In this document: piece by piece, positions 1 to 38,335 of the stretch
Numbering within the stretch: the first letter of the stretch is position 1
Layout: each line of letters begins with the position of its first letter
From: Bacteroidota bacterium
Lineage (GTDB): Bacteria > Bacteroidota > Ignavibacteria > Ignavibacteriales > SURF-24
Reading direction: 5' to 3'
NCBI GenBank assembly: GCA_030706145.1
Contig: JAUZPB010000031.1
Location: forward strand, 1 to 38,335
DNA: 38,335 nucleotides
The notes under the pieces: model-generated
The model's input: the letters and a program-made list of their open reading frames with translations, nothing else
What the model was told of the DNA's origin: nothing
Databases searched by the model: none
Made by a program: the position numbers and the translations under genes

Positions 1-18
1 CGAGCCCACCCGTGCTCA
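1..18 (+). tRNA. 3' end of a tRNA gene (partial, cut by the window edge)
   Basis: The first 18 bases fit the end of a tRNA. CGAGC matches the last five positions of a T loop (TTCGAGC). CCACC would be the 3' side of the T stem, CGTGCTC the 3' acceptor strand and A18 the discriminator base. The 5' acceptor strand would then be GAGCACG, which lies outside the window. CCA is not encoded (CAGAAAG follows). A strong terminator starts five bases later, as expected at the end of a tRNA unit. Amino-acid identity cannot be read because the anticodon is missing. The call rests only on the shape of this short remnant. Confidence 0.5.
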
Positions 19-22
19 CAGA

Positions 23-56
23 AAGCCTTGAAATCTTTGATTTCGAGGCTTTTTTG
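23..56 (+). terminator. Rho-independent terminator after the tRNA-like gene
   Basis: Arms 23-35 (AAGCCTTGAAATC) and 39-51 (GATTTCGAGGCTT) pair over 13 bp with one G-U wobble around a TTT loop. A T-run follows to about 60. This is a textbook intrinsic terminator for the transcript entering from the left edge. Confidence 0.85.
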
Positions 57-613
57 TTTTTAAAGAACCTATGATTGACTATCTGGCCTAAATTCGCTGA
101 TGCAAAAAAAACTATTTTGCAGTCTCAGTTTTTCCCCATTTCTTTAATTGTCGTAAATTATTCGGGAAAATTAAATCAGGAAAAGATGCATTGGGAAAGC
201 TTTGCATAAATATTTAATTTGAATGTAATTATCTAATTTTATTGACATCTATATAATTTTCACAACTCATTTATTTATGTATCAACAGCATTTATGTAAA
301 ATTGGAACAGTTGTTCTTGGAAATATTTAATTATTTCCTTTATAGATCTGTCTGTATTGTTTTAATTCTATCAGATTAAATTCCTTATTATGCAGATTTA
401 ATAAAAATGCAGTTTTAATTCTAACTATTGTTATTTATTATACGTAGTGATAAAAGACACATCAATCTAAATTAGCTTTTGAAAATATTAAATTAGTTTA
501 CTGAATAAAAAGTATTGTTTTGAACATTTTTGGAGAAGAGTTAACACCTAATTCAAAAGTAGCTAGAAATAATACGTTACTCGAAAAAAAACTGAGGTAA
601 CTAGTAACATAAA
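57..613. other. AT-rich non-coding stretch between tRNA terminator and IS
   Basis: No convincing gene was found on either strand. The stretch is very AT-rich with many stops in all frames. A short open stretch near 505-600 (containing GEELTPNSK) lacks a good start and ribosome binding site. If the DNA right of the IS once joined this point, no coding sequence on this side continues it. Confidence 0.5.
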
Positions 614-618
614 TGTCA

Positions 619-695
619 GGGGCCATAAGTATTCCCCAGTTTTTCGGACTTTAGGGTCATAAGTAATCCCCAGGTTAGGGCCATAAGTATTCCCC
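619..695. repeat. Left-end IS21 multiple terminal repeats (three copies)
   Basis: Three direct 19-bp repeats close to RGGGYCATAAGTAWTCCCC lie at 619-637, 653-671 and 677-695. Inverted counterparts are at the right end. In the IS21 family such repeats are transposase (IstA) binding sites. Confidence 0.85.
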
Positions 696-798
696 ACCCA
701 TAGTTCAATAATTCAATTAAAAAAAGTACCATTCACTCTGTTAAATAATAAAATCTTTACATGCAGGGAAATGAATGGGATATAACAGAATTACAACT

Positions 799-2327
799 AT
801 GGACATAACAGAAATAATTAGACGTCGTAAAATGGGGCAATCTGTTTCATCAATCTCAAGATCACTTGACTTTGACAGAAAAACAATCAGAAAATACTTA
901 AAAGCCATTAAAAAAACATCCTGAGACAGCCCCCTCTGAAGTAATAAAATCTCTACTTTCACCTGAAGTGATGGGAAGACCAACAGAAAAGCAGGATATA
1001 CTCATTTCATTCAAAGATGAGATTTCTGAACTTGTAAATAAATCAAAAGACAAACTAAATCCAAAGAGTGCCTTTGAAGTCATCTGCCTTAAACACAATC
1101 TTACTGATAAGGTAAGCTATAGCAGCTTCAAAAGATTCGTACGGAAGCATCAAATTGTCAAATCCAATACTAACTCCACCTGCCGCATAGAGTCTGATCC
1201 TGGCAGCCAATGCCAGGTCGACTACTGCAAAGTAGGACTGATTTATGACAGTCCAACAGGAAAACGTAAATTAGTCTATGCCTTTATAGGAACCTTGTCT
1301 TACAGCAGGCATAAATTTGTTGAGTTTGTATTCTCACAGAACCAGAAGAGTTTTGTACAGTCTCATATCAATATGTTCAACTTCTTTCAGGGTTTACCAG
1401 TAACTCTAAAGCTGGATAACCTGAAAAGCGGAGTAGTAAAGCCTGATTTATATGATCCAAAGATCAATAAAGCTTATGCTGAAATGGCCGAACACTACGG
1501 ACTATTTCTTGACCCGTGCAGAGTTGCATCACCTAAGGATAAAGGCATTGTAGAGCGTGATGTACAGACAATAAGAGAAGAGTTCAGGAAAATGCTTGCC
1601 ATTAACCCAATGATCAGTCTCTCTGAAGCAAATGCACAGATAAAGAACTGGATCATAAATGTATATGGAAAAAGAAAGCACGGCACAACACAGGAAGAAC
1701 CATATAATACATTCAAACAAATTGAACAGCCTAAGTTATTATCGCTTCCTCTGGATGAATATTCAATCTCAGAGTGGAAAGAAGCTATAGTACATCCAGA
1801 CCATTACATTCAGGTAAATAAGAAATCCTACTCGATGCCTGAAGAGTTTATAGGAGAAAAAGTAATGGTCAGGCTACAGCATAACACAGTAAAGATTTAC
1901 TTTAAGGAAGAGCTTGTAAAGCAGCACATAGTCCCTATGGGCAGCCGTTCTACTGATATAAATGACTTCCCCGATGAGATGCATCACCGATTGGACACTG
2001 GGATGCCGTTTCATTTAAGACGACAAGCTCATGAAATTACTCCTGAATTTGAAAAGCTTATTGTAAAGATCTTATCTCCTAATGCTTATATCAATTTAAG
2101 ACGGGCTTGAGGCTATTGTTGCTCTGGCAAAGAATTATCCGGCCGAAATAATTGAACTTGCAAGCATAACTGCTCTTGAAAACTACACTACGGTTCATCC
2201 GAAACTGTTTAAGTCTATTGTAGAAAAACACCAGGAGATAATAACTCAGAGTCAAACCGGGCAGCTGTCCTTATCTCTTGAGACTGAAAGCTTTGTACGT
2301 GATATGAACTATTTTACTCACTCATAA
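799..2327 (+). pseudogene. istA: IS21-family transposase IstA, two frameshifts
   Basis: DDE-type transposase of the IS21 family. It starts at ATG 799 with a helix-turn-helix region (MDITEIIRRRKMG...). It then meets a seven-A run at 910-916 and stops at TGA 922. Reading resumes one base over as KHPETAPSEV and continues through the DDE core: Asp in QCQVDYCK, Asp in LKLDNLKSG and Glu in GIVERDVQ. A second frameshift near 2105 ends the main open stretch at 2110. The tail resumes as LEAIVALAKNYP and ends at TAA 2325-2327. istB follows 22 bases later. One extra A in the homopolymer explains the first lesion. Transcriptional slippage on A7 could rescue some product, but the second lesion has no slippery run. 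Sequencing error at one site is possible. Confidence 0.88.
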
Positions 2328-2349
2328 AAATAAAGGAAAACTAATCCCT

Positions 2350-3465
2350 ATGCCGAACTATTCAGAACTAATCTCAAAACTAAAGAACCTGAAACTCTCA
2401 GGTGCAGCTGAAACACTGGAACTAAGGATAATGGAAGCAGAACAAAACCAGCTCTCATACTCTGAACTACTTACAATGATCGTTACAGATGAATTCCAGG
2501 TAAGACGGAACAGAACCTTGCAGAGGCTTATTGTAAATGCCCGTATTGAATCAACAAAGACCTTAGAGAGTTTCGACCTTACGTTTAATCCTTCTATAAA
2601 TGCTGCACAGATTAGGGAACTATCACTTTGCCACTTTATTGAAAAAGCAGAGAATATATTTTTTATTGGACCAACAGGAACTGGTAATTATGGTAAGTTT
2701 TTGTTTATGGAAACAACATCGGAACTTTCTTAAAAATTACGCTAAAATCCAACTTTCTCCGGTATAATCCTTTCCATAATATTTTATAATAATAATTCCT
2801 CTCGTTTATTCTTTGTATTCGCTATATTTTTATAACCTTAAAAATCGCTAAAATTTCCATAATAATTTTGTAAACTACGACTTTCGCTTCTCAAATTTCC
2901 CATGATATCATGTATTTAAATAGTCAAAAGAGATTTTCTTCACAAATATTATGGCAAGAAAGAGAATCAAATCGGCAAGTATTTCAAGCATTTATCCCAA
3001 TTACTTTCCATAAACAAAAACTTACCATAATTACCATTATGGAAAGCTTTCCATAAAGGAAAAAGTCACCTGGCTAAAGCCATAGGACATTGTGCATGCA
3101 GGAAATATATGTCAGTCCAGTTCTTTAATTTCTATGACCTGTTTAGTCAACTCTCAAAGGCTGACCTTAGCAATAGACTAGATAATATGCTGAGATCCTT
3201 AATTAAGACTGATTTACTCATTATTGATGACTTTGCTTTTAAGAAAATAGATCAAAAATACGCCGAGTACTTCTATGCTGTTATTGACCAGAGATATGGC
3301 CTTAAGTCTACTATCATCACAAGCAATAGGTCCATTAGTGACTGGTCGGCTGTTTTTCCTGATCCTATAATGGCCAATGCTCTTATGGACAGGCTTTGCC
3401 ATAATGCACATCAAATAGTAATTAAGGGAGAATCTTATAGAAAGAAATTAAGACCTAAAAGTTAA
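2350..3465 (+). pseudogene. istB: IS21-family helper ATPase IstB, split by a mini-element
   Basis: AAA+ ATP-binding helper of IS21 transposition. The N-terminal part begins at ATG 2350 (MPNYSELISKLKNLKLSG), typical of IstB. It reaches the Walker A sequence GPTGTG at about 2668-2684, where the element at about 2685-3057 interrupts it. The second part resumes at 3058 with GKSHLAKAIGHC, so joining 2684 to 3059/3060 restores GPTGTGKSHLA in frame. Walker B is LLIIDDF near 3216-3236 and the sensor-like TSNR follows. The stop is at 3463-3465. The insertion removes the P-loop Lys/Ser from the N-terminal product, so no functional ATPase can be made. Confidence 0.9.
2685..3057. mobile_element. Non-autonomous palindrome-rich mini-element inside istB
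   Basis: About 373 bp interrupt istB between GGAACTGG and GGAAAAAGTC, with at most a 2-bp GG duplication. Inverted repeats of 32 bp (2682-2713 and 3005-3036) match perfectly. They are followed on the right by a perfect 20-bp palindrome at 3037-3056 (TTATGGAAAGCTTTCCATAA). The left end TTATGGTAAG differs by one base from the right end TTATGGAAAG, so the extreme ends also form short inverted repeats. The 9-mer TTTCCATAA or its complement occurs six times: 2705, 2771, 2854, 3005, 3037 and 3048. The interior has only a 20-codon reading frame (ATG 2951, MARKRIKSASIS) ending at 3013, perhaps the residue of a recombinase start. Family not recognised. Confidence 0.8.
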
Positions 3466-3522
3466 AACCTCTTGAATGTGATTTTTCTTTGTTTTATATA
3501 TCGCTAAATAATTAAAATGGGT

Positions 3523-3565
3523 GGGGAACACTTATGACCCTAACCTGGGGAATACTTTCGGCCCT
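3523..3565. repeat. Right-end IS21 terminal repeats (two copies)
   Basis: GGGGAACACTTATGACCCT at 3523-3541 and GGGGAATACTTTCGGCCCT at 3547-3565 are inverted relative to the left-end copies. They also contain a GTG at 3521 in frame with the downstream gene, which is therefore not a trustworthy start. Confidence 0.85.
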
Positions 3566-3610
3566 CGACATCCATGGTTTTTGGGAAAGTTTATTCCATT
3601 TAAATATAAA

Positions 3611-5524
3611 ATGGTTCCTCAAACATTAAATATTGAAGAGCACGGATTTATTAAAAGCAATTGGGCTTTTAGTTTCACATTATTACTATTTATAATTTCA
3701 ACAATAGGATTTTTCGGTTTTGTTGATCCAGGCGAAAAGAAGCAGGGGAGGATCATCATTGATGAAGGACATAGCAATTGGGAATGGACAACTGAAGAGT
3801 TTAACACAAAGTGTTATGGGGAAAAGTCTACATATAATTATTGGTCGTTAGCAGAATTCCTTAATCACTATTTTATAGTTGATAGAAATAAAGATAAATT
3901 GACAGATGAAACATTATGTAATTATGATATTCTTTTTATTAAGACACCTACAGAGCCTTTCTCTTTATCAGAAATTGAATCAATAAAAAGGTTCGTAAAA
4001 AGAGGTGGGGGACTTTTTATGGTAGGGGACCATACAAATGTCTTTGGAATCACAACAAATCTGAATCCCTTGGCTTCTGAGTTTGGAATTAAATTTCGAT
4101 ATGATGGGCAGTATGATATAAGTGGAGAGTTATCATTATTTAAGAAACCTTTACTTTTACCTCATCCCACAGTACAGTACATGCCTCCATTTATGTTTGC
4201 AACAGGATGTATGCTTGATGCTCCATTAATGGCAGAAAACTCAATAATAGGTTATGGGTTGAAATCAATCTACCTCGATTATTCACGTCCAAATTTCTTT
4301 CCGAAAGATGCTGCTAATACTGGAGAAATGGAATTTGGCATATTTGCCCAATCAGCAGGATTATTATATGGTAAAGGTAGAGTATTTTTATTTACAGATA
4401 GTACGGTGTTGTCTAACTTTTATATGTTTATGCCGGGCAAACCAGAGCTTATATTAGGCATTATGGATTGGTTAAATAGAAAAAATAGTGTAATGGCATC
4501 CTTAAGATTTATCTTTATTATTATTTTACTATGTTCTTTAATAATTCAGGTTATCTTTTTACGAAGAATGAAAAAACCAACTCCTCTTTTCCTTTCAGCT
4601 CTCTTAGGACTTATCATAGTACCAATTGTAATAAAAGGATATGAGCGCTTAAATTATTTTTCATATCCTGTATTAAAAGAGCATACAAAATTTGTAAAGG
4701 TAAGTTTTGAAGCAGAGCATTCCGATATTGAATTGCCAGTAGTTCATATAATTTCCAATTTTGAAAAGAGCTATCATACATTTTATGTTTGGTTGCAGCG
4801 AGTAGGAATAGTCCCATATTTAATGAATTCATATGAAGGTGCGCTTAAAGAAGGGAATGCAGTTGTTGTTATCAATCCATCAAAATCATTTAGTGTCGAT
4901 GAGGTGTCAAAGACAAAAATATTTTTGAAGCAGGGGGGTAAACTCTTGTTAATAGATAATCCATCACTAAATAATTATGCAGTGGCAAATGAATTATTGT
5001 CAAGGCTAGGGGTCCCGTTGCGGTTAAATAGTAATCTTGCTCAAGAAGTATCAATATTTAAAAGTAAAAATGATTCTCTTAAGATTAGTGCGCAATCAGC
5101 CGGCTATATTAGCGGAGGAAAACAAATATTGTTTGCAAGAACAAAAAATATTCATTATTCAGAATTGGAATCGGATGGTAGAATAGATGGAATTAAAGGT
5201 GTTGAAAAAACAAAATTGAATATTGCGGAAATTCAAAAAGAACAGAACATTTTAATGTTGGCAGATCCTGATTACGGTGTAAAGATCAGAAAATTTCTAA
5301 ATGAAAAAAGGAATAAAGCTCAGCACTTAAGTATTGATACTTTAAGCATAAGAACAGTAATGTCAAAATATCAGATTGGGAAAGGGGAGATAGTATTACT
5401 TGCAAACTCTAATTTGTTTACCGACAAAGAGATGGGGAATACATCAACAAGACCAAGTAAGAATCAATTGAACATCTCTAAATTGGAATATTGGCTGTTC
5501 AATGAGATACTAAAATTAAAGTAA
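3611..5524 (+). CDS. Membrane protein with two GIFT/DUF4350-like domains, possibly 5'-truncated by the IS
   Basis: From ATG 3611 this gives about 637 residues. The frame is open back through the IS end, and residues before the ATG (PWFLGKFIPFKYK) look coding, so the true start may have been lost. A membrane segment lies near residues 18-40. A soluble domain follows with the pattern DILFIKTPTEPFSLSEIESIKRF...GGGLFMVGD, typical of DUF4350/GIFT-like folds (related to GldG-type and IFT52 modules). Two membrane segments sit mid-protein (LRFIFIIILLCSLIIQ and LFLSALLGLIIVPIVI). A second domain of the same type follows (VVVINPSKSF...KQGGKLLLIDNPS). Such proteins usually accompany ABC or envelope systems, but the substrate here is unknown. 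No Shine-Dalgarno precedes ATG 3611. It lies upstream of the export cluster on the same strand. Confidence 0.7.
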   Translation: MVPQTLNIEEHGFIKSNWAFSFTLLLFIISTIGFFGFVDPGEKKQGRIIIDEGHSNWEWTTEEFNTKCYGEKSTYNYWSLAEFLNHYFIVDRNKDKLTDETLCNYDILFIKTPTEPFSLSEIESIKRFVKRGGGLFMVGDHTNVFGITTNLNPLASEFGIKFRYDGQYDISGELSLFKKPLLLPHPTVQYMPPFMFATGCMLDAPLMAENSIIGYGLKSIYLDYSRPNFFPKDAANTGEMEFGIFAQSAGLLYGKGRVFLFTDSTVLSNFYMFMPGKPELILGIMDWLNRKNSVMASLRFIFIIILLCSLIIQVIFLRRMKKPTPLFLSALLGLIIVPIVIKGYERLNYFSYPVLKEHTKFVKVSFEAEHSDIELPVVHIISNFEKSYHTFYVWLQRVGIVPYLMNSYEGALKEGNAVVVINPSKSFSVDEVSKTKIFLKQGGKLLLIDNPSLNNYAVANELLSRLGVPLRLNSNLAQEVSIFKSKNDSLKISAQSAGYISGGKQILFARTKNIHYSELESDGRIDGIKGVEKTKLNIAEIQKEQNILMLADPDYGVKIRKFLNEKRNKAQHLSIDTLSIRTVMSKYQIGKGEIVLLANSNLFTDKEMGNTSTRPSKNQLNISKLEYWLFNEILKLK

Positions 5525-5641
5525 TAAAGTTAAAATAATTATCTTTTTATTTTATGAGCAAACGATGTGCAGGATTGGTCCATCCTAGACAATATTTAAG
5601 AAAAATGGGCACTTCAGGCATTTACGTAACTTAAATTATCA

Positions 5642-5748
5642 CCGTTTGCTGAATTGATTTATTCGATAAATAATCAAAAACGGAGGAGAGGACTAATATC
5701 GAAAAGCTTCAACACTCAATATTTGTTTTACGTTTAACAAAAATATTG
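5642..5748 (+). promoter_or_regulatory. Two consecutive hairpins in the leader of the cysteine-rich gene
   Basis: The first hairpin closes with CCGTTT (5642-5647) and AAACGG (5678-5683), with an inner TGATTTAT...ATAAATAATCA stem. The second pairs CAATATTTGTT (5717-5727) with AACAAAAATATTG (5736-5748), with a small bulge. Its last base is the first G of the GGAG ribosome binding site (5748-5751). A purine-rich GGAGGAGAGG at 5682-5691 has no start codon at the right distance. The layout suggests structural control of translation, but this is inferred from base pairing alone. Confidence 0.4.
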
Positions 5749-5758
5749 GAGAATGACA

Positions 5759-6475
5759 ATGCAAACTAAACTGTGCCTTATCTTGATAATGATGTTTTGT
5801 TGTACATGTCCTGATTTTGCTTTATCGAAAGGTGAAATGAAAAATTCACCATTATTTAAAGCTTCGCTTAAAAGCAGTATAGCAAAACTTGAGGGCTATA
5901 TTGCAGTTCAATCTTGCAGCTCTAATAGTTCTGATGCGGCAGCAACTTCCTCAGCGAAATGTGTTCAGCCACAAGCATTACATACTCAGATTAGTACTTG
6001 TGAACCTTCGTACTGTGGTAGTTCCGAGACTTGTCTTTTAACTGCCTGTTATGGAAGTACCTGTTATTCGACTTGCGAAAGTACCTGCAATAGTCAGCAG
6101 AGTACATGTGCAAGTACATGTGCAAGTACATGTGCAAGTACATGTTCCGGTACTACTTGTGGTACAGCTAGCTACTGCGTAGCATGTAATGCTCCATATG
6201 TGGAGGGGACAGTCTATCATGCAAATCAAGGAGAAACTGCTTGGTCAAGCGACTGGAATTCGAGTACTTCTTATAGATATGTTGATGATTGGCAAGGGCA
6301 TCAAACTAATTTTGGAATTACTGGTTACTATTTTATGCAGTGTGGAACAGCTGCGTTAAACCTACATGCATTTGGTGATTGCTATGGACTTAACTATCTT
6401 GGGGTAGCTGCTAAACCACATCAAGGCAATATTATCATAAAGGTTGACATTCGTTGTCTGAAGGAAACTACTTAA
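5759..6475 (+). CDS. Secreted cysteine-rich protein with STCA repeats
   Basis: Unrecognised protein of about 238 residues. ATG 5759 is preferred over ATG 5753 because GGAG at 5748-5751 is seven bases from it but only one base from the earlier ATG. A hydrophobic signal-like N-terminus (LCLILIMMFCC) ends near ALSKG. From about 5990 to 6190 the protein is packed with cysteines in STC, SYC and TAC units, including STCA tandem repeats encoded by a 12-bp DNA repeat. The C-terminal third has few Cys and many aromatic residues (WSSDWNSSTSYRYVDDWQGHQ). About 19 Cys lie outside the signal region, which suggests disulfide cross-linking, metal binding or a modified peptide substrate. It heads a run of envelope/export genes, so it is a candidate cargo. 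No maturation enzyme is visible. Confidence 0.8.
   Translation: MQTKLCLILIMMFCCTCPDFALSKGEMKNSPLFKASLKSSIAKLEGYIAVQSCSSNSSDAAATSSAKCVQPQALHTQISTCEPSYCGSSETCLLTACYGSTCYSTCESTCNSQQSTCASTCASTCASTCSGTTCGTASYCVACNAPYVEGTVYHANQGETAWSSDWNSSTSYRYVDDWQGHQTNFGITGYYFMQCGTAALNLHAFGDCYGLNYLGVAAKPHQGNIIIKVDIRCLKETT
6101..6146 (+). repeat. 12-bp tandem repeat encoding STCA
   Basis: AGTACATGTGCA repeats at 6101-6112, 6113-6124 and 6125-6136, with a fourth partial copy to 6146. Codons are AGT ACA TGT GCA (Ser-Thr-Cys-Ala). Near-identity at the DNA level points to recent expansion and likely length variation between strains. Confidence 0.95.
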
Positions 6476-6500
6476 AATAGTCTGAAGTGCAAAAATGATT

Positions 6501-6530
6501 AGTCTGGTACTGAAATCTCGGTACCAGATT
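6501..6530 (+). terminator. Hairpin between the cysteine-rich gene and the lipoprotein gene
   Basis: AGTCTGGTAC (6501-6510) pairs with GTACCAGATT (6521-6530) over 10 bp with one G-U pair. An AT-rich tail follows without a long T-run. It probably acts as a partial terminator or mRNA stabiliser, letting the first gene be made in excess over the downstream ones. Confidence 0.55.
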
Positions 6531-6554
6531 GAATTTTATAAAAAAAGGAAAATT

Positions 6555-7508
6555 ATGTTAAAGTTAAAAGAGAGATTAAAAGTAATGGTTTTTCTGGTCT
6601 TGTTTACTTTAACTTCTTGCAGTGATGATTTTGATGAATTGCAAATTATAAATAAACCCATTTCCTTTATTGACAAAAACACGATAGTCTATCAATCTGC
6701 GGAAGGGCATTTGGGATGGCGAATAAAACTTCTGTCGTCTGATCTTACCCAAAGCTATATGATTACTTCCGGACCTGCTGATTTTGTACCGGAGTGGTCC
6801 CCTGACAAGAAGTGGATAGTATTTTCACGTATGTTTAATCCCAATAATGTCTCGCGCATCTGGAAGATGAGATATGACGGTGAAGAAAAAAAAGCTCTTA
6901 CTCCAATCGATAAAGATTGCAACGATCCCAAAATATCGCCCGATGGTAAAACTATTATTTTTAATGTTGTTATTAACAACAGAAAACAGATTTGTGCGAT
7001 AGATACAAATGGGAATAATTGGAGACAGCTGACAAACGATTCTCTTAATCCTTTTAAAGATAGGACAATCTTCGCATGGGCCGACTTTTCACCTGACGGA
7101 AAAAGAATTATTCTGACTTATTATAAAGCTGGTACAGATCAAGAAGGTCTCGGAATTTTAAATATTGAGACAAATGAATTAACACATATTTCGCAAGCGG
7201 ACCAGTATAGTCCATATTCTGCAAGATGGTCTCCAGTAAGAGATGAGGTAGTATTTGTCGGAACTATTCCTAATGGAACAGGTCCCAAGCTCTTCAGAAT
7301 GAATATTGATGGTTCTGATATTAAAATGCTGACAGATGCATGGGGAAGTTTTGCTCCAGATTGGTCTTCTGATGGATCAATGATAGCCTATACAAGTACA
7401 AACGGTCTTGACGACTATACCCGTATCTGGACAATGAACCGTGATGGCTCAAACAAAAAACTAGTTATTGAGATTAAGGAGGCACATGTTACAGATCCCT
7501 CGTGGTAA
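6555..7508 (+). CDS. TolB-like beta-propeller lipoprotein
   Basis: About 317 residues from ATG 6555, chosen because AAGGAAAATT precedes it and the protein then starts with a classical lipoprotein signal (basic start, VMVFLVLFTLTSC, Cys in a LTSC lipobox). The upstream in-frame ATG at 6495 lies inside the hairpin and adds no sensible sequence. The mature part has repeated PD40/TolB-type blades: PEWSPDKKWIVFSR, PKISPDGKTIIF, ADFSPDGKRIIL, ARWSPVRDEVVF and PDWSSDGSMIAYTS. Such propellers mediate protein contacts at the envelope. The position behind a Cys-rich secreted protein and before an outer-membrane barrel suggests a surface or periplasmic partner. No enzymatic motif is visible. Confidence 0.85.
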   Translation: MLKLKERLKVMVFLVLFTLTSCSDDFDELQIINKPISFIDKNTIVYQSAEGHLGWRIKLLSSDLTQSYMITSGPADFVPEWSPDKKWIVFSRMFNPNNVSRIWKMRYDGEEKKALTPIDKDCNDPKISPDGKTIIFNVVINNRKQICAIDTNGNNWRQLTNDSLNPFKDRTIFAWADFSPDGKRIILTYYKAGTDQEGLGILNIETNELTHISQADQYSPYSARWSPVRDEVVFVGTIPNGTGPKLFRMNIDGSDIKMLTDAWGSFAPDWSSDGSMIAYTSTNGLDDYTRIWTMNRDGSNKKLVIEIKEAHVTDPSW

Positions 7509-7585
7509 GAAATATTTCAATAAACAGCTTCTGAGATGAGAACATTATTTGTCCTAATAAAAATTACATTTCAAATAGGTATTAT

Positions 7586-8257
7586 ATGTGTGGAAAAATA
7601 TTTCTATTACTAATATGCCTTCAAGCTGCTTCAATTTTAGTTTGTGGTCAGCAGGATAGCATTATGCAAAAGCAGAACTTGTCAAAGGGGAAGTTTACTG
7701 TCGGAATTTCACTGGGGTATGGAAGGAGTGACAGGGACTTTGTTCTGCCGGGATGTATTGTCGAATACAAGTTATCAGATGACTGGAAGCTGCTGGCAGA
7801 AGCTGAGTTCTTCCGGATAAAATATGAAGAATCATATTACTATTTTCAATATAAAAACGCTGAATACCACGGCTATTATGGCCATTTGTGGGATGACTTG
7901 TCTTTTCAGTTAGCTGTTCAGCGCCGTATATCCAGGCAATCCTATGTCGGACTTTCCTTCAGCCTAGAAAAGATATATGTAAAGGAAGAAAGCCCTAAAC
8001 AGGAAGACTATAGACTTCCTTTTATTGTTGATCCAGTTTCAGACCAGGTTTATTATTACAACTATACAATCGAAGATAGGCTTACCGTTCCGACTGTGGG
8101 ATTATTCGGCACAATCGATTTGCTTGAAAATGCAGCAATAATTCCCTTCGTACTTACTGAATATAAGTTATCATTTGTTGGGGAAAAATATGGAACTACT
8201 CCGTTGCATATAAGGCATATATTTTCAATCTCATTGGGCGTAAAATATAGGTTTTAA
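7586..8257 (+). CDS. Small outer-membrane beta-barrel protein
   Basis: 223 residues with a signal peptide (MCGKIFLLLICLQAASILVCGQ). Alternating amphipathic strands follow (FTVGISLGYGRS, WKLLAEAEFF, LSFQLAVQRR, SYVGLSFSLEKIY). The C-terminus is SLGVKYRF, where a terminal Phe after an aromatic/hydrophobic pattern is the usual outer-membrane insertion signal. The size suggests an 8- to 10-stranded barrel. It follows the lipoprotein gene by 77 bases and is probably cotranscribed with it. Function unknown; no similarity beyond the barrel class could be recognised. Confidence 0.75.
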   Translation: MCGKIFLLLICLQAASILVCGQQDSIMQKQNLSKGKFTVGISLGYGRSDRDFVLPGCIVEYKLSDDWKLLAEAEFFRIKYEESYYYFQYKNAEYHGYYGHLWDDLSFQLAVQRRISRQSYVGLSFSLEKIYVKEESPKQEDYRLPFIVDPVSDQVYYYNYTIEDRLTVPTVGLFGTIDLLENAAIIPFVLTEYKLSFVGEKYGTTPLHIRHIFSISLGVKYRF

Positions 8258-8359
8258 GACGCATATTTGTTTGTTTGATCAACTCATTTATCCTTATTAA
8301 GAAATTCTTTTAATACATGTAAAAATAAAGATATCGTTTAATAAAGGTTGAATAATCAT

Positions 8360-9834
8360 ATGGTTGTCAAAAGAAATATTCAATTTTTAATTATTCAATT
8401 AGGCATTTAACAACAATATTTGGTAATTCGTTCGGACAATGTATTTCTCTTTACGATGCAATAAAATATGCACTTGTTAATAATTTAACTATTATGTACA
8501 ATGCAAAACAAAATTACCTTTCCTCATACACACAGAAACAAATAGTAGAATTAAATTATCAACCGAAAATTAATGCGAATTTAGGATTTACTAGAAGTAT
8601 TACCAAAACGAAGATTCCAAACGCTATATGCGAGGAATACTATGACCAGATAATAAAATTCCAACAGATTTATCCATGTTTTAATATTGAGCAAGTATTT
8701 TTAGCTCCCTTAGGTGGCAAATTAATAATGACAGGGGGAATCCAAACTTATGCGATAGGTATTTCTGAGTTTAGTTTTCAAACCCAACCTTCTTTTGGTA
8801 TTGCATTTCAGCAACCGCTCTCTTCAAGCGCAATTGATGCAGGACATGCGGATATAAAACAAGCTAATATGTCATTTCAACAAGCAACTATGGAATATCA
8901 ATTAATATGTGAACAGTTAGTCCTTTCTGTTATTGATGCTTATTTTCAACTCTGACAGGCAAACCAAAATGTAGAACAAATTGCTAAAGAAGAAGAATCC
9001 ACCAAACGAATTTTGGAAATAGCTGAAATCAAATTAAAACAGGGAAATATTGCAGAATTTGAGGTCCTCAACCTTCGTGTTCAGCATAGGCTTGCTAACG
9101 ATAACCTCATTCAAAATCAAAACAATTTTAGGTCACAGATAATAACTTTTATGAGAATTCTAGGGACAAAACCAGATTCAACAATTCTACCTGAACAAAA
9201 TATCCGGATTGATTCTATTGATTTTTCATTTAATGAAGCGTTTGAAAGAGCAATAAAAAATAGGTGCGAGTTAAAGCAGGCTGAAATATCAATTGCGAAA
9301 GCAAAATTAAATAAAGACGAAATATCAGGTTCGTTTTCTCCAATCTTTCAATTTAGTGTATTATATAATCGAAGTTCAAATATCGAAAAAAATCTGATTC
9401 AATCATTGAATTTGCCTAATTATGGATTGAATTTATCGGGGAGCATATCGATTCCGCTATTTGATGGAGGTAGAATATCATCAGGTGTTGAGATTGCTGA
9501 ACGCAATATTTTAGTCCAAGAAAATAATTATCAGCAGTTAAAAGAAGATATTTGGGCTGATTTAGAGATTCGCTATAGAACATTAGTCTTATTTATAAAA
9601 AGACTAGGAGCATTACAATTAAGCCTTGAAACGGCAGCAGAAGCTCTTAACATTGCAGAGCTTCGTTTTCGTTCGGGAGAGATAACATCTAGCGAAATCG
9701 AAAATGTTAGAAATAGATATACTCTAGCGAAAAATTCTCTTGATAATGCAAAGATTTCCTGTGTGATACAAAGAGCAGGTTTAGCAAAAGCTATGGGGGA
9801 GTTTTTCCCTTGGGTTGAAAGTTTAAGGAAATAA
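8360..9834 (+). pseudogene. TolC-like outer-membrane efflux protein, broken twice
   Basis: Outer-membrane channel of the TolC/OEP family, the exit duct of a tripartite exporter. The probable start ATG 8360 encodes a signal peptide (MVVKRNIQFLIIQLGI) but reaches TAA at 8408. The family sequence continues in another frame as GQCISLYDAIKYALVNNLTI, so a frameshift lies near 8400-8408. A second lesion is the in-frame TGA at 8953-8955, in DAYFQL-stop-QANQNVEQ; one base change from TTA (Leu) would explain it. Open stretches are 8494-8955 and 9013-9834. The second carries the repeat half with SGSISIPLFDGGRISSGVEIAE and coiled-coil helices. The downstream adaptor begins two bases after its stop. TGA readthrough cannot be excluded, but two separate lesions favour decay. 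Confidence 0.85.
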
Positions 9835-9836
9835 AA

Positions 9837-10943
9837 ATGAAAATTACTATTTTTATTGGTTTAGTTTTTTTAATCTTAAGTTGTCTAGGGTATTTTTACT
9901 TTTTTAGAGAAGAGCAAAGTATTCAACCGTTAATGGTAAGAACCGTAAATGTTAAATATGGGGCTTTTACTGCTAGTACTTTAGGACGTGGCAAAATAGT
10001 TGTAAGAAAAAAAGAACAGCTTGTATCTTTAGTTGATGGGGTTGTAATCGATAGGGGGACATCTATTGGGCAATTTATTTCAGAAGGAGAAATAATAGCT
10101 TTTGTAAGATTAAATGGACCCGAATTACGACAAAAGAAGCGAGAGTTTGAATATGCTCTTCTCGATCTTAAAATATTAAATGAACAAGTTTTACATTCTG
10201 AAGAACTCTATAAAGCGAAAGCGATTTCAGAAAGAGAGTTGAAAGAACTTAAAATACGCAAATATAAGCAGGAAAAATATGTCCAAAATCTTCGCGAAGA
10301 AATCAGTGACAAACCTATTAAGTGTAGTTTTAGTGGAATGGTTATTGAAAAGTCATTTCAAGATGGAGATAATATTCGTGCAGGAACCCCTTTGGCTTTA
10401 ATAGCAGATACCTCTTCCTTTGCGGTAGAAATACTAGTCGATCAACACCAGATTCCATTCATTAGACTAGACCAATATGTACAATATGAATCAAAGATTT
10501 TTAATGGTTATCGATGGGGGAAGGTTGTGGAGATAGCAAGATCTGCAGTAGACATGAAGTCCAATCAGTATGGAACCATGAGCTCCGAGCCAGAATTTAC
10601 CATATTAGCAAGTATAAAAACAAAATTGTATGATAATATTCTAATTGGTGCGCAAGTGGAATCTCGTTTTATCATGGAGGAAAAAGAAGGTGTTTTAAGT
10701 ATTCCGATTGAAGCTATTATATATCGCAATGATACAACATTGGTCTTTGTTACATCAAAAGGAAGAGCTAGAAAAAAAGTTGTAAAGACTGGCCTTACAA
10801 ATGATAGGTCAATTGAACTTATTGATGGTTTAACAAAATGGGATTCTGTGATAACAACAGGCAATCTAGATGTCGAAGATGGGAGTTATATAATAAGTAA
10901 CCAAATTGGACAAGTAAATGATAAGAGCAACCTTCCTAATTAG
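9837..10943 (+). CDS. Periplasmic adaptor (membrane fusion) protein, HlyD/MacA type
   Basis: 368 residues. An N-terminal membrane anchor (ITIFIGLVFLILSCLGYFYFF) is followed by a biotinyl-lipoyl half (VVRKKEQLVSLVDGVVIDRGTSIGQFISEGEIIAFV). A short coiled-coil hairpin spans about 100-155, then the second lipoyl half (IKCSFSGMVIEKSFQDGDNIRAGTPLALIAD) and beta-barrel and membrane-proximal domains (ESRFIMEEKEGVLSIPIEAI). In MacAB-type systems this protein links the inner-membrane ABC permease to TolC. AAGGAA precedes ATG 9837. It follows the TolC pseudogene by two bases and overlaps the permease gene by 26 bases, a tight operon. The gene itself is intact. Confidence 0.88.
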   Translation: MKITIFIGLVFLILSCLGYFYFFREEQSIQPLMVRTVNVKYGAFTASTLGRGKIVVRKKEQLVSLVDGVVIDRGTSIGQFISEGEIIAFVRLNGPELRQKKREFEYALLDLKILNEQVLHSEELYKAKAISERELKELKIRKYKQEKYVQNLREEISDKPIKCSFSGMVIEKSFQDGDNIRAGTPLALIADTSSFAVEILVDQHQIPFIRLDQYVQYESKIFNGYRWGKVVEIARSAVDMKSNQYGTMSSEPEFTILASIKTKLYDNILIGAQVESRFIMEEKEGVLSIPIEAIIYRNDTTLVFVTSKGRARKKVVKTGLTNDRSIELIDGLTKWDSVITTGNLDVEDGSYIISNQIGQVNDKSNLPN

Positions 10944-12129
10944 CTTAATGGCCTTACGTTCCAATGTTTTACGTTCAATACTTACAATGAGCGGAATTAT
11001 CATTGGAGTTGCAGCAGTAATTACAGTAATATCTATTGGAAAGGGACAAGAAAATAAGATTGAAGCTCAAATTCATCAAATGGGTGCAGATGTATTTTGG
11101 GTTGGAATGTTTTTCCCGTCCACTCCTGGGAGTATTATCCCCCTGAATGAATTTAATAGATCTAATTTGTTGAAATCTATATCGTTGACTTCCAGAGATG
11201 CAGAATTTATTCCAAAATGTTGTACTGCCGTTCGGTGGGCTGCACCTTTAATCATGACTAATTCCCCAGGAATATTTAAAAATAAATTAGTTGGAATTAA
11301 TATTATAGCTACAATTCCTGAATATAGCAAAATTCGAGCTCTTTCAATAGTGTCAGGCAGATATATAACAGATGAGGATTTAAAGCTGTTATTAGATGTA
11401 TGTGCAATTGAAGAGAACATAGAAACAAAATATTGTATGCCACAAAATTGCTTTATTTATATAGGCTCACGAAAATTTAGAATTGTAGGAGTGATAAAAA
11501 GTAATGAACCTAAATTAACATTGAACAGATTAATCACTGTACATATGCCTCTTACGGTAGCTCAGATAAAGATGTTAGGCTCCCGCACAATTCACTCAAT
11601 CTGTTGTGAATCGAGGGAGGGTTTATTGGAAAAAGCCAAGAGACAGGTCGAAACCTTGCTATACTCTCGAAATAATGGGATGATGAAATTTGAAGTACAT
11701 AGTGTTCGTGATGTTTTTGCGACCAAGGAAACTATGACTAGAACGGCTACAATGGTTACGGCAGGGATAGGAATGCTTTCTTTATTCGTCGGTGGTATCG
11801 GTATTATGAATATTCTACTTGCGTCAGTGTTTGAAAGAATTAAAGAAATCGGTATCCGTCGCTCTGTCGGTGCAAGAAAACGAGATATTGTTCTCCAACT
11901 ATTGTTTGAGTCTGTTATATTTAGCGTGATAGGAGGAATATTTGGAATTGTTTTAGGTATGATAACTACAAAATTAATAAGTATTGTAATAAGCCTTCCA
12001 GCTGTGCTTTCGCTAGAAGGAGCAATTGTTGGCATTGTTGCCTCTACCGTAACTGGATTAATATTTGGAATTTATCCTGCAATAAAGGCAGTAAAACTAG
12101 ACCCCATTGAGTCTTTAAGATATGAATAG
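10918..12129 (+). CDS. MacB/FtsX-type ABC transporter permease without ATPase domain
   Basis: 403 residues. The first membrane helix follows ALRSNVLRSILTMSGIIIGVAAVITVISIGKG, the usual MacB_PCD start. A periplasmic domain spans about 50-265, and three C-terminal helices carry the conserved cytoplasmic loop ERIKEIGIRRSVGARKRDI. The end, AIKAVKLDPIESLRYE, is typical. Full MacB proteins carry a nucleotide-binding domain, but here none is fused and no separate ATPase gene lies between 3571 and 12633. It must use an ATPase encoded elsewhere, or the system is dead. It starts inside the adaptor gene (26-base overlap), so translation is probably coupled. Confidence 0.88.
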   Translation: MIRATFLISLMALRSNVLRSILTMSGIIIGVAAVITVISIGKGQENKIEAQIHQMGADVFWVGMFFPSTPGSIIPLNEFNRSNLLKSISLTSRDAEFIPKCCTAVRWAAPLIMTNSPGIFKNKLVGINIIATIPEYSKIRALSIVSGRYITDEDLKLLLDVCAIEENIETKYCMPQNCFIYIGSRKFRIVGVIKSNEPKLTLNRLITVHMPLTVAQIKMLGSRTIHSICCESREGLLEKAKRQVETLLYSRNNGMMKFEVHSVRDVFATKETMTRTATMVTAGIGMLSLFVGGIGIMNILLASVFERIKEIGIRRSVGARKRDIVLQLLFESVIFSVIGGIFGIVLGMITTKLISIVISLPAVLSLEGAIVGIVASTVTGLIFGIYPAIKAVKLDPIESLRYE

Positions 12130-12633
12130 ATTTTCTATAGATAATCTGTTCTAAATAACAGACGTATGATTCTCATTAAAGACAGTATCAAAATGATAAA
12201 GAAATCTCTCTGTATAAAGAGTAAATGTACCATTAACGTTTATGGAATTTCTTAATACTATAGGAGGAATCTTAGACTGAACTTCTGGCTTAGCACAGGC
12301 CTAATAACGTGTTGGCTCCTTTCGGAAAGAAGCTTAATCTTTAAAGAGAGACTTCTCCAATTGTGGGGGATTTTATTTTGTCGATTATTTCTTCATAATA
12401 ATTGGATACCTTTGAGATATATTCCTTTCAAAATGATAATTTTTGAGAATTACTTGGATTTTTGTAAATTTTGTCCTGTTGAACAGACATTTATTATGGT
12501 GGAGGTTCTACTTCCAGGACATTCCAAAAAGCCGCAGCCGCGCACTTCGAGCAAATTTCGAATTCCAGCGTATGAAAACTTCATTAGGCTTATCTCTGTT
12601 TATTAGGAAGAATTTTAGTGAAAAGGAAAAAGA
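12130..12633. other. Intergenic stretch without a convincing gene
   Basis: 504 bases between the permease and the aminopeptidase. Two overlapping open frames (12361-12606 and 12443-12640) exist, but neither has a ribosome binding site, family-like sequence or ordinary codon pattern. A small GC-rich patch at about 12530-12570 (GCCGCAGCCGCGCACTTCG) stands out from the AT-rich surroundings and may be a remnant of other DNA. No ATPase remnant was found. Confidence 0.5.
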
Positions 12634-13380
12634 ATGTTAGTTAAAAATGAACAAGATCTGAAAGGGATCGAAAACGCCTCTAGAGTCGCAAAACACATAC
12701 TAAAACTTCTGGCCGATAGTAGTCTCCCAGGTGTAACTACAGAGTATCTTGATCAGTTGTGTGAAAAGGAAATGAAAGCCATAGGGGCTAAATCTGCACC
12801 CAAAATGTATTATAACTCGCCATGTTATTCCTTTTATTCTGTAAATAACTGTATAGTCCACGGCTTACCCAACAATAAAGAACTCGAAAAAGGTGATATA
12901 TTAAAAATTGATGTCACTCCTTTTTTTGAAGGGTTTATTTCCGATACGGCTTGCAGCGTAATTATTGGTGGAAATGAGTGTAACACTCAGGCAGCACAAA
13001 TGGTTGAAAATGCTGTCTCTTCTTTTAATAAGGCTGTTAAACAATGTAAGCCAAATCAATTCTTAAATGAAATTGGGAAAGCGATTGAAAATAACACTAA
13101 AAATGGCGGATATTTTGTAGTAAAAGAATTGTCTGGCCATGGAGTAGGTAAAGCCGTACATGAAGATCCTTCAGTCTTAAATTTTTATGAGCCTAGGGAC
13201 AAGACAAAACTGCAAAATGGACTGGTCATTGCAATTGAACCAATGATATGTAATAGAAAAAGTGATATTACAACTAAAAGGGATGGTTGGACAATTGCTG
13301 CAAAGATGGGCTCTCTTACTGCTCATTATGAGCATACAGTCTTAATTACAGATTCAAAGCCGATTGTCTTAACTAAATAA
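12634..13380 (+). CDS. map: Type I methionine aminopeptidase
   Basis: 248 residues, the usual bacterial length. It removes the N-terminal Met from new proteins in the cytoplasm. The five metal ligands are all present with near-E. coli spacing: Asp93 (LKIDVTPF), Asp104 (FISDTA), His169 (SGHGVGKAVHEDP), Glu202 (AIEPM) and Glu233 (HYEHTV). The usual Gln before YEHT is His here. The substrate-pocket region YYNSPCYSFYSVNNCIVHGLP matches the family's ...S.N..v.HGiP. AAAAGGAAAAAG precedes the ATG. It stands apart from ribosomal genes, so it may be an accessory paralogue. Downstream lies the sigma-54-like promoter of the next gene. Confidence 0.93.
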   Translation: MLVKNEQDLKGIENASRVAKHILKLLADSSLPGVTTEYLDQLCEKEMKAIGAKSAPKMYYNSPCYSFYSVNNCIVHGLPNNKELEKGDILKIDVTPFFEGFISDTACSVIIGGNECNTQAAQMVENAVSSFNKAVKQCKPNQFLNEIGKAIENNTKNGGYFVVKELSGHGVGKAVHEDPSVLNFYEPRDKTKLQNGLVIAIEPMICNRKSDITTKRDGWTIAAKMGSLTAHYEHTVLITDSKPIVLTK

Positions 13381-13410
13381 ACCTATAGAAAAAATATTCT
13401 ATCTCTCTTA

Positions 13411-13481
13411 GGCTTTCTCATTTTGAAACAGGCTCTCATTTTGAAACTTGCCATTTACTGGAAAAGTGCTAAAATGAGAGC
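13411..13481 (+). promoter_or_regulatory. Repeated CTCATTTTGAAAC sites: putative activator binding region
   Basis: Two direct copies of CTCATTTTGAAAC (13417-13429 and 13435-13447) lie 18 bp apart inside a near-tandem 20-bp duplication. GCTCTCATTTT (13432-13442) is also the exact inverse of AAAATGAGAGC (13471-13481). The block sits just upstream of the -24/-12-like element, where an enhancer-binding protein would act. Protein identity is unknown. Confidence 0.5.
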
Positions 13482-13490
13482 AGGCTTTCT

Positions 13491-13505
13491 TGGCATGATC
13501 ATTGT
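13491..13505 (+). promoter_or_regulatory. Sigma-54-like -24/-12 promoter of the thioester surface protein
   Basis: TGGC at 13491 and TTGT at 13502, with seven bases between, give TGGC-ATG-ATCA-TTGT against the consensus TGGCACG-N4-TTGC. GG-to-G spacing is correct; the last C of TTGC is T. It lies about 60 bases before the ATG at 13567 and just below the repeated sites. Confidence 0.5.
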
Positions 13506-13566
13506 CTCCTAAGATGCACTAATGAAATTTTATTTATCATTTTTTGCTTCTTCAGGAGATAAGTAA

Positions 13567-15840
13567 ATGAAAAAATTGTTCTATTTCGCTTTTTTTGTTC
13601 TGTTTTCTTTTGTAAATGTATTTGCAAAGATAAACAGCTATGCAAGTGTAACAAAGGTTGATAAATATGTGTCTGTTGACTTGCCTGCACCCTACAATGA
13701 AACAGCATATGCAGGAACCTTTTTAGGTAGTGTTGGGACGGCAACTGCAAGGTTTTATTGTATTGACCTTACTCATGAGCTCTCCTACAATTCACAGTAC
13801 CAGGACGTAAGCTCAACAAGTTCAAAGATTACCTACATTCTCAACAACTATTATCCATATAAACAGCTTCCTTATACAAATTCTTTATCTGAATCATATG
13901 AGGCTGCGGCCATTCAGCTTGCAATATGGAATATTACAGATGGATTAAAAATATCTTCATGCTCTCCAAATACTTCAAATAAAGATGCACAAAGTATTAT
14001 TAACAGGGCACTTGCAATTGTACAAGATGCAGAAAATAATGCCGGTACAATTCAGCCATTTAAAACACTGCTTATTAATATGTCCTCTCAGTCTTTTAAG
14101 GCAGGTTCGCCTGTACAATTTTTTGTAGAAACTTACAATGAAGTTGGCGCTCCTATTGCAGGCGCACAGGTGAAGCTTACAGTTAATGAAGGCACACTCT
14201 CATCAAGCACAGTTACTACTAATTCCGCTGGAGTAGCTGGACCTGTTACATTAAATGCAGGACCAAATAATGCAACAACTATTACAGCTACTGCTACTGT
14301 ATCAATTCCAGGCGGAACACAGTATTATAATGTTAAAGATCCAAATGGAAAACAAAAACTTGTAATTGCAACTCCGGTTTTGGATACTAAAACAGTCAGC
14401 TCATCGGTTAGTTGGTATAATACTGTTTCTCTTGCAGTCTCAAAGACTTCTGGCACAATTAAAGTTAAAGATGGTGATAAGGTTGACTATGAAATAACAG
14501 TAAAAAATACAAGCCAGGTTAATGCTACAGGTGTACAGGTCTCCGATGTTTTACCTGCTGTATTAAAATATGTATCTACCGATGGCAGTTATGACCCTAA
14601 GACAGGAATTTGGAGTGTTGGTTCACTTGCTCCAAATGAATCAAAGAAAATAAAAGTCTCAGTTAATGCTGCTCTTGGAGCACCTGAGGGAGCAATATTT
14701 AATCTTGGTACGGCTGCAGATTATAATTTGTTTGTACTTAATGATTTAATCCAGCCCTCATCTGATACTCAAGGTAAACTCGCAGTTGCGCATGATGCCG
14801 AACTTGCAAACTATAGTGTAGGTGATGTACTGCCATCAAACTCTGGTAACGTGCTTGTGGTAGGCAGAAAATTGACATACAAAAGCGGTCGAGTCTATGG
14901 TGATGTAGCCTTTGGGTCTTTCATCGACACTACACATTGGAATTTGTCAGATGGAAAGATAACTCAAAGCTCACCTATCGATTTTAATGCAGCTTCGCTT
15001 TACCTTAATAATCTTTCTTCACAACTGGCTGTTCTTGAGCAGAATGGCACAAGTAAATTTGAATACGGGCAAATATCCTTAACAGGTACAAACCAAGATA
15101 TAAACAGGTTTAATATAAGTGCAAGTGACCTGTCAAAGTGTAATGATTTTCTTATTGATGTCCCTGCAAATTCCACAGTTTTAATTAATGTCTCAGGAAA
15201 TAATATTGACTGGAAAGGTGGTTTTGCATTAAAAGGCGCAACAAACTCTAATGTACTTATAAATTTCTTTGAAGCTTCAGCCCTTAAGATTTCCTCTATA
15301 GAAGTTAAAGCTTCAATACTTGCACCTAAAGCTACGCTTGACTTTCCATCTGGGCTCATAAGCGGGCAGGTAATTGCCTATAATGTTAAAGGTTCAGGTC
15401 AATTTAATAATGTTAAATTTATTGGAAAGATAGCTCTTGAAATGACCATTACAAATATAGCTGAATTAGTTGCTGTTGATCAACCTATTGAAATCTGCCC
15501 GTCTCTAAAGGCAATGGCTCAGGTAAGTTCGCCTTTTAACTTAACAGGCATAAATAAACACACTTCGGCTATCCCGGATAAAATGGATCTTATGCAGAAC
15601 TATCCAAATCCTTTTAATCCTTCAACATCAATAAGATTTGAAATTGCAAAGAGTGGATATTATACATTAAAGATCTTTAACGCACTTGGAAAGGAAATTA
15701 CAACTTTAGCTCAAAGAGAATTTACACCTGGTACATACAACGTTAATTTTAATGCCTCTTCATTAAGCTCAGGCGTCTATATGTATCAGCTGCTTGGAAA
15801 TAACGTGAACATTACAAGAAAAATGATATTGTCCAAGTAA
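13567..15840 (+). CDS. T9SS-secreted surface protein with Cys-Gln thioester domain, Ig-like domains and choice-of-anchor A domain
   Basis: 757 residues; AGGAG at 13554-13558 fixes the start. A signal peptide spans 1-20. Residues about 21-165 look like a thioester (TQXA) domain: Cys65 in RFYCIDL and Gln117 in AAIQLAIWNITDG are at the positions that form the internal thioester in Gram-positive adhesins, with the YILNNYYP segment between. Residues about 168-270 resemble an invasin/Big-1 Ig domain (GAPIAGAQVKLTVNEG...TNSAGVAG). Residues about 290-382 are DUF11-like (VDYEITVKNTSQVNATGVQVSDVLP). Residues about 376-620 resemble choice-of-anchor A (FNLGTAADYNLFVLND...GDVAFGS). Residues 673-757 are the T9SS type A sorting domain (QNYPNPFNPST...). 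Probable role: covalent or strong surface adhesion. The thioester is inferred from motif positions. Confidence 0.85.
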   Translation: MKKLFYFAFFVLFSFVNVFAKINSYASVTKVDKYVSVDLPAPYNETAYAGTFLGSVGTATARFYCIDLTHELSYNSQYQDVSSTSSKITYILNNYYPYKQLPYTNSLSESYEAAAIQLAIWNITDGLKISSCSPNTSNKDAQSIINRALAIVQDAENNAGTIQPFKTLLINMSSQSFKAGSPVQFFVETYNEVGAPIAGAQVKLTVNEGTLSSSTVTTNSAGVAGPVTLNAGPNNATTITATATVSIPGGTQYYNVKDPNGKQKLVIATPVLDTKTVSSSVSWYNTVSLAVSKTSGTIKVKDGDKVDYEITVKNTSQVNATGVQVSDVLPAVLKYVSTDGSYDPKTGIWSVGSLAPNESKKIKVSVNAALGAPEGAIFNLGTAADYNLFVLNDLIQPSSDTQGKLAVAHDAELANYSVGDVLPSNSGNVLVVGRKLTYKSGRVYGDVAFGSFIDTTHWNLSDGKITQSSPIDFNAASLYLNNLSSQLAVLEQNGTSKFEYGQISLTGTNQDINRFNISASDLSKCNDFLIDVPANSTVLINVSGNNIDWKGGFALKGATNSNVLINFFEASALKISSIEVKASILAPKATLDFPSGLISGQVIAYNVKGSGQFNNVKFIGKIALEMTITNIAELVAVDQPIEICPSLKAMAQVSSPFNLTGINKHTSAIPDKMDLMQNYPNPFNPSTSIRFEIAKSGYYTLKIFNALGKEITTLAQREFTPGTYNVNFNASSLSSGVYMYQLLGNNVNITRKMILSK

Positions 15841-15867
15841 CAAAGAAATTGGTTCGAAATAAAAGGT

Positions 15868-15920
15868 TCAGTAAGGGAGTCCATTTTAAGTTGTCTCTTA
15901 TCTTGGGCTCTCTTTACTGA
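15868..15920 (+). terminator. Hairpin after the surface protein gene
   Basis: TCAGTAAGGGAG (from 15868) pairs with CTCTCTTTACTGA (to 15920) with wobbles and one bulge. Only a weak T-tract follows, so it could be a terminator or a stabilising 3' structure. Further on, TTAGTTAACTAA at 15946-15957 is a perfect 12-bp palindrome. Confidence 0.45.
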
Positions 15921-16115
15921 TAAATTTAAGTCGAATTGCTAAAAGTTAGTTAACTAAAACTCCACTGCCTGTCTAAGCACTTCTTTTTTAAGGCTTCTAT
16001 CATTTCTAAAAGACTTCCATTTAACATTAAGTTTGGCTAAATTCAAATTATGCAAGATAATCCAATTAAAATCTTAACTAAAAAAATTGTGCAAAATTTC
16101 TGAGGAAAAGAAATC

Positions 16116-17114
16116 ATGGATGAAGAACAAGATTTAATCAAAACTCCTGCTGAAATAATGCAGATGGCTTCTGCTTTTCAAAAAAGCAGAATATTTTTAT
16201 CGGCCTATGAGCTTGGAGTCTTTACTGCACTTGGCACAGGTGAAAAGACAAGTGAAGAGGTTTCGGAAAAGCTAGCCACTGAGCTAAACGCTACAGCAAG
16301 GCTGATGAATGCCCTGGTGGCCATTGGCCTTTTAAGAAAAGAAAAAGGCAAGTATTCAAATCAAAGTATTGCATCGAAATATTTAGTAAGAGATAGCCCA
16401 GATTATCTTAGTGGTTTAATGCACCTTGTAAATCTCTGGGATACCTGGTCCCACCTTACTGAATCAGTGCGCAAGGGGAGTGCATCTGTACAAGAAGAGA
16501 TCAATGAGCGGGAAGAAGTGTGGCTTAAATCCTTTATACAAGCTATGCACGCAAGAGGTATAAACAGGGCAAAACAGGTTGCTCCACTACTTGACTTTTC
16601 CAAGGTTAAGAAAATTCTGGATGTAGGAGGCGGCTCAGGCATTTTTACTTTTACTTTCCTAAAGCAAAATGATAAAATGAATGCTGTTATATTCGATCTG
16701 CCAAATGTTGTACCTATAACAAGGGAACATATTTATAAAGAAGATATGACAGAAAGAGTAAAAACCATTGCAGGAGATTATCTTAAAGATGACATAGGCT
16801 CAGGATACGATATGATCTTTTTGTCGGCTGTCGTTCATAGCAACTCATATGATGACAACCAGGATCTGATTAGAAAGTGTGCAGATTCACTTAATCCTGG
16901 CGGTCAGATAGTTATACTTGATTATGTAATGAATGATGAAAGAACTGAACCAATAGGCGGAACTATTTTTGCAATTAATATGCTCGTTGGAACACAAAAA
17001 GGTGATACATATACGCAAACTGAAATATCTGACTGGCTTTTATCTGCAGGAATGAGCAGTATAGAAATTAAAGATGTTGCCGAAGGCAATTGCCTCGTAA
17101 TTGCAAAAAAATAA
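16116..17114 (+). CDS. SAM-dependent O-methyltransferase (HIOMT/family 2 type)
   Basis: 332 residues. The N-terminal winged-helix/dimerisation domain (FQKSRIFLSAYELGVFTAL...ATARLMNALVAIGLLRKEKGKY) is typical of hydroxyindole- and polyketide-type O-methyltransferases. Motif I KILDVGGGSGIF lies near residues 165-176. It is followed by VIFDLPNVV, GDYLKDDIGSGYDMIFLSAVVHS and the C-terminal LNPGGQIVILDYVMN. The His in VVHS fits the family's usual catalytic position. The substrate, probably a small hydroxylated metabolite, cannot be told. TGAGGAAAAG precedes ATG 16116. It stands alone between terminator-like hairpins. Confidence 0.85.
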   Translation: MDEEQDLIKTPAEIMQMASAFQKSRIFLSAYELGVFTALGTGEKTSEEVSEKLATELNATARLMNALVAIGLLRKEKGKYSNQSIASKYLVRDSPDYLSGLMHLVNLWDTWSHLTESVRKGSASVQEEINEREEVWLKSFIQAMHARGINRAKQVAPLLDFSKVKKILDVGGGSGIFTFTFLKQNDKMNAVIFDLPNVVPITREHIYKEDMTERVKTIAGDYLKDDIGSGYDMIFLSAVVHSNSYDDNQDLIRKCADSLNPGGQIVILDYVMNDERTEPIGGTIFAINMLVGTQKGDTYTQTEISDWLLSAGMSSIEIKDVAEGNCLVIAKK

Positions 17115-17135
17115 ATCTAGAGACACATACTTCAA

Positions 17136-17195
17136 AAGGGGAAAAACAGGAAGTATTGATCATCCCGCTTTTCTCCCCTTAATTATTTTTTCTAT
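17136..17195. terminator. Bidirectional terminator between convergent genes
   Basis: AAGGGG (17136-17141) and CCCCTT (17175-17180) close an imperfect hairpin flanked by A-rich sequence on the left and a T-run (17186-17191) on the right. It serves the methyltransferase (+) and the outer-membrane protein (-), whose stop lies within a few bases. Confidence 0.6.
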
Positions 17196-18082
17196 TCAGG
17201 AACTACAAAACCAAACTTTATTCCGACTGATCCATCTGTCAAAGTGCCGATCCACTGATTCAAATGCCACTGGTAAAACATACCTGCACTAAAGACCTCG
17301 TTCTGCCATCCTGCACCAAGTGATACTCCATTGATAAACCTGTCAGTGAAACTCATATTACTTCCTCTTAATGTTGTGAGCCCCAATAACTCAGAGTTTG
17401 CAAAAAACTGGGAATAACTGTAGCCAAGTGAAATACCATAGTGAATGTACATCTGTGTTTCTCTTTGATATTCTTTGGAACCGCTGGGTATTAAAACATC
17501 TGGACCTCCCTCTAGTCTGAGGTTCATTCCATTTTGAAACTTCCATTCATTTGACAAATTAAAATAGAGTGAAAATGTTTCTGGTATGTATTTGGACGGA
17601 TTATATATATCGGTAAAATAACTCATGGAAAGAGCCATAGCTTTATCTTTGGAAGTTGTAGGGATGAAAATTCCAAAGGCAGTATTTGTCTTGCTATCCT
17701 CCTCTGTTAAACTTTTGCTTTGTAGGCCCAAATATAAATTGCCGATATTGGTTTCATTCATCTTGCGCATTCCCCAATATCCATAATAATAGCCTTCAAT
17801 AGGATCAGTATTATAGTGTTCGTTTAAATTAATATGTTCTATTGGCAAAATTACATTAAGATTCATCCGTCTGCTGATTGGAAAACTAACATTTATGTCA
17901 TAAATGCCGGAGATAATATCACTCTCAACATCATGATCAAATATGGGATGAATATATCTTAAGCTCGCTGAGACTGTATTTTGTGGCAGATCTCTTAATA
18001 GAAATTTTTGGGGATATTTGAGGCCTGGATTAAATAAAAAAAAGATGAGAAATAAAACTAAAATTTTTTTAAGGTTTAACAT
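17192..18082 (-). CDS. Outer-membrane beta-barrel protein
   Basis: 296 residues on the minus strand. It has an N-terminal hydrophobic signal (KKILVLFLIFFLFNPGLKYPQ). A series of amphipathic strands follows (NTVSASLRYIHP, YDINVSFPISRRMNLNVILPIEH, TAFGIFIPTTS, FSLYFNLSNEWKFQNGMNLRLEGGPDVLIP, YGISLGYSYSQFFANSELLG). It closely resembles the 'transporter' or MetA-pathway outer-membrane barrels often seen as hypothetical proteins. The C-terminal stretch GSVGIKFGFVVPE lacks a terminal aromatic residue but has FGF near the end. AAAGAGACAG precedes the start. Function unknown. Confidence 0.75.
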   Translation of the reverse strand: MLNLKKILVLFLIFFLFNPGLKYPQKFLLRDLPQNTVSASLRYIHPIFDHDVESDIISGIYDINVSFPISRRMNLNVILPIEHINLNEHYNTDPIEGYYYGYWGMRKMNETNIGNLYLGLQSKSLTEEDSKTNTAFGIFIPTTSKDKAMALSMSYFTDIYNPSKYIPETFSLYFNLSNEWKFQNGMNLRLEGGPDVLIPSGSKEYQRETQMYIHYGISLGYSYSQFFANSELLGLTTLRGSNMSFTDRFINGVSLGAGWQNEVFSAGMFYQWHLNQWIGTLTDGSVGIKFGFVVPE

Positions 18083-18842
18083 AATCTGTCTCTTTGGTAG
18101 TAGAAATTTTTGTCTTTTAAAAAATGCGTTGTCTTTGGGAAAATGAAAAAATACTAAATTCTATGGACCTTTATTGTATATATAGTAAAATTTTTCAGCT
18201 TGCCGGAAAAAATAAAAAGATTTTGTATTGAGAGGCTTTCTTATGCACAAATTGTCTCATAATGAAATATGACTTTGTGATACTGGCTCAATATAAAACA
18301 AATGTGTACAATAAACTTATGGCTGTTATAACTCTATAGAAATATCAGAGTGTCTTAACCTGTGTGTGTTGTGACCAGTGTGATCCTGTTAATTGTTATT
18401 GTCTTGTTATTTATGTATTTTCCAAATCTTAAATGCATATGTTTTTATTTGGGGTTGATTCTATCGGATAATGTTTTGTCATTTGTAGTTTGGAATGTCC
18501 GGCTTTGTTGAAATTTGTAAAAACGGGAATTTAGCTCATTTATCTAGGCTGAATTTATTAAAAAAAGTAAAACCTGAAAATAAGTATTTCCGCGTTCAGT
18601 GATTAATTGCCTTTTTGTATAAGGGGCATATGAATAAATCCATTTCAAGGCCTTTCCCTGGCTTAGTCACTCAAAAAAAAAGATCGTTACCGGACATATA
18701 TATACCCGCATTTGTTTTACGAGATACCTTGTCTGAAGGCAAATAATCCAGGTGCAACAAGGCTAAACTATCAACTCTAAAACGATATTTTTTAATTCTA
18801 TCTTACATAATGAAACTAAAAGTGATAGTTGGAGAATTTTAG
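18083..18842. other. 760-bp divergent intergenic region
   Basis: This region separates the minus-strand barrel gene from the plus-strand kinase gene and holds no credible ORF. AGGCTTTCTT (18233-18242) followed eight bases later by ATTGTCTC (18251-18258) repeats a two-part motif also found at 13482-13508, nine bases apart there. The rest is AT-rich without clear hairpins. Promoters for both flanking genes must lie here, but none is clear. Confidence 0.45.
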
Positions 18843-20765
18843 TTGAAATCTAAAATTCACTTAACATCAATAAAAAATAAACTTAAGACCAAACTAACTG
18901 GTCCTCTGAGAAGAATTCAGAAAGGGAAAAACGAAGCAAGTAGCGAGCTGGTTAAATTAACCTTAGAATTTAATAAACAAAAACTAGCTCTTGAAAATGA
19001 GATCATTTCTAAAGAAAAAGCCGAAGCTGAGCTAAGGGAAATAAAAAATAGACTGGAAGATCTGGTTGAAAAACGCACATTTGAACTAGCCTGCGTTAAT
19101 AATAAACTCGAAAAAGAGATCCAGGAAAGAAAAAATGCCGAGGCAGCGCTTTATTGCTTCCATAAAAAATTGACAAGCTCATTTTTTAAGAATCCTGAAT
19201 CTATTAATATTTCCCGCCTTAGTGATGGTTTAATATTAGATGGAAATGAAAGCTTTTCCAGACTCTTTGGCTTTGGTGTTCAGGAGCTGATAGGTAAATC
19301 TCTGGTTGGTCTTAACCTATGGTGCAATCCTAAAGATAGAGAAAGGCTCGTTGAGCAGCTATTATCAAATAAAGCTATTAGAAATTTTGAAGCTGACTTT
19401 TTGACAAAAAACAAAGATAAGAAAACCTTATCCATATCGGCAGAGATTGTTGAATATGGAGAAGATAAAGCTATTGTCTTTGCTATGCGGGATATAACTG
19501 AAAAGAAGATTACCGAGATTGAACTTATTAGGTATAAAAATCAGCTTGAAGACCTTATTGCTAAACGAACGGAAAGGTTAGATGAACTAAACAACAGTCT
19601 TTCCGAACAAATTGAAAGAGCCGAAAAAGCCGATAATAAAGTTACAGATCAGATCATATTCTTTAAAGCACTCTTAGATACCATTCCAATTCCCATACTT
19701 ATTCAGGGCATAAATAAACAATTTACAGAATGTAATAGTGCAGCAGAGGAGTTCCTCGGAATATCAAAGGAAGAATTGCTAACCGATAGTAATGAATATC
19801 ATTCGGAAAATCCAATGACCTCTGAAGAAAAGCAGGAATCTGGTTCTTCAGAAAATGCAAAACTTCTTGCCGATGGTATTACGCAATCTTTTGAATCTAA
19901 AGTGATAATTAAAAACGGACAGATAAGAAATGTCGTAATATATAAATCACTCTTCAAAAGAGGAGATGATCAGCCTGGTGGAACTATAACTGCCATATTT
20001 GACATCTCTGAAAGAAAGAAAATTGAAAATGAGCTGGTAAGAACACTTCAGAAAGAAAAGGAATTAGGTGAACTAAAAACAAGATTCGTCTCTACTGCAT
20101 CTCATCAGTTTAGAACACCTCTGGCAACAATACAAAGCTCGTCTGACCTGCTGAAAATGTATGGAAGAAGGTGGCCTGAAGATAAATATTATGAGCAGCT
20201 AAATATTATAGAAGCTCAAATAGAACAGATGACGGAATTATTAAACGATGTACTTACAATTAGCCGAACCGAATCAGGTAGAACAGAATTTGCACCACAA
20301 AATTTTGATTTTTATGAAGCCTGCTTAACAGCATTTAACTATGCAAAATCCCAGGGAAAAGAATATCACAGCTTTGTTTTTAATTATGATTTAGATAAAA
20401 GGCAACTGTGCCTGGATAAAAAGCTGGTGAAATTCATACTTGATAATCTCCTCTGCAATGCTGTTAAATATACAATAGAAGCAGGTCAGATAAGTCTTTA
20501 TGTCACAATGGACAATTCAAATGTAATTGTTGAAGTTAAGGACCAAGGTATAGGTATCTCAAAGGAAGATCTTAGCCATCTTTTTGAACCATTTCATAGG
20601 GGAGAAAATGTATGCAATATAACAGGTACAGGCCTCGGGCTTTCAATAGTTAGAAGATCAGTCGAGCTGCATGGTGGGGAGATCATGTGCAAGAGTGAAC
20701 TGAAAAAAGGAACGGATTTTGTGATAATATTACCAATTGTAGATCCTGATAGACAAGAAAAGTGA
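18843..20765 (+). CDS. Cytoplasmic PAS-domain sensor histidine kinase
   Basis: 640 residues with a TTG start: GGAGA eight bases before TTG 18843 supports it. No membrane segment is visible, so it is probably cytosolic. A long N-terminal coiled coil spans about 30-105 (EKRTFELACVNNKLEKEIQERKNAEAAL). The first PAS domain is at about 115-220, then a second coiled coil (KNQLEDLIAKRTERLDELNNSL). A second PAS spans about 270-395, with a HisKA domain carrying His421 in STASHQFRTPLA. HATPase_c follows with the N box DNLLCNAVKYT, G1 VKDQGIGIS, F box LFEPFHRG and G2 GTGLGLSIV. All catalytic boxes are intact. The response-regulator gene follows after 10 bases and is its obvious partner. The ligand or redox signal is unknown. 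Confidence 0.92.
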   Translation: MKSKIHLTSIKNKLKTKLTGPLRRIQKGKNEASSELVKLTLEFNKQKLALENEIISKEKAEAELREIKNRLEDLVEKRTFELACVNNKLEKEIQERKNAEAALYCFHKKLTSSFFKNPESINISRLSDGLILDGNESFSRLFGFGVQELIGKSLVGLNLWCNPKDRERLVEQLLSNKAIRNFEADFLTKNKDKKTLSISAEIVEYGEDKAIVFAMRDITEKKITEIELIRYKNQLEDLIAKRTERLDELNNSLSEQIERAEKADNKVTDQIIFFKALLDTIPIPILIQGINKQFTECNSAAEEFLGISKEELLTDSNEYHSENPMTSEEKQESGSSENAKLLADGITQSFESKVIIKNGQIRNVVIYKSLFKRGDDQPGGTITAIFDISERKKIENELVRTLQKEKELGELKTRFVSTASHQFRTPLATIQSSSDLLKMYGRRWPEDKYYEQLNIIEAQIEQMTELLNDVLTISRTESGRTEFAPQNFDFYEACLTAFNYAKSQGKEYHSFVFNYDLDKRQLCLDKKLVKFILDNLLCNAVKYTIEAGQISLYVTMDNSNVIVEVKDQGIGISKEDLSHLFEPFHRGENVCNITGTGLGLSIVRRSVELHGGEIMCKSELKKGTDFVIILPIVDPDRQEK

Positions 20766-20775
20766 AATTAAAATA

Positions 20776-21537
20776 ATGGAAAAAATATTACTAATAGAAG
20801 ATGAATCACCACTTAGTAACAATCTGAAGATCCTTTTGGAAGAAGAGGGCTATAAGGTATATCAGGCTGCAAACGGAATAGATGGAATAAAGCTAGCACA
20901 CGAGGAAATTCCCGATCTGATTATTTCCGATATTATGATGCCTGGTCTTGATGGTTATCAGGTCTTGGAAATTTTTAATAGCGATAGGATCATTAGCGGA
21001 ATTCCCTTCATTTTTCTCTCTGCAAAGGCAGAAATGGAGAATTTCAGAGCTGGAATGCAATTAGGCGCAGATGACTATCTGACTAAACCCATTAAAGCTC
21101 CTGAACTGCTTCAGGCTGTAAAAGTTAGATTAAAAAAACATAAGGCTTTACTAGCAAAGGCACAAAAGCAGCATGATAAATCCTCCATCCCGGAAAAGGA
21201 CTCTAGTGAGGCTGTTATGCTTAAGGTCAATGACAAAATTGAACTGGTAAGTAAAAAGAATATTATATGCATAGAAGCCTTAGGTGAAAGCTCTAAGGTA
21301 TATTTGAAAAACGGACAGAAAATTATTGTAAGCAAACTTCTTAAATTATGGCAGTCAGTCCTACCTGAAAATGAGTTCATTCGTATTCACCGCTCTACAT
21401 TAATTAATATTAATTTTATCGAAAAATTTGAACCTTGGTTCCAGCGCTCATTGAAAGTATATCTGAAAAATACAGATATGGCATTTATTGTAAGTAAAAG
21501 GTATGCATCAAAACTAAAAGACATATTTTCATTATAA
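20776..21537 (+). CDS. Response regulator with LytTR DNA-binding domain
   Basis: 253 residues. The receiver domain (1-120) has the acidic pair in LLIEDESPL, phospho-acceptor Asp52 in LIISDIMMPG, a switch Ser in FIFLSAKAE and Lys in DDYLTKPI. A linker of about 30 residues leads to a LytTR domain (about 150-250: VNDKIELVSKKNIICIEALGESSKVYLKNGQKI...FIRIHRSTLININFIEKFE). LytTR proteins bind direct repeats about 21 bp apart. Three such phased repeats lie at 21592-21638, straight after this gene and before the chemoreceptor. It is encoded 10 bases after the kinase and surely cotranscribed. Confidence 0.93.
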   Translation: MEKILLIEDESPLSNNLKILLEEEGYKVYQAANGIDGIKLAHEEIPDLIISDIMMPGLDGYQVLEIFNSDRIISGIPFIFLSAKAEMENFRAGMQLGADDYLTKPIKAPELLQAVKVRLKKHKALLAKAQKQHDKSSIPEKDSSEAVMLKVNDKIELVSKKNIICIEALGESSKVYLKNGQKIIVSKLLKLWQSVLPENEFIRIHRSTLININFIEKFEPWFQRSLKVYLKNTDMAFIVSKRYASKLKDIFSL

Positions 21538-21591
21538 GCAAGCAGATAAGGTCTGCATACCCCTTTAGAACATAGAACTCTCAAAGCAAAA

Positions 21592-21638
21592 TGTCCCACT
21601 TATTCTGCTTTTTGTCCCGTTTGTTTTAATATTGTCCC
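21592..21638. promoter_or_regulatory. Three phased TGTCCC repeats: putative LytTR operator
   Basis: TGTCCC occurs at 21592-21597, 21613-21618 and 21633-21638, with start-to-start spacing of 21 and 20 bp. Each is next to T- or A-rich bases (on the opposite strand GGGACA followed by three A/T bases). Two-turn spacing of short direct repeats is the known architecture of LytTR binding sites. The array ends about 110 bases before the chemoreceptor start at 21747. Confidence 0.5.
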
Positions 21639-21746
21639 TTCCAATAAATAATTCTGTCTTATGCCCTGATAATAACCGATAATTGATATAAAAATAGCTT
21701 GAATTATTCATGCGCCTTTCATAAGAAAATAGCTCAAGGATAAAAT

Positions 21747-23453
21747 ATGTTCAAACATTTGCATACAAAACTGGTACTGATAATCCTGGGAATAGCTCTT
21801 GTCTTTAATTTGTTAAGCAGAATAATATTCCGGGATCTGTCCATGTCTGCCATGGATATAACTATCGTGGCAACAACTAACCTGTTACTAGCCATAGTTT
21901 CAGGAATTGTTATTAATCTCCTTATAATCAAACCCATCGAACACCTAAGTAAGAAAGCAATAGAGGCTTCGTGTGGTAATTACGATGTTAATGTTGATAC
22001 AAATCGCAATGATGAGCTCGGAAACTTGGGAAAAGCTATCGCAAACCTTTTAGACCACATAAAAGATGAAGCCGAAGTATTTAAAAGCTTTCAGGCTGGA
22101 ATAAACGGGGCCTTCTGGATTGCCGATAAAACTAAAGCTATTACTGCAATTAATGAAGGCGCTCCTAAAATAATGAAATTCAACCTCTCTCCGGAAGAGA
22201 TAATTAAAAAGAAATTGACCGTGAAGGATGTATTTAGTCAGGATTCTGTAACAACAAAAGCCTACCAGGGAGTATTTACAAAGAATCTGCAGATTGATGT
22301 AAAGGACCATATGGGAAATTATATTCCTGTGCTTGTGCAGACTGGGCCAATTTACAATCGCAAAAAGGAAGTTGTAGCTGTTTTTGGTTTTATGGAAGAC
22401 CTTAAAGAGCTGCAGGAAAAGCAGAAAAAGTATTTGAACGAACAGATTATTCCTGTTGCAGAGGCTGTAAAACTAGTGGCCCATGGCGATCTGACTCATA
22501 CGGTTAAAATAGATGAGAATAACGACCTTTTCATTTTAGGCGAAAACATAAATAAAATGATAAGGGATCTGAACAATACTATGAACCAGGTCTATGAGGC
22601 TATTCAGGCTACAGCAAGCGCTGCAAATGAAATTTCAAGCTCGTCAGACGAAATGGCTGCAGGCGCTCAGGAACAGTCACAGCAAACAAGCGAAATTGCA
22701 AGCGCAATTGAAGAAATGACAAAAACAGTCATTGAAAGTACGCAACACGCAGAAATGGCAGCCGAAAACTCACGCCTTGCAAGAGAAAGCGCAAAGGAAG
22801 GTGCTGAAAAAGTTGAAGATACTAAAAAGGGTATGCTAAAGATTGTTGCATCTACAAAATCAACAGGAGACAAAATTACTTCTCTTACAAAGAAAATGGA
22901 TCAAATTGGTGAAATTACTCAGGTAATAGATGATATTGCAGACCAGACTAATCTTTTAGCCTTAAACGCAGCAATTGAAGCAGCAAGAGCCGGGGAGCAG
23001 GGAAGAGGTTTTGCAGTTGTTGCAGATGAGGTTCGTAAGCTTGCTGAACGTACAACTAAAGCTACAAAAGAGATTGCAAATACGATAAGTCAGATACAAA
23101 CCGAAGCTAAAGAAGCCGATAGTTCAATGGAAGAAGCCTCAGAGGCCGTAAAAGAAGGAATGAAAATGACTGAATCGGTTGCTCTTTCTTTAAACCATAT
23201 TTTAGATGTAAACCAAAAAGTCTCGGATATTGTTGCGCAGGTTGCAACAGCAAGTGAAGAGCAGTCCAGTACTGCAGAAGAGATAAGTAAAAACATAGAA
23301 GGTATCTCTTCAATTACACAGCAAAGTGCCGCTGGAACCGAGCAGATTGCCCGGGCTGCTGAGGATCTAAGTAGGCTAACTGTAGGACTTCAGGAATTGA
23401 TAGCAGGCTTTAAGCTTAATGAAAGTCATATTAGAGGTGTATTAAGTAACTGA
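21747..23453 (+). CDS. Methyl-accepting chemotaxis protein with cytoplasmic PAS domain
   Basis: 568 residues. Two membrane helices (about 8-28 and 33-58) are joined by only a few residues, so there is no periplasmic sensor. A HAMP domain (about 56-110) is followed by a PAS domain (about 115-225: [26 protein letters not shown]...), a second HAMP-like segment (about 235-285), and the signalling domain. The hairpin tip is intact: [38 protein letters not shown]. No C-terminal CheR pentapeptide is seen. It therefore senses an internal or redox cue through its PAS domain. It follows a kinase/LytTR pair whose putative operator lies just upstream. An MFS gene follows. Confidence 0.93.
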
Positions 23454-23533
23454 TTTTATTTATTAGATGCCTTTGAGTAAATTAAATGTTGAATTTTGAT
23501 TTATTCTTCATCTATTAAATGATCTGATACTTA

Positions 23534-24661
23534 ATGAGAAATCCTTTACTTGTCACTATTCTGGGCATTTCAATAGCCGGAATCACCTTTGGACTGGTTG
23601 GTCCGGCTACTGTAATTTTGCTTGAAAGATCCAAGGCTCCAAGCTGGATTAATGGGCTCTCGACCATGATGCTCTACATTAGTGTAGTATTATTTTCAAG
23701 TCTGACAGGTAAACTGATTGATAAGTTTAAGGTTAAAAAAATACTTTTAGCAGGTCTGGTTATCGTTATCATAGGCTCTTTAGGCCTGGTTTTCTGGCGA
23801 AACTATTTCTTATTGTTTATTGTAAGGTTTATACTTGGAATTGGTTCGACCTTCCTTTTTGTTTCTACTGAAGTTCTTGTTAACACTATTAGTAATGATT
23901 CCAACCGCTCAGGCAATATTAGTCTTTATGTAATTTTCCTTTCTGTAGGAATTGCAGCAGGTGCTCTTCTTATCTGGACAGTCAGAATCTATGAATGGCT
24001 CCCTTTCATAATTGGCGCATTCCTGATCTTTGTCGTTTTTGTCCTTGAAAGCGTGCTGCTAAAAGAATTTAGTTCACCAATTGCTTCGCCTGGTACTAAC
24101 CGGAGTTTTCCATTTAAGTCTATGCCGCTGATTGCTCTAGCCTCAGCTGCACTTTATGGCATATTCGAATCATCAATGGGCGTTGTTTTGCCGCTCTATG
24201 GGTTAAGAAATAACTTCTCGGAAATTCAGGTATCCTACTTTTTGGCTTCTTTTGTCATTGGCGGCATTATTCTCTTCTATTTTATTGGAAAACTGGCAGC
24301 AAAGAAAAATAAATTTAACCTTCTTCTAGCCCTATCTTTCTTTCTCGTTCCATTACTCTTTCTTCCGGGACTGTTGCTAAACTTTTATGTGCTCATTATT
24401 GCTTTTTTTGTTGTTGGAGGAATAGTGCCTGCATTTTATTCAATTGGACTTACTTATACAATTGAAAAAATTGAAAGGGATTTTATCGCTCAGGCAAATG
24501 GCCACTTCGTTATGTCATATGGACTAGGTACTTTAATTGGACCGGTTGCCGGATCAATGCTTGTAGAACTTAACCGCCAATATGGCTATTGGTTTGCTAC
24601 AATGCTTTTATGCTTAGTTTATTTTCTCTTCTTCGAATTCAAAAAGAAAAAACGTGATTAA
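23534..24661 (+). CDS. Major facilitator superfamily transporter
   Basis: 375 residues with 11 to 12 hydrophobic helices in two halves. The first cytoplasmic loop after helix 2 carries the MFS signature region GKLIDKFKVKKILLAGLVIVIIG, related to G-x-x-x-D-R-x-G-R-[KR]. A cytosolic loop near 180-195 separates the halves. The second half contains YGIFESSMGVVLPLYGLRNNF and a C-terminal basic tail (EFKKKKRD). It resembles drug/sugar efflux MFS proteins of Bacteroidota, but the substrate cannot be inferred. It lies about 80 bases after the chemoreceptor and is possibly cotranscribed. A convergent methyltransferase gene ends 35 bases beyond. Confidence 0.88.
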   Translation: MRNPLLVTILGISIAGITFGLVGPATVILLERSKAPSWINGLSTMMLYISVVLFSSLTGKLIDKFKVKKILLAGLVIVIIGSLGLVFWRNYFLLFIVRFILGIGSTFLFVSTEVLVNTISNDSNRSGNISLYVIFLSVGIAAGALLIWTVRIYEWLPFIIGAFLIFVVFVLESVLLKEFSSPIASPGTNRSFPFKSMPLIALASAALYGIFESSMGVVLPLYGLRNNFSEIQVSYFLASFVIGGIILFYFIGKLAAKKNKFNLLLALSFFLVPLLFLPGLLLNFYVLIIAFFVVGGIVPAFYSIGLTYTIEKIERDFIAQANGHFVMSYGLGTLIGPVAGSMLVELNRQYGYWFATMLLCLVYFLFFEFKKKKRD

Positions 24662-24695
24662 CTATATTTGAAGTTAAGTTTTACCTTGTTTTATT

Positions 24696-25514
24696 CTACT
24701 TAAACCTTAAATGTATCATATACATCATTTTGTAATGGTCAGATAAATAGGCTACAAATTTGTTCCTTAAAGACAGACTTTTTTTCATATTCTTGAACAT
24801 CAGGAATTCTTTTATAAAATCAAACTTAATATCCCAATTCTTAAGCTCTTCAGAGCTTTCAATGGACCACTTCATAAAGGATCTTTCATCGAGCCCGACT
24901 TTCCCAAGCAGTTTCTGATTGGCAGTCTTAACTCCTATGGCTGAGGCAGCATCGAAAATAAATTCTGCAGAAGGAAAAGCGCATGAAAGTTTCTTAAAGA
25001 TATCCTTCAGCTTAGTTTCTTCCAGATAGTATAGTACACCTGCCGCCATAAAGAGAATGCTATCTTCTACATGTATTTGTTTGAACCAGCTATCATCAAG
25101 AAATGAGCAAGCAATAAATTTTCTTCTTTCATTTTCTAAAATGAATTTCCGCCTTAATTCTATTACATCCGGAAGGTCAAGATCATACCAATAGAGTTTT
25201 CCATTATCAACCCTGTCAAACGAGGTATCGAGCCCGCATCCAATGTTTACAATTGTGGCCTTAGGATGCCTTTGAAGTAATTCTCTTATGGCTTTGTCAA
25301 TATGAATACTGCGGCATATCCACTCAAATTGTGTAATATCATGAATATTTGGAGCAACCTTTGCAAAGTCATAGTCAACCTGCTCTATTATTCTAACTGC
25401 GGTTTCATCCTTAAGAAGAGGATTCCTTTTTTTTGTCTCAATAGCTCTTCCCCACAATGGAAGAAGAAGTGTCGACTGGACACTGCCAAGTTCAATTGAT
25501 GTTTTACTTGTCAT
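24696..25514 (-). CDS. Leucine carboxyl methyltransferase (LCM)-family SAM methyltransferase
   Basis: 272 residues on the minus strand. The N-terminus VQSTLLLPLWGRAIETKKRNPLLKDETAVRIIEQVDYDF is characteristic of the LCM/TcmP family. The SAM motif is ATIVNIGCGLDTSFDRV, followed by YWYDLDLPDVIELRRKF, another family hallmark. VLYYLEE and FDAAS-type motifs follow. Bacterial members are often found with secondary metabolism (TcmP-like carboxylate methylation), but no such pathway is visible here. A small ORF directly upstream overlaps its start by 11 bases. Confidence 0.88.
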   Translation of the reverse strand: MTSKTSIELGSVQSTLLLPLWGRAIETKKRNPLLKDETAVRIIEQVDYDFAKVAPNIHDITQFEWICRSIHIDKAIRELLQRHPKATIVNIGCGLDTSFDRVDNGKLYWYDLDLPDVIELRRKFILENERRKFIACSFLDDSWFKQIHVEDSILFMAAGVLYYLEETKLKDIFKKLSCAFPSAEFIFDAASAIGVKTANQKLLGKVGLDERSFMKWSIESSEELKNWDIKFDFIKEFLMFKNMKKSLSLRNKFVAYLSDHYKMMYMIHLRFK

Positions 25515-25716
25515 TTTTAGGCTTCCTGTTTTGTATGCTAAAACTTATCCAGTTATTTATTTCCTTTAAGTAGTTGTCTGTACCTAAAATAAATGGTACG
25601 TCAGTGTGCGTGGCATTATTTACAGGTGCTAAACTAGAATGGGCTGCACAACCACCGAAGTAAATCATTACTTCACATTTGAAGGAAAAATAAAGAAAAA
25701 TTATGCAACATGACAC
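25504..25716 (-). CDS. Small hypothetical ORF upstream of the LCM gene
   Basis: 70 codons on the minus strand (Cys-rich start MSCCIIFLYFSFKCEV, then GGCAAHSSLAPVNNATHTDVPFILG within a longer chain). It overlaps the downstream gene by 11 bases, as coupled genes do, but has no strong ribosome binding site. No family recognised. It could be a decayed fragment or chance. Confidence 0.25.
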   Translation of the reverse strand: MSCCIIFLYFSFKCEVMIYFGGCAAHSSLAPVNNATHTDVPFILGTDNYLKEINNWISFSIQNRKPKNDK

Positions 25717-25747
25717 AAGTTTATATAGCTTTTGTTTTTCCCGGGAT

Positions 25748-25794
25748 ATTTGACACTTTTAATAGAATTGCAAAATACTATATTATTATTGACA
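25748..25794 (+). promoter_or_regulatory. Possible promoter elements before the sugar-dehydrogenase-like gene
   Basis: TTGACA occurs at about 25750, 17 bases before AAATAC/TATATT, and again at 25789-25794, 17 bases before AAAGAT. Both point to the gene at 25864. Weak match; promoters of this lineage may differ from the E. coli consensus. Confidence 0.3.
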
Positions 25795-25863
25795 GAGATA
25801 TTATTGCCCTTAAAGATTATGCACTGAGCAGAATTATTATGTACTAATAGAGGTGAAAAAGCT

Positions 25864-27054
25864 ATGCGTATATCAAATGTCAATACGACCTTCTTAATTC
25901 TTTTCCTAACAATTACTCTTAGAGCCCAGATCCACCGCGAGGCATGGGAAGTGCTAAAAGGTAATACAAATAGTCCATCAAAAGTAGAATTTAAGGATTC
26001 ATACTTAAAAGAATTAAAGCTTCCACAAGGCTTTAAGGTTACCATCTATGCAAAGGGAGTTAAAGGGGCAAGAATGATTGCTCAGAGTCCCGATAACGGG
26101 GTGGTATATATTACAAGTCCAAAGCAGGGCTCTGTTTATGCACTTTATGATACAGATAAAAAAGGTAAGGCAAATAAAATTGTTACTACTCTTAAAGGAA
26201 TAAAAAATGTGCATGGAATTGCAATTAATAATAAACAGTTATATCTGTGCGCTCCAGAAAAACTTATGGTCTGTGATATTATGAAAGATGGATCTGTCTC
26301 AAAACCAAAGACGCTTATTAGTGACCTTCCTGAAGGAGGGAGGCATGAGAACCGAACGATTGGTTTTGGCCCTGATGGAATGCTATATATATCTGTTGGC
26401 AGTTCATGCAATGCATGTATAGAGAAAAACAAAGAACATGCAACAATTCTAAGAGCAGCTATAGATGGAAGTAAAAGAAATATTTTCTGTAGCGGACTTA
26501 GAAATACCATCGGCTTTAGCTGGCATCCCATTACAAAAGTTATGTGGGGCATGGATCAAGGCTCCGACTGGAGGGGCAATGATACACCTCCAGAGGAATT
26601 AAATAAACTGGAGGAGGGGCAAAATTACGGATGGCCATATTGCTATAGTAAATCTCTGCCAGATAAGGAAATGGAACAACCCAGGAATTCATCAAAAGAA
26701 GATTATTGCAAAAAAACTGTTCCATCTGTGCTTGATTATCAGGCCCATTCATCTCCAATAGCTATGGTTTTCTATAATTCGAATATGTTTTCAGAAGAGT
26801 ATAAAGGAGATGCTTTTATAGCTTTTCATGGCTCCTGGAACAGAAGTTCTCCGGTTGGATATAAAGTTGTAAGAGTAAGGTTTAATAAAAGCGGGACTCC
26901 GGAAAAATTCGAGGATTTTATGAGCGGGTTTTTAATTGAAAATGGTAAAAAGCAATTTGGAAGACCTGCTGGCCTTTGTGTGCTTAATGATGGCTCATTA
27001 CTCGTCTCAGATGATAATAACGATATGATCTATCGAATCACTTATTCTAAGTAG
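25864..27054 (+). CDS. Periplasmic sorbosone/glucose dehydrogenase-like beta-propeller
   Basis: 396 residues with a signal peptide (VNTTFLILFLTITLRA). It matches the soluble PQQ glucose/sorbosone dehydrogenase family: LPQGFKVTIYAKGVKGARMIAQSPDNGVVYIT, catalytic-type His117 in NVHGIAI, and RHENRTIGFGPDGMLYISVGSSCNAC with Arg/His/Asn at 160-164. FCSGLRNTIGFSWHP, DQGSDWRGNDTPPEELN, GQNYGWPYCY and GRPAGLCVLNDGSLLVSDD follow. The family oxidises aldoses or related sugars in the periplasm with bound PQQ. No PQQ genes are nearby, and many homologues in this lineage are not characterised. AGAGGTG precedes ATG 25864. It stands as a single gene between divergent and convergent neighbours. Confidence 0.9.
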   Translation: MRISNVNTTFLILFLTITLRAQIHREAWEVLKGNTNSPSKVEFKDSYLKELKLPQGFKVTIYAKGVKGARMIAQSPDNGVVYITSPKQGSVYALYDTDKKGKANKIVTTLKGIKNVHGIAINNKQLYLCAPEKLMVCDIMKDGSVSKPKTLISDLPEGGRHENRTIGFGPDGMLYISVGSSCNACIEKNKEHATILRAAIDGSKRNIFCSGLRNTIGFSWHPITKVMWGMDQGSDWRGNDTPPEELNKLEEGQNYGWPYCYSKSLPDKEMEQPRNSSKEDYCKKTVPSVLDYQAHSSPIAMVFYNSNMFSEEYKGDAFIAFHGSWNRSSPVGYKVVRVRFNKSGTPEKFEDFMSGFLIENGKKQFGRPAGLCVLNDGSLLVSDDNNDMIYRITYSK

Positions 27055-27137
27055 CAGTGCAATGCCTTAATATCGGCTTTCTCTGCTTTTTCTTTACCCT
27101 TGGCCTTTTCGTAATCCTTGATCTTTTCTTAATCCGT

Positions 27138-27167
27138 GAACGGAGCCCTAATGTAGAGGCCCCGTTC
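27138..27167. terminator. Hairpin between convergent genes
   Basis: GAACGGAGCC (27138-27147) pairs with GGCCCCGTTC (27158-27167), one mismatch in 10 bp, loop of ten. It lies between the convergent stops at 27054 and 27245. A T-rich but not uniform tract follows. Confidence 0.5.
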
Positions 27168-27244
27168 GAACATCTTTATATTCTTTAACTAAATTTCACA
27201 GACCTATTCATACAAGAGAATGTAATTTAGTCGCCAAAGGAGAA

Positions 27245-28354
27245 TTATTTTTTTACTTTGCGTTCCCATGCTCCTGTCATTGAAAAATCCTTTGCAATGT
27301 CAACATGACCAGTCCACCTATAAGTTGAGGGCCACTTGCAAAACGAATTAACTAGTTCAGTGAATAATTTAAAGCTTAAAGGAAGTTCCTTTGGTTTCCA
27401 ATGTTGTGTTACATCTAATTCTATATCAATAATACTTTGCTTGCGTAAGATTTTATATGTGCCACCTGTAATATTTGCTCCTTCTATGCGAAATGTCCAC
27501 TTGCCTTTTTCTGTCTCTCCATCTGAAATATTCAGCAGGTTCGGAAAACCTGGATCAAAGGTAATTTCAATCGTACTATTTGAATCATTGGTATGCATTA
27601 GGACGACTTTGCCAGATTCATCTGTAACCAGGTGCATATTATCTACTTTTTTACTCCCGGGAAAGGACAAGTCTGCTATTATGGGTTTATTCATCGGAGG
27701 GTTAAGAGTACCTATTATTGGACGAGAAGAGTAACGTATGAAGTAGACTTTGTTATTATTACGGTGAATTGGAAAACTTGAAGGAACCAGTTTCCTTTCA
27801 CCAATCTGAGCGTGTATCTCAGTCCCTTCTTTTTTTACAAAATCGAATCCAAGCATGTATACAAGGAAAAATTGCTTGGGATCTTTAATATCATTACCAA
27901 CAGGAGCTAGAAATGGCATCCCTTCACTTTCTGAGGTGTTCTCGCGAATCTTTAGTTCTACTTTACGGCCTTGCTTATCTGTAAAGGCAATATCAATATC
28001 CACTCCCTTGCTTGTGATCTCAAAGCGGGCTGGATCAATTATGGCTTCTTCAAGATCGCCAAGACCATTGCCAACTGTAAATGTATTAGGATCAATATGT
28101 ATTCCGCTCTGATAGTATATGTCGACTTTCTTATCTTTTCTGTATCGCAGAATTCTTAAACCTTTTCCATTAATATCATCATCAAAAAGCTGCGGCTCCA
28201 GCATTTCAAACTCAGGATCACCATGAAAATTTGCTACAAGCAGATGCTTCATTGGATCAACTCCAAGTCTGATCGGAAGGATAAATTTTTCGTAGTTAAT
28301 AACTGAAGAGGAAGGATTAAATAATTCGTTATTACTTTGAATTAATGTAGCCAT
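27245..28354 (-). CDS. Conserved-looking protein of unknown function
   Basis: 369 residues, not recognised. There is no signal peptide or membrane segment, so it is probably cytosolic. The sequence is beta-rich and acidic-aromatic: RLGVDPMKHLLVANFHGDPEFEMLEPQLFDDD, YYQSGIHIDPNTFTVGNGLGDLEEAIIDPARFEI, FLAPVGNDIKDPKQFFLVYMLGFDFV, RWTGHVDIAKDFSMTGAWERKVKK. The pattern resembles lipid- or carotenoid-related beta-barrel (lipocalin/AttH-like) enzymes, but no diagnostic motif was found. It diverges from the lysine-rich gene across a 431-base gap that holds a sigma-54-like element pointing the other way. Confidence 0.7.
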   Translation of the reverse strand: MATLIQSNNELFNPSSSVINYEKFILPIRLGVDPMKHLLVANFHGDPEFEMLEPQLFDDDINGKGLRILRYRKDKKVDIYYQSGIHIDPNTFTVGNGLGDLEEAIIDPARFEITSKGVDIDIAFTDKQGRKVELKIRENTSESEGMPFLAPVGNDIKDPKQFFLVYMLGFDFVKKEGTEIHAQIGERKLVPSSFPIHRNNNKVYFIRYSSRPIIGTLNPPMNKPIIADLSFPGSKKVDNMHLVTDESGKVVLMHTNDSNSTIEITFDPGFPNLLNISDGETEKGKWTFRIEGANITGGTYKILRKQSIIDIELDVTQHWKPKELPLSFKLFTELVNSFCKWPSTYRWTGHVDIAKDFSMTGAWERKVKK

Positions 28355-28785
28355 ATGAGAACTCCAAAATAATGAGTTAATTGAACATATCAGGCACAGA
28401 GATTACTTAAGCAATTTAACCGAACAATTTTTGAAAGAATGGACCCGTCTTTGAGGTGTCCTTAAATAACAATCCAAGCATCCCCAAAATATGAAAATTT
28501 CTTATTAAAGCTAATGAAATTTTTAACTTCTTTTAGTGAATTAACTAATAAAAATTGAAGAGCAGAAATGCTTTATTTTTAAGCTACAAAAGCTTTCTTT
28601 TTAGACTCTTTATTATAGAAAATAATTTTATCTAAGGAACATTAATTCAATTATCAGCGTTAATCCGGTTGTAAGATAATAAATTGAAAAGAAATTAACG
28701 CAAATTTTTACTAATTTTTGGCGGGAAAATTGTAGTAAATTGAAATGGGGAATGTTACTAATAAAAACTTTAGAGAAGAGATCCA
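28355..28785. other. Divergent intergenic region, 431 bp
   Basis: No ORF. AT-rich. It contains the -24/-12-like element at 28719-28733 toward the lysine-rich gene; the promoter for the minus-strand gene is not identifiable. Confidence 0.5.
28719..28733 (+). promoter_or_regulatory. Sigma-54-like -24/-12 element before the lysine-rich gene
   Basis: TGGC at 28719, GGG AAAA, then TTGT at 28730 has the spacing of TGGCACG-N4-TTGC with T in place of the final C, the same variant as at 13491-13505. It is 53 bases before the ATG at 28786. No repeated activator sites were found upstream. Confidence 0.4.
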
Positions 28786-29730
28786 ATGGCTAAAAAAATA
28801 TTAACGAAAGAGAAAAATGCTGCTGCTGAACTAACATCTGATCCAAAAATAAAAAAGACTCAGAAGAGTAAGCAAATTTCAAAGAGTAAAGCAACCTCAG
28901 AAAATAAAGCAGATTCAGAAAGTAAAGCAGATTCAGAAAGTAAAGCAGCTTCAGAAAGCAAACCAGAACAGAATAAAAGTGAAGCTTTGCCGAAAACTCA
29001 AAAAGATCTGAAGCAAGTAAATACTTCTGAAAAGAAAAAGACCTCAAAACAATCTGTAATAGATCAGAAGCCAAAGAGTACTAAAGTAAAAGGTACAAAA
29101 ATAAAAAGTACAAAAGCTGCTAAGGATTTGCCTGAAAAAAAAGTTAAAACAAAATCAGCTGGAACTAAAGAAAATAACGACAAACTTCAAAAGGATGAAA
29201 TTAAATCTAAAAAGTCAGTTAAAGCTAATAGTACTGCTAAAGTTAAAAGCGCTTCTAAGGCTAAAAGTACTTCTAAAGTTAAAAGCACTTCAAAAGTTAA
29301 GGATGTAAAAGAAAAGAAGTCTAAGCCAGGGAAAAATTCTAAAGCTGATATAAAACCTGCAGCTCAAAAGAAAAAGGGTGAAAAAGTTTCTTCAGGAAAA
29401 AAAGAAAATGTTGTGGAAAGAAAAGCTGCAAGGGCTAATGCTCCCGAAAAAGAATATAAATTTCCTGCACCGGTATTGGCACCAAGACCAGAAGCAGCTG
29501 AAGTTAAATTAGATGCATGGTTTATGGACCTTTCCTCACTGAACAAATCTACAGTTGATCCCAGAGGCACTATGCTGGTCGTAAGAGATAAACAGCATGA
29601 AATTGGCATTCATGTCGATCCTTTTAACAAAAATATTTTATTCTCTTATTTCCCTAAGGTTGGAAAGGGAGAAGTGATGAATATTCCTATTTCATTGCAC
29701 GAACTTATACGTTTTATTACAAATAAATAG
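28786..29730 (+). CDS. Lysine-rich protein with low-complexity N-terminus and conserved-looking C-terminal domain
   Basis: 314 residues. The first about 220 are Lys/Ser/Ala/Thr low complexity with local repeats (ADSESK repeated, SKVKSTSKVK repeated), strongly basic like histone H1-type or AlgP-like nucleoid proteins. From about 222 the composition changes abruptly to a normal globular sequence: EYKFPAPVLAPRPEAAEV, LDAWFMDLSSLNKSTVDPRGTMLVVRDKQHEIGIHVDPFN, FSYFPKVGKGEVMNIPISLHELIRFITNK. There is no signal peptide, so it acts in the cytoplasm. A nucleic-acid-binding tail on a small regulatory or chaperone-like domain is a fair guess, but no family was recognised. AGAGAAGAG precedes ATG 28786. 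Confidence 0.8.
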   Translation: MAKKILTKEKNAAAELTSDPKIKKTQKSKQISKSKATSENKADSESKADSESKAASESKPEQNKSEALPKTQKDLKQVNTSEKKKTSKQSVIDQKPKSTKVKGTKIKSTKAAKDLPEKKVKTKSAGTKENNDKLQKDEIKSKKSVKANSTAKVKSASKAKSTSKVKSTSKVKDVKEKKSKPGKNSKADIKPAAQKKKGEKVSSGKKENVVERKAARANAPEKEYKFPAPVLAPRPEAAEVKLDAWFMDLSSLNKSTVDPRGTMLVVRDKQHEIGIHVDPFNKNILFSYFPKVGKGEVMNIPISLHELIRFITNK

Positions 29731-30070
29731 TAACAAAAATAAATAGTAGTAAAAATAAATATTAACAAAAACCGGAATGAGAAATTCGTTTTCCTCAATC
29801 CGGTTTGATCTCTCTGATTTGTATTAACTACTTCTTAGCCTTCAAGAAATTCTGCCCCTCCCTCCCTAAATACTGAAATTGAATAAATATCTTTAAATAA
29901 CTATGTTTGCTTTTTAGAATGTAATTCGTCTGCTTAAATACTTAATTCTGGACATGTTTATTGCCAAAAACTATTTATTATGCAGACACATTTTTTGTGC
30001 AGACGCTTTTTTTTACCTTGTCCCATCTTACATTAGTCTCGAATTAAACTAAAGTCGGAAATTCAACATT
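29731..30070. other. Intergenic region before the rhamnosidase gene
   Basis: 340 bases. It holds the terminator at 29769-29806 and a set of GCAGAC motifs: TGCAGAC at 29981-29987 and 29998-30004 (17 bp apart) and the inverse GTCTGC at 29928-29933. It also has one TTGTCCC near 30016, similar to the TGTCCC repeats before the chemoreceptor. These are possible operator elements for the glycosidase genes. Confidence 0.4.
29769..29806 (+). terminator. Terminator after the lysine-rich gene
   Basis: AAACCGGAATGAG (29769-29781) pairs with CTCAATCCGGTTT (29794-29806), 13 bp with one mismatch and a 12-base loop. A T-containing tail follows. Confidence 0.65.
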
Positions 30071-32557
30071 ATGAAATCAGATATGCTAAAAAATAATTTG
30101 TTATATCCTGAAAAAAGAAGCCTTTTTATTTTGTCGCTTTTTTTGATCTTAACATACTTTGTGTGCTTTTTGCCGGCTTTAGAAGCTTCTCCTAAAAAGA
30201 ATAATGGAGGCGAAGTAAGAGAGAATAATTTATTAAGCAGTGCTAACAGTAAATGGACTGCAAAGTGGATATGGCAAAACCGTGATAGCAGCCTGCCTAA
30301 TACATGGCTTTGCTTGCGCAAAAAAGTGACTCTTTTAGAAAAACCATCTTCTGCTCCAACACGAATTGCAGTTGAAAATAAGTACTGGCTTTTTATAAAT
30401 GGCAGCCTTGTTGTATCAGATGGCGGTATGGATATTCGCCCCGATTTTTCCAACACTTATTATGATTCACTTGATATAGCTCCATATTTGAATTCAGGTG
30501 AAAATATTATCTCTGTATTGGTCTGGTACAAAGGTGGAGTAAATGGATATTCACAGAATATGACTAAGATAGGTGGCCTCCTTTTTCAATCAGATCTCAA
30601 GGGAGTTGAACCATCTATAATTATTTCAGATGACTCGTGGAAAATCAAAGAGCACCCTGCCTTCATTAGAACACCGCAGCAGCAGCAGTGGGGCGACTAT
30701 AAGTGGGTTGAATATCCGGTTATTTATGATGCGCAAAAAGAATTTACGGGTATGAACAGCTGGACATCCCAGTCTTTTGATGAGCACGATTGGCCATTGG
30801 CTTCAATAATTGCAGATGCATCAGGATCACCATGGAATAAGCTCCTTTACCGCACTATACCTATGCATGAGATACTTAAACCAGTTGATTTTATTAATAA
30901 GGCAGCCCTGCCAAAACAGGTTACATCTGATACTACTTTTACTTTAGAACTTGGAAATAACATTCAGGGGCACGTTCTCTTTAAGATTAATTCAAAGACA
31001 GAAGGTGATACAATTCTGATAAGAATGAATGAGTGGTATACTGAAAGATATATTACAAAAACCGGTCTGCAGGAATATACTACTTTCCAGTGGCAGAATC
31101 CGAGTGGACAGCCTTGGAAGAAACACTCCGTGGAATTTTCTTTTAAGAACGTTACAGGAGAAATTCAGGTACTTGATGTGAAATTTTTGCCAGATGGATA
31201 CAATACTAAAATACTTGGAAAATTTGAATCTGATAATACCCGCTTAAATACTCTCTGGAAAAAATGCCTTAACACTTCATATGTATGTATGCGCGATCAG
31301 TTCTATGATTGTCCTGACAGGGAAAGGGGACAATGGTGGGGTGATGTATCAGAACAAATATTATATTCATTTTATCTTTATGACCACAATGCCTCTTTGC
31401 TTGCCAAGAAAGGATTTCGTGAGCTTTTCAATACTCAAAAAGAGGACAAATCACTTTATACTACGGCACCTGGAAACCGCTTCCATCTTCCAGACCAGAA
31501 TATGGCAGCAGTAATGAGTATAGGTGATTATTTTATGTATACAGCCGATAGCTCGCTTGTTCGAGAACTATATCCGAAAATATCTGCTTATTTTAAGCAG
31601 TACATTTCTAATACTAGAAACTGCGATGGAATGCTGATCCTGCAAAAAGATGTATGGAACTGGATCGACTGGGGGGACAGTCTTGATGTAAAAACAGGAA
31701 GCGCTAATACGGTTGTAAATGGCTTGTTTGTACGCTTGTCTGAAACAATGAAAATGCTGGCGAAAGTCTCTGGTGCCTTAAGCGATATAAAATATTATGA
31801 AAATATGCAGAGGCAGGTTAAGAAAAACTTTAACTCTTATTTCTGGAATAACAAAAAAAATGCATATGCTTTTTATAGACTTAAAGATTCATTATCGAGT
31901 ATAAGTGACGACAGGTCTAATGCATGGGCAGTTCTGGCAGGTGCAGTCGATAATAAAAAACTTAAAGGTGTTATAGATATATTAAAAAGCAAACTCTGGG
32001 CTAGCCCATATCAGGAACGATATATTGAAGAGGCCCTTTTTGTTTTAGGATTACCTGAAGAAGCACTTCTTCGTATGCTCAGTTATTATCGGCCTGATAT
32101 AGATTCCTGGTCACAAACAATGTGGGAGAGAATGGGAAATAACAGCACAAACAATCATGCCTGGGCTGCTAGCCCTTGTTACTTGCTTGGCGCTTATGTA
32201 GCTGGAATAAAACCCATAAAACCTGGATATTCGGAATATGAAGTAATGCCTATGCTTGGAAATTTGACTTATGTTTCTGCTTCTATCCCCACTCAAAAAG
32301 AGGTCATAGCAGTTTCAGATTCTTTAAGAGAAGATACATTTACTATGGACTTAGTTTCGCCAAAAGGGTGCAAGGCAATTGTCGGAATTCCTCAAATAAA
32401 AAAATGGATTTCGGTTGAAGTAAATGGGACTACGATCTGGAAAAAAGGAAAATTTATTAAAGCATTAGATGCTATAACTAGCGCCAAGTCTGATAAGGGA
32501 TTTATTAAATTTAAGGTTGCTCCGGGAAACTGGAAATTTACTGCTCATCTAAGGTAA
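30071..32557 (+). CDS. Family GH78-like alpha-L-rhamnosidase
   Basis: 828 residues. A hydrophobic export segment lies near 17-40, so the enzyme is probably periplasmic or outer-membrane exported. N-terminal beta-domains (KWTAKWIWQNRDSS...NKYWLFINGSLVV) precede a concanavalin-like rhamnosidase domain and the (alpha/alpha)6 catalytic domain. The catalytic signature DCPDRERGQWWGD gives Asp413, Glu418 and Asp425, the same spacing as Asp567/Glu572/Asp579 of Bacillus RhaB. The probable base is Glu686 in TMWERMGNNSTNNHAW. The C-terminal beta-domain (EYEVMPMLGNLTYVSASIPT) is complete. It would release terminal L-rhamnose from plant or bacterial glycans. A GH31 gene follows 238 bases on. No obvious Shine-Dalgarno is present; ATG 30083 is an alternative start. 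Confidence 0.88.
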   Translation: MKSDMLKNNLLYPEKRSLFILSLFLILTYFVCFLPALEASPKKNNGGEVRENNLLSSANSKWTAKWIWQNRDSSLPNTWLCLRKKVTLLEKPSSAPTRIAVENKYWLFINGSLVVSDGGMDIRPDFSNTYYDSLDIAPYLNSGENIISVLVWYKGGVNGYSQNMTKIGGLLFQSDLKGVEPSIIISDDSWKIKEHPAFIRTPQQQQWGDYKWVEYPVIYDAQKEFTGMNSWTSQSFDEHDWPLASIIADASGSPWNKLLYRTIPMHEILKPVDFINKAALPKQVTSDTTFTLELGNNIQGHVLFKINSKTEGDTILIRMNEWYTERYITKTGLQEYTTFQWQNPSGQPWKKHSVEFSFKNVTGEIQVLDVKFLPDGYNTKILGKFESDNTRLNTLWKKCLNTSYVCMRDQFYDCPDRERGQWWGDVSEQILYSFYLYDHNASLLAKKGFRELFNTQKEDKSLYTTAPGNRFHLPDQNMAAVMSIGDYFMYTADSSLVRELYPKISAYFKQYISNTRNCDGMLILQKDVWNWIDWGDSLDVKTGSANTVVNGLFVRLSETMKMLAKVSGALSDIKYYENMQRQVKKNFNSYFWNNKKNAYAFYRLKDSLSSISDDRSNAWAVLAGAVDNKKLKGVIDILKSKLWASPYQERYIEEALFVLGLPEEALLRMLSYYRPDIDSWSQTMWERMGNNSTNNHAWAASPCYLLGAYVAGIKPIKPGYSEYEVMPMLGNLTYVSASIPTQKEVIAVSDSLREDTFTMDLVSPKGCKAIVGIPQIKKWISVEVNGTTIWKKGKFIKALDAITSAKSDKGFIKFKVAPGNWKFTAHLR

Positions 32558-32600
32558 TTAAATGCCTTTGGGGAATTAAAGACCTTAAATAATTAAAAGT

Positions 32601-32686
32601 CTTAAGCTGAAGTATAAACCTTAAGCTAAGTTCAAACTTCAAGCAAAGTATGAACTTAAAGCTAAGTAAGAACTTTAAGTATAACC
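32601..32686 (+). repeat. Degenerate ~18-bp tandem repeat between glycosidase genes
   Basis: Units start with CTTAAGC or a variant at 32601, 32620, 32637, 32655 and 32673, each about 17-19 bp (e.g. CTTAAGCTAAGTTCAAA). Divergence between units is moderate. Role unknown. Confidence 0.7.
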
Positions 32687-32795
32687 AAAACTATTTTTAG
32701 TGGTCGGCACAATGCTGCTAATCTATATTAGTGAAATTATGAAAATAAATAAATTGTATAACTTGTTTGGCTAATAAAATTATCCGGGAGACTAA

Positions 32796-35700
32796 ATGAA
32801 GCATTATATAATGCTCTTCCTTAATATTGCACTATTATCAACTTTCTGTCTTGCACAGAAAAATGATCCTTCCTCAGATCCAAAATCCTTAGTGACCTCT
32901 GGAAATGCAAGGTTTACCGTTATTACTCCTCAGCTTATCAGAATGGAATATTCTGATAATGGTAAATTTGAAGATCATGCTTCATTTGTTGTTATTAACC
33001 GTAAGCTTGATCCACCTAAATACTCTCTTAAAGAGAAAGATGGCTGGCTGGAGATAAATACTGAAAAGCTTAAACTTGAATATAAAAAAAACAGTGGCAA
33101 GTTTTCTAGTAATAACCTCAGAATAACGTTTCAGTTAAACAATAAGCAGGTAACGTGGCATCCAGGAATGAAGAACGAGCATAATCTGAAAGGTACAACC
33201 AGAACGCTCGATGGCTGGAATGGTGGCTCACCCGACAGACTGGAAGATGGTGTCGTTTCTCGTGATGGATGGTATTTGCTCGATGATTCCAAATCTTTTC
33301 TGTTCGATAACTCAGATTGGAATTGGGTAATGAAAAGACCAGATGAAGAATTGCAGGACTGGTATTTTTTAGGCCATGGCCATGACTATAAAAAAGCTTT
33401 GTCCGACTATACAAAAATTGCAGGCCCTATTCCTATGCCTCCAAAGTTTGCCTTCGGTTACTGGTGGTCAAGGTATTGGAATTATTCGGATGATGAATTA
33501 AAAGACCTTGTTAATACAATGAAATCTCTTGAAATTCCAATTGATGTGCTTATAATTGATATGGATTGGCACAGAACATATGGCCTTGGTATAGGTAAAG
33601 AAAAAAAAGATGAATTTGGTGAAACAATTGGCTGGACCGGTTACTCATGGAATCGTGAGTATTTTCCCGATCCTGAAGGATTCTTAAAATGGACAGATAA
33701 AAAAGAATTAAAAACTGCATTAAATCTTCACCCCGCCTCAGGCATTGCTCCAATGGAAGATCAGTATAACGATTTTGCAAAAGAATATGGCTTTGACACA
33801 ACGGGAAGAAAAAATATTCCATTTAAGATTGAGGACAAAAAGTGGGCTAAGACTTATTTCGATGTTGTCCTTCATCCAATGGAAAAAATGGGAATTGACT
33901 TTTGGTGGCTTGACTGGCAGCAGTGGCGGGAAAGTAAGGAATTAAAGGGCTTAAGCAACACCTGGTGGCTTAATTATACATTCTTTACTGAAATGGAGCG
34001 AGAAGGTCTTAAGCGGCCATTGCTGTTTCACCGCTGGGGGGGCCTGGGTAATCACCGCTATCAGATCGGATTCTCAGGAGATGCATATTGCACATGGGAT
34101 ATGCTTTCTTTTGAACCTTACTTTACTGCTACAGCAGCTAATGTGGGCTATGGCTACTGGAGTCACGATATTGGCGGGCACATACCTGTCGGTAACTCTA
34201 CAAATCCCGAACTCTATCTAAGGTGGATACAGTTTGCAACATTCAGCCCTATTGTTAGAACACATTGCACAAAATCAGCAGAGATTGAAAGGCGGATCTG
34301 GAAATTCCCTGATCATTTCGAAATGATGCGCGATGCACTTCAGCTGCGCTATGCTCTTGCTCCTTATATCTATAATTCTGCAAGAAAAGCCTATGAAACA
34401 GGCTTGTCAATCTGCAGACCTATGTATTATGACTTCCCTGAAAAAGATGAGGCTTATGATTTTACTGGCCAGTATTTCTTTGGCGATGATATGCTTGTCT
34501 CACCTGTAGCTTCTCCCATAGATAGTAAAGATGACCTTGTTCAAAAAAAAATATGGCTGCCCGAGGGCGACTGGTTTGAATGGTCCAGCGGGACTATGCT
34601 AAAAGGCGACAGAATAATTGAAAGAAATTTTGCATTAAATGAAATTCCTGTCTATCTGAGATCGGGCTCTGTTATTCCGATGTATCCTAAAATTGATAAC
34701 CTGCAGAACGTCGTAGATAAAATGATACTTGCTGTTGCTCCAGGGGTAAATTCATTTAGCCTTGACCTATATGAAGACGACGGAAAAACTGATAACTACA
34801 GGAAAAATGAATATTCGCGTACAAAAATTGAAAAGACTTGCTTGTCAGATGGTAGCCTGGAATTGGTCATTAACCCTGTAAATGGTTCCTATAGTGGTAT
34901 GTCTGATAAAAAGAGCTACGAGATAAGATTGCTAAGAAGCCAAGTGCCTGAAAAAGTATTAGTAAATGGGAAAGAATTTGCCTATAACATTGAAGGTACT
35001 GAAGGATCATGGAACTATAGTGGTGAAGATCTTACAGTCCATATTTATACAGCAAAGATCCCAGTAGATACTAAAGCAGAAATAACAATAAAGTTCTCTC
35101 AGTCTGATAAAAATCTTGATAACCTCTTAAATGGTAAAGCTGGGCAGTTTAGCAGACTTAAAGAAATTACTGGAAGACTGAAATATGAAATAGCAAGGAT
35201 AAACTGGGCTGGAACAATACCAGAGGATTATTTAAGAATATCCCAGATGGCCTCAAAAATTACTGCTCATCCTGAAGAGTTAAGCAGTGAATTAAATTAT
35301 TTTGAAAAAAACTATGATATGGCAGTCAATAAGATCATAAGAATAGAAGGGATAAACCAGCAGAAGGTAAGTACTCTTGTGCGTCATCTTGGAAGACAAT
35401 TGAAATTTCTTGACAAGCCTACTTTAAAAATATACGAGGGTAATCAAAACAAAACAAAACGCCTCGAGATCTTATCACAGGATCTCGACACAAAAACTTA
35501 TTATACAATAGATGGTTCTGATCCAAATGAGAATTCAAAACTGTACATAGATCCCATCGAAATTACAAGATCTACATATGTAAAAGCAATAAGCTATAAA
35601 GATGGTTTTATTCCAAGCATAATTTCAGATACTGTAATTAGTTTGCCCTGGGCAAAATCTGTAAAATATAAGTATCCTTACGACGCCAGGTATACAGGTA

Positions 35701-36122
35701 ATAATGAAAATGCCCTTATTGATGGAGTAAGGGGCTCAATGGATAAACTAAATAAAAACTGGATCGGTTTTAATGGTGATGATCTTGAAGCTGTCATAGA
35801 ATTATTTAAACCTGAAAAGATATCGACTTTAACAGCCTCATTTCTTAATAATCAAAATAGCTGGATATTTTTGCCGCAGTCAGTTACTTATGAAGTAAGT
35901 GAAGATGGAATTAATTTTAAGAAAGTCTATGACGAAAATTTAGCTAATGTATCTTCAAGTCAGCTTGCACCTTTTGTAAAGGAGGTAAAAGCTAAAGTAG
36001 ATAAAAATAACGTGAGATTTATTAAGATAATTGCAAAAAACCTTGGCGTAATTCCAAACTGGCATAGCGCAAAAGGGGAAAAGCCCTGGCTTTTTGTTGA
36101 CGAAGTATACATAAATAATTAA
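32796..36122 (+). CDS. Family GH31 alpha-glycosidase with C-terminal carbohydrate-binding-like modules
   Basis: 1108 residues with a signal peptide (MLFLNIALLSTFCLAQ); GGGAG precedes the start. The N-terminal beta-domain (FTVITPQLIRMEYSDNGKFED) leads to the GH31 barrel (KFAFGYWWSRYWNYSDDEL, IPIDVLIIDMDWH). The nucleophile is Asp373 in FWWLDWQQW, and the general acid is Asp429 in FSGDAYCTWDML. The conserved LRWIQFATFSPIVRTHC and a C-terminal DUF5110-like segment follow. The extension is unusual: a helical linker (about 770-880), a chitobiase/Fn3-like module (about 890-950: YYTIDGSDPNENSKLY...STYVKAISYKDGF) and an F5/8-type discoidin-like module to the end. The product could be alpha-glucosidase or alpha-xylosidase. 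A methyltransferase gene follows after 40 bases. Confidence 0.9.
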   Translation: MKHYIMLFLNIALLSTFCLAQKNDPSSDPKSLVTSGNARFTVITPQLIRMEYSDNGKFEDHASFVVINRKLDPPKYSLKEKDGWLEINTEKLKLEYKKNSGKFSSNNLRITFQLNNKQVTWHPGMKNEHNLKGTTRTLDGWNGGSPDRLEDGVVSRDGWYLLDDSKSFLFDNSDWNWVMKRPDEELQDWYFLGHGHDYKKALSDYTKIAGPIPMPPKFAFGYWWSRYWNYSDDELKDLVNTMKSLEIPIDVLIIDMDWHRTYGLGIGKEKKDEFGETIGWTGYSWNREYFPDPEGFLKWTDKKELKTALNLHPASGIAPMEDQYNDFAKEYGFDTTGRKNIPFKIEDKKWAKTYFDVVLHPMEKMGIDFWWLDWQQWRESKELKGLSNTWWLNYTFFTEMEREGLKRPLLFHRWGGLGNHRYQIGFSGDAYCTWDMLSFEPYFTATAANVGYGYWSHDIGGHIPVGNSTNPELYLRWIQFATFSPIVRTHCTKSAEIERRIWKFPDHFEMMRDALQLRYALAPYIYNSARKAYETGLSICRPMYYDFPEKDEAYDFTGQYFFGDDMLVSPVASPIDSKDDLVQKKIWLPEGDWFEWSSGTMLKGDRIIERNFALNEIPVYLRSGSVIPMYPKIDNLQNVVDKMILAVAPGVNSFSLDLYEDDGKTDNYRKNEYSRTKIEKTCLSDGSLELVINPVNGSYSGMSDKKSYEIRLLRSQVPEKVLVNGKEFAYNIEGTEGSWNYSGEDLTVHIYTAKIPVDTKAEITIKFSQSDKNLDNLLNGKAGQFSRLKEITGRLKYEIARINWAGTIPEDYLRISQMASKITAHPEELSSELNYFEKNYDMAVNKIIRIEGINQQKVSTLVRHLGRQLKFLDKPTLKIYEGNQNKTKRLEILSQDLDTKTYYTIDGSDPNENSKLYIDPIEITRSTYVKAISYKDGFIPSIISDTVISLPWAKSVKYKYPYDARYTGNNENALIDGVRGSMDKLNKNWIGFNGDDLEAVIELFKPEKISTLTASFLNNQNSWIFLPQSVTYEVSEDGINFKKVYDENLANVSSSQLAPFVKEVKAKVDKNNVRFIKIIAKNLGVIPNWHSAKGEKPWLFVDEVYINN

Positions 36123-36162
36123 ACAAAATATATGAACTCAAAAGGAGAACTAGGAATTAAAA

Positions 36163-36840
36163 ATGAATAAATCTGTAGAATCTGTGTTCAACAATGCTGC
36201 TGCCGATTATGACAGGCAAAGGCGCAAACTCATTCCATGCTTTGATGATTTCTATGGCATTGCTTCATCTCTTGCTGTTAGTAAGAGTGATGCTCCATCA
36301 ATACTTGACCTGGGTGCCGGCACCGGGCTTTTTTCTTCCTACATTATTTCTCTTTACCCTGACTCAAAACTGACACTTATTGACTTTTCTGAAGCAATGC
36401 TTTCAAAGGCAAGAGAAAGATTTAGTGGAATGTCAAACATTAAGTATATTGCCGCAGACTACTTAGCATATGAGTTCAATGAAGCATACGATATAATAAT
36501 CTCGGCTCTTTCTATCCATCACCTTAGCGGTGAGGAAAAAAGGGCTCTTTATAAAAAATGCTTCGATTTGTTAAACCCTCAAGGTGTATTCATTAATGCC
36601 GACCAGGTCTTAGGTGAAACCGAATATCTGGAAAACCTTTACAGGTCTGATTGGAGCAATAAAATAGAAGCAAGCGGCCTTAAGCGCGAGGAGCTGGATT
36701 CTGCCTACGAAAGAGTAAAAGCTGATAAAATGTCCAATCTTCAGGACCAGCTTCAGTGGCTTAAATCCTCTGGGTTTTCTGATGTGGACTGCGTCTTTAA
36801 GTACTATAGTTTTGTAGTCCTTACGGGAAGAAAACTCTAG
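36163..36840 (+). CDS. Class I SAM-dependent methyltransferase
   Basis: 225 residues. The start MNKSVESVFNNAAADYDRQRRKLIP is the typical CmoA/UbiE-like entry helix. Motif I is SILDLGAGTGLFSSYI, then KLTLIDFSEAMLSKARERF (acidic ribose contact), IKYIAADYL, and YDIIISALSIHHL. LLNPQGVFINADQ follows. The C-terminus FKYYSFVVLTGRK is family-like. Substrate unknown. It lies 40 bases after GH31 with AAGGAGAAC upstream, so it may share its transcript. A strong terminator follows at 36934-36958. Confidence 0.87.
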   Translation: MNKSVESVFNNAAADYDRQRRKLIPCFDDFYGIASSLAVSKSDAPSILDLGAGTGLFSSYIISLYPDSKLTLIDFSEAMLSKARERFSGMSNIKYIAADYLAYEFNEAYDIIISALSIHHLSGEEKRALYKKCFDLLNPQGVFINADQVLGETEYLENLYRSDWSNKIEASGLKREELDSAYERVKADKMSNLQDQLQWLKSSGFSDVDCVFKYYSFVVLTGRKL

Positions 36841-37206
36841 AGCTTATTGTTGTCTTTTAAGTACTTTTTCTGGCATTCAAAATATTAAAACTTGAGATGT
36901 AATTTGTCTGAAATTTTCTGATTCACTTTATCTAAAGGGGCACAAAATGCCCCTTTTTCGTGCAAAATCAAACATTTTGAATACAAAGCAATGAAAATGT
37001 GCGGCTAATATTAGCCATTGGCTTATTTATTCGATCCCCAAAATAATCCCCTTATGGTCAAAATTTTGGTTTCTTTCCTGCAAAATTATTCAAAATATGA
37101 AGATTGTTTGTAGCTCTTAAACTCGACTATTTTGGCCCGGATATTGGCTCTATATAAGCAGAAAAGATGTTTATTCAGAGATGTTTATTAAAGGGGAAAT
37201 AAAGGG
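36841..37206. other. Intergenic region, 366 bp
   Basis: Contains the terminator at 36934-36958 and a perfect 14-bp palindrome GGCTAATATTAGCC at 37003-37016. A weak -24/-12-like element TGGCCCGGATATTGGC lies at 37133-37148 (one base too long). A direct repeat AGATGTTTATT is found at 37165-37175 and 37179-37189. These could all serve the small ORF at 37207. Confidence 0.5.
36934..36958 (+). terminator. Strong intrinsic terminator after the methyltransferase gene
   Basis: AAAGGGGCA (36934-36942) pairs perfectly with TGCCCCTTT (36948-36956), loop CAAAA, followed by T's to 36958. It ends the glycosidase/methyltransferase unit. Confidence 0.9.
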
Positions 37207-37371
37207 ATGAAAACAAAGAAACAGATATCGATGAAAGAATACATGAACCTTCAAGTAAGATTTATTTTGTTCGTATCACAGACTAATAAAATAGATAACC
37301 TAACAGCCGCTGAAATTTATGCTCCTCTGCTTGCTCAAAAAATAAGAACCAAATACGAAGTAATGTTCTAA
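37207..37371 (+). CDS. 54-residue hypothetical protein
   Basis: A short ORF with a good ribosome binding site (AAGGGG about 10 bases upstream, plus AAAGGG directly before ATG). The sequence begins MKTKKQISMKEYMNLQVRF, continues with ILFVSQTNKIDNLTAAEIYAPLLAQKIR and ends KYEVMF. It is basic at the start, with a probable amphipathic helix in the middle. It sits between a terminator and a chemoreceptor gene and has its own leader with palindromes. Family not recognised. Confidence 0.5.
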   Translation: MKTKKQISMKEYMNLQVRFILFVSQTNKIDNLTAAEIYAPLLAQKIRTKYEVMF

Positions 37372-37405
37372 GCGCCATAGTCTTTGGTCATATATGGTTC
37401 CACAA

Positions 37406-37442
37406 TATACCTAGAAGTAGGTATACAAAATACCTAGAAGTA
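37406..37442. promoter_or_regulatory. Inverted-repeat operator candidate before the second chemoreceptor
   Basis: TATACCTAGAAGTAGGTATA at 37406-37425 is a 20-bp dyad (8-bp arms, GAAG centre). A second copy of its left part, ATACCTAGAAGTA, follows at 37430-37442, about two turns away. The layout fits a dimeric regulator with an additional half site upstream of the gene at 37580. Confidence 0.5.
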
Positions 37443-37579
37443 ATAATATAAATTTGCTTTTGCCCTGCGATAATTTGTTGTGAAGAAAGCTTTTCTCCTA
37501 TTTTGTGCTGGCAGTAACGAAAAATAGGATGAATCTAAAAGTATTGTACCACAAAAAAGTAACAACAAAAGGACAAAAA

Positions 37580-38335
37580 ATGAATTCTTTTGCCAATATG
37601 AAAACCTTGCCGAAACTGCAAATCGGTTTCTTTTTTCTGGCTTTTCTCGGACTAATTGCCGGACACCTCTTAATTAGTTATAGTGATACATTCGCTCATA
37701 ACATTCCTTTAATGATCCTTCTTGAAATAATCTTAAGTATTGTTGCAACTGTAATATTTGGTATTATTTCGAAAAAAGTTATAAGTAAACCTATAAACGA
37801 TATAACTGCAGTTGCAGAAAAAATTGCCAAGGGTATACTAAATAATACAGCCGACGCAAAATCTCAGGATCCTGATTCATATAACGGTGAGTTTTCAGAG
37901 CTTCATGATAAATTAGCTCTTATTAAAGAATCAATACATAATATTATTACAGATTCAAGCTCGCTTTCTGCTGCTGTTACTGCAGGTAAGTTAAATGTAA
38001 GAGCAGACGTTAGTAAATACAATGGTGAATATAAGAAGATAATTCAGTGTTTTAATACAACACTGGATAAAGTAGCAGAAAAGACAGAGTGGTATGAAGC
38101 GATCATAGATGCAGTTCCATTCCCGATCCATGTGACAGATAATGACATGAACTGGACATTCATGAACAAACCATTTGAAAAGCTGTTAATTGAACAAAAG
38201 TATATAAATAACAGAAAAGACAGTATGGGCAAGCAGTGCAGTAATGCAAATGCCAATATCTGTAATACTGATAAGTGTGGTATAAAACAGCTTCATAGAG
38301 GAAAGACAGAAAGCTTCTTTGACTGGTGTGGATCA
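37580..38335 (+). CDS. Methyl-accepting chemotaxis protein, N-terminal part (cut by the window edge)
   Basis: At least 252 residues from ATG 37580; AAAGGA precedes it. Two close membrane helices (about 12-34 and 45-68) leave almost no periplasmic loop, as in the other chemoreceptor in this window. A HAMP segment (SKKVISKPINDITAVAEKIAKG) and linker (HNIITDSSSLSAAVTAGKLNVRADVSKYNGEYKKI) lead to a PAS domain starting WYEAIIDAVPFPIHVTDNDMNWTFMN. The PAS carries three cysteines, Cys220-x7-Cys228-x4-Cys233 in KQCSNANANICNTDKCGIK, with one more near the window end (DWCG). A three-Cys set suggests a metal, Fe-S or redox sensor. The signalling domain would lie beyond the window, so the class call is inferred from the HAMP/PAS layout. 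Confidence 0.8.
   Translation, partial: MNSFANMKTLPKLQIGFFFLAFLGLIAGHLLISYSDTFAHNIPLMILLEIILSIVATVIFGIISKKVISKPINDITAVAEKIAKGILNNTADAKSQDPDSYNGEFSELHDKLALIKESIHNIITDSSSLSAAVTAGKLNVRADVSKYNGEYKKIIQCFNTTLDKVAEKTEWYEAIIDAVPFPIHVTDNDMNWTFMNKPFEKLLIEQKYINNRKDSMGKQCSNANANICNTDKCGIKQLHRGKTESFFDWCGS

Follow-up and report, generated by a model that had tools for sequence, protein, structure and literature searches.

Does the cysteine-rich (Cys-rich) secreted protein encoded in the window, by which the whole analysed stretch of 38,335 nucleotides is meant, leave the cell through the export genes that lie downstream of it? An earlier note on this DNA had proposed that it is the cargo of the MacB-type system and that a propeller lipoprotein and a barrel protein are its surface partners. 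No description of the locus was found in the literature. Few proteins are known to be substrates of pumps of the MacB type. A locus in which a candidate cargo is encoded next to a channel, adaptor and permease of its own, and in which duplicated cargo genes have swapped tails that the lipoprotein partner follows, makes substrate recognition by a MacB pump directly testable; it may also point to a modular system of surface or secreted proteins in Bacteroidota that have received little study. The reading favoured here, held with about even confidence, is that of a patchily inherited cassette which makes and exports modular Cys-rich proteins by way of Sec, oxidation, leader-dependent release of the MacB/TolC type and handling of the tail by the propeller.

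Gene content and condition of the locus

The following features were assigned to the locus and to the insertion element abutting it.

613-3570 (limits approximate), + strand: IS21-type insertion element, IS21 transposase match above cutoff
968-2110, + strand: istA-like transposase in the IS21-type element
2350-3465, + strand: broken istB-like ORFs in the IS21-type element
3521-5524, + strand: GldG/DUF4350-like membrane protein (GldGb), DUF4350, ABC_transp_aux and GIFT above Pfam cutoffs
5753-6475, + strand: Cys-rich secreted protein, 240 aa, with signal peptide and homologues
about 5753-5824, + strand: signal peptide of the Cys-rich protein
about 5825-5902, + strand: conserved mature leader of the Cys-rich protein, KGEMKxSPLFKASLKSSIAKLEG
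about 6002-6187, + strand: Cys/TC-repeat region of the Cys-rich protein
6101-6145, + strand: 12-bp tandem array (AGTACATGTGCA) coding for STCA repeats, found by TRF
about 6188-6472, + strand: C-terminal domain of the Cys-rich protein, type I
6495-7508, + strand: PD40 beta-propeller lipoprotein, type 1, PD40 above cutoff, lipobox-like LTSC
7586-8257, + strand: small secreted barrel-like outer-membrane protein, collinear match to a G085 gene
8340-9834, + strand: TolC-family gene, broken, OEP matches in 8494-8955 and 9013-9834
9837-10943, + strand: periplasmic adaptor (HlyD/MacA-like), HlyD_3, HlyD_D23 and TIGR01730 above cutoffs
10918-12129, + strand: MacB/FtsX-type permease with 4 TM and no ATPase domain, MacB_PCD and FtsX above cutoffs

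The genes downstream of the Cys-rich gene share its strand, with short or overlapping junctions, and are as the earlier note had described them (propeller lipoprotein, barrel, TolC, adaptor and MacB-type permease), the TolC gene being broken. That note had the members right and left unstated both the upstream gene GldGb, which belongs to the set, and the absence of an ATPase domain or adjacent ATPase gene. The Cys-rich, propeller, barrel, adaptor and permease ORFs are all open. The adaptor scored 101.4 bits against TIGR01730 (cutoff 94.9) and is 41% identical to the adaptors of the relatives G085 and G105, while the permease scored 82.7 bits for Pfam MacB_PCD and 76 bits for FtsX and is 44% identical to that of G085. 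The barrel-like protein had zero Pfam matches and aligned collinearly over its full length with the product of the G085 barrel gene in the corresponding position (17% identity, E 6e-5).

Two members are damaged. The TolC gene is interrupted by an in-frame stop at 8953-8955 and its first part has no in-frame start or signal peptide. Its two halves show 40% and 50% identity to the TolC of G085, which is intact, and relatives do carry unbroken copies. Reading TGA as a sense codon at this stop was rejected, since two other ORFs of the window end in TGA and the in-frame start and signal are missing as well. GldGb lacks the multi-TM N-terminal part of ~320 residues, about half of the protein, that is found in relatives. 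Homology begins near 3668, and from residue ~50 the protein is 47-53% identical to those of G085, G105 and G129. The opening 17 codons of ORF 3521 recur in inverted orientation at 613-697, so the start of this ORF falls inside the IS21 end, and the missing N-terminal half is absent from the rest of the window. With this damage to TolC and to the GldG-like gene, the export machine of the window is probably non-functional; provided that the lesions do not stem from errors of assembly, this copy of the locus is probably inactive or in decay. The earlier note had only hinted at this degenerate state, through the broken TolC. Further downstream, at 13567-15840, lies a gene for a secreted protein with repeats and a C-terminal sorting sequence of the T9SS type, which seems unrelated to the locus.

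Distribution and synteny

Homologues of the Cys-rich protein were sought by a six-frame search in 294 genomes sampled from the class and were found in five, namely the window genome, G085, G105, G129 and G246. The relatives' contigs are metagenome-assembled genomes named Bacteroidetes bacterium (FK_Sedi_A, FK_Sedi_B and YP1) and Ignavibacteriales bacterium LacPavin. G085, G105 and G129 belong to one genus in a family other than that of the window, and G246 to a third family; independent replication is thus limited, as the carriers span only three genera and three of the five genomes come from one of them. An alignment search of 391 class genomes yielded no further true relative, and one of 395 phylum genomes yielded, besides the window itself, only matches in TC composition. 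Single-protein scans of genome contigs and plasmids gave zero matches, and the alignment-based scan of contigs gave five loci. Weak TC-repeat matches in G365, G507 and G584 were not homologues on reading. The gene set is rare and patchily inherited in a group of environmental Bacteroidota.

The intact full set was found in G085, in the order two GldG-like genes, Cys-rich 1, two propellers, barrel, OMP_b-brl_2, Cys-rich 2, propeller, long GldG-like (GldGb), TolC (544 aa), adaptor and permease, beyond which lie unrelated housekeeping genes with RuvB first; a strain with intact TolC, which the earlier note had suggested seeking, therefore exists. G105 and G129 carry GldGb, Cys-rich, propeller, TolC, adaptor and permease in the order of the window, the permease of G129 being split where a group II intron lies at contig ends. 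This intron (RF00029, RF02001) was located at L103 6254-7358 (- strand, contig 52 of G129) and at the end of L010, where the permease breaks. The locus of G246 is partial, with propeller, Cys-rich and propeller genes and a TolC remnant adjoining transposases, and on contig 66 of G129 there is a further module of type I, degraded, in which a remnant of the leader persists. Cassettes are duplicated in G085 and G105.

A gene for a LuxR-type regulator lies upstream of the locus in G105, on contig 66 of G129 and, frameshifted, in G085. These genes of the three relatives (L041 2092-2745, L012 4985-5623 and L014 6156-6635) were recognised by reading as response-regulator-like from an HTH end and a receiver-like start. 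The second Cys-rich gene of G105 (L018 6897-7699) is frameshifted within the TC repeat, the kind of lesion that slippage in a short tandem array would be expected to cause. Between the two G105 cassettes (L011 13721-16583, - strand) lie a possible caspase/gingipain-like protein, suggested by HGG...GACSTG by eye only and with zero Pfam matches, and a large barrel-like protein.

A propeller gene was found beside every copy of the Cys-rich gene, and TolC or its remnant in every carrier. The Cys-rich gene always adjoins other members of the set, and the export genes are not kept among unrelated neighbours elsewhere, either of which separations the earlier note had named as fatal to its reading. 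GldGb was detected in four of the 294 genomes, every one a Cys-rich carrier (hypergeometric P 1.6e-8, or 2.6e-4 by genus). Permease orthologues occur in carriers only, scoring 827 bits in G085, 785 in the window and 636 in G105, with a split copy in G129; non-orthologous permeases in the 294 genomes scored at most 287 bits.

A modular Cys-rich protein with matching propellers

The earlier description of a secreted protein with about 19 Cys and STCA repeats was borne out. The protein at 5753-6475 begins with a hydrophobic signal and contains 23 Cys in total, 19 of them after residue 19, and the array behind the STCA repeats comprises 3.8 copies of 12 bp with 100% match by TRF. Cys makes up 0.9% of the remaining ORFs of the window (binomial P for the enrichment about 2e-13). 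There are 10 TC dipeptides, and most Cys of the mature part sit in TC repeats. Zero matches were obtained in Pfam, NCBIfam and PDB, and AlphaFold on the entire protein gave an unusable model (mean pLDDT 36.5).

What the earlier note had missed is the modularity of the candidate cargo. As comparison across its copies shows, the Cys-rich protein is modular, with a near-constant N-terminal leader (consensus of the mature part RPSGEVKxSPLYQQSLxQSIAxLxGK), a TC-repeat region and unrelated types of C-terminal domain. The two paralogues of G085 share 96% identity over the first 82 residues, while their tails are no more alike than by chance (27%, z 1.9). G129 has a tail with 63% identity to that of the second paralogue (z 29), and the tail of the window matches only that of the first (42%, z 7.5). 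Type I thus comprises the window and G085_1, and type II comprises G085_2, G129, G105 twice and, distantly, G246. The propellers fall into two clades that parallel the tail types, with support of 100/99 for the split in a tree of long branches and few rows whose inner order is unsure; the propeller of the window groups with G085_prop1 and G085_11783, again at 100/99. The barrel gene is also among the type I neighbours. Modelled alone with AlphaFold, the type II tail is predicted to be a beta-sandwich (mean pLDDT 92). Foldseek returned no significant match against PDB (best E 0.13) and no assignment against BFVD, where the best match was an uncharacterised phage protein (E 0.009).

These data were weighed against two explanations in which the Cys-rich protein has another role. 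It might be a subunit of a coat, or an adhesin, that the propeller lipoprotein and the barrel hold in place, with the MacB/TolC genes serving assembly or stress release rather than its export. Such a surface structure would suit the propeller, OMP_b-brl_2, DUF4249-like and TonB-receptor genes common to the loci, and the modelled beta-sandwich would be typical of binding domains; the restriction of permease orthologues to the neighbourhood of the Cys-rich gene is, however, unexpected for a general stress pump, and we consider this explanation unlikely.

Less probable still is polymorphic antagonism. Polymorphic toxin loci combine a conserved N-terminal trafficking part with a variable C-terminal domain and a type-matched gene directly downstream. 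The locus resembles them in the constant N-terminus and exchangeable C-terminus of its cargo, in the type-matched gene directly downstream and in the duplicated cassettes of G085 and G105, so that the leader and TC region might be for trafficking, the C-terminal domain an antibacterial effector and the propeller lipoprotein its matching immunity protein. It differs in its MacB/TolC machinery and in a partner that is a beta-propeller lipoprotein, which at 340 residues is large for an immunity protein; arrays of lone propeller immunity genes were not seen. No toxin domain was recognised, with no toxin-family match in Pfam, NCBIfam or PDB, and the predicted plain beta-sandwich of the type II tail has no evident active site.

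The pump, its presumed ATPase and the proposed route

MacAB-TolC releases heat-stable enterotoxin II, a Sec-exported and disulfide-bonded polypeptide, from the periplasm of E. coli (PMC8277102). The locus is alike in its Sec-exported Cys-rich polypeptide and in having an adaptor of the MacA type, a permease with MacB_PCD and FtsX domains and 4 TM, and a TolC-type channel, broken in the window and intact in G085. It differs in its dedicated propeller lipoprotein, barrel and GldG-like protein, in being cargo-specific, in a larger and modular cargo, and in a permease with no ATP-binding subunit fused to it or encoded with it, no ATPase gene being present in any of the loci. The last feature was at first taken as a peculiarity of the locus, an idea dropped since 22 of the 26 nearest non-locus permeases likewise have no adjacent ABC signature (fetched flank at most 1.5 kb; L077-L102), so that MacB/FtsX permeases lacking a neighbouring ATPase gene are common in the class. 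Each of four carriers tested encodes 8-13 LolD/MacB-type ATPases elsewhere in its genome. Given these ATPases and the permeases without a neighbouring one, a shared ATPase acting in trans is plausible for the permease of the locus.

GldG and archaeal DUF4350 membrane proteins have been linked to predicted secretion or membrane remodelling (PMC5898192). GldGb shares with them an extracytoplasmic DUF4350/ABC_transp_aux domain in a membrane protein, but in the window it scored 28.4 bits against TIGR03521, short of the equivalog cutoff of 389.85; in relatives it has an extra 8-TM N-terminal part, and the locus has no GldA-type ATPase gene.

In the favoured export cassette, the Sec signal would take the Cys-rich protein across the inner membrane, and its Cys/TC-repeat region would be oxidised in the periplasm to form disulfides. 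The N-terminal part of the mature protein may serve as the leader recognised by the shared machinery. TolC, the adaptor and the MacB-like permease, presumably energised by an ATPase in trans, would then move the protein across the outer membrane, where the propeller lipoprotein, with the barrel in type I loci, would bind the variable C-terminal domain and hold or finish the protein.

Conserved synteny, carrier-exclusive GldGb and permease, modular tails and the tail-matched propeller type argue for this export cassette. The proposal of a Cys-rich cargo with propeller and barrel partners is strengthened by the matching of propeller type to tail type and by the precedent of enterotoxin II, first exported by Sec and then released by MacAB; that the Cys-rich protein is the export substrate is nonetheless our inference. 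Counting against export are the absence of an ATPase from the locus and the size of the mature Cys-rich proteins, roughly 20-25 kDa, which exceeds the upper size of about 10 kDa quoted for MacB cargoes (PMC8277102), and the adaptor and permease could be exporting something else. A more specific and more tentative idea is an export-and-display system, in which a constant leader and a Cys-repeat stalk would carry exchangeable beta-sandwich domains, each with its own propeller, through a MacB/TolC-type conduit powered in trans, as a Sec-dependent counterpart of polymorphic secretion systems.

Improbable readings: metal handling and thioether cross-linking

Metal handling, with the Cys repeats binding thiophilic metals and the adaptor, TolC and permease forming a metal efflux pump, appears quite improbable. 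The abundance of Cys and the weak similarity of the adaptor to CusB/CzcB-type adaptors would fit it, but the pump belongs to the MacB type and not to RND, a His/Met-rich metal site is missing, the locus holds no metal regulator (the upstream regulator of relatives being LuxR-type), and the variable tails and conserved leader are left unexplained.

Least credible of all is a RiPP precursor in which lanthipeptide or radical SAM enzymes would cross-link the Thr/Cys repeats. The TC repeats do resemble those of lanthipeptide-type precursors in G147, and one Cys-rich member on its own matches TIGR04117, the model for CxxxC targets of radical SAM enzymes, at 2e-4. This reading is disfavoured because LanB (PF04738), detected in G147, is absent from the five carrier genomes and none of the loci showed a modifying enzyme. 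In the carriers, all five of which were searched, TIGR04117 (cutoff 50 bits) had no match at 0.01, nor had it any in control genomes, and the Sec signal implies an unfolded, unmodified chain.

The match in G147 was itself rejected as a homologue of the Cys-rich protein, the likeness being in composition only. These class I lanthipeptide precursors (G147, L033) share TCxxTC repeats of very similar spacing, but unlike the Cys-rich protein they have a cytoplasmic leader (KLKLEDIKVESFVTSL), LanB/LanC neighbours, a Hint-like tail and no Sec signal. They belong to a lanthipeptide-type cluster on G147:C3 (L033 9405-11764, - strand, and 180-9239, + strand), in which LanB was confirmed by PF04738 and C39-type transporter, HlyD-like and LanC-like neighbours were recognised by reading. 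The cluster encodes three tandem Cys-rich precursors, one with TC repeats, whose C-terminal ends are formed by a Hint/intein-like domain (CFLEDTLVNTS...VTENHPFY...VHNKT), which is unusual as a design for precursors.
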